Source: Spirochaetaceae bacterium
GTDB lineage: Bacteria; Spirochaetota; Spirochaetia; DSM-27196; Alkalispirochaetaceae
Length of the DNA stretch: 34,772 bases
Direction: 5' to 3'
Assembly: GCA_007695175.1 (NCBI GenBank)
Contig: REEH01000145.1
Coordinates: forward strand, 1-34,772
Part shown: piece after piece, positions 1 to 34,772 of the stretch
How positions within the stretch are numbered: the stretch's first letter is position 1
Layout of the letters: every line of letters starts with the position of its first letter
The notes under the pieces: generated by a model
Database searches by the model: none
What the model saw: the letters and a program-made list of their open reading frames with translations, nothing else
Told to the model about the DNA's origin: nothing
Made by a program: the position numbers and the translations under genes

Positions 1-116
1 GACACATTCTGCGCATGTCGCCTCCCCTGATAATGGAGGAGGAGCACGCGGAAATGGGCCTCGCCATAATTGAGGAATCGATCGCCGAGGTTGAGAAAGA
101 GTTCGGGTACCGGTAG
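1..116 (+). CDS. C-terminal end of a class III (PLP-dependent) aminotransferase, partial
   Basis: Reading from base 3, the frame gives about 37 residues ending at a TAG at 114-116. The fragment contains ILRMSPPLIMEEEH followed by a helix (GLAIIEESIAEVEKEFGYR). An arginine followed by a PPL block and a final amphipathic helix is the usual end of class III aminotransferases (GabT/ArgD type), where the arginine region lines the substrate pocket. The rest of the gene lies outside the window, so the substrate cannot be named. The next gene starts 9 bp after the stop, which suggests one transcript. The call rests on a short stretch and could be wrong in detail. Confidence 0.6.
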   Translation, partial: HILRMSPPLIMEEEHAEMGLAIIEESIAEVEKEFGYR

Positions 117-125
117 GCTGATTGT

Positions 126-1283
126 ATGGAAACGATACGATTCGGCCTGATCGGTCTCGGATTGATGGGGCGCGAGTTTGCATCCGCCGCCGCCCGCTGG
201 ACACACCTGCCGGACCTGGAGGTCCGGCCCGAGATTGTCGCGCTCTGCAGCCGGAACCTCAACTCCCTGGAGTGGTTCCGGAATACGTGCCCCGCGGTGA
301 AGCAGGTAACCAGAGATTACCGGGAGATGCTGGCAAACCCGGAGGTGGATGCGATCTACTGCGCCGTTCCGCACGATCAGCACCGGAGGATGTACTGTGA
401 AACGGTGGAGGCGGGGAAGCACCTTTTCGGCGAGAAACCCTTTGGAATCGATATGAAGACCAACCGGGAAATCAACCGGGTGATAGAGAAACACCCGGAC
501 GTGCTGGTCCGCTGCTCATCGCAGTTTCCCTTCACGCCGGCGGCGCAGTATCTGTGCGCTATGATTGAGGAGGGCCGTCTGGGCGAGATTATCGAAGTGG
601 AGGCGGGCTTCCTTCACTCCAGCGATCTCAATCCGGAGAAACCGATCAACTGGAAGCGGTCCATCGCAACCAACGGAGAGTACGGGTGCATGGGCGATCT
701 GGGGATGCATGTGTGCCACATACCCTTCCGCGCGGGCTGGGTGCCTCTGGACGTGCGGGCGATACTTTCCAACATCATCCCGACCCGCCCGGACAGTCAG
801 GGCAAGCAGGTACCCTGTGAAACGTGGGACAATGCGACACTTCTCTGCAGGACCCGGGATGACGTCACCGGATCAACCTTTCCCATGACGTTGAAGATGC
901 AGCGGATCGCCCCGGGCGAATCAAACACATGGTACCTCACGGTGCTGGGAACCCGTTCATCGGTACGAATCTCGACCAGAAATATCAATGTCGTTCACGT
1001 GCTCGAGTATGACGGGAGAAAGCAGAACTGGGAAACGATCGATATCGGTCACGCGCCGGCTTTCAAATCCATAACCGGTGCCATATTCGAGTTCGGCTTC
1101 TCCGACGCGATTCTGCAGATGTGGGGAGCGTACCTGTATGAACTGCAGCAGGGAAAACCGCTGAGTCGCTTCGCCGGCTGCGTCACTCCAGCGGAGGTTG
1201 CGGCAAGCCACCGGCTCTTCACCGCCGCTCTGCAGTCCCAGAAGGATGCCACCACGGTCGGCATCCCGCCGCAGCAGGACTGA
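126..1283 (+). CDS. Gfo/Idh/MocA-family NAD(P)-dependent oxidoreductase
   Basis: This 385-residue protein has the family layout. An N-terminal Rossmann fold carries GLGLMG at residues 10-15. The EKP motif at 103-105 (lysine 104) closes the cofactor site. A GDLGMH block at 190-195 supplies the Asp191 and His195 that pair with the lysine in inositol and glucose-fructose dehydrogenases. The C-terminal half is the alpha/beta substrate domain. Such enzymes oxidise or reduce a sugar, inositol or related polyol in the cytoplasm; the substrate cannot be read from sequence. Start ATG 126 has no strong ribosome site but follows the aminotransferase stop by 9 bp, so translation may be coupled. The downstream ROK regulator and NagB-like gene point to carbohydrate use. 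Confidence 0.85.
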   Translation: METIRFGLIGLGLMGREFASAAARWTHLPDLEVRPEIVALCSRNLNSLEWFRNTCPAVKQVTRDYREMLANPEVDAIYCAVPHDQHRRMYCETVEAGKHLFGEKPFGIDMKTNREINRVIEKHPDVLVRCSSQFPFTPAAQYLCAMIEEGRLGEIIEVEAGFLHSSDLNPEKPINWKRSIATNGEYGCMGDLGMHVCHIPFRAGWVPLDVRAILSNIIPTRPDSQGKQVPCETWDNATLLCRTRDDVTGSTFPMTLKMQRIAPGESNTWYLTVLGTRSSVRISTRNINVVHVLEYDGRKQNWETIDIGHAPAFKSITGAIFEFGFSDAILQMWGAYLYELQQGKPLSRFAGCVTPAEVAASHRLFTAALQSQKDATTVGIPPQQD

Positions 1284-1392
1284 CGACTGGACACCTCCCC
1301 GCCGGTTTCGATACGATAGGGATGAACCTGCACGCAGCAAATGGGAAATCCCGATTTGACGAGCCGCGAATACGTTTTAGGGGGTGACGAAG

Positions 1393-2637
1393 ATGGCACT
1401 TGAACACGCCCTGAGAGTGCGGAAGCCCGCTAACTCTTTCGTTCAAAATGAGATGAATATATCCATAATATTCAACTATTTGCGAAAGCACGGTTCGTCA
1501 TATCGTGCCCAGATATCCCGCGATCTGAGCATCAGCGCCCCCGCCGTATCCCGGGCGATCGAGAAGCTGAAGGAGCTCGGGTACGTGGTGGAGTCGGAAC
1601 CGATGCGGACCTCCAACGGCAAGAAGGCGGTCAAAGTCAGCATCAACGTCGACAAGGGATTCGTTCTGGGAATCGACGTTCTCAAGGAGAACCTGCGCAT
1701 CGCCGCCTTCGATTACCGCGGATCAATGGTGGCATCGACGCGGGGCATGCACATGGCCGCAAGCGATGACGTCCCCCGGGACCTGGTCCGGGAGATCGAA
1801 ACCTTTCTGTCCGGTATGGGCACGCACACCGGGGCGGCGCTCAAGGCGATCTGCGTGGGTGTTCCCGCCGTCGTGGAAGCGGAGACATCACAACTGAGCA
1901 GCGCGATTCTCTTTCCCAACCTGACCGGAATCAACCTCAAAGAGATTCTTACCAGGAGGTTCAACGTACCCGTTTTCGTGGAGAACGACGTACATCTCTC
2001 GGCCCTGGCGGAGAACCAGTTCGGCCAGGGGCGGATGCACAAGGATCTCGTCTTTCTGGAGGTCTCCGCCGGTATCGGGGCGGGAATAATCATCGACAAC
2101 AACGTCGTAGCGGGACACAGCGGGGCCTCGGGAGAACTGGGGTACATGGCTCTGGACCGGTCCGACCTTGGCTGGGGGGGCAGGACGAAAGGACCTCTTG
2201 AACAGCGCGCGTCCACCGATGCCATTCGCGATGCGGCCGTGGCGGCGATGCGGGACGGCACACGGACGCTGATCTCCGATCGGGTGAAGGGCGAGGAGGA
2301 AGGAGTGACTCCCTCCATCGTGGCCGAATGCGCTCTGGAGGGTGACCCCCTGGCAGTGAAGATATTCGATGATCTGGTGGCGCGTCTCTCGCTGGCCGTG
2401 ATCAACCTGGCGATCATTATTGATCCCGAGGTCATCGTCTTTGGTGGTGATATCTGCAGCCTGCCCGGCTTCACTACACTCCTTCTCGAACCGATCCGGA
2501 GCAACGTAAACGCTTCCCTGCCCTTCACTCCGCCGGAAATCACGGTATCCTCCGTGGCGGAGGATGCAGGTGTGATCGGCGCCGCCTATTTTGCGATTGA
2601 ATCGCTGCTTCTGCGGCAGTACCCCTATCGCATCTGA
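1393..2637 (+). CDS. ROK-family transcriptional regulator (NagC/XylR type) without the zinc motif
   Basis: The N-terminal part contains a winged helix-turn-helix (NISIIFNYLRKHGSSYRAQ, then SISAPAVSRAIEKLKELGY), followed by the ROK sugar-kinase fold: CVGVPA, then ENDVHLSALAENQFG, then SAGIGAGIIIDN and HSGASGELGYM. ROK repressors bind operators and release them when a sugar or sugar phosphate occupies the kinase fold. The CxCGxxGCxE zinc site normally following the GELG block is absent: the stretch reads LGWGGRTKGPLEQRAS. ATG 1393 is preferred over an in-frame GTG at 1384 because the AGGGGG run (1379-1384) sits 8 bp before it. It probably controls the flanking sugar genes, including the NagB-like gene behind it. 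Confidence 0.85.
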   Translation: MALEHALRVRKPANSFVQNEMNISIIFNYLRKHGSSYRAQISRDLSISAPAVSRAIEKLKELGYVVESEPMRTSNGKKAVKVSINVDKGFVLGIDVLKENLRIAAFDYRGSMVASTRGMHMAASDDVPRDLVREIETFLSGMGTHTGAALKAICVGVPAVVEAETSQLSSAILFPNLTGINLKEILTRRFNVPVFVENDVHLSALAENQFGQGRMHKDLVFLEVSAGIGAGIIIDNNVVAGHSGASGELGYMALDRSDLGWGGRTKGPLEQRASTDAIRDAAVAAMRDGTRTLISDRVKGEEEGVTPSIVAECALEGDPLAVKIFDDLVARLSLAVINLAIIIDPEVIVFGGDICSLPGFTTLLLEPIRSNVNASLPFTPPEITVSSVAEDAGVIGAAYFAIESLLLRQYPYRI

Positions 2638-2692
2638 GATACGACGGAAGGGCCGAGGGAGCCTGGATTCGGTGCGTCGGCTCGCCCCGCCC

Positions 2693-2720
2693 TTGACAGG
2701 TGGGAGAAGAGGATTATACT
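2693..2720 (+). promoter_or_regulatory. Sigma70-type promoter for the NagB-like gene
   Basis: TTGACA at 2693-2698 and TATACT at 2715-2720 are separated by 16 bp, close to the sigma70 consensus. It stands about 40 bp before the ATG of the next gene, which has an AAAGAGGAG ribosome site at 2746-2754. The leader just after the -10 box contains the semi-symmetric stretch GTTACGAACTGTACGTTA (about 2725-2742), a possible operator for the neighbouring ROK protein. The operator idea is a guess. Confidence 0.75.
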
Positions 2721-2761
2721 GGGTTGTTACGAACTGTACGTTAGCAAAGAGGAGTGACTGA

Positions 2762-3691
2762 ATGAGACCTTACAGCAACATAGCCCCCGACTGGTGGGAC
2801 TACACGACGATCGACAGGGAAATCCTGCGGGATGCGGCAAAACTGACCGCTGAGGATATCCTGGAGCTCGCCCGTCCGGGCTTCACGATTCACTTCTATG
2901 ACACGAGCGAAGAGTTCTACGCCGCCGAGGCGCTGGAGTACATACGCTCGTGGACACGGGCGACGGAGCACGAACCGGCCGGTATCTGCGGCCCCATCGG
3001 GCCCACGGCGCAACTGCCCATCGTCGCGCAGATGGTGAACGACCTGGAAGTGGATATCCGGCACGGCCATTTCTGGGGAATGGACGAATGGCTGGTGGGG
3101 GACCGGGAGATGAGTCCGGACAATCCCATGAGCTTTGCCCACGCCGATATGGCTCTCTGTTTTGACAGAATCAATCCCAAGCTGCGCATGCCTCTGGAGA
3201 ACATCCACTTCCCGACCGTGGCGACGATGGAGGAGTTCTCCGCTTCCTTTGATACCGTGAAGTGCCTGGTGATGCAGGGAGGTCAGGGCGAGGTGAAACA
3301 CTGGGCGTTTAACGATCCTCTCCGGCGGGAAGAGCCCTATGTCAACGAGCCGCCGCCACCGGAAGTCTACCGGGAACTGGGCACGCGTATCGTCGACCTG
3401 CATCCCCTGACGCTTGTACAGAATGCACGGACCTCCGTGGGTGGCGTCGTGTCGGATATCCCCAGCCGCGCGATCACCGTGGGGCCGCGCGAGACGTGGA
3501 AGACCGAGAAGATTTCCATCTGGCACCCGGGGTACCACGACAACGCCTTTGGCATCCGCCTGACGGCGCTCATGATATCCAAAGGGATAGCGGACAGTTC
3601 CGTGCCCATGTCGCTCCTGGCGGACCATCCCAACGTTCACTTCAGTTACCTGCGGCCCAACATCGGAAGCTGCAACCCGGACATGAAGTAG
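2762..3691 (+). CDS. Glucosamine-6-phosphate deaminase (NagB)-like sugar-phosphate protein
   Basis: This 309-residue protein matches the NagB/6-phosphogluconolactonase-type fold. [12 protein letters not shown] occupies the phosphate-loop position. HFWGMDEW corresponds to the FNMDEY block of NagB, keeping the catalytic Asp. [14 protein letters not shown] corresponds to GIGxDGHIAFNEP, keeping the His but changing the ring-opening Glu to Asp. True NagB enzymes convert glucosamine-6-phosphate to fructose-6-phosphate and ammonia. The divergent N-terminus and altered loops suggest a paralogue with another amino or phospho-sugar substrate, or a non-catalytic member. The ATG has a good ribosome site and its own promoter. 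The end faces the minus-strand PLC-like gene with a 17 bp gap. Confidence 0.7.
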
Positions 3692-3708
3692 GACACGAGC
3701 CGGCAGCG

Positions 3709-4908
3709 TTACCACCGGGACAGGGGTGCAACAAACTCGCGGGTAACGCGGCCAAACTCCCGGAGCATCGCCCGGCAAACCGCGAGCAGGGGGGGTGTCA
3801 TGGATGGGGCGCGCCGGGACGTTGCGTGCCGGGGCGCGCCGCGCCGGCGTTCGCCGAGGCGCTCCTGCTCCTGCTCCTGCAGGGCGCGATCCGCGGCGGG
3901 GGCAAGTCCGGCGGCAACACGGGCAATCTCCCGCGGCGCCCGGGAGCGGGATGCTTCGGGTTGACCGCACACCGCCTGAACGAGCGGATCATTCCAGGGA
4001 TCACCACCGCCGCAGGCGGCGAGCAGCCTCTCCAGCAGGAGCGACTCCAGCAGCACGTGCCGGCGTGTAACGTCGCGAATCATGCGCCTGTAGGGCGAAG
4101 CGAGGCCGATCGCTCGCAGGAGGCCCCGCAGCATAACCGTCGCGGTACGGCGGCGCGGCAACGCGGAAGCGTGGTAGGGCATCGTCACGTCCTGAAGGTA
4201 GTGCAGAGCCCATCCGGTGAAGCGATATCCCCAGTATGCACATCCTTGTTGATGCGCGAGCCCCGCCAGAAAAGAGAACTGCCGGATCCGGTACTCCAGG
4301 AAGGTACGGCGGAGGCCGGGAGCGAGGCGATACAGGAGCGGCGACTCGTGGTAGAACGCCATGTGGAAGGGCGCCTGAGAGCTGAAGGGATGCTCGGGAT
4401 TGCCGAAGGGCTGCGACCCGAAGCCGTAGGCGCGTCCCCACTCCGTACCGCTCTCGTCAAACAGATCCAGATCCATCCCGTAGTCGGGCTCGTCCGAGGC
4501 AGTAGCGAGAACGTCCAGGGCCGTCACCTGCTCGCCGGGCTCGACGAGAAAGAACCGGGCCCCGGGGTACTCGAAGGGCCGCACCGCGATTGACTCAAAG
4601 GGGAGATCCCGGTTTCCCTCACGGGCGGGTGACGGGGAGGCACCATCGCGGATCGCCTCCGGCACCGCTTTCAGGAACGTCCGCGGGCGGTAACCCGGGT
4701 GTATCCGCAGGCGACGCAGGAACAAGTCCACCGGGTCACACGCTCCGGGAGGGTCGGACTCCGGCAGGAGCAGAGTTTCAGTGCCGGAGCTCTGCAACGC
4801 CCCCTCGCAAAGGGTAAGAAAATCGGTGATCGGCACCACCGTGACCTTCCTACCCGATAGCTCTCCCTCCGCCAGAGCGATAAAGGTGAGCAGCGTGTGA
4901 TCTTCCAT
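3709..4908 (-). CDS. Putative zinc-dependent phospholipase C / P1-nuclease-fold protein
   Basis: The 399-residue product has a central GWALHYLQDVTMPYHA block (His236, Asp240, His246), preceded by His219 in SFLAGLAHQQG. An HYxxDxxxPxH pattern with an upstream His is the metal-binding core of the bacterial zinc phospholipase C and S1/P1 nuclease fold, which hydrolyses phosphodiesters on lipids or nucleic acids with three zinc ions. Those proteins are normally exported, but I see no signal peptide here: the start MEDHTLLTFIALAEGELSG is not hydrophobic enough. The C-terminal 120 residues are rich in Arg, Ala and Glu and less conserved in appearance. It starts 4 bp after the short-chain dehydrogenase stops, so the two are co-transcribed. 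Function beyond the fold is unknown. Confidence 0.5.
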   Translation of the reverse strand: MEDHTLLTFIALAEGELSGRKVTVVPITDFLTLCEGALQSSGTETLLLPESDPPGACDPVDLFLRRLRIHPGYRPRTFLKAVPEAIRDGASPSPAREGNRDLPFESIAVRPFEYPGARFFLVEPGEQVTALDVLATASDEPDYGMDLDLFDESGTEWGRAYGFGSQPFGNPEHPFSSQAPFHMAFYHESPLLYRLAPGLRRTFLEYRIRQFSFLAGLAHQQGCAYWGYRFTGWALHYLQDVTMPYHASALPRRRTATVMLRGLLRAIGLASPYRRMIRDVTRRHVLLESLLLERLLAACGGGDPWNDPLVQAVCGQPEASRSRAPREIARVAAGLAPAADRALQEQEQERLGERRRGAPRHATSRRAPSMTPPLLAVCRAMLREFGRVTREFVAPLSRW

Positions 4909-4912
4909 GATC

Positions 4913-5731
4913 TCATGCGTCCGGCAGGCCGGCCAGGCGGACGCTCTCGTCCCAGAGGCGACGCGCCGTTTCCGGGTCGGTACCCGCCGGGTCCGGCTCT
5001 TCCGGCCGGCCGTCGGAGAAGTACGCTCCCGTAAGGTCCCGGTACCGTGCGTCCAGAGCAGGGCCGATTACGTAGCGCGCGCCCTCCTCCACCGGCGAGC
5101 CGCCGGAAAAGTACTCGTGCAGGACCTTCGTCCTGATTATACCGGGATGGAGCGAGACCGCGGTGACGCCCGTTTCCGCGGTGCGGCGCGACAACTCCGT
5201 GGTGAAAAGTACGTTGGCCAGCTTGCTCTGCGCGTAGGCGGTGTACCCGTCGTATCGCTTCTCTCCCATGAGATCGTCAAAGTCGATGCGCGCGCCACGA
5301 TGAACCATGGAACTCACCGTCACGACCCGGGCCGGAGCGCTCTCTCGGAGCAGGTCGAGCAGGAGGTTCGTCAGCAGGAAATGTGCCAGATGGTTTACCG
5401 CGAAGGTGAGCTCCAGGCCATCATGGCTCACGCGGCGCCGTCGGGATACGACCCCGGCGTTGTTGATGAGTACGTCCAGGCGCTCCAGGGACTCCGTCAG
5501 TTCCCGCGCCATCCGCCGGACCTCCGCGAGCGAGGCGAGATCCGCGATGACGCCCTGCGCCTCCGCGCCGGACAGTGCTTCGATCTCACGCCGTACCGCC
5601 GCGACGCGGGCGCCGTCGCGACCATGAACGACCACCATAGCTCCCCGCCGCGCGGCCTCCAGCGCCGCGGCACGGCCTATACCGTCGGTACTTCCCGTTA
5701 TCAGGACTGTGGGTCCACTCATGGGTGCCAT
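4913..5731 (-). CDS. Short-chain dehydrogenase/reductase, retinol dehydrogenase-like
   Basis: Classical SDR of 272 residues: TGSTDGIG cofactor loop (residues 12-19), LINNAG, the catalytic Ser in VVTVSSMVHRGA, and the Tyr-Lys pair in YTAYAQSKLAN, followed by LHPGIIRT. The DFDDLMGEKRYDGYTAYAQSK layout is typical of the retinol dehydrogenase/WW-oxidoreductase-like group, which reduces aldehydes or ketones with NADP(H). The substrate is unknown. Starts at 5731 or 5722 (MSGPT) are both possible; neither has a clear ribosome site. The start lies only about 9 bp beyond the T-tract of a strong terminator on the same strand, so expression may depend on read-through. It is followed by the PLC-like gene. 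Confidence 0.85.
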   Translation of the reverse strand: MAPMSGPTVLITGSTDGIGRAAALEAARRGAMVVVHGRDGARVAAVRREIEALSGAEAQGVIADLASLAEVRRMARELTESLERLDVLINNAGVVSRRRRVSHDGLELTFAVNHLAHFLLTNLLLDLLRESAPARVVTVSSMVHRGARIDFDDLMGEKRYDGYTAYAQSKLANVLFTTELSRRTAETGVTAVSLHPGIIRTKVLHEYFSGGSPVEEGARYVIGPALDARYRDLTGAYFSDGRPEEPDPAGTDPETARRLWDESVRLAGLPDA

Positions 5732-5739
5732 GATGCCAT

Positions 5740-5773
5740 AAAAAACGGGACCCGTGTATTACCACAGGTCCCG
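5740..5773 (-). terminator. Rho-independent terminator after the flavin-domain lipoprotein gene
   Basis: An 11 bp stem (plus-strand CGGGACCCGTG at 5746-5756 with CACAGGTCCCG at 5763-5773, one G-T type mismatch) has a 6 nt loop. Read on the minus strand it is followed by six T residues (5745-5740). It lies 20 bp after the stop of the FMN-binding lipoprotein gene and immediately before the start of the co-oriented dehydrogenase gene. Confidence 0.85.
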
Positions 5774-5793
5774 GAGTCCATCTACGGAGGAGG

Positions 5794-7035
5794 TCAGTAG
5801 ATGCCGCGGCTCAGACCGTTCATGATCGCGGAGAAGACCTTGTTTGCCCGGAGCGTCGCTCCGGAGACACCGTCGATATCGTCGATAAAGTCACCGGGAG
5901 AGTGCAGATCATAAATTGCCTCAAGAGGTTTGCCGTCCAGGTATTCCGCAATCTGCAGGTGCTGAGCGAAGATCGGGTAAAACTGGTGATCCTCGTTGAG
6001 GTTGCGGAAGTTGTTATCCCGGTACTGCAGGTGCCGGAAGGAAATGTTCCCGATCCTGTTGTCGGTGACATTAAACTGGATGCTCACCTGCTGCTCGCCA
6101 CCGTCGCCGTAGGTACCGCGATACCGGCCGTCGGGATGGGACGTGATATCCCGGGAGAACCCGTTGGCGGGAGCGTAAATACCGCGATTGAGTCCGTCCC
6201 GGATCGCGGAGAAGACCTTGTTTGCCCGGATCGTCGCACCGGAGACCCCATCGATATCGTCGACAAATTCACCGGGGCTGTGCAGATCAAAGATCGTTTC
6301 CAGTGGTTTGCCCTCCAGGTACTCAGCTATCTGCTGATGCTGCGCAAAGATGGGGTAAAACTGGTGTCCTTCGGAAAGGTTGCGGAAGCTGGTGCCTCGA
6401 TACTGCAGATGCCGGTACGAGACGTTGCTGATCCTGTTGTCCGCAAGACGGAACTGGACACTCACCTGCTGTTCACCACTGTCTTCGTAGGTACCACGGT
6501 ACGTTCCGTCCTGGTACGAGCCGATATCGCGGGGAATACCGTTTCTGGCTGAGTAGATTCCGCGATTCAAGCCGTCCTGAATGGCGGAAACGACCTTGTT
6601 TGCCCGGATCGTCGCTCCGGAGAACGTGTCGATATCCTCGATGACGTCACCGGGATTGTAGAGATCCGCCAGAGCGGAGAGAGGCTTGCCCTCGAGATAC
6701 TCACCGATTTGCTGGTGCTGCACGAATATCGGGTAGAACTGATTGTCCTCGTTCAGGTTCCGGAAACTGGTGCCGCGATACTGGAGGTGTCGGAACGAGA
6801 CGTTCCGAAAGGTCTCGTTCTCCACGTCAAACTGGATACTGACCTGCATCTCGCCACCATCACCAAAAATCCCGCGATAGCGGCCGTCGGCGATACCCGG
6901 AGCGGGCTCCGGTGCGGGAGCTGGTTCTTCCGCGGCCGGCGCCGCTGGTGCCGGAGCGGCGGCGCGCTCGGCCTCACAGGCACCGAGCAGAAGAATCATA
7001 GTGAAACCGATAAGTACCAGGGTCGTTTTTTTCAT
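5794..7035 (-). CDS. Lipoprotein with three tandem FMN-binding (covalently flavinylated) domains
   Basis: In the 414-residue numbering counted from the 7038 ATG, a signal peptide ends in a lipobox (LLGAC, Cys21), followed by an Ala/Pro/Glu linker and three near-identical repeats starting at DGRYRG/DGTYRG 51, 177 and 303, with an exact 126-residue period. Each ends in the flavinylation signature: DTFSGAT (137-143), DGVSGAT (263-269), DGVSGAT (389-395). The threonine of Dxx(S/T)GAT is where ApbE attaches FMN through a phosphoester, as in NqrC and RnfG. The protein should be a membrane-anchored, extracytoplasmic electron carrier holding up to three flavins. No ApbE or redox partner gene is nearby. 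ATG 7035 is favoured because AAGGAAGG (7042-7049) crowds the alternative ATG at 7038. Repeats 2 and 3 are the most alike, implying duplication. Confidence 0.9.
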   Translation of the reverse strand: MKKTTLVLIGFTMILLLGACEAERAAAPAPAAPAAEEPAPAPEPAPGIADGRYRGIFGDGGEMQVSIQFDVENETFRNVSFRHLQYRGTSFRNLNEDNQFYPIFVQHQQIGEYLEGKPLSALADLYNPGDVIEDIDTFSGATIRANKVVSAIQDGLNRGIYSARNGIPRDIGSYQDGTYRGTYEDSGEQQVSVQFRLADNRISNVSYRHLQYRGTSFRNLSEGHQFYPIFAQHQQIAEYLEGKPLETIFDLHSPGEFVDDIDGVSGATIRANKVFSAIRDGLNRGIYAPANGFSRDITSHPDGRYRGTYGDGGEQQVSIQFNVTDNRIGNISFRHLQYRDNNFRNLNEDHQFYPIFAQHLQIAEYLDGKPLEAIYDLHSPGDFIDDIDGVSGATLRANKVFSAIMNGLSRGIY

Positions 7036-7075
7036 CATACCTTCCTTTTTTTGTCGTTATTACAGATTCGGTAAA

Positions 7076-7103
7076 GATATAGGGCGTTACGAGGACTTGT
7101 CAA
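7076..7103 (-). promoter_or_regulatory. Probable sigma70 promoter for the flavin-domain lipoprotein
   Basis: On the minus strand TTGACA (7103-7098) is followed after 16 bp by TATATC (7081-7076), about 40 bp before the start codon. The -35 box is perfect and the -10 box moderate. Confidence 0.55.
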
Positions 7104-7141
7104 GAATCGTTCCGGATCTTTCCAACCCCAATCGGAAATAC

Positions 7142-7170
7142 TTGCGATATCGCCGATCTCGGGTCATAGT
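7142..7170 (+). promoter_or_regulatory. Possible promoter for the fucose isomerase-like gene; leaderless start
   Basis: TTGCGA (7142-7147) and CATAGT (7165-7170) are 17 bp apart, each matching consensus at four of six positions. The -10 box ends only 6 bp before ATG 7177 and there is no ribosome site, which would fit a leaderless mRNA. A perfect 10 bp palindrome, GCGATATCGC (7144-7153), overlaps the -35 region and may be an operator. Confidence 0.4.
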
Positions 7171-7176
7171 TGTCCC

Positions 7177-8592
7177 ATGAGTATCAACAACAACACATCA
7201 CGCTTTGCCCTGGTATTTGCAAACCGGGGATTCTTTCCTTCCCGGTATATGTCGGAGGCGAGGGAACAGCTCCGGACTGTCCTGGAGAAGATGGGCCACC
7301 AGGTCCTGATGATGAGCGCCGAGGAAACGCCCCTGGGCGCGGTGGAAACGCCCGCCGAGGGAAAGAAGTTTCGCCGGTTTTTCCGGGAACATCGCGAGGA
7401 AATCGACGGTATCATTCTCTCCCTGCCCAACTTCGGGGATGAAAACGGGGCGATGGAGGCGCTGCGGGAAGTGGACGTGCCCATCATGATTCAGGCCTAT
7501 CCCGACCAGATCGACAAGCTGGGACCGCAGGATCGCCGGGACAGCTTCTGCGGGAAACTCTCGATCATGGACGTGCTGCTCCAGGCCAACGTCAGGTTTA
7601 CCACCTACATTCCGCACACGGTGCATCCCGAGAGCGCGGCCTTTGCCGAGAACGTCTCCAGCTTCCATCGTACCTGCCAGGTGACGAAGGGGCTGCGCAA
7701 CCTCGTGGTGGGAGCGATCGGGGCCCGTACGACACCCTTCAAGACAGTCCGGGTGGACGAGATCGCGCTGCAGAAGCACGGGATAACGGTGGAGACCACC
7801 GACATGTCCTCCGTCTTTGACCAGATGGACGCGGTGGACCCCGCGTCGCCGGCGTTCAAGGAGAACCACAAAATTCTGGAGTCGATCGCCAGCTGGAAGA
7901 TCGCACCGCCGGAGGCACTGGACAACCTGACCCGCCTCAAGGTTGTGCTGGAGCAGCTGCGGGAGGAGATGAACCTGGACACGATTGCGATCCGGTGCTG
8001 GACGGAGCTGCAGCAGCGCTACCGCATCTCACCCTGTCTCGTGACAGGCGAGCTCGCCAACCAGGGCCTGCCCGCGGCGTGCGAGGTGGATATCGCCAAC
8101 GCCGTGGTGATGTACGCCCTGGGGGCCGCTTCGGGCGAGGCCACAAGCATCCTGGACTGGAACAACAACTACGGCGACGACCCGGACAAGTGTATCCTCT
8201 TTCACTGCGGAAACGTGCCGGCCAGCCTTATGAAGGACAAGGGAACGGTGGCGGACCACGAAATCCTGGCAAACTCGCTCGGTACCGGCAAGGGATTCGG
8301 ATGCAACCAGGGCCGGATCCGGGAGTTCGATTTTACCTACTCCAGCATGATCTCCGACGCGGGAAAGCTGAAATTCTACCTCGGTACGGGACGCATCACG
8401 GATGATCCCATCCCGGCGGGCTTTTTTGGCTGTGCCGGCGTGGCGGAGATCAAGGGGCTGCAGGAGGTACTGCACTGGCTGGGACGCAATGGTCACCGCC
8501 ATCATGTCAGCATCACCCCGGGGAATCACGTGGAGCCCCTGCGGGAGGCCTTCGAGAACTATCTCGGCTACGAGGTGAAGGTGTTTCCCTGA
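7177..8592 (+). CDS. L-fucose isomerase-like sugar isomerase
   Basis: This 471-residue protein follows the layout of the fucose/arabinose isomerase-like family: an N-terminal Rossmann-like half (FALVFANRGFFPSRYM, then IDGIILSLPNFGDENGAM), a central part with GAIGARTTPFKTVR and CWTELQQRYRISPCLV, then ACEVDIANAVVMYAL and the C-terminal HCGNVPASL with HHVSITPGNHVEPL. In this family acidic and His residues bind Mn and interconvert aldoses and ketoses. It is shorter than E. coli FucI (about 590 residues), so the substrate may be another sugar. No Shine-Dalgarno sequence precedes ATG 7177. Its 3' end overlaps the convergent hslO gene by 25 bp. Confidence 0.75.
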   Translation: MSINNNTSRFALVFANRGFFPSRYMSEAREQLRTVLEKMGHQVLMMSAEETPLGAVETPAEGKKFRRFFREHREEIDGIILSLPNFGDENGAMEALREVDVPIMIQAYPDQIDKLGPQDRRDSFCGKLSIMDVLLQANVRFTTYIPHTVHPESAAFAENVSSFHRTCQVTKGLRNLVVGAIGARTTPFKTVRVDEIALQKHGITVETTDMSSVFDQMDAVDPASPAFKENHKILESIASWKIAPPEALDNLTRLKVVLEQLREEMNLDTIAIRCWTELQQRYRISPCLVTGELANQGLPAACEVDIANAVVMYALGAASGEATSILDWNNNYGDDPDKCILFHCGNVPASLMKDKGTVADHEILANSLGTGKGFGCNQGRIREFDFTYSSMISDAGKLKFYLGTGRITDDPIPAGFFGCAGVAEIKGLQEVLHWLGRNGHRHHVSITPGNHVEPLREAFENYLGYEVKVFP

Positions 8593-9578
8593 CCGGAAAC
8601 ACCAAAAATCTCCCGAAGATCCCTTTCCGTGAAGGAGTACTCCGAGCTGCAGTTGTAGCACGTGGTCACCAGGGGAATCGGCCCGTTTTCCAGGATATCC
8701 CGCGCTTCCTCCGCCGGGAGCGCACTGAGAAAACGGGCAAACCGTTCCCGTGAACAGGGGCAGAAGAACTCCGTGTTTCGCGCCGAGACGAGCCTGGGGC
8801 GGTATTCCCGGAAAAGCTCCCGTACGATTTCCGGTGCGGTCTCACCCAGGGAGAGCCGTTTCGCCGGCTCCGCCGGGGCGGGCATCATCTCCCGGGCTGC
8901 CCGGAATCCCTCGTCGCTCCCGCCGGGCATGCGCTGCATCAGGAGCGCCGCGGCCCCGAGAATCCGACCATCCCCGTCGCAGTGAGTGCTGATGTGGATA
9001 CTCGTGGCCGTCTGCTCACTGGTAGCAAAATAGCGTTCCAGGTTCCATGCAACCGACCCGGGGAGCCACTCCACGTGCCCCCGACTCACGTGACTCCGCT
9101 CCTGGTTGGAACGGACCACGTCCAGCCACCCCGTTCCCAGGAGATCAACGGGATCGGTCGATGCTTCGTAAGCCTCCGGCTCACCGCTCACTTTGAGATA
9201 ACCCCGCAGATGCCCCGCCATATTCACTTCCGTTACGAATCCCCCCAGAGGTCCATCGCTTTCCAGGAGGCAGGAAAAAGTCTCGCTCTCCTTGAGATTC
9301 GTGCCGCCCAGTGCCGTTGCAAGCAGGGCCTCCCCCAGGACGAGAGCCTCCGGGGTGCCGAGACGGTGGCTTATCCTGGCATGGTTCACGAGACTCGTAC
9401 CGTGGATACAGGCCAGACGCAGCATTGCCTCACCGGCCGCGTCGCCGAGGAGGAAGAGATCAATGCTGTCGCGGGATATTTCCGCCAGGTGCCGCTGCAG
9501 CACCGTATCCGTAATGTCTCTCTCTATCACGCCTGAAGGATACCCTTTCCTGTTGCGTTCCGAAAGCACAACTACCAT
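8568..9578 (-). CDS. hslO: Hsp33, redox-regulated chaperone
   Basis: The 336-residue protein has the Hsp33 core (LLGDAAGEAMLRLACIHGTS, ALGGTNLKESE, GPLGGFVTEVN, GHLRGYLKV) and a C-terminal zinc switch FFCPCSRERF ... CYNC. The CxC plus CxxC pair about 30 residues apart binds zinc when reduced; oxidation to disulfides exposes the client-binding surface, protecting unfolded proteins during oxidative and heat stress in the cytoplasm. ATG 9578 is chosen because homology begins at MVVVLSERNRKGYPSG; the frame stays open for 140 further codons upstream without recognisable protein. GGTGGTGG lies about 10 nt before the ATG. Convergent overlap with the isomerase gene. Confidence 0.92.
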   Translation of the reverse strand: MVVVLSERNRKGYPSGVIERDITDTVLQRHLAEISRDSIDLFLLGDAAGEAMLRLACIHGTSLVNHARISHRLGTPEALVLGEALLATALGGTNLKESETFSCLLESDGPLGGFVTEVNMAGHLRGYLKVSGEPEAYEASTDPVDLLGTGWLDVVRSNQERSHVSRGHVEWLPGSVAWNLERYFATSEQTATSIHISTHCDGDGRILGAAALLMQRMPGGSDEGFRAAREMMPAPAEPAKRLSLGETAPEIVRELFREYRPRLVSARNTEFFCPCSRERFARFLSALPAEEARDILENGPIPLVTTCYNCSSEYSFTERDLREIFGVSGQGNTFTS

Positions 9579-9586
9579 GGTATAAT
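9558..9586 (+). promoter_or_regulatory. Probable promoter for the hybrid histidine kinase
   Basis: A perfect TATAAT at 9581-9586 lies 17 bp after TTCCGA (9558-9563), a weak -35 box. It overlaps the start of the divergent hslO gene and stands about 85 bp upstream of the kinase ATG. Confidence 0.5.
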
Positions 9587-9640
9587 TTCCACCACCAGTT
9601 AGCGCGCGGGGGAAAGCCCCGGCAACGGTACGTCGATTTC

Positions 9641-9674
9641 CTGATGCGGGCACACTGATGCGGGGGCACTGATG
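9641..9674 (+). repeat. Imperfect 14 bp tandem repeat at the kinase start codon
   Basis: Three units begin CTGATG at 9641, 9655 and 9669: CTGATGCGGGCACA, CTGATGCGGGGGCA and CTGATGGACG. Each carries an ATG, and since 14 is not a multiple of 3 the three ATGs (9644, 9658, 9672) lie in three frames. Only 9672 opens the kinase. Confidence 0.7.
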
Positions 9675-11951
9675 GACGATGCCGAGAAAAAAACGATCCT
9701 TCTGGTGGAGGACGAGCCGCTGATCGCGATGGCGGAGAAGAAGACTCTCGAGCTGCACGGGTACGCGGTGATCCACGTCTCCACGGGAGAAAAGGCGCTC
9801 ACCTTCGTGCGCGACAATGGTGCGGTCGATCTCGTTCTGATGGACATTAACCTCGGGAGCGGTATCAGCGGCACCGAAGCCGCGGAAGAAATCCTCCGGG
9901 GCCGGGACGTGCCGGTGGTATTCCTCTCCTCCCACACCGATCCGGAAATTGTGAGGCAGACTGAAGGCATCACCTCCTACGGCTACATCGTCAAACACTC
10001 CGGTGAGACCGTTCTCCTTGCCTCAATCCGGATGGCTTTCCGCCTCTTCATGGAGAAGCGTGCCGTCCGGGACCGGTCCAACCTCCTGCAGGGAATACTC
10101 GACAGTACCCAGGACGGAATCAGTGTCCTTGACCCGGATCTCACGATACGCCAGGTAAACGAGACGATGGAGCGGTGGTATCCCGAGGACCGTTCCTTCA
10201 TCGGCCGCAAGTGCTACACCGTCTATCGCCAGCGCGAAACGCCCTGTGCCGTATGCCCCGCCCTGAGAGCTCTGCAGTCCGGTGTGGTGGAGCATGACGA
10301 GGTACCCGCCCGCAGCGACTCTCCGGTGGAATGGCTCGAACTGTTCGCCTACCCCCTCAAGGACCCCGATTCCGGCAGGATATCCGGGGTTGTTGAGTTT
10401 GTCCGGGATATTACCACGCGCCGAAAAATGGAGCGTGAGCTGCGCACCGGAGCGGACCAGCTCCGCGGTATCCTGTCGGGCATGAACGATGCGATATGGT
10501 CCCTGTCCTGGCCCGATCTGAAACTCCTCTTCTGCAGCCCCTCGGCGGACAAGCTCTACGGCATAGGGGCGGAGGATTTTTCCCTGGACCGTGTAACGGA
10601 GATCACCCATCCGGATGATCGCGGCAGGATGGCGGAGGTAATGGAGGCGCTCCGGCAGAAGGGCTCGGTGGACCAGGATTTCCGTATCGTAAGACCCGAC
10701 GGTGAGATAGCCTGGATTCATGACCGCGCCACCCTGGAGCGGGATGCCCGGAACCGGCCGATCCGCGTCAACGGCATCGCCACCGATATTACGGAACGGA
10801 AGAAACTTGAGGAGCGCCGCAGTCGTCTCGCCCAGGCGGCCCGGGAGTTCAACGAATACACCTTTGAATCGATCGATTACGGCAGAATCCTCGAGACGGC
10901 CCGGATACTTGCGGGAGCGTCCTACGCGGTTTTCAACACTATCGATGCGTCCGGCAGGAACTGCGTTACCGTTGCTCTTGCGGGAAGAGCCGGATCGAAC
11001 GGGCAGGAGCTCCCGATCCCGGGATTTCCCCTTCCGGACGCGGCAGGAGGAAACGAACCCCACCGGCAGGATATGGCTACCGGATGCAGGATTTCTTCCT
11101 TTGCATCGCTCCGGGATTACGCGGGAGAGGAGACGGAGGCGATACCGCCGCACGTGGTGCCCGAGCCGTATCGCGGCAGCCCCGTCTCCGTCGTGAGGAC
11201 GTCAAAGGAGGGCTTCCCTCTGGGCGATTTCCTCTTCTTTTTCGAGCCGGGACAAACTCTCGCCAACCAGCCGGCAGTCGAGATCTATGCGGAAATGGTG
11301 GGGCTGGTGCTCTCCAGAACGGAGACGGAGAAACGCAATGCTGACCTCGTCCGGGAGAAGGAAATCCTCCTGAAGGAAGTACAGCACCGTGTGAAAAATA
11401 CGATGAACACCATGGTGAGCATGCTGCACCTCCAGAGCGCTACCCTGAAACAGCCCGGTGCGATCGCCGCGCTGCGCGACGCAGGGAGCCGTTTCCGGAG
11501 CATGGAAGTACTTTTTGACCAGCTGTACCGGGCCGAAACGTACGACCAGGGATCGACGGGATCGTATCTTCCCGACCTGGTGCGTAAAGTGGTGGATCTC
11601 TTTCCCAACGGGCGGGATCTGCGGATCACCACGGACGTGGAGGATTTTCTCCTCAGCACAAGACAGCTCTCCACTCTGGGGATGATCGTGAACGAACTCG
11701 TGACGAACGCGATGAAGTACGCCTTTATCAGTGAGCGGGAGCCACACCTCTCGGTCCGTGTGGCGCGCCGCGAGGGAACAGTCACCGTCGTTGTAGAAGA
11801 CAACGGTCCGGGGCTGCCGGAAACGTTCGACTCGGCAGAATCCACCGGGTTCGGCATGACCATGGTGCGCGCCCTGACCACACAACTGCGGGGAACGATT
11901 CACTTCAACAGCTCCCGAGGAACACGGATAACCCTCGTCTTCGCTGTCTGA
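9672..11951 (+). CDS. Hybrid sensor: receiver-PAS-PAS-(GAF-like)-HWE/HisKA_2 histidine kinase
   Basis: This 759-residue soluble protein begins with a receiver domain (residues 1-125: ILLVEDEP with acidic Glu13/Asp14, phospho-acceptor Asp58 in LMDINLG, Lys in YIVKHSG). Two PAS domains follow (about 140-250 and 255-375); the first has a Cys cluster (CYTVYRQRETPCAVCP) that could sense redox or bind metal. A GAF-like segment spans about 385-540. The transmitter has EVQHRVKNTMNTMVSML with His572, the HisKA_2 pattern, and an ATPase domain with NELVTNAMKYAF and DNGPGLP. There is no membrane segment, so it is cytoplasmic. An N-terminal receiver means it probably relays from another kinase. Its output partner is not in the window. 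Confidence 0.9.
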   Translation: MDDAEKKTILLVEDEPLIAMAEKKTLELHGYAVIHVSTGEKALTFVRDNGAVDLVLMDINLGSGISGTEAAEEILRGRDVPVVFLSSHTDPEIVRQTEGITSYGYIVKHSGETVLLASIRMAFRLFMEKRAVRDRSNLLQGILDSTQDGISVLDPDLTIRQVNETMERWYPEDRSFIGRKCYTVYRQRETPCAVCPALRALQSGVVEHDEVPARSDSPVEWLELFAYPLKDPDSGRISGVVEFVRDITTRRKMERELRTGADQLRGILSGMNDAIWSLSWPDLKLLFCSPSADKLYGIGAEDFSLDRVTEITHPDDRGRMAEVMEALRQKGSVDQDFRIVRPDGEIAWIHDRATLERDARNRPIRVNGIATDITERKKLEERRSRLAQAAREFNEYTFESIDYGRILETARILAGASYAVFNTIDASGRNCVTVALAGRAGSNGQELPIPGFPLPDAAGGNEPHRQDMATGCRISSFASLRDYAGEETEAIPPHVVPEPYRGSPVSVVRTSKEGFPLGDFLFFFEPGQTLANQPAVEIYAEMVGLVLSRTETEKRNADLVREKEILLKEVQHRVKNTMNTMVSMLHLQSATLKQPGAIAALRDAGSRFRSMEVLFDQLYRAETYDQGSTGSYLPDLVRKVVDLFPNGRDLRITTDVEDFLLSTRQLSTLGMIVNELVTNAMKYAFISEREPHLSVRVARREGTVTVVVEDNGPGLPETFDSAESTGFGMTMVRALTTQLRGTIHFNSSRGTRITLVFAV

Positions 11952-11964
11952 TCCGAGGAGGTTC

Positions 11965-13164
11965 CTAACTGCTCAGGAGGAAGCTCTTCATACCCAGCAT
12001 GCCCGCGCCTGTGGCCTCGTTCATGCCGTCGTGTTTCTGGACAAACACTTCATGGTGCTGGAGAATTTCGGGCAGCGTCTTCGTGGAGAGCGTCTGGGTC
12101 ATGGCCGGTATGAGATAATCCGAGAGCAGTGACCCCTCCCCCGCCAGCACGACCGGCCCGGGCGTATAGCACTTGAAGACAAAATCGACGAGATCTCCCA
12201 GCATCGCACCGAGCTCGAAAAGCGTACTCCTGGTGAAGTGGTCTCCCGCCTCGGCGCTCTCAAGAATCTCCCGGATGGTGGGGGGATGGTCCGTATTGGC
12301 CCGGTCGTTCAGGTTGCTTCGGACGCCCTGAGCGAGGCGCCCCGCAAAGACGTTGCGCATCCCCCCGGCGGAGAGCATTGTTTCGGCACAACCCAGGTTG
12401 CCGCAGGCGCAACGGTAGGTGCTGTTGCCGAAGGGGATATGCCCGATCTCGCCGACGATCCCCCCGTTGCCGAGAAAGACTTCCCGATTTACCACGAAGC
12501 CCGCACCCAGACCGATCCCCATGTTGATCAGAACGAAGTGCTCGTCGGTCTGCGTCTCGTTGCTCGTCATGATCTGAAAATGCGTGAGGGAGCGGGATGT
12601 ATCCTCGATGTGGATCGATACCGACCCGATCTCTTTCAGCAGAGCCTTGACGTCCAGATTCTTGAGAGTGCCAAACTGGAGCCCGCCACGCCACACGCAC
12701 GCCGCGGTATCGACGAAACCGAGCAGTGCAAAACCGATGGCCACCACCTTCTCCCGGTCAACGACACCGCTCGCCTGGGAAAATGCCCAGCGGGTTGTAT
12801 CGAGCAGCGTGTGCTGAACCTCGACTTCATTCCGGTAGCGCCTGGGAAGCGGCAGCGACCAGTTTGCGGCAACCTTTTTCTCCGCGTCCAGGAGCACCAC
12901 CCTCGCCAGACCCGGCTCCAGATGTACACCGATTCCGTAAAAGGAATCCGGCCGGAGGGAGAAGACATCCGAGGGCCGCCCCGATCCATTTGCCCGGAGC
13001 GAGGCGGTAGCGACTATGTCGCCGGAAGCCTCCAGCGCCTGCAGAGCCTTATTGACCGTGACGTGACTCGAGTTGAGATATTCCGCGATCGTGCGGCGGG
13101 TAGCCAGAGGCAGTCGAAAAACGGCCGACCGGACATCGGCGGCACTCCTGGAAGTTCTGACCAT
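11965..13164 (-). CDS. ROK-family transcriptional regulator with intact zinc motif
   Basis: The protein has a winged-helix N-terminus (RLPLATRRTIAEYLNSSHV, then TVNKALQALEASGDI) and a ROK fold: GIGVHLEPGLARVVLLD, IGFALLGFVDT, INMGIGLGAGFVVN, VGEIGHIPFG, and the zinc site CACGNLGCAE. It should act as a sugar-responsive repressor or dual regulator. ATG 13164 is preferred: the longer frame needs a TTG at 13215 without a ribosome site. A TATGAT hexamer sits 9 nt before ATG 13164, suggesting a leaderless message. The divergent HAD phosphatase gene and the palindrome in the shared intergenic region make that gene the likeliest target. Confidence 0.85.
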   Translation of the reverse strand: MVRTSRSAADVRSAVFRLPLATRRTIAEYLNSSHVTVNKALQALEASGDIVATASLRANGSGRPSDVFSLRPDSFYGIGVHLEPGLARVVLLDAEKKVAANWSLPLPRRYRNEVEVQHTLLDTTRWAFSQASGVVDREKVVAIGFALLGFVDTAACVWRGGLQFGTLKNLDVKALLKEIGSVSIHIEDTSRSLTHFQIMTSNETQTDEHFVLINMGIGLGAGFVVNREVFLGNGGIVGEIGHIPFGNSTYRCACGNLGCAETMLSAGGMRNVFAGRLAQGVRSNLNDRANTDHPPTIREILESAEAGDHFTRSTLFELGAMLGDLVDFVFKCYTPGPVVLAGEGSLLSDYLIPAMTQTLSTKTLPEILQHHEVFVQKHDGMNEATGAGMLGMKSFLLSS

Positions 13165-13252
13165 TATAATCCAATCATACCACTTTTTTCCTGAAAGGAA
13201 CAGATTTCGCTGCAATCACAAGATATGTTTTAAAAACACCTGCCGGACGGCG

Positions 13253-13272
13253 CGTTAAGGGCTTTTTTAACG
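13253..13272. promoter_or_regulatory. Interrupted palindrome between the ROK regulator and the HAD phosphatase
   Basis: CGTTAA (13253-13258) and TTAACG (13267-13272) form perfect 6 bp half-sites separated by 8 bp in the AT-rich divergent intergenic region. Spacing and position fit a dimeric repressor operator, possibly for the adjacent ROK protein. This is inference from symmetry and position only. Confidence 0.4.
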
Positions 13273-13324
13273 ACAGTTTATATATTAATAACCCCGTATC
13301 GGCGCCCTTATTACCAGAAACTTT

Positions 13325-13353
13325 TTGACATGCACCCGTTTTCACGTGATAAT
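13325..13353 (+). promoter_or_regulatory. Strong sigma70 promoter for the HAD phosphatase
   Basis: TTGACA (13325-13330) is followed after 17 bp by GATAAT (13348-13353). Transcription should begin near 13360, which rules out the in-frame ATG at 13330 and supports ATG 13408 as the translation start. Confidence 0.75.
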
Positions 13354-13407
13354 TGGCCGACAGTCACAGCGACGGTCACAGCAACAGCCACGGGGAGACG
13401 TCATCCA

Positions 13408-14094
13408 ATGACCACGCCGGACCGCCTTATTATCTGCGACTTTGACAATACACTGGTGGACTCAGAACTCGTCAACGCGGAGCTCTTCGTGCGCTTCTTC
13501 CGTCACGAGGCGGGAATCGAGTCAACGCCGGAGGACAGGGACTTCGTCGACAGCGCCGCTTTTCCGGACATAATCCGGCGATACAAGCAGCTTTATTCCG
13601 ACGCGCTGGATTCCCTCACGGAGGAGCAGGTGACGCGCCGTTTCCTCGATTTCAAGCGTGCCGGGATATCATCCTTTACCGTACGCCGGGCCACGGGCAT
13701 CGAGGATCTCCTGGACCTGGACTCTCATCTGGCGATCGTGAGCGGAAGCTATACCGAGGAGATCGTGGCCGTTGCCGGGACGGCAGGGCTCCCTCTCGAC
13801 CGGTTTTCACCCATTCTGGGCAGTGATCAGTACCACCCCTGGAAGCCCGATCCAACGGGCCTGATCAGGGCGGCCCGGACGCTGGGCGTGAGACCGGAGA
13901 ATACGATCGTCCTGGAGGATTCGATCAGCGGCCTCACGGCGGCGATCCGGGCGGCGATGATCCCCGTCCACCTGGCGGAGTTCTCCACGGTCTCACCGGA
14001 GGACGCCCGGGCTATAGGCGCTTTCAGTTTCCCCACGGTGCGGCACGTGTGCCGGTCGGTGGACGCTCTTTATCGCGATGCCCACGGGGTGTGA
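13408..14094 (+). CDS. HAD-superfamily phosphatase, phosphoglycolate phosphatase-like
   Basis: This 228-residue protein has the HAD motifs: I, CDFDNTLVDSE with nucleophile and acid/base Asp; II, IVSGSYTEEI; III, the Lys in WKPDPTGLIRAARTLGV; IV, NTIVLEDSISGLTAA. The alpha-helical cap lies between motifs I and II, as in phosphoglycolate phosphatase and beta-phosphoglucomutase (subclass I). It should hydrolyse a small phosphorylated metabolite in the cytoplasm. ATG 13408 has GGGGAG 10 bp upstream and lies downstream of the promoter; the 26 extra codons back to 13330 are Thr/Ala-rich and overlap the promoter. Its divergent neighbour is a ROK regulator, which hints at a sugar phosphate substrate. 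Confidence 0.85.
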   Translation: MTTPDRLIICDFDNTLVDSELVNAELFVRFFRHEAGIESTPEDRDFVDSAAFPDIIRRYKQLYSDALDSLTEEQVTRRFLDFKRAGISSFTVRRATGIEDLLDLDSHLAIVSGSYTEEIVAVAGTAGLPLDRFSPILGSDQYHPWKPDPTGLIRAARTLGVRPENTIVLEDSISGLTAAIRAAMIPVHLAEFSTVSPEDARAIGAFSFPTVRHVCRSVDALYRDAHGV

Positions 14095-14263
14095 CCGCCG
14101 CTCCGGTCCGTTGCCGCGAGCAGCTCCTGGAGCCGGGCAATAGTCGCCCGTCCTGTCGCGAGACAGGCCTGATGGTCGAAGCCATTGCACATAGTGTAAC
14201 CGGAAATGGCGTATGTACAACCTGGTGGGAAATGGCTACGCTAAGAGCAGGGGGCCTTCCGGT
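14095..14263. other. Intergenic region before the MNT/HEPN pair
   Basis: These 169 bp carry no supported gene. A TTGCAC near 14183 might be a -35 box but no matching -10 is convincing. An AGGGGG run at 14249-14254 is the ribosome site of the next gene. Confidence 0.4.
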
Positions 14264-14587
14264 ATGTATCAACACGCACGGAACGTGCTTGCGCAGATAA
14301 GCGAATCTCTCAGAGAGGAGTTTCCGGCGGAGATCGTGACAATCAGAGCCTTTGGATCGCGAGTGCGAGGGGATCACTCGGGCGGTTCGGATTTTGACGT
14401 GCTGGTGGTCGTCCGGAAGAGGATGATCCCCCTGGAAGAACGTATCATCGATCGCTTCGTCGAATACGAAATGTCGAGCGGCATCTCCTTTGAGCCTGTC
14501 ATCAAATCGTCCGAAAGCTTTGAACAGGAAAAACGACATGGTACGCTCTTTTACGAAAACGTAATGAACGAAGGAATACCAGTATGA
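14264..14587 (+). CDS. Minimal nucleotidyltransferase (MNT) domain protein, probable antitoxin
   Basis: A 107-residue protein of the DNA polymerase beta-like minimal nucleotidyltransferase family. The signature GSRVRGDHSGGSDFDVLVVV (from residue 31) gives the GS loop and the two metal-binding Asp residues of SDFD. In MNT/HEPN pairs this protein neutralises the HEPN partner, in studied cases by transferring AMP groups to it. ATG 14264 is preferred over an in-frame ATG at 14213 because AGGGGG precedes it by 9 bp and family similarity starts there. It overlaps the HEPN gene by 4 bp (ATGA), the usual arrangement for the pair. Confidence 0.8.
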   Translation: MYQHARNVLAQISESLREEFPAEIVTIRAFGSRVRGDHSGGSDFDVLVVVRKRMIPLEERIIDRFVEYEMSSGISFEPVIKSSESFEQEKRHGTLFYENVMNEGIPV

Positions 14588-15003
14588 AACTGAGCCGACA
14601 GGACAAGGAGGAACTCAGCAGGATCAGGTTTGAGAAGGCCCGTGAGTTTCTTCGTGATGCCCAGGCAAACGTGGAGGAATCACGCTTCAGAACCGGTGTC
14701 AATCGTGCGTATTACGCGGCGCTGCATGCTATCCGGAGTCTGCTCGTGCTGGAAGGACTCGACTCGGAGACACACAGTGGCGCGATTACGGTGCTCAGCC
14801 TTCATTTCGTGAAACCGGGCTTACTCCCCGCGGAAGCAGTGAAAACAACAAAGCTCCTTCTATCCCGCCGCACCGACGTTGATTACGGCGATTTTGATTC
14901 CATCACGGAGGAAGAGGCCCGGGATTCGCTGGTCAGGGCGGAAGCGCTCCTGGATCAGATCGGAGCCGTTCGCGACACGATTACCGGCGGATCAGGTTCA
15001 TAA
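14584..15003 (+). CDS. HEPN-domain protein, probable toxin partner of the MNT
   Basis: This 139-residue all-helical protein has the HEPN core KAREFLRDAQANVEESRF and NRAYYAALHAIRSLL. Arg41 and His48 form an R-x6-H motif; HEPN ribonucleases use R-x4-6-H to cut RNA. The later RRTDVDYGDFDSITEEEA segment is typical of the UPF0332-type HEPN group. With the overlapping upstream MNT gene it forms a putative toxin-antitoxin module. The HepT signature RX4HXY is not matched exactly, so the AMPylation mechanism known from HepT/MntA cannot be assumed. The module sits in an accessory patch with a second, damaged toxin-antitoxin locus. Confidence 0.75.
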   Translation: MKLSRQDKEELSRIRFEKAREFLRDAQANVEESRFRTGVNRAYYAALHAIRSLLVLEGLDSETHSGAITVLSLHFVKPGLLPAEAVKTTKLLLSRRTDVDYGDFDSITEEEARDSLVRAEALLDQIGAVRDTITGGSGS

Positions 15004-15043
15004 CCGTTTACGCCTGGAGCTCCATCAAGCAATCGCGAGTGCC

Positions 15044-15394
15044 CTATTCCCGGGTGGCGGCCACCATGAGCACTGTCTCTGCAGGTACGGCGCGCCGTAC
15101 TGCCCCCATATCAACCATCCAGTCTATCTCGAGAATTCTTGCCCCTGTCCGCCCCATGTCCGCCGCGATATGGGTGGTGTCGCCGCAGATGTGCAGGCTC
15201 CAGGGGATGCCGTACTCCTGTACCTGCTGAGCGAGGGTGACCTCATGCTCCCAGACAAACTGACGGTACATATCGGGACTGATCAGGTTGGGCCCCCCGT
15301 AGGAATCACCAATGCTCGTGGCGTGCGCCCCCGCGTCCTTCTGTGGCATCGCCATGCATCGTTCCAGTCCTGTCATTTCTTTCATAGTGCGTTG
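15044..15394 (-). pseudogene. Remnant of a UROD-family (MtaA-like) methyltransferase gene
   Basis: The minus strand encodes about 112 residues matching the middle of the uroporphyrinogen decarboxylase/methylcobamide methyltransferase family: IGDSYGGPNLISPDMYRQF, then EYGIPWSLHICGDTTHIAAD, then TGARILEIDWMVDMGAVRR. The HIC of LHICGD is the zinc-ligand pair of MtaA-type proteins. The N-terminal barrel half and the C-terminal GN-D-P and ENI segments are missing. The frame ends at a stop at 15044, just where a glycine-asparagine motif would be expected, and upstream codons show no similarity and run into the antitoxin promoter. It is a truncated, inactive relic. Confidence 0.75.
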
Positions 15395-15429
15395 AGTACA
15401 GGACGGGTGCCGGGAGCATTCAGGACTGA

Positions 15430-15458
15430 TTGTCCTCACCAGGCGTGGGGTGTAGTAT
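15430..15458 (+). promoter_or_regulatory. Probable promoter of the antitoxin gene
   Basis: TTGTCC (15430-15435) lies 17 bp before TAGTAT (15453-15458). The -10 region itself is a perfect 10 bp palindrome, TAGTATACTA (15453-15462). Confidence 0.45.
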
Positions 15459-15466
15459 ACTATATG

Positions 15467-15484
15467 CAGACCAGATCTGGTCTG
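15467..15484. promoter_or_regulatory. Perfect 18 bp palindrome, likely antitoxin operator
   Basis: CAGACCAGATCTGGTCTG is perfectly symmetric and begins 8 bp after the -10 box of the antitoxin promoter, about 32 bp before the ATG. Phd-type antitoxins bind palindromes at this location to repress their own operon, so this is the expected autoregulatory site. Confidence 0.6.
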
Positions 15485-15515
15485 GTTTACACCTTGCCGT
15501 GGGGGAGGAAAGCCT

Positions 15516-15755
15516 ATGGTCATAAACACGATTACGGAAGCTAAAGCCCAATTGTCGGCTCTCGTGGATCGTGCCGCACAGGGTGAAGAGATTATTATCA
15601 GCAAAGCGGGAAAAGCCGTTGCCGTACTCGTCCCCTATCCCCGGGCAGTTCACGCTCGGAAACCGGGCCGGCTCCGGGGTCGCATAAGGATAGCTGACGA
15701 TTTTGACACTCTACCGGAGGATATTGCGGAAGCTTTCGGGGCATCGCAGGAATGA
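15516..15755 (+). CDS. Phd/YefM-family antitoxin
   Basis: This 79-residue protein is a full-length type II antitoxin: ITEAKAQLSALVDRAAQGEE for DNA binding and dimerisation, IIISKAGKAVAVLVPY completing the Phd fold, and the C-terminal toxin-binding tail GRLRGRIRIADDFDTLPED typical of antitoxins paired with VapC PIN toxins. Its stop overlaps an ATG (ATGA at 15752-15755), where the toxin gene normally starts. The toxin that follows is truncated, so the antitoxin may now be an orphan that can still bind its operator or neutralise a related toxin elsewhere. Confidence 0.88.
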   Translation: MVINTITEAKAQLSALVDRAAQGEEIIISKAGKAVAVLVPYPRAVHARKPGRLRGRIRIADDFDTLPEDIAEAFGASQE

Positions 15756-15963
15756 AGAGGATTGGCTCGAAGCCCTGCGCGCCGACGGTGTACAGCAGAT
15801 CCCGATTCAGTGGCACCACGCAGAGCGCGTCCGTGCCTTGCCGGATATCCACCGCGATCCCTTTGATCGCATCCTGATCACCCAGGCTATCGAGGAACAC
15901 CTCGTCCTGGTGACGGCAGATGAAACGATTCAAAAATACCCTGTACAATGCCTGGCCAACTGA
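15752..15963 (+). pseudogene. Truncated VapC-like PIN-domain toxin, N-terminal half missing
   Basis: Read in the frame of codon 15751, the sequence gives EEDWLEALRADGVQQIPIQW, then HHAERVRALPDIHRDPFDRI and LITQAIEEHLVLVTADETIQ, the C-terminal half of a VapC PIN toxin including the HRDPFDR and TAD motifs. The expected first 55-60 residues, with the DTH active-site Asp and the conserved Glu, are absent. The ATG overlapping the antitoxin stop (15752) is in another frame and gives an unrelated 53-codon peptide. An out-of-frame internal deletion just after the toxin start codon explains this. The product should not be an active ribonuclease. Confidence 0.75.
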
Positions 15964-16020
15964 GATCATGTGCCGCCGGGCACGGGGCGCGCCGTGATTT
16001 CGTGGCTTCCTCTTCCGTGT

Positions 16021-16047
16021 TATAATAGAGACAGCAAATCACGGAGG
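16021..16047 (+). promoter_or_regulatory. -10 box and ribosome site of the class V aminotransferase
   Basis: A perfect TATAAT (16021-16026) stands 28 bp before ATG 16055, with the ribosome site GGAGG at 16043-16047. No good -35 box is visible at the right spacing (TTTCGT at 15998-16003), so an activator may be needed. Confidence 0.55.
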
Positions 16048-16054
16048 TACTGAT

Positions 16055-17185
16055 ATGCCCGGTCTCAATCCAAACGTTGATCCCGACGGTCTTCTGGAGT
16101 ACTCGGTCGTCTTCACGGATCGATCCCTCAACCACATGTCGCAGGCGTTCCAGGAGGTGATGCGTGATATTTCCGCCTCGCTCAAGCGCGTGTACAAGGC
16201 CCACTCAGTGGCACTTGTCCCCGGGGGCGGGACCTACGCCATGGAAGCGGTAGCGCGGCAGTTTGCGGGAGAAAAACCGTGCCTGATCGTGCGGAACGGC
16301 CTCTTCAGCTTTCGCTGGACCCAGATACTCGACACCTGTTGTATTTCGCAGGACCAGACGGTCGTGAAGGCACGGCGCACAGCCGAAGGTTCCCGGGCGC
16401 CCTGGGCCCCGGCACCGCTGGAGGAGATTGTCGATTCCATTCACAAGCACAAGCCGGCCGTGGTCTTCGCGCCCCACGTGGAGACGTCCGCGGGGATCAT
16501 CCTGCCCGACGAGTACATCCGAGCCATCGGCGAGGCTGCACACGAGGTGGGAGCCATTTTTGTCCTCGATTGCGTCGCCTCCGGCGCGGTCTGGGTGGAC
16601 ATGGCGGTGCAGAACGTGGACGTGCTGATCAGCGCACCCCAGAAGGGGTGGTCCTCCACGCCCTGCGCCGGGATGGTGATGCTGAACGAGGATGCACGCA
16701 AGCAGGCGGAGGAGGCTAAAAGCAGCAGCTTTGCCTGTGACCTGGGCGCGTGGCTGCGCATCATGGACGCCTACGAGAAGGGTGGCCACGCGTACCATGC
16801 CACGATGCCCACCGACGGATTGCGCACCTTCCGCGATACGATCAGGGAGGTGGAGGCCATGGGCCTGGAGGCTGTCGCCAGGGCGCAGTGGGAGCTGGGC
16901 ACGCAGGCGCGGGCTCTTCTGGTGGAACGAGGATATCCCAGCGTAGCCGCCCACGGCTTTGAGGCGCCGGGCGTCGTGGTGAGCTACACCGAGGGCGAGG
17001 GAGCGCTCACGGCAAAGAAGTTTGCCCAGGCCGGCCTGCAGGTCGCTGCGGGCGTACCCCTGAAGTGTGACGAGGGGGACGATTTCCACACCTTCCGGGT
17101 GGGTCTCTTTGGTCTGGACAAGCTTCAGAATATCGAGCGTACGGTGCAGTACCTGCGGGAGGCGCTGGACAAGGTGGGGAAGTAA
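16055..17185 (+). CDS. Class V PLP-dependent aminotransferase (alanine-glyoxylate/serine-glyoxylate type)
   Basis: The 376-residue protein has VPGGGTYAMEAVARQF (residues 55-70) for cofactor phosphate binding, HVETSAGIILP (141-151), the PLP-ring Asp172 in FVLDCVASGAVWVDM, and the Schiff-base Lys197 in SAPQKGWSSTP. This is the class V fold used by alanine-glyoxylate, serine-glyoxylate and 2-aminoethylphosphonate aminotransferases, which move an amino group to glyoxylate or pyruvate. The exact donor cannot be told. The phrase SAPQKGWSSTPCAGMVML fits the alanine-glyoxylate group. It has its own TATAAT and strong ribosome site. A short-chain dehydrogenase follows after 44 bp. Confidence 0.85.
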   Translation: MPGLNPNVDPDGLLEYSVVFTDRSLNHMSQAFQEVMRDISASLKRVYKAHSVALVPGGGTYAMEAVARQFAGEKPCLIVRNGLFSFRWTQILDTCCISQDQTVVKARRTAEGSRAPWAPAPLEEIVDSIHKHKPAVVFAPHVETSAGIILPDEYIRAIGEAAHEVGAIFVLDCVASGAVWVDMAVQNVDVLISAPQKGWSSTPCAGMVMLNEDARKQAEEAKSSSFACDLGAWLRIMDAYEKGGHAYHATMPTDGLRTFRDTIREVEAMGLEAVARAQWELGTQARALLVERGYPSVAAHGFEAPGVVVSYTEGEGALTAKKFAQAGLQVAAGVPLKCDEGDDFHTFRVGLFGLDKLQNIERTVQYLREALDKVGK

Positions 17186-17215
17186 CGCGAATAGCGCTAA
17201 AACTTTCCCCTCTGC

Positions 17216-17221
17216 TATGAT
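17216..17221 (+). promoter_or_regulatory. -10-like TATGAT 8 nt before a start codon
   Basis: TATGAT matches the -10 consensus at five of six positions and ends 8 nt before ATG 17230, which lacks any ribosome site. No -35 box is seen. A leaderless transcript is the simplest reading. Confidence 0.4.
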
Positions 17222-17229
17222 GCGATTAT

Positions 17230-17979
17230 ATGAACGCTTCACTCTTTGAGGGGCAGCTTGCCCTGGTTACCGGCGCCGGCGGCGGGATCGGCGCCGCGAT
17301 CTCCCGGGCTTGCGCCGAACGGGGCGCCTCGCTCGTACTCACGGCGCGCGACCGGGAGAAGCTGGAGGCGGTACGCAGTTCCCTGCCGCGGCCGGGGGAG
17401 CACCACCTGGTGCCGGCGGATCTGACGCACGACGGAGAGCTGCACCGACTGTGTCAGGCGGTGCTGGATCTGGCCCGGAAGAATCCCCTGGGCGTCCTCG
17501 TGCTGAATGCAGGGGCCGCTCTCAACGCATCAATTGAAGAGACCACGGTGGAGCAGTGGGACGGGCTTTTCGCGATCAACGCACGCGCCCCCTTTCTCCT
17601 GGTAAAGCACCTGCTTCCGGCGCTGCGCGCCAACCCCCGCCCCGGAGGCCCCAGGATCATCGCGATCGGGTCGGTAGTGAGCACCGAGGCGTACGTGGAC
17701 CAGGGAGCGTACTCCGCGAGCAAGCACGCCCTCTACGGGCTTACTCGCGTCCTGGCCAAGGAACTGCATCGCGATGGAAGCAGGATCCAGGTGCACAGCG
17801 TACATCCGGGAGGAGTAGACACGGACATGATCCGCGCCGTGCGACCGGACATCGACGGGACGCACCTGATCGGCCCCGGAGAGATCGCTCAGATCGTAGG
17901 ATCGCTCCTGGATCTGCAGGGCAACGCCATGGTGGAGGAGGTACGCATCCGGCGGCGCGCCAGGGAGCCCTGGGCGTGA
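17230..17979 (+). CDS. Short-chain dehydrogenase/reductase
   Basis: Classical SDR of 249 residues: TGAGGGIG cofactor loop, VLNAG, catalytic Ser in AIGSVVSTEAYVDQ, and the Tyr-Lys pair in GAYSASKHALYGL, followed by SVHPGGVDTDM. It oxidises or reduces a small alcohol or carbonyl with NAD(P)H; the substrate is not evident. The short C-terminus RRRAREPWA is basic. No Shine-Dalgarno sequence precedes ATG 17230. It may also be read from the upstream aminotransferase transcript, because the gap is only 44 bp and holds no terminator. Confidence 0.88.
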   Translation: MNASLFEGQLALVTGAGGGIGAAISRACAERGASLVLTARDREKLEAVRSSLPRPGEHHLVPADLTHDGELHRLCQAVLDLARKNPLGVLVLNAGAALNASIEETTVEQWDGLFAINARAPFLLVKHLLPALRANPRPGGPRIIAIGSVVSTEAYVDQGAYSASKHALYGLTRVLAKELHRDGSRIQVHSVHPGGVDTDMIRAVRPDIDGTHLIGPGEIAQIVGSLLDLQGNAMVEEVRIRRRAREPWA

Positions 17980-18027
17980 GAGAACGAAAAACTCTGGACG
18001 ACTCGCGATAATCCTAAAATATTAATA

Positions 18028-18047
18028 ATCTGCTTTTATAAGCAGAT
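18028..18047. terminator. Hairpin after the short-chain dehydrogenase, possible terminator
   Basis: ATCTGCTT (18028-18035) and AAGCAGAT (18040-18047) form a perfect 8 bp stem with a TTAT loop in a strikingly AT-rich stretch (18010-18106). It lacks an immediate T-run on the plus strand; a run of six T appears about 17 bp later. It could be a weak terminator or an operator for the next gene. Confidence 0.4.
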
Positions 18048-18067
18048 AAAGCGTGAGAATAACTTTT

Positions 18068-18097
18068 TTGTTGCTTAACGAAAAATAAGGCTATAGT
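18068..18097 (+). promoter_or_regulatory. Promoter of the lipoprotein gene, leaderless arrangement
   Basis: TTGTTG (18068-18073) and TATAGT (18092-18097) are 18 bp apart in AT-rich DNA. TATAGT matches the -10 consensus at five of six positions and ends 9 nt before ATG 18107, with no ribosome site between. Confidence 0.55.
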
Positions 18098-18106
18098 ATT
18101 TAGACT

Positions 18107-19064
18107 ATGATCTCTTATTGCAGACGGAACACGCTCCTTCCCGCGGCACTTTTGGTGCTAATTCTCGCTTTACTGCCGGTAATGGGGTGCCGGGTAGAGT
18201 CAGCGCCCTTCGGAAACCCCTTTGACCCCGATGCCGCCGGAGTTCCGGATCCCGTACAGGGGGTAGCGCTGGTCGCCTACCGGGACGGAGTGTATCGCTT
18301 CCAATGGCACGATCCGCCACAGGCGGCGCTGGCCGGGGTGGAAGTAACGCTGGAACCACTCGGTCTTTCCGGTTTTGCCCCAGCGGGAGATCAGCTTGTA
18401 GAGATCGCCGCTCCCAGCACGGAGCAGTTGTTGTTGCTCACCCTGGTCTGCGTGGATGTGCACGACAACACGAAGCGAACCGGTCTATCTGCTTTTACCG
18501 GGAGAACGCAGCTACGCTGCGTCTCAGTCCACCCTCGCCGATCCCCCGGATGTTCCCCATAACAATCACGTATACTTCTTCGACGAAAAAGGGATGTTTG
18601 CAGGATTCAACCAGTTTGAGGGCGATGATACCAATGTGCTGGATATGTATGTCTATAACTCGCGATCACCTTTGACAGGAACATTAAGCACGGAACACAA
18701 ATTCAACGGAGACGGGTCGCTGCAGGAATACGTCCTGTTTGAGTTTGACAACACAGCACGCACCGTTACGCGCTGGGAGTACGATCCCGCCGGGGTACTG
18801 CAGAGCCGATTGGAAGCGGAAATTGATCTGGAAGGCTACATCCACGTGGGCTATATCTACGACGCCGCGGGCAGCCTCCTGCAGACGCAGAATCCTACGT
18901 ACGATGAACGGGGTATTCTGACCGCCTATATCTTTCGCGACCCCGATGGAACGGTTCTGATGTCTGACGTTTTGATTTCCGACACGGAAGGAAACCTTCG
19001 CGTCCGGGAGAGATATGATGGTGCGGGCACGCTCGTCCGGACGCGGGAATTCTTTGACGATTAG
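18107..19064 (+). pseudogene. Secreted lipoprotein with beta-rich repeats, broken by a frameshift
   Basis: The 5' frame (18107-18562) starts with a lipoprotein signal peptide: a basic start, a Leu/Ala core and the lipobox VMGC (Cys28). It then reads GNPFDPDAAGVPDPVQGVAL and a fibronectin-like strand pattern up to VDVHDNTKRTGLSAF. The sense then passes to another frame (stop at 19064) with SYAASQSTLADPPDVPHNN and three or four YD-like repeats (EFDNTARTVTRWEYDPAGVL, YIYDAAGSLLQT, YDERGILTAYI, RYDGAGTLVRT). The switch lies near 18490-18530 and needs a one-base change. The parts fit as one surface lipoprotein of roughly 318 residues. It may be a true pseudogene, phase variation or a sequencing error. 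Function unknown. Confidence 0.6.
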
Positions 19065-19071
19065 GGCGGGC

Positions 19072-19092
19072 ATCCGAAGCTTCCCGGATTTT
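19072..19092. terminator. Weak hairpin between convergent genes
   Basis: ATCCG (19072-19076) pairs with CGGAT (19085-19089) around an 8 nt loop, followed on the plus strand by a short T run (19089-19092). It is placed to end the lipoprotein transcript and overlaps the stop of the formate dehydrogenase gene. Confidence 0.35.
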
Positions 19093-21844
19093 ACTGACCC
19101 CGGACGGTGTGCGTCGAGACCCGCTCCACCGCACAGGCGGACAACTTGAACGGCGCAATTCTGGAGAGCGGATCGAGCTCGCCCCGGGTGAGGTTGTTTA
19201 CCGGAGACTCGGAGAAGTGCCAGGGCATGAAGAGTTCGCCCGGAGCTACCTCCTTGCTCGCCCGCAGCGTGGTGGTCAACTCCCCGCGCCCGTTGTAGAG
19301 ACGGACCCTCTCGCCGTCGGATAGCTCCTGCCTCCGCGCGTCGAGGGGGTTCATCAGGACGTACGATTCGTTGACGAAGCTGTTGAGCGAGTTGTTCCGC
19401 CGGGACATCGTGGCGGAATGGTACTGGTAGAGGAGGCGCCCCGAGTTGAGGATAAAGGGAAAGCGCTCGGAAGAACGTTCTCCCGGCTCCACGTGGTCCA
19501 CGGGGTTGAGGATCGCCCTGCCGTCGGGGGTGTTGAAGCGCTCCAGGAAGAGCGTCGCCGTCCCGGGGTGATCCGCCGCGGGACAGGGCCACTGGATCCC
19601 CTCCGTCTCGATCCGCCCGTAGCTTATACCTCCCAGCATCGGCGCTGCCCGGGCTATCTCCTCAAAGATCTCCCGCGCGGATTCGTATTGCCCGATAGGC
19701 GCACCCATGCGTTCCGCCAGTTCCACCAGAATACGCCAGTCTTCCCGTGCCTCCCCGGGGGATTCCACCGCTTTGCGCACGCGCAGAACCCGCCGATCGC
19801 TGTTTACAAAGGTCCCCTCCTTCTCCGCAAAGGAGGCGGCGGGAAGTACCACGTGGGCGTAGCGCGTTGTCTCGGTCTCGAAGATATCCTGCACCACCAG
19901 GAAATCGAGGCGTTCCAGTGACTCCCGTGTGTGGTTCAGGTCCGGATCGGTGACCATCGGATTCTCTCCCATGATGTAGAGTCCGCGCACTCTGCCCTCG
20001 TGGGCGGCGTGCATGATCTCCACCGTGGAGAGCCCCGGGTCGGCCGGCAGGACCTCCCCGGAAACACCCCAGAGCGCGGCCATGCGGGTGCGGTTGGCTT
20101 CATCCGTCACGGGGATGTACCCGGGGAAGAGCCTGGGAGAGCATCCCACGTCGGTTGCTCCCTGCACGTTGTTCTGTCCCCGGGGCGGGTCAATACCGCA
20201 GCGCTCCCGCCCGATCTGCCCGGTGATCAGCATCATATTGATAAGCGCGAAGACGTTGTTGGTCCCCGTCACCTGCTGGCTCATGCCCATACCGGTGGCG
20301 ATCATCGCGGTGGGCGCCCGGGCGTAGGTTCGCGCCGCTTCCACCAGGAGATCCGCCGGTACGGTGGTGATCGTCTCCACTACCTCCGGCGTGTAGGCCT
20401 CCACCTGGAGGCGGAGTTCCCGCAGTGCATCCTGTCCGCCCTGGATGCGTTCGTCCACGAACTGCCGGTCCACGAGGTCCTCCTCAAAGATCTGCCGGAT
20501 CATTCCGTTGAGGAGCGCCACGTCCGTGCCCAGGCGCGGCTGAAGCCAGATATGGGCGTGCTTTACCAGGGGTGTCCATTTGGGATCACACACGATCAGT
20601 TTCATCCCCGTGCGCACCCCCGCCTTTACGTAGGTGGCGGTCACCGGATGCGTCTCGATCATGTTGTTGCCCGTGACGAAGAGACAGTCCGTGCGGGCAA
20701 AGTCCTCTATGGAGTTGGTTCCCGCACCATCCCCGATCGAACGGAGCATGGCGGTTACCGTCGATGCGTGGCAGAGGCGCGTGCAGTAGTCCAGGTTGTT
20801 GGTGCCGAACACCCGACGAACGAACTTCTGAAAGAGGTAGTTGTCCTCGTTGGTGCATTTGGCCGAGGCGTACCCCGCCAGCGCGTCGGGGCCGTGCCCG
20901 TCGCGAATCGCCCCGAAACGCTCGGCGATCAGGGTGAGCGCCTCATCCCAGCTCACCGGGACCAGTTCACCTTGCCGTCGCACCAGGGGCGTGGTGAGGC
21001 GTGCCGGGTGCGCCACGAAGTCGCAACCGAACCGACCCTTGACGCAAAGGCGGCCGTAGTTGGGCGAGAAATCCTCCACCCCGTTTACGCGGACGATCCG
21101 GCCCTCCTGTACGTTCAGTTCGATCTGGCACCCCACCCCGCAGTAGGGACAGGTGGAGATGACCTTTCGCTCCAGGCGATCCAGACGTATTGTCGCCCGG
21201 TGCGGTTTCTCTACCAGGGCTCCGGTGGGACAGAGCTGCACGCACTCGCCGCATCCGTCACACTCCGACTCCTCCCAGCGGTCAAAACCGGCGATGATGT
21301 GCGAGGCGATGCCGCGCTCCGAAAAGGAGAGAACGCTCTTGCCCTGGATCTCCTCGCACGCCTTGATACAGCGGAAGCACTTGATGCACTTCGCCGCGTC
21401 GTAGGTGAGGACCGGGGAGCTTTCATCGGCGTGGTACCCGATTTCACGACAGATATTGGGATAGCGTCGCGCCGCCGGATCGGTCAGGCCGTAGCGGTCC
21501 GTCAGCTCCCGCAGCTCGTCCCGCCACGTCCCGTCGTAGTCGTCGTCGTGTTCCGCCAGAAGATAATCCAGGGTATGCCGGCGCGCTTCCTCCAGCTCAT
21601 CGTCAAATGCGGTTACGCGCAGGCCCTCCCGAACGGCGACGGTGCAGGCCATCACCAGCCCGGGTCGGCCCTCGATTCTGGTCACGCACAGGCGGCATGC
21701 CCCGGTGGGGGAGAGGCGCTTGTGGTAGCAGAGTCCCGGGATATCAATCCCGTTCTCCCGGGCAACCTGGAGGAGGTTGGACCCCTCGAGCGCGGAAATT
21801 TCCCGTCCGTCGATGTGAACGGTGCTTCTTTTCCCGGTGCTCAT
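19091..21844 (-). CDS. NAD-linked formate dehydrogenase, molybdopterin catalytic (alpha) subunit
   Basis: The 917-residue protein has a NuoG-like front: 2Fe-2S ligands Cys39, 50, 53 and 67; two ferredoxin 4Fe-4S sites (Cys153/156/159/163 and 195/198/201/205); then the molybdopterin domain with CPYCGVGC (232/235/239, plus Cys267). The active site is RLCHAS, Cys358-His359, so it is a cysteine rather than selenocysteine enzyme. Formate is oxidised to CO2 at Mo or W and electrons pass to the NuoE/NuoF-like subunits encoded just upstream. The His-Cys3 4Fe-4S site usual after the first domain is gone: the segment LLAEHDDDYDGTWRDEL has the His but no Cys. It overlaps the NuoF-like gene by 4 bp (ATGA). 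Confidence 0.9.
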   Translation of the reverse strand: MSTGKRSTVHIDGREISALEGSNLLQVARENGIDIPGLCYHKRLSPTGACRLCVTRIEGRPGLVMACTVAVREGLRVTAFDDELEEARRHTLDYLLAEHDDDYDGTWRDELRELTDRYGLTDPAARRYPNICREIGYHADESSPVLTYDAAKCIKCFRCIKACEEIQGKSVLSFSERGIASHIIAGFDRWEESECDGCGECVQLCPTGALVEKPHRATIRLDRLERKVISTCPYCGVGCQIELNVQEGRIVRVNGVEDFSPNYGRLCVKGRFGCDFVAHPARLTTPLVRRQGELVPVSWDEALTLIAERFGAIRDGHGPDALAGYASAKCTNEDNYLFQKFVRRVFGTNNLDYCTRLCHASTVTAMLRSIGDGAGTNSIEDFARTDCLFVTGNNMIETHPVTATYVKAGVRTGMKLIVCDPKWTPLVKHAHIWLQPRLGTDVALLNGMIRQIFEEDLVDRQFVDERIQGGQDALRELRLQVEAYTPEVVETITTVPADLLVEAARTYARAPTAMIATGMGMSQQVTGTNNVFALINMMLITGQIGRERCGIDPPRGQNNVQGATDVGCSPRLFPGYIPVTDEANRTRMAALWGVSGEVLPADPGLSTVEIMHAAHEGRVRGLYIMGENPMVTDPDLNHTRESLERLDFLVVQDIFETETTRYAHVVLPAASFAEKEGTFVNSDRRVLRVRKAVESPGEAREDWRILVELAERMGAPIGQYESAREIFEEIARAAPMLGGISYGRIETEGIQWPCPAADHPGTATLFLERFNTPDGRAILNPVDHVEPGERSSERFPFILNSGRLLYQYHSATMSRRNNSLNSFVNESYVLMNPLDARRQELSDGERVRLYNGRGELTTTLRASKEVAPGELFMPWHFSESPVNNLTRGELDPLSRIAPFKLSACAVERVSTHTVRGQ

Positions 21845-23097
21845 CCTTCGCTCCCGTCGATCTCCGCCGGAAAATAGCGCGCCAGGCTGCGCAGAGGGAG
21901 GATCGGTGACTGTCCCAGCGGGCAGAGCGAATTGGCCGCCATGTATTCGCTCTCCCGGACGAGAGCTTCCAGTGGTTCCTTACGCCGGATCATGCGTACC
22001 AGGAGCGTCATGCCGACGCGGCAGGGTACGCATTTCCCGCAGGATTCGTGCTCAAAGAACTCCAGAATCGAGGTCGTCATCCGGCGGAGCGAACGCCCGT
22101 CCGCCATAACGATGACCGCCCCTGACCCAAGGACCGCTCCCTTCTCTTTGAGCGCGTCGTAGCACAGGGGTGTGTCCAGAACGGAGGCGTCCACGAACGT
22201 GCCCGCCGCGCCGCCGATGAGAACCGCCTTGAGCTTGTCCGCCCCGGCAAATCCAAAGATCAGTTCCCGCAGGGTGGTGCCAAGCTCTACCTCGTAGTAA
22301 CCCGGCCGTGCCACGTCGCCACTGACCGTGAAGATCTTGGTCCCCGGCGAATCGGGTGTGCCGAGACCGGTGTACCAGGCCGCCCCCCTGTCGATGATCG
22401 CGGGAATCGTGGCCAGGGTCTCAACGTTGTTGACCAGCGTGGGAGCTCCAAAGAGCCCCACCTCCGCCGGGAAGGGAGGCTTGATCCGGGGATAACCGCG
22501 TTTGCCCTCCAGGGATTCCAGCAGGGTGAGCTCCTCCCCGCAGAGGTAGGACCCCGCACCCAGGCGGATCTCGATCTCCACCGCACCGCCGGCCCCGGGG
22601 CTTGCACCGTTGCCGCCTGTGAAGCCACGCTCCCGGGCCTGCTCCAGGGCACGTCGCACACGCCGAATCGATGTGTCGTACTCCGCCCGGATATAGATAT
22701 AGGCCCGGGCAGCGCCGATCGCGTGGGCGGCAATGAGGATACCCTCGATCAGGAGGTGCGGATCCCGCTCCATAATAATCCGGTCCTTGAACGTCCCCGG
22801 CTCACCCTCGTCGGCGTTGCACACCACGTAGACCGGTGCGGGCGGCGCGGGGGGCGCCGGGGGTGCAGTCGCCTGCCGGGTAAAGCGTTCCTTGAGTCCG
22901 GCGGAAAACCCTGCTCCCCCGCGGCCGCGCAAACTCGCCGCAACAAGCTCCTCGATAACCGCCTCCCGGGGCATCGCACGCGCTTTAGCGAGCGATCGGT
23001 AACCTCCGGCGTTCAGGTAGTCTTCAATCTTCTCCGGATCGATCGACCCTACGTTCCGCAGAGTAATGCGCGTCTCCGCGGGGTGCGCTTCAGCCAC
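21841..23097 (-). CDS. NuoF-like FMN/NAD(H)-binding beta subunit of formate dehydrogenase
   Basis: The 418-residue subunit has the NADH site RGRGGAGFSAGLKE, the FMN site CNADEGEPGTFKDR and GAGSYLCGEELTLLESLEGK, PTLVNNVETLA, and the 4Fe-4S ligands in ESCGKCVPCR with the later Cys in SLCPLGQ. It passes electrons between the formate dehydrogenase iron-sulfur chain and NAD+. A GTG start at 23097 is chosen: GGGAGG lies 7 bp upstream, and the codon overlaps the preceding stop by 8 bp (GTGGCTGA); the open frame back to 23145 is not protein-like. Two low-complexity stretches (APPAPPAPPAP and GGNGASPGAGG) interrupt conserved segments. There is no N-terminal thioredoxin-like domain. Confidence 0.9.
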   Translation of the reverse strand: MAEAHPAETRITLRNVGSIDPEKIEDYLNAGGYRSLAKARAMPREAVIEELVAASLRGRGGAGFSAGLKERFTRQATAPPAPPAPPAPVYVVCNADEGEPGTFKDRIIMERDPHLLIEGILIAAHAIGAARAYIYIRAEYDTSIRRVRRALEQARERGFTGGNGASPGAGGAVEIEIRLGAGSYLCGEELTLLESLEGKRGYPRIKPPFPAEVGLFGAPTLVNNVETLATIPAIIDRGAAWYTGLGTPDSPGTKIFTVSGDVARPGYYEVELGTTLRELIFGFAGADKLKAVLIGGAAGTFVDASVLDTPLCYDALKEKGAVLGSGAVIVMADGRSLRRMTTSILEFFEHESCGKCVPCRVGMTLLVRMIRRKEPLEALVRESEYMAANSLCPLGQSPILPLRSLARYFPAEIDGSEG

Positions 23098-23545
23098 GGC
23101 GAAACCTCCCGATAATCCTGGCGAGCGCAGGCGCATCGAGCGCACCGTAGTACTGCCCGTCGATCATCATGCTCACTGCACTGTCGCATCGCCCGAGACA
23201 CGCCGATTCCTCCAGAGTAAAAACCCCGTCCGGTGTGGTCTCGCCGACGGCCACCCCCAGAAGCTCCTCCAGGATCCGGGTCACACCGGGCGCGCCCATC
23301 ATGTCGCAAACCGGAGATTTACACAGGCGGATTACATGGCGCCCCCTGGGTTTCACCGAGAGCATCGAATAGTACGTGGCCACACCATAGACCGCGGCGC
23401 GGGTAATGTTGAGATACTCCGCTACCGCTTGAAGGTCTTCCTCGGTAAGATAGTTTCTGCCGCTCCCATTCTGCAGCTCGTGCAGAATCAGAAGCAGATT
23501 CTCCTGAAGAGGGGGATGTTTCCTGAGTGTTTGAGTTGGAACCAT
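23090..23545 (-). CDS. NuoE-like 2Fe-2S gamma subunit of formate dehydrogenase
   Basis: The 151-residue protein has an N-terminal helical part (LLLILHELQNGSGRNYLTEED, then AVAEYLNITRAAVYGVATYY) and a thioredoxin-like 2Fe-2S domain with ligands in CKSPVCDMMG and CLGRCD. It is the small electron-transfer subunit that pairs with the NuoF-like protein, as in FdsG, HndA and complex I NuoE. It is the first gene of a three-gene operon (gamma, beta, alpha) with overlapping ends. No Shine-Dalgarno sequence precedes ATG 23545; a TACACT hexamer sits 9 nt upstream, suggesting a leaderless start. Accessory genes for this enzyme (FdhD, FdsC type) are not in the window. Confidence 0.9.
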   Translation of the reverse strand: MVPTQTLRKHPPLQENLLLILHELQNGSGRNYLTEEDLQAVAEYLNITRAAVYGVATYYSMLSVKPRGRHVIRLCKSPVCDMMGAPGVTRILEELLGVAVGETTPDGVFTLEESACLGRCDSAVSMMIDGQYYGALDAPALARIIGRFRRG

Positions 23546-23647
23546 GACAGTTCAAGTGTACCACGACTTTCCGGATCGGTGTGCCGAACCGGGCTTCCAG
23601 GATCTCCGTGATCGCACTGCATGCGAAGAGGGAGAATCTAGTTTATC
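23546..23647. promoter_or_regulatory. Divergent promoter region of the formate dehydrogenase operon and cardiolipin synthase
   Basis: These 102 bp separate two outward-facing genes. On the minus strand TACACT (23560-23555) lies 9 nt before the formate dehydrogenase start. On the plus strand GAGGGAG (23628-23634) is a rather distant ribosome site, 13 nt before ATG 23648. No convincing -35 boxes are seen in either direction. Confidence 0.4.
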
Positions 23648-25126
23648 ATGAGAGCAACAGCCATGCAGTGGATCCTTTCGATCTTCCAGACCTATGTACC
23701 TCTGATAATCGCCGGCGCGGGCGTGGTGATTACCGTGATCGCCTCGGGTCACGCGATTCTCTACAAACGCGACTCCCGCGCCGCGGTTGCGTGGGTGGGA
23801 CTGATCTGGCTCGCACCATTTCTGGGGACGATCCTCTATGTGCTGCTGGGAATCAACCGCGTTCGTCGTCGCGTGGCGGGGCGTCGCGGACACGAGAGTG
23901 TGCACTACCGCGCGCTTGATGCTTTTGCGTGCAGGCCCCGGGAGCTCCACGCGCTGCTGCCGGCGGGGGGCTCCAATATGGTGGAGATGGCACGCCTCGG
24001 CGGTGCTCTCTCCCAGATGCCGCTCCTCCGGGACAACCGTGTGGAACCCCTGATCGATGGCGACGAGGCGTACCCGGCGATGCTCGACGCTATCGCGAGT
24101 GCCCGCGTGTCCGTCACTCTGGCGGTGTACATATTTGACAACGACTCCGTGGGTGAGCAGTTTCTCCGGGCCCTGGCACGGGCGGTAAAGCGCGGCGTCG
24201 AGGTATGTGTCCTGATTGATGCGGTGGGGGTGCGTTACTCCACCTGGCCCATCTCCGGTCGGCTGCGCCGGAACGGGGTGCGCACCGCGCACTTCATGTC
24301 CGGCACCGTCCCCTGGCGGACCCCGTATATCAACCTGAGAAACCACCGCAAGATCATGGTGGTGGACGGTACGATCGGCTTTACCGGGGGTATGAATATC
24401 CGCGACAGCCATCTGCTTGGAACGGGGCCGGCCTACCCCACGCATGACATGCACTTTCGCGTGACGGGGCCGGTGGTGCAGCAGCTTCAGGCAACATTCG
24501 TGGAGGACTGGCAGTTCACCACGGGAGAACTGCTCTCCGGTGACCAGTGGTTTCCGGAACCGGCTGGAGCCGATGGCCCCGTGTACGCCCGGGTGATTCC
24601 GGACGGACCGGACCGGGACATGAACAAAATGACGATGGCTTTCCAGGGCGCCCTGGCCGCGGCATCCCACTCCGTAACAATCATGACGCCCTACTTCCTG
24701 CCTGACCGCGATCTCATCTCCGCGCTCAATACGTGCAACCTGCGGGGTGTGCAGGTTGACGTTGTGCTGCCGCTGGAAAACAACCTCAAGATGATTGCCT
24801 GGGCTTCCATGGCGCAAATGTGGCAGATTCTGGAGTGGGGATGCCGTGTATGGCTGACGCCACCTCCCTTTGACCACAGCAAGATCATGGTGGTGGACGG
24901 GCTATTCAGCCTGGTAGGTTCCTCAAACTGGGATCCGCGCAGCCTCCGGTTGAACTTTGAACTTGGCCTGGAGTGTTACGACACGGAACTTGCCCGCAAA
25001 CTGGAAGCACGAATCGCGGAACGCATGCGCGGCGCTCATCGGCTGACCCTCGCCGAAGTGGATAACCGGCCGGCGCTGATCAAGCTGCGGGACGGCGTCG
25101 TTCGCCTGGCTGCGCCGTATCTTTGA
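23648..25126 (+). CDS. cls: Cardiolipin synthase (phospholipase D family)
   Basis: The 492-residue protein begins with two membrane segments (about residues 12-34 and 47-68), followed by two phospholipase D domains. The HKD motifs are NHRKIMVVD (His233, Lys235, Asp240) and DHSKIMVVD (His410, Lys412, Asp417), each followed by the usual GG or GSSN. This is the standard layout of bacterial cardiolipin synthases, which join two phosphatidylglycerol molecules at the inner membrane, releasing glycerol. Length and domain order match the family and nothing is missing. The BCCT transporter gene follows after about 57 bp; both deal with membranes or osmotic adaptation, which may be coincidence. Confidence 0.92.
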   Translation: MRATAMQWILSIFQTYVPLIIAGAGVVITVIASGHAILYKRDSRAAVAWVGLIWLAPFLGTILYVLLGINRVRRRVAGRRGHESVHYRALDAFACRPRELHALLPAGGSNMVEMARLGGALSQMPLLRDNRVEPLIDGDEAYPAMLDAIASARVSVTLAVYIFDNDSVGEQFLRALARAVKRGVEVCVLIDAVGVRYSTWPISGRLRRNGVRTAHFMSGTVPWRTPYINLRNHRKIMVVDGTIGFTGGMNIRDSHLLGTGPAYPTHDMHFRVTGPVVQQLQATFVEDWQFTTGELLSGDQWFPEPAGADGPVYARVIPDGPDRDMNKMTMAFQGALAAASHSVTIMTPYFLPDRDLISALNTCNLRGVQVDVVLPLENNLKMIAWASMAQMWQILEWGCRVWLTPPPFDHSKIMVVDGLFSLVGSSNWDPRSLRLNFELGLECYDTELARKLEARIAERMRGAHRLTLAEVDNRPALIKLRDGVVRLAAPYL

Positions 25127-25131
25127 TCCCC

Positions 25132-25159
25132 GTTGCCGGTACACGGTTGCCGGTGCGTG
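25132..25159 (+). repeat. Imperfect 14 bp direct repeat before the BCCT gene
   Basis: GTTGCCGGT occurs at 25132-25140 and again at 25146-25154, giving two 14 bp units (GTTGCCGGTACACG and GTTGCCGGTGCGTG) in the leader of the transporter gene. Confidence 0.6.
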
Positions 25160-25183
25160 GCCTCGGTCATTAGTTTGAAGCGT

Positions 25184-26797
25184 ATGCAGACAAACAAGCG
25201 CAATTTTACCGGCCTGGGGCTGAACATGAATCCCTTTGTGTCGGTCGCGAGCGGCCTGTTCATTCTTCTCTTCTCCCTTTCCGCTCTCTTCCGGCTGGAC
25301 CAGGTGAGTGCGCTCCTGGAGAATCTCAACACGGCCGTGATCGGCACCTTTGACTGGGTGTTTATCCTGAGCAGCAACGTTTTTATTCTGGTCTGCATCG
25401 CTCTGGCGGTGTCCCGCCTGGGCCGGGTCAGAATCGGCGGCGTCGGGAGCCGGCCGGAGTTCACGAACTTCGCGTGGTACTCAATGCTTATCTCCGCCGG
25501 CATGGGTATCGGACTGATGTTCTGGGCCGTGGGAGAACCGCTCACCCACCACGTCGTGAAGCCGCCCGTCTTCGGCGGATCGGATTCGGCGGTGACCGCC
25601 ATGGCGACCACCTTTCTGCACTGGGGACTTCATCCATGGGGCACCTACGCACTGGTGGCGCTCGCTCTGGCGTACTTCGCCTACAACAGGAAGCTGCCCC
25701 TGTCCTTCCGGTCTCTCTTTTATCCCTTTTTTGGAGATCGTATACACGGTGTGCTCGGTGACGTGGTGGATACCTTTGCCGTGCTGGCCACGATGTTTGG
25801 CCTCGCCACTTCCCTGGGGTTGGGGACGCTGCAAATCAACAGCGGACTCGATTACATGTTCGGCACGGGGACAAACGTCGGTATTCAGGTCGGGATTATC
25901 GGGGGGGTGACGCTCCTTGCCCTCGTCTCGGTAATGGCGGGTATCCACAAAGGGGTGCGATTCCTCTCGGAAATCAATATCAAGCTTTCCCTGCTCTTTA
26001 TGCTGCTGGTATTTCTCCTCGGCCCGACGCTGTACATCCTGCGGCTCTTTCTGCAGTCGGTGGGTGCATATTTCGGTGGGCTGGTGGAAGAGGCGTTCTT
26101 TCTGGGCGGCGGAAACGGCTCATGGCAGGGCGACTGGACGATCTTTTATCTTGCCTGGTGGATCTCGTGGTCGCCCTTCGTGGGGATGTTTATCGCCCGG
26201 ATCTCCCGGGGACGGACGATACGCGAGTTTATCGTGGGAGTGCTGCTGGTACCCTCCCTGGTCTCTTTCTTCTGGCTCTCCGTATTTGGCGGTACCGCGA
26301 TAGAGATTGACGGTCTGTCCGGAGGAGCGCTTTTTGAGACGGTACAGAACAACTACCCGATCGCGCTCTTTGAGATGGTCGATCTGCTCCCGATACCGTT
26401 CCTGCCGGGGCTGGGCCGTATGGGCCTCTTTGTCGTGATCACCGCTCTGGTAATGTCCTATTTTATAACATCCTCAGACTCGGGATCCCTGGTGGTGGAC
26501 AAGCTGACATCCGGAGGTATCATCAACTCGCCACGACACCAGCGTGCGTTCTGGGCGGTGCTGGAAGGACTGCTTGCCGCCACACTCCTGGTGATCGGCG
26601 GAGAAAGAGCGCTCTTTGCGCTGCAGACCGCGGTGATCACCGCGGGACTGCCCCTGGCGGTGATGCTCGTTGTGGTCTCGATTGCGCTGGTAAAGGATAT
26701 CGCCCAGACTCATTCCGTGCAGGACAGGATACGACGGAAGAAGCGCTTTGTAACGCTCCTTTCCGAGTTGGAGGAGCCGGAGAGCGGAGGAGATTGA
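25184..26797 (+). CDS. BCCT-family transporter (betaine/carnitine/choline type)
   Basis: This 537-residue membrane protein has about 12 hydrophobic segments and the BCCT signatures: SAGMGIGLMFWAVGEPL in the glycine-rich third helix and IFYLAWWISWSPFVGMFIAR, then ISRGRTIREF, the Trp-rich eighth helix with its loop. BCCT carriers import quaternary ammonium compounds such as glycine betaine, choline or carnitine, driven by sodium or protons or by exchange. The charged C-terminal tail (QDRIRRKKRFVTLLSELEEP) is short. ATG 25184 is chosen because similarity begins there; the frame back to a TTG at 25133 crosses the direct repeat. The import of methylated amines would suit the methyl-metabolism theme, but substrate choice is not proved. 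Confidence 0.9.
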   Translation: MQTNKRNFTGLGLNMNPFVSVASGLFILLFSLSALFRLDQVSALLENLNTAVIGTFDWVFILSSNVFILVCIALAVSRLGRVRIGGVGSRPEFTNFAWYSMLISAGMGIGLMFWAVGEPLTHHVVKPPVFGGSDSAVTAMATTFLHWGLHPWGTYALVALALAYFAYNRKLPLSFRSLFYPFFGDRIHGVLGDVVDTFAVLATMFGLATSLGLGTLQINSGLDYMFGTGTNVGIQVGIIGGVTLLALVSVMAGIHKGVRFLSEINIKLSLLFMLLVFLLGPTLYILRLFLQSVGAYFGGLVEEAFFLGGGNGSWQGDWTIFYLAWWISWSPFVGMFIARISRGRTIREFIVGVLLVPSLVSFFWLSVFGGTAIEIDGLSGGALFETVQNNYPIALFEMVDLLPIPFLPGLGRMGLFVVITALVMSYFITSSDSGSLVVDKLTSGGIINSPRHQRAFWAVLEGLLAATLLVIGGERALFALQTAVITAGLPLAVMLVVVSIALVKDIAQTHSVQDRIRRKKRFVTLLSELEEPESGGD

Positions 26798-26848
26798 GTC
26801 AACAGGAGTATCGGTGCGCCCCCGCTGCCAACCTCCCCCATGCGGGCC

Positions 26849-27262
26849 CTAGGTGAGGAGGAAGCGGGAAAACCAGCGTGAGAGACCGTGGCCAAAGTGC
26901 GTAACGAAACTGCGCGCCACCGTCTGAGGATCAACGTCCGGATTCTCCTCCTTGAGAAAGTACCAGTGATCGGAAACGGCGAGGAAGAGATCCCCCAGAT
27001 TCTGGTTGGGGAAGGCGCTCCGAAACTCCCAGCCCCCGACGACGCGCTTCAGGGGAATCATCACGTTCTCGTACCAGGAAAAAACCGCTTCCTGCCACGT
27101 GATCTCCCGCCCGAGTTGCTCGGACAACCAGTATTTGTGCTTGTCCACGTGTTCCGCAAGCATCTTCCATCCCTCCTCGGGACGGGAAAAAGCGACGCCC
27201 TCCCGGGTAAACATCGTGGACAGAACTGTCGCTGTATCTGTTTGTTTCTGTGTGGAAACCAT
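26849..27262 (-). CDS. Small alpha-helical protein of unknown function
   Basis: A 137-residue soluble protein that I do not recognise with confidence. It contains EHVDKHKYWLSEQLGREITW, followed by EAVFSWYENVMIPLKRVV, vaguely like a helical segment of DUF4032-type proteins. A second half (FPNQNLGDLFLAVSDHWYFL, then a C-terminal FVTHFGHGLSRWFSRFLLT) is rich in aromatic residues and His. It has no signal peptide or membrane helix. ATG 27262 has an AAGGAG-like ribosome site 8 nt upstream, so the longer open frame to 27463 is not used. It is transcribed away from the UROD-thioredoxin gene and may share its control region. Confidence 0.65.
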   Translation of the reverse strand: MVSTQKQTDTATVLSTMFTREGVAFSRPEEGWKMLAEHVDKHKYWLSEQLGREITWQEAVFSWYENVMIPLKRVVGGWEFRSAFPNQNLGDLFLAVSDHWYFLKEENPDVDPQTVARSFVTHFGHGLSRWFSRFLLT

Positions 27263-27495
27263 ATTTTTGCTCCTTTTTTGTATTGAGCCACCGGCAGGTG
27301 ACCCTTCTCCGTGGAAGATAACGATCCCGGACAAAAAAGTAAAACTTTTTCTTGACAGATCCGCATTTATACCCTTATCCGTTCGTTCGGGAGCAATATC
27401 GGCGATTCGATAATTTTTTACATAAATGCGCAAGACCGTTATAGCGACGCAATCCCCCTTCATTCTATCGTCCTCACCGTATGGAGGACCTTACA
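27263..27495. promoter_or_regulatory. Divergent control region upstream of the UROD-thioredoxin operon
   Basis: These 233 bp carry no gene. An inverted repeat, AAAAAGT (27334-27340) and ACTTTTT (27344-27350), is followed directly by TTGACA (27352-27357) on the plus strand. Plus-strand -10 candidates are TATCCG (18 bp after TTGACA) and GATAAT (27409-27414). On the minus strand TATAAA (27371-27366) could serve the small divergent gene. The GGAGG ribosome site of the UROD gene is at 27483-27487. Confidence 0.4.
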
Positions 27496-29127
27496 ATGAC
27501 AGGAAAAGAACGGATTCAGCACGCTTTTGCCGGGCAGAAGGGTGATCGTGTCCCCTGGGTACCCTTTGTGGGGTGTCACGCGGGGATGCTTATAGGTGAG
27601 GATGCGGAAAGCTACCTCAAATCGGCGGATCTGGTGGAAGCAGGTGTCGCGAAAGCGGTGGAACTGTACCGTCCCGACGGTATTCCGGTAATGTTCGATC
27701 TGCAGATTGAGGCGGAGGCGCTCGGGTGCGGGCTGGCCTGGGCCAAAGAAAACCCGCCCGCGGTCATGCGCCATCCCCTGGGAAACGGAACCGCCCTGAA
27801 GGACCTGCAGGTGCCGGGCCCGGAGGCTGGTCGGATCGGGATCGCGCTGGAGGCGACGCGACGCATTCGCCGGAATCATCCGGACCTGGCAGTATACGGA
27901 CTGATTACGGGGCCCTTTACGCTGGCCCTGCATCTGCTCGGTACGGATATCTTCATGAAGATGTTTGATTCACCCCACGAAGTACACCAGCTTCTGGAAT
28001 TCTGCCGCGACGTGGGAACAGCCATGAGCTCCTACTACATCGAGGCGGGTTGCGACGTCGTAGCCCTGGTGGATCCCATGACGAGCCAGATCGGACCGGA
28101 GCAGTTCGAACAGTTCGTCACGCCCTACGTGAAGGATATCTTCAGCACGATCGCCGCGGAGGGCGCCCTGAGCTCCTTCTTTGTCTGTGGACACGCCCAG
28201 CAGAACATACCTGTCATGGCGCGTTCCGGGTGCGGTAATATCTCCATCGACGAGAACATCCCCCTGGAGTACGTGCGCGAAGAGTGCAGGCGTCGCAACA
28301 TCAGCTTTGGCGGCAACCTGCAGCTCACCAGTGTACTGCTGCTCGGCAAGCCCCTGGACGCGCAGAAGAACGCCCTGGCCTGCCTCGACGTGGCCGGTGA
28401 AGAGGGCTTCATCCTTGCCCCGGGGTGCGACTTACCCTACTCCACGCCACCGGAGAATCTCCAGGCCGTGGCGGATATCGTACACGATCCCTACAAACGT
28501 GACGTGGTCCGGCAAATGGCAACAGAGACTGTGGACGAGGATCGCCTGGACCTGGTGGAGTACGGCCAGGCGGACAAGGTGGTGGTGGATATCGTCACCC
28601 TGGACTCCGAGGCGTGCGCACCCTGTCAGTACATGGTGGACGCGGTGAAACGGGTGGCGCCGGAGTTTGAGGGCATCGTGATCTGGCGGGAACACAAGAT
28701 CAAGTACCGGGAGTCTCTGGTGTTCATGACCTCCCTGATGGTGCGCAACGTACCCACGATTTGCATCGACGGGGAAATCGTTTTCGTATCCCGAATCCCG
28801 CCCCGGGACGAACTGATCGCGGCGATCCAGAAGCGGATCAACGAGAAGTTCCGCATCCGTATCCAGAGCCGCCGGGCGACGCTCTTTCTCATGGGAGAGG
28901 AAGACGACCGGATGGCGGCACTGCGGGCAAACGTTGAGCAGGCCATGCGCGAGCTCGGTGCATCCGACGTGGGTGTCGAGCACGTGCAGGACGAGGAGGA
29001 GATCGCCCGGTTCGGCATTGCTCCGAGTCAGACCCCGGCGGTGGTCATGTCCCGCTACCAGGTCAAGTCACTCCATCGCGTACCGGAAACGGTGGTTATC
29101 AAGGAATGGCTGAAGGATCTGGGGTGA
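27496..29127 (+). CDS. UROD-family protein fused to two thioredoxin-like domains
   Basis: This 543-residue protein has a UROD/methylcobamide methyltransferase barrel in residues 1-335 (GKERIQHAFAGQKGDRVPW, LITGPFTLALHLLG, then APGCDLPYSTPPENLQAV). The second zinc Cys of MtaA-type enzymes is present in APGCDLP (Cys311), but the first HxC is FVCG, with Phe for His. Residues 360-448 form a thioredoxin domain with CAPC (Cys374/377) and the cis-Pro block NVPTICIDG. Residues 458-543 form a second thioredoxin-like domain with the cis-Pro SQTPAVV but no cysteines. ATG 27496 follows GGAGG by 8 bp; ATG 27481 lies upstream of that site. The stop overlaps the CobW gene by 1 bp. Function is inferred as redox-coupled methyl transfer. 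Confidence 0.85.
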   Translation: MTGKERIQHAFAGQKGDRVPWVPFVGCHAGMLIGEDAESYLKSADLVEAGVAKAVELYRPDGIPVMFDLQIEAEALGCGLAWAKENPPAVMRHPLGNGTALKDLQVPGPEAGRIGIALEATRRIRRNHPDLAVYGLITGPFTLALHLLGTDIFMKMFDSPHEVHQLLEFCRDVGTAMSSYYIEAGCDVVALVDPMTSQIGPEQFEQFVTPYVKDIFSTIAAEGALSSFFVCGHAQQNIPVMARSGCGNISIDENIPLEYVREECRRRNISFGGNLQLTSVLLLGKPLDAQKNALACLDVAGEEGFILAPGCDLPYSTPPENLQAVADIVHDPYKRDVVRQMATETVDEDRLDLVEYGQADKVVVDIVTLDSEACAPCQYMVDAVKRVAPEFEGIVIWREHKIKYRESLVFMTSLMVRNVPTICIDGEIVFVSRIPPRDELIAAIQKRINEKFRIRIQSRRATLFLMGEEDDRMAALRANVEQAMRELGASDVGVEHVQDEEEIARFGIAPSQTPAVVMSRYQVKSLHRVPETVVIKEWLKDLG

Positions 29128-30119
29128 TGACCCGGACCGACTCCGTCGACGTCTGGATCCTCGGGGGCTACCTGGGAGCGGGCAAAACGACGACTCTCAA
29201 CGCGCTGCTTCGGTCTCCCGGGATGGAGGATCTCAATCCGGCCCTCATAATCAACGAGTTTGGCCGCATCGGCGTGGACGGAGCGCTGGTGGAGCAGCGG
29301 CATCTGGCGCGATACGAGATCAACAAGGGAAGCCTCTTCTGCGCGTGCACCCGCACGGACTTCCTGCGTGCCCTGGAGGACGTTGCCGATGCCGCGTCGC
29401 ACGGGGCGCTCCTTATCGAGGCCACGGGAATCGCAGAGCCCGTGGATATCGAAGATCTGCTGGTGCGTGGATCCCGGCCGGGGCGCTTCCGGTTGCGCGG
29501 CAATATCTGCGTCGTGGACGCCTCGGGATTCACGCAGGTGGCGGCCTTTCTCAAACCGGCGGTGGAGCAGGTCCGCTGGGCCGATGCGCTGGTTATCAAC
29601 AAGTGCGACCTGGTGGATGCCCACCAACTGGCGGTGCTGCGCCGTGTACTGAGGGGAATCAACGGGAGGGCCCTGGTCAGGGAGACCACCCACGGCCGGA
29701 TCTCGATCGAATCGCTGCTGGAGGGCGGGGGCGCCGGGCCGGGCGGGCACACCGCACGGGACGGACACAGCACGCCAAGCGGGCGCGCCCGGACACCGGC
29801 CGTCGTCGCATCCTACCCCAGCGCCGCCCCACCGGACATCTTCGCGATCTCCTTTACATCCGATGCGGAAATCGAGGAAAACCGGTTTTCGGAAGTCCTG
29901 CGCGAGCTCGGCGATAACCTCCTGCGTCTCAAAGGAAACGTGGCGTTTGCCGGCAACCCGGCCTACCTTGAAGTGGTATGCGGCAGGGAAACGCGAAGGG
30001 AGCCGGAACAGAACCTGAGCGACCAGTACGGGATGCCCACGGTATTCACGGTAATCGCCTGGAACACCGATCCCTCCAGGGTTCGCTCCGCCTTTGCCCG
30101 GTGCGATTGTATCGGTTGA
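29127..30119 (+). CDS. CobW/P47K-family GTP-binding metallochaperone
   Basis: This 330-residue GTPase has the Walker A motif GGYLGAGKTT (residues 13-22), INEFG, the metal-binding CxC in SLFCACTRTDF (Cys72 and Cys74), EATGIAEP, and the guanine motif NKCD near residue 158, followed by a CobW C-terminal domain. The family delivers metals, or cobalt to cobalamin, to client proteins using GTP. The usual CxCC has become CAC. A Gly/Pro/Ser/Thr-rich linker (about residues 200-230) joins the two domains. ATG 29127 overlaps the UROD-thioredoxin stop (TGATG), so the two are translationally coupled, and the fusion protein or its partner is the likeliest client. Confidence 0.88.
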   Translation: MTRTDSVDVWILGGYLGAGKTTTLNALLRSPGMEDLNPALIINEFGRIGVDGALVEQRHLARYEINKGSLFCACTRTDFLRALEDVADAASHGALLIEATGIAEPVDIEDLLVRGSRPGRFRLRGNICVVDASGFTQVAAFLKPAVEQVRWADALVINKCDLVDAHQLAVLRRVLRGINGRALVRETTHGRISIESLLEGGGAGPGGHTARDGHSTPSGRARTPAVVASYPSAAPPDIFAISFTSDAEIEENRFSEVLRELGDNLLRLKGNVAFAGNPAYLEVVCGRETRREPEQNLSDQYGMPTVFTVIAWNTDPSRVRSAFARCDCIG

Positions 30120-30161
30120 ATTCGCGAAGACCTGATTCTATCTTTACGCTTGGAGGTAACG

Positions 30162-31064
30162 ATGATCGAGTCAGCCCAGGCGTCCTTTTACGATGACACA
30201 CCAACTCAGCTCCGGTTCTACCTTAATCTGGCAACGCTTGAAGACCTGCCGCCCTGGACCAGAGCGCCGCAAGGAGACACGGAGGCTATCGCACGAGCCC
30301 TCGTAGCCGCCGGTTTTCACGGCGTACAGGCGGAGGATTGCCTGGCCTACACCAAACACGGACTCGGTTGCGCGACGCTGGGCCGTGCCAACACGGTTGA
30401 AGAAATCCGGGCACTTGTGTCCAAATGGGCCGCGACAGGGTACGAATGCGGCACACTGCACATCGGGTGGGGATTTGAAGAGGACCGGGAGGTGATGGCT
30501 CTGGGCCGCGCCGTGGTGGAAATATCCGGATCGACGGGTATACCGGTCTATATCGAAACGCACCGTGCGACAATCACTCAGGATCCCTGGCGCACGCTCA
30601 AGCTGGTGGAGCAGGTCCCGGAGGTACGCTTCAACGGAGACTTCAGCCACTGGTATACCGGTTCGGAGATGACCTACGGAGACATCAACCATAAAATGGA
30701 GCTGCTCGCTCCCGTTTTCGAACGGGTGCGGTTCATTCACGCCCGGGTGGGTAACAGCGGCGCCATGCAGGTCCCCCTGCACGATCCCAGTATGAGCGTC
30801 GCCATGGAGCACTACCGGGATATGTGGACCCGCTCAATGATGGGCTTTCTAGGCGAAGCGGATCCCGAGGACCGGCTCATTTTCTCCCCTGAGTTGTTGC
30901 GTTCCTCGATAAACTATGCCCGACGATTCCGCACCGCCGAGGGGGCCTGGGAGGAGGACTCCGACCGTTGGGCCGACTCCCTCGCTCTTACGCGTGAAGC
31001 GGTTGCATGTTTCAGGGAAGCGGAAAAGCGCATCGAATCCACCGGGACCGCTACGAAGCGGTAA
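30162..31064 (+). CDS. TIM-barrel sugar isomerase/epimerase (xylose isomerase-like)
   Basis: The 300-residue product belongs to the AP endonuclease 2/xylose isomerase-like barrel family: GFHGVQAEDC, GTLHIGWGFEED, then IPVYIETHRATITQDPWRTL, VRFNGDFSHWYTG and RFIHARVGN. The Glu in IETHRAT, Asp in NGDFSHW and His in FIHARVG are the usual metal-binding set. Members epimerise or isomerise sugars, sugar phosphates or inosose. ATG 30162 with GGAGG (30152-30156) is preferred to a TTG at 30150. It lies 42 bp after the CobW gene and probably shares its transcript. The end overlaps the convergent aldose 1-epimerase gene by 14 bp. Confidence 0.82.
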   Translation: MIESAQASFYDDTPTQLRFYLNLATLEDLPPWTRAPQGDTEAIARALVAAGFHGVQAEDCLAYTKHGLGCATLGRANTVEEIRALVSKWAATGYECGTLHIGWGFEEDREVMALGRAVVEISGSTGIPVYIETHRATITQDPWRTLKLVEQVPEVRFNGDFSHWYTGSEMTYGDINHKMELLAPVFERVRFIHARVGNSGAMQVPLHDPSMSVAMEHYRDMWTRSMMGFLGEADPEDRLIFSPELLRSSINYARRFRTAEGAWEEDSDRWADSLALTREAVACFREAEKRIESTGTATKR

Positions 31065-32175
31065 CCCGGAACCGGTACACGATCGTCTGGGAGTAGAGCT
31101 CACCCGGCCGCAGGATAATATCGTCGATCTCCGGATGATTCGGCCCGTCCGGGTATCCCTGGCACTCCAGGCAGAATCCCGCCCGTCGAGCGAAGGGTGC
31201 CGTCAGTCCGTCACCACCGAAAAACTGCAGGCAGGAGGCGTCGGTGAAGGTATCCATCACGCGGCCGCTTGCGGGGTGCTCCGCCCGGGCAACGTGGCGA
31301 ATCGCTGCCTCCCGGGATACATCCCTGAGCAGGTAGTTATCCCCGTGTCGCTGGTGGAGCGCCGGTATCACCTCGCCCAGCAGCCGTGGTTTCCGCAGGT
31401 CCGCCGCCGTTCCTTCCACGGGCTCCACCCGTCCCAGGAGCGTCATCGTATCGTCGGTGGGAGTGTAGTGATCGGCGTACACCGCGAGACGGTGCGAGTC
31501 CACGTTCTGCTCTCCGCCGCCGGACAGGTTGAAGTGGGCGTGGCTCGTGGTGCTCAGCGGTGTCGGCGCGTCTGTGCGGGCTCGGGTCCTGATAATCAGA
31601 TCCACCGGCGCCGCGGACGCTGGTGCGGATGCCGGAGCCGGTGCGGTCACCTTTTCGGATGCGGGCACCGGCGCCGGGTCGTGCCCGGGGGGCAACCACG
31701 CGGCACTCCCCAGCCGGTATTCCACCTCCACATCGATCGAGCCGGGATAGCCCTCCTCCCCGGCGGGGCTGTGGTAGTGCATTGTAACGGAATCATCACT
31801 TTGCCCGGTGACGGTCCAGACGCGACGGTAGAAGCCGCCATTTCCTCCGTGCAGATGGTTTGGTGGATTGTTCCGCTCCAACCGGTACTCCCGCCCGTCC
31901 AGAACAAAGCGCCCCCCCGTGAGTCGGCCCGCGATCCGCCCCACGATGGCCCCCGAGTAGATCGTCCCCTGCACGTACTCGTCCAGCGTATCGTACCGCA
32001 GGATCACCGGACCGGGATGCCCCTCGCGATCAGGCACGCGCAGGTCAACCATTGCTGCGCCGTAGGGCATTACCGCGAGCGTCGCTCCGCTCCCCCCGCC
32101 ATCGGAGAGACGGATCAGCGGAATGGCCCCGTCCCCGGGGAGCACTCCAAAGGATTCGTTCGTCCGCTCTCTCAA
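31051..32175 (-). CDS. Aldose 1-epimerase (mutarotase) with an Ala/Pro-rich insertion
   Basis: The 374-residue protein has the galactose mutarotase motifs: GAIVGRIAGRLTGGRF, NNPPNHLHGGNGGFYRR, the catalytic His in TTSHAHFNLSG, DHYTPTDDTM, and the catalytic Glu in FCLECQGYPDGPNH. It interconverts alpha and beta anomers of hexoses. An insertion of about 25 residues (DPAPVPASEKVTAPAPASA, then PASAAP) breaks the fold between VEYRLGSA and VDLIIRT. The start is probably TTG 32175: it overlaps the preceding UROD stop by 4 bp (TTGA) and has GGGAG 8 bp upstream. A later GTG is possible. The upstream open frame to 32550 is a shadow of the UROD gene. It is the last gene of a three-gene minus-strand operon. 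Confidence 0.85.
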   Translation of the reverse strand: MRERTNESFGVLPGDGAIPLIRLSDGGGSGATLAVMPYGAAMVDLRVPDREGHPGPVILRYDTLDEYVQGTIYSGAIVGRIAGRLTGGRFVLDGREYRLERNNPPNHLHGGNGGFYRRVWTVTGQSDDSVTMHYHSPAGEEGYPGSIDVEVEYRLGSAAWLPPGHDPAPVPASEKVTAPAPASAPASAAPVDLIIRTRARTDAPTPLSTTSHAHFNLSGGGEQNVDSHRLAVYADHYTPTDDTMTLLGRVEPVEGTAADLRKPRLLGEVIPALHQRHGDNYLLRDVSREAAIRHVARAEHPASGRVMDTFTDASCLQFFGGDGLTAPFARRAGFCLECQGYPDGPNHPEIDDIILRPGELYSQTIVYRFRVTAS

Positions 32176-33422
32176 GCGTTGAACTCCCGGATTGCCTCTA
32201 CCATGGCAACCACGTTTTCGATCGGTGTCCTGGCCTGGATGTTGTGGATGCTGGAAGCCACGAAGCCACCGCCGGGAGAGAATATTTTCAGGTGCTTCAG
32301 CACCTCCGCCCGGACCTCCGCCGGCGTTCCGAAGGGCAGCGTCTTCTGCGTGTCCACGGCGGCTCCCCAGAAGACCATGTCCCGCCCGAACTCCCGTTTC
32401 AGCGAGACCGGATCCATCCCGCCGGCGTTCCACTGGATCGGGTTGAGAATATCGATACCTGCCTCGATGAAGTGGGGAATCAGGGACGTGATCGCTCCGT
32501 CGGTGTGTTTGTACACCTTCCAGCTCGTGTGACCGTGAATCCAGTCGCATACCTTCCGGTAGTACGGCTTGTAGAGTGATTCAAAGGTCTCGGGAGAACA
32601 GAAGGTGCTGGACTGCGTTCCGAAGTCCGTCCCGCAGATATACACCAGGCCCACCGCGTCGCCCACAACAGCGTGGATCCTCACCAGATTTTCCAGAGCG
32701 ATATCTATCTGCTTCTCGAATACCGCGTGGAGATAATCCTGCCGCGCAGCAGTCGAGATGTACCACTCCGTCACGTCCCGGATGCCTCGGGGATGCTCCA
32801 GGTTGAGGCCCGGCACCAGCGCGATATCGCCGAGGGCCGTGCCCCCGAAAAGCCCGAAGAGAAAGCGTGGGTTCTCCCTGTGCTGTTCAACCATTGAACC
32901 GAAGCGCTTTAGATCCTCATCGCTTATGGGACCGAACTCCTGCAGGTTATCCTCCGGATTCAGGTTGTCCTCGTCGATCTCATCCTGTCGGATAATGGCA
33001 TCAAAGAAGAAGGAGCTCGGCGGCATACGTCCACTGGGAGGTACACTCCTGTTTCCGTTGGGGTACAGCACGACATCTCCGTTCGGGAGCGTGTCGTGTT
33101 CAAACTTGCCCGGCACCAGCACATCCTGACCCCAGGGGGTCCGGAAGGGTTTCCAGTTCTCGATGTAGAAACCGAACATCGTGTGCGGGTTCCACAGAGG
33201 CTGTACATCGATGCCCATGGCGTCCTTGAGGTCATCGTCGATGTAACCGAGCATCTGGAACGGCTCGTGGACCTTTACAGGCCCCCTCTCCAGGCCGTAG
33301 TGCTCCCGAAGACCCTCCACGATACTGCAATGGATCCCACTGGTGGGACCACCGCCCAGATCGAGCGGAACGGGTCCCGGCCGGTGGTTGATGGCGGCGT
33401 TAACCTTTTCTTTTGAGGTCAT
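32172..33422 (-). CDS. UROD-like family protein, HTDG subfamily
   Basis: This 416-residue protein is a distant uroporphyrinogen decarboxylase relative: SKEKVNAAINHRPGPVPLDL at the start, then VYKHTDGAITSLIPHFIEAG, IDILNPIQWNAGGMDPVSLK, AAVDTQKTLPFGTPAEV, and SPGGGFVASSIHNIQARTPI, then ENVVAM. This subfamily has HTDG where MtaA enzymes have HxC, so the zinc site of methylcobamide methyltransferases is not present. These proteins occur widely in carbohydrate gene clusters of anaerobes and their reaction is not established. It is not expected to make coproporphyrinogen. ATG 33422 has AAGGAGT 7 nt upstream. It lies 12 bp after another UROD-like gene and overlaps the aldose epimerase gene. Confidence 0.8.
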   Translation of the reverse strand: MTSKEKVNAAINHRPGPVPLDLGGGPTSGIHCSIVEGLREHYGLERGPVKVHEPFQMLGYIDDDLKDAMGIDVQPLWNPHTMFGFYIENWKPFRTPWGQDVLVPGKFEHDTLPNGDVVLYPNGNRSVPPSGRMPPSSFFFDAIIRQDEIDEDNLNPEDNLQEFGPISDEDLKRFGSMVEQHRENPRFLFGLFGGTALGDIALVPGLNLEHPRGIRDVTEWYISTAARQDYLHAVFEKQIDIALENLVRIHAVVGDAVGLVYICGTDFGTQSSTFCSPETFESLYKPYYRKVCDWIHGHTSWKVYKHTDGAITSLIPHFIEAGIDILNPIQWNAGGMDPVSLKREFGRDMVFWGAAVDTQKTLPFGTPAEVRAEVLKHLKIFSPGGGFVASSIHNIQARTPIENVVAMVEAIREFNA

Positions 33423-33434
33423 GATCAGGACTCC

Positions 33435-34748
33435 TTACCTGGCGCGGTCTATCTCCTCCCGGGCAATCTCCACCCAGCGGGAGGCGTTTTCGGGGTTGCC
33501 CCCCAGGGTATGGTTGTCTTTCATCATCAGCTCGAGAAAGCTGTCCCGGGAGACGGAGAGCACTTCCCGCAGCTCGCGCCGTACCTCATCCTCGTCCATA
33601 GCGGCGAAGGCGAGCGGCGTCGGACTCGGCTTCACGGAGAAGATGTAGTCCCGGCCAAGCTGCTCCGCCATCAGCGGCCTGTCCGCCCAGGGGGAGCTGC
33701 TCACCCGTCGCAGGCGCGGAATCGTCTTTACGTGATCCCAGCGGCCGTGCAGCGGCTCGCAGCACCCGTAGCAGTTGAGGCCGAACCGCTCCAGCACGGA
33801 TTTCTGATAGGGCAGAATGAATTCCGCGAACATCTCCGGCGAGGTCCCTACCGTCTCCTGGCTCTCGCCGAATCCCCACATGTCGATCATCCGGACATGC
33901 TCCGGGTTGAAGCCCTCCGCCGGCAGCTGTTCCGTCCAGCCGAAACCGCCGGATCCCACGTAGGTCCCTTCCGTGTTGAGCGCCAGGAGACCCTCGCGCT
34001 CCAGGAATTCCATCTTGGCCAGAGTGCCATCCCGCAGAAAGGTCATGAGCCGGTGGACGCCCTCGGGGTTGTCGTACATGTCCAGCATGAAGTTACTCAG
34101 TCCCCGCAGCGTGATGAACTCCCAGGTCATTCCCAGCGTCCAGTACCACACTCCGCGCAGACGCACCGTAAGGATATCGCCAAACAGATCCTGCGCCAGC
34201 TCCAGTACCGCCCGCGTCTGCTCATGGTCCACGATGATCTCGGGATATTTGAGCCTGGGCAGGTCCCGTTCGTAATCCTGGATCGGCGCGTCCCACACGT
34301 AGGATCCGCCGTGGGCGGGGTCGCCGTGCATGTCCGCCACGAGCCCCCAACCCGTATCGTCATAATTATAGGGGACGTCAAAGAACGGTTCGATCACCTT
34401 GTCGTCCTTGAACTCCTCCGCCCAGTGAATCTGCTTGCGCAGGGCCATCTCCCACACGCGCAGGAGTGGATGTTCGCAGAGGATCTGCTTCTGCAGGATG
34501 ATCTCGTTCCACCCGTTCTCCGGATCGATGAAGACCAGCGGTGTGGTATCACGCAGATCGTTGTGCGCGGTCCAGAGGCGAGCCTTCTCCTCCATCTGGG
34601 GGCGTGCCGCGATCTCCGCCACGTGCCGTGCCAGTTCGCGCAGGAGGTCCCGCTCCCGGGGTGTTACGGAGAGCCGGCCCGATATTCCCCGGGTGGTACT
34701 CAACCCCGATGCTGTCTGGATCGTTGATGGGTCACGCTCGTTGCTCAT
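33435..34748 (-). CDS. UROD-like family protein, YGCCEPL subfamily
   Basis: The 437-residue protein is another remote uroporphyrinogen decarboxylase relative. The marker block is NCYGCCEPLHGRWDHVKTIP, followed by RRVSSSPWADRPLMAEQLG and DYIFSVKPSPTPLAF; the N-terminal half has DTTPLVFIDPENGWNEII and VPYNYDDTGWG. The double Cys in GCCEP sits at the place of the HxC zinc ligands of MtaA-type methyltransferases and may bind a metal. The reaction is not known; corrinoid- or sugar-linked methyl transfer is a guess from the superfamily. ATG 34748 has AAGGAGAG 5 nt upstream. It is the first gene of the minus-strand operon that continues with a second UROD-like gene and a mutarotase. Confidence 0.8.
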   Translation of the reverse strand: MSNERDPSTIQTASGLSTTRGISGRLSVTPRERDLLRELARHVAEIAARPQMEEKARLWTAHNDLRDTTPLVFIDPENGWNEIILQKQILCEHPLLRVWEMALRKQIHWAEEFKDDKVIEPFFDVPYNYDDTGWGLVADMHGDPAHGGSYVWDAPIQDYERDLPRLKYPEIIVDHEQTRAVLELAQDLFGDILTVRLRGVWYWTLGMTWEFITLRGLSNFMLDMYDNPEGVHRLMTFLRDGTLAKMEFLEREGLLALNTEGTYVGSGGFGWTEQLPAEGFNPEHVRMIDMWGFGESQETVGTSPEMFAEFILPYQKSVLERFGLNCYGCCEPLHGRWDHVKTIPRLRRVSSSPWADRPLMAEQLGRDYIFSVKPSPTPLAFAAMDEDEVRRELREVLSVSRDSFLELMMKDNHTLGGNPENASRWVEIAREEIDRAR

Positions 34749-34772
34749 GAAATCTCTCCTTGAGTGCGTTTT

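Follow-up and report, generated by a model that had tools for sequence, protein, structure and literature searches.

Our study identified a gene that joins a corrinoid-linked methyl-transfer enzyme to two thioredoxin-like domains in a 34 772-nucleotide stretch of contig REEH01000145.1 from a Spirochaetaceae bacterium (the window), where it is followed directly by a gene for a CobW-family GTPase. The fusion gene, here called UROD-Trx, is real, and the arrangement of methyltransferase, thioredoxin and CobW is conserved across many phyla, so that it appears to mark an unstudied kind of methyl-transfer system. Based upon domains, conservation, gene pairing and co-occurrence, all read from sequence, the best explanation as a whole is a corrinoid methyltransferase that depends on a metal, carries a dithiol reductase within itself and has a metallochaperone of its own. 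We assign this reading a probability of roughly 0.58; it and the four alternatives weighed below overlap in part, and their probabilities do not sum to one. The methyltransferase, thioredoxin and metallochaperone unit occurs in many phyla from largely anoxic habitats, as judged by record names, and would provide a candidate enzyme for anaerobic methyl metabolism, a COG0523 GTPase whose client protein is evident, and a natural setting in which to see how a UroD-type metal site works without histidine. A literature search, which left most subscription journals outside its reach, found no paper on this fusion.

The fusion gene and its homologues

The gene is a single uninterrupted frame of 543 aa at 27496–29127 (+, stop included). 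The ATG at 27496 appears a better start than the longest-ORF start at 27481, because a GGAGG Shine–Dalgarno motif (27483–27487) sits 8 bases upstream of it and the homologues begin MTGKE; residue numbers given here run from 27481, and subtracting 5 gives the numbering from ATG 27496. The encoded domains are, in order, a URO-D barrel resembling that of MtaA, a thioredoxin domain that has CAPC and a cis-proline, and a cysteine-free thioredoxin-like domain. The first-pass annotation had proposed such a fusion from the letters alone, and this was borne out by the intact frame, by Pfam and NCBIfam matches and by an AlphaFold2 model of the whole protein (pLDDT 90.5). The model contains a TIM barrel and two alpha/beta domains, of which the barrel matches MtaA and the tail matches thioredoxins, mainly through domain 2. 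The objection raised beforehand, that homologues might carry separate genes and the window a frameshift, was excluded because the homologues are fused alike; with the identical fusion in many independent genomes, a frameshift or chimera is ruled out. An Rfam scan of 26500–31500 returned no RNA element.

The same architecture and gene pair were sought in other genomes, as had been suggested, by a scan of species genomes that gave 80 loci, most of them with CobW. The approximately 80 homologues belong to Planctomycetota, Spirochaetota, Bacillota, Bacteroidota, Chloroflexota and others, and residue conservation was taken from 72 aligned sequences. A 548-aa form is found in Planctomycetota, many Lentisphaerota, SAR324, KSB1 and others, and a 450-aa form, which has a single thioredoxin domain, in Spirochaetota, Kiritimatiellota, Bacillota, Chloroflexota and some Bacteroidota. 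Every homologue that possesses the regions concerned keeps FVCG, both barrel cysteines and CAxC. Phylogenetic inference grouped the host copy with Phycisphaerae sequences and a related genome (G143), apart from the 450-aa forms of other members of its order, one of them from the same genus, and the host copy was probably gained by transfer. The GC content of the fusion gene equals that of the contig, which also carries an Hsp33 gene whose relatives span the order, with up to 55 % identity within the genus; these relatives agree with a genuine host contig, without proving it, and leave a residual chance of mis-binning.

The barrel and its predicted metal site

The barrel (residues 8–336; 27502–28488) matched Pfam URO-D (PF01208) at 209 bits. 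Its top PDB profile match was 4ay7, and the modelled barrel aligned with MtaA (4ay7/4ay8) at Z ~43 (42.9 for 4ay8), compared to ~37 for UROD, so that by both profile and fold it is a UroD-type TIM barrel nearest MtaA. All curated subfamily scores fell below their cut-offs, namely TIGR01463 (168.3 of 235.4 bits), NF040654 (140.8 of 400), NF041608 (131.2 of 600) and the HemE equivalog TIGR01464 (75.4 of 302.95).

The loss of the histidine from the HxC motif had been noticed at the outset and taken to suggest altered metal chemistry, and the alignment extends this loss to the whole family: the motif reads FFVCG in the host, and the position of the MtaA zinc histidine is phenylalanine in all homologues covering it. 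Both barrel cysteines are retained, C236 (28186–28188) aligning with the cysteine of the MtaA HxC and C316 of PGCD (28426–28428) with its second zinc cysteine. These two residues are invariant in the 72 aligned sequences, as are C379, C382 and the cis-proline P425 of the thioredoxin domain. Because the histidine of the known zinc site is absent, metal binding is only presumed here; H33 (27577–27579), which is ~95 % conserved and aligns near the active site, is a candidate replacement ligand. Cysteine-rich zinc sites favour sulphur and selenium substrates (PMC10418091), and by analogy two cysteines without histidine may favour a soft, metal-bound substrate. The fusion thus shares with the coenzyme M methyltransferases MtaA, MtbA and MtsA the barrel of the UroD superfamily, two aligned zinc cysteines and a corrinoid protein partner, but differs in its phenylalanine for histidine, its thioredoxin domains, its sub-cut-off NCBIfam scores and its bacterial hosts here.

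Linkage to a corrinoid protein

A possible corrinoid link had been raised in the first-pass annotation, and genomic context now indicates that the UROD-Trx system is corrinoid-linked, as a corrinoid protein and a RamA activase are either adjacent or co-occurring. In spirochaete operons UROD-Trx is the sole methyltransferase, and its companions are RamA, PocR-AraC, a short corrinoid protein, CobW and a MetH-activation-like protein; in spirochaetes other than the host, the usual neighbours of the fusion are the short corrinoid protein and the RamA-type activase. In the host both elements of a three-component corrinoid system, the cognate corrinoid protein and RamA, are present on a separate contig (C41) together with PocR-AraC and DUF1638; the relative G143 has a corrinoid protein 90 % identical to that of the host, and ORFs that match those of C41 in order and length. 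A transposase-like gene, recognized by eye, lies immediately 5' of the corrinoid protein operon on this host contig (L097, 17–1417).

Among 148 genomes of the host's class, an orthologue of the corrinoid protein (≥57 % identity, a line chosen after the hit list was seen) was present in 29 of 31 with UROD-Trx and 16 of 117 without (Fisher P=4e-17, with related genomes treated as independent and no correction for phylogeny). The two genes were adjacent (<1 kb) in 16 of the 17 class genomes that have both on one contig, and 16 class genomes carry the corrinoid protein without UROD-Trx. Of 50 UROD-Trx genomes reached through the loci of the species-genome scan, mostly of other phyla, 48 encode a short corrinoid protein, as a rule only one. 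MttB also co-occurs (13/31 versus 12/117), a signal that is real, yet not specific. One suggestion for the thioredoxin pair, that it reduces the corrinoid, has become less likely, because the RamA-type activase that accompanies the system has its own ferredoxin domain.

The type 1 mlp clusters (Kountz and Balskus, PMC10418091) similarly combine a UroD-type methyltransferase, a corrinoid protein and a Ram activase, often without an H4folate methylase, and they are proposed to demethylate selenium compounds so that the selenium can enter selenoproteins. Such selenium salvage could also suit the soft two-cysteine site, corrinoid protein and RamA of the present system; however, SelB is absent from the host and was found in just 9 of the 31 UROD-Trx genomes of its class, which rejects a role in selenium alone. 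Furthermore, the mlp enzymes Mlp2 and Mlp3 retain His-Cys-Cys sites, and the main text of that paper names neither a thioredoxin fusion nor CobW. We regard selenium salvage as highly improbable.

The CobW partner

The ATG of the CobW-family (COG0523) gene (29127–30119, +) overlaps the TGA of the fusion (29125–29127) by one base, at 29127, just as had been described, and both of its domains scored over their cut-offs (PF02492, 116.6 bits; PF07683, 35.1 bits). In place of the usual CxCC metal motif of COG0523 it has FCAC (29337–29348), within a G-x-x-FCxC pattern that is shared by the paired homologues apart from the Chloroflexota-type CobW; a CxCC-type protein was seen at three Chloroflexota loci. 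The pairing is tight throughout the family. A CobW gene lies before or after the fusion at ~64 of 75 testable loci, of which 55 were scored by script and 9 by eye (overlapping, over-extended ORF), and in 43 of 51 automatically scored downstream cases it starts within 30 bp of the fusion stop; it was absent as a neighbour at eight testable loci. On a plasmid record of Subdoligranulum variabile (L136, 119–3498), UROD-Trx, a BioB-like radical SAM protein and an FCxC CobW are consecutive.

There is precedent in methanogens, where COG0523 genes cluster with the methanol methyltransferase genes mtaA, mtaB, mtaC and ramM (PMC2770081). That subfamily likewise places a CobW-type GTPase beside a zinc-dependent methyltransferase system, whereas the partner here is a UROD-thioredoxin fusion and the cysteine motif is FCxC.

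The thioredoxin domains

The first thioredoxin domain (residues ~366–452; 28576–28836) matched Pfam Thioredoxin_3 (PF13192) at residues 376–448 with 40.6 bits and PDB entries 1nho and 1fo5 by profile, and the tail folded alone gave Z ~9 to thioredoxins. With its CAPC motif (C379 and C382; 28615–28626) and the cis-proline of VPT (P425; 28753–28755), it has the fold, CxxC and cis-proline of the thioredoxin superfamily, as first described.

The second domain (residues ~465–547; 28873–29121) is a qualified case. The annotated proline (TPA) is present and the cysteines are absent, so the host copy has no active CxxC; the fold is assigned by sequence profile, alignment and model, because the list of fold matches for the tail was filled mainly by domain 2. 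The evidence for domain 3 consists of a stretch of NCBIfam redox_disulf_2 (MTH895/ArsE, TIGR00412) at residues 480–545, the beta-alpha order in the models and Foldseek matches of the tail to tandem thioredoxin proteins. Homologues L034, L035 and L039 keep CxAC or CxGC at the corresponding position, and domain 3 of the host therefore looks like a decayed redox domain. The profile matches of the two C-terminal domains are to MTH895/ArsE- and MJ0307-type thioredoxins, which differ in that the present domains are fused to a methyltransferase and the domain 3 cysteines are lost in this lineage.

It might be argued that the thioredoxin part is a mere maintenance reductase or docking module on an ordinary corrinoid methyltransferase, since domain 3 lacks cysteines in the planctomycete lineage and is missing from about half of the family. 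However, the first domain retains its CAxC and cis-proline without exception across phyla, residues that pure docking would not need, and we consider this explanation rather unlikely.

Proposed mechanism and direction of transfer

From these data we infer the metal, direction, substrate, thioredoxin role and flow to THF as follows. The fusion would belong to the MtaA/UroD superfamily and act as a methyltransferase that depends on a corrinoid protein. Its metal site would be formed by C236 and C316, with the usual histidine gone, and the methyl group would move between a small compound and the dedicated short corrinoid protein. A RamA-type activase would hold the corrinoid protein as Co(I), and the CobW partner would load the metal, which is most likely zinc. 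As a built-in dithiol, the fused thioredoxin may keep either the metal-binding cysteines or a thiol or selenol substrate or product reduced; help with metal loading and release of a thiol-bound methyl group, both suggested in the first-pass annotation, are conceivable alternatives. On balance we favour demethylation on the donor side, with a soft (S- or Se-) methyl compound as the substrate.

The methyl group could instead run the other way, from methyl-corrinoid proteins to a thiol, as in MtaA and MtbA with coenzyme M (the MT2 role), with the thioredoxin supplying or regenerating the thiol. The nearest solved relative, MtaA, is such an acceptor-side thiol methyltransferase, and the active site is uniform across phyla while the substrate genes are not fixed. 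In Acetobacterium fimetarium the fusion lies inside an mtmC-mtmB-pyl methylamine cluster with an ammonium transporter, and next to mtmC-mtmB-pylSBCD methanogens would use MtbA; this setting counts against the donor-side reading, and by analogy the fusion could have an acceptor-side role. However, A. fimetarium encodes many further proteins of the corrinoid and pterin-binding methyltransferase types, a donor-side methyltransferase is missing near most loci, and a methylated thioredoxin has no known onward route. We regard transfer to a thiol as rather unlikely, albeit deserving of some weight. The A. fimetarium locus (L081, 1274–12837) comprises a corrinoid protein, a TAG-containing mtmB (PF05369, 748 bits with TAG read through), tRNA-Pyl, pylSBCD, UROD-Trx, the ammonium transporter and CobW.

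A speculative variant, which we think improbable, makes the CAPC dithiol itself the chemical partner, either replacing coenzyme M as the methylated thiol or capturing the thiol or selenol released by demethylation. It would, just as doubtfully, place the transfer at the histidine-less two-cysteine metal site loaded by the dedicated FCxC CobW. If true, this would be a redox-coupled corrinoid methyl transfer, of which we know no description.

Possible fate of the methyl group and neighbouring genes

Under the preferred donor-side reading, the methyl group in the host could pass to THF and then to formate through an operon on contig C218, which encodes an MtgD-like pterin-binding methyltransferase, FolD, Fhs, a MetF-like protein and the beta and alpha subunits of ETF, together with a hydantoinase-like protein and a homocysteine methyltransferase. 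G143 has a similar THF operon on one 15-kb contig with the fusion, and in PVC genomes the corrinoid gene is near Fhs, FolD, MetF or PF02574 in some and near ETF and ETF-QO in others, which suggests that the methyl may be oxidized via THF to formate. A candidate cognate THF methyltransferase of MtgD-like type, present in the host and G143, shows no correlation with the fusion within the class (2/31 with UROD-Trx versus 9/117 without); a general coupling to THF was therefore dropped, and the outlet appears optional. Both genomes carry a hydantoinase/oxoprolinase-like protein within the THF/ETF operon (L139, 6454–8634; L138, 4786–6900).

The host's corrinoid, RamA, DUF1638, pterin-binding and homocysteine methyltransferase proteins recall the split MtgC/MtgD/MtgE modules with RamA and DUF1638 of marine bacteria (PMC12478193, PMC5764234). 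In those systems the donor module is MtgB, whereas UROD-Trx tracks the corrinoid protein and not the MtgD-like protein. The fusion might accordingly be a piece of a split methionine synthase, acting with the corrinoid protein, DUF1638, RamA and a homocysteine methyltransferase (PF02574) towards methionine: the accessory set (with PF00809 and PF02574) is that of Phaeobacter (PMC5764234) and Ruegeria (PMC12478193), and PF02574 genes lie close to UROD-Trx in Kiritimatiellales and are also present on the G143 contig. However, one host frame of 1245 aa has B12 and pterin matches of the MetH type and is presumably MetH itself, and the MtgD-like protein does not co-occur with the fusion, so we find this very unlikely.

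Neighbour Pfam counts around the fusion loci showed no enriched transporter or substrate family. A methylated-sugar substrate, considered on account of RhaT, an epimerase and sulfatases near some loci, was rejected on these counts.

The window holds further genes in its own right. A BCCT-type betaine/choline transporter gene (25157–26794, +) lies upstream of the fusion, with a possible, unproven link to methyl metabolism. Two URO-D-like genes of another subfamily lie near the fusion on the opposite strand (32175–33422 and 33438–34748, −), the second under the Pfam cut-off. At 15047–15969 (−), one of two neighbouring short ORFs contains a URO-D stretch (PF01208 positions 170–285), which suggests a URO-D gene that is broken or has suffered a frameshift. 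Finally, a nucleotidyltransferase and HEPN gene pair at 14213–15003 (+) has the usual arrangement of an MNT/HEPN toxin–antitoxin system.
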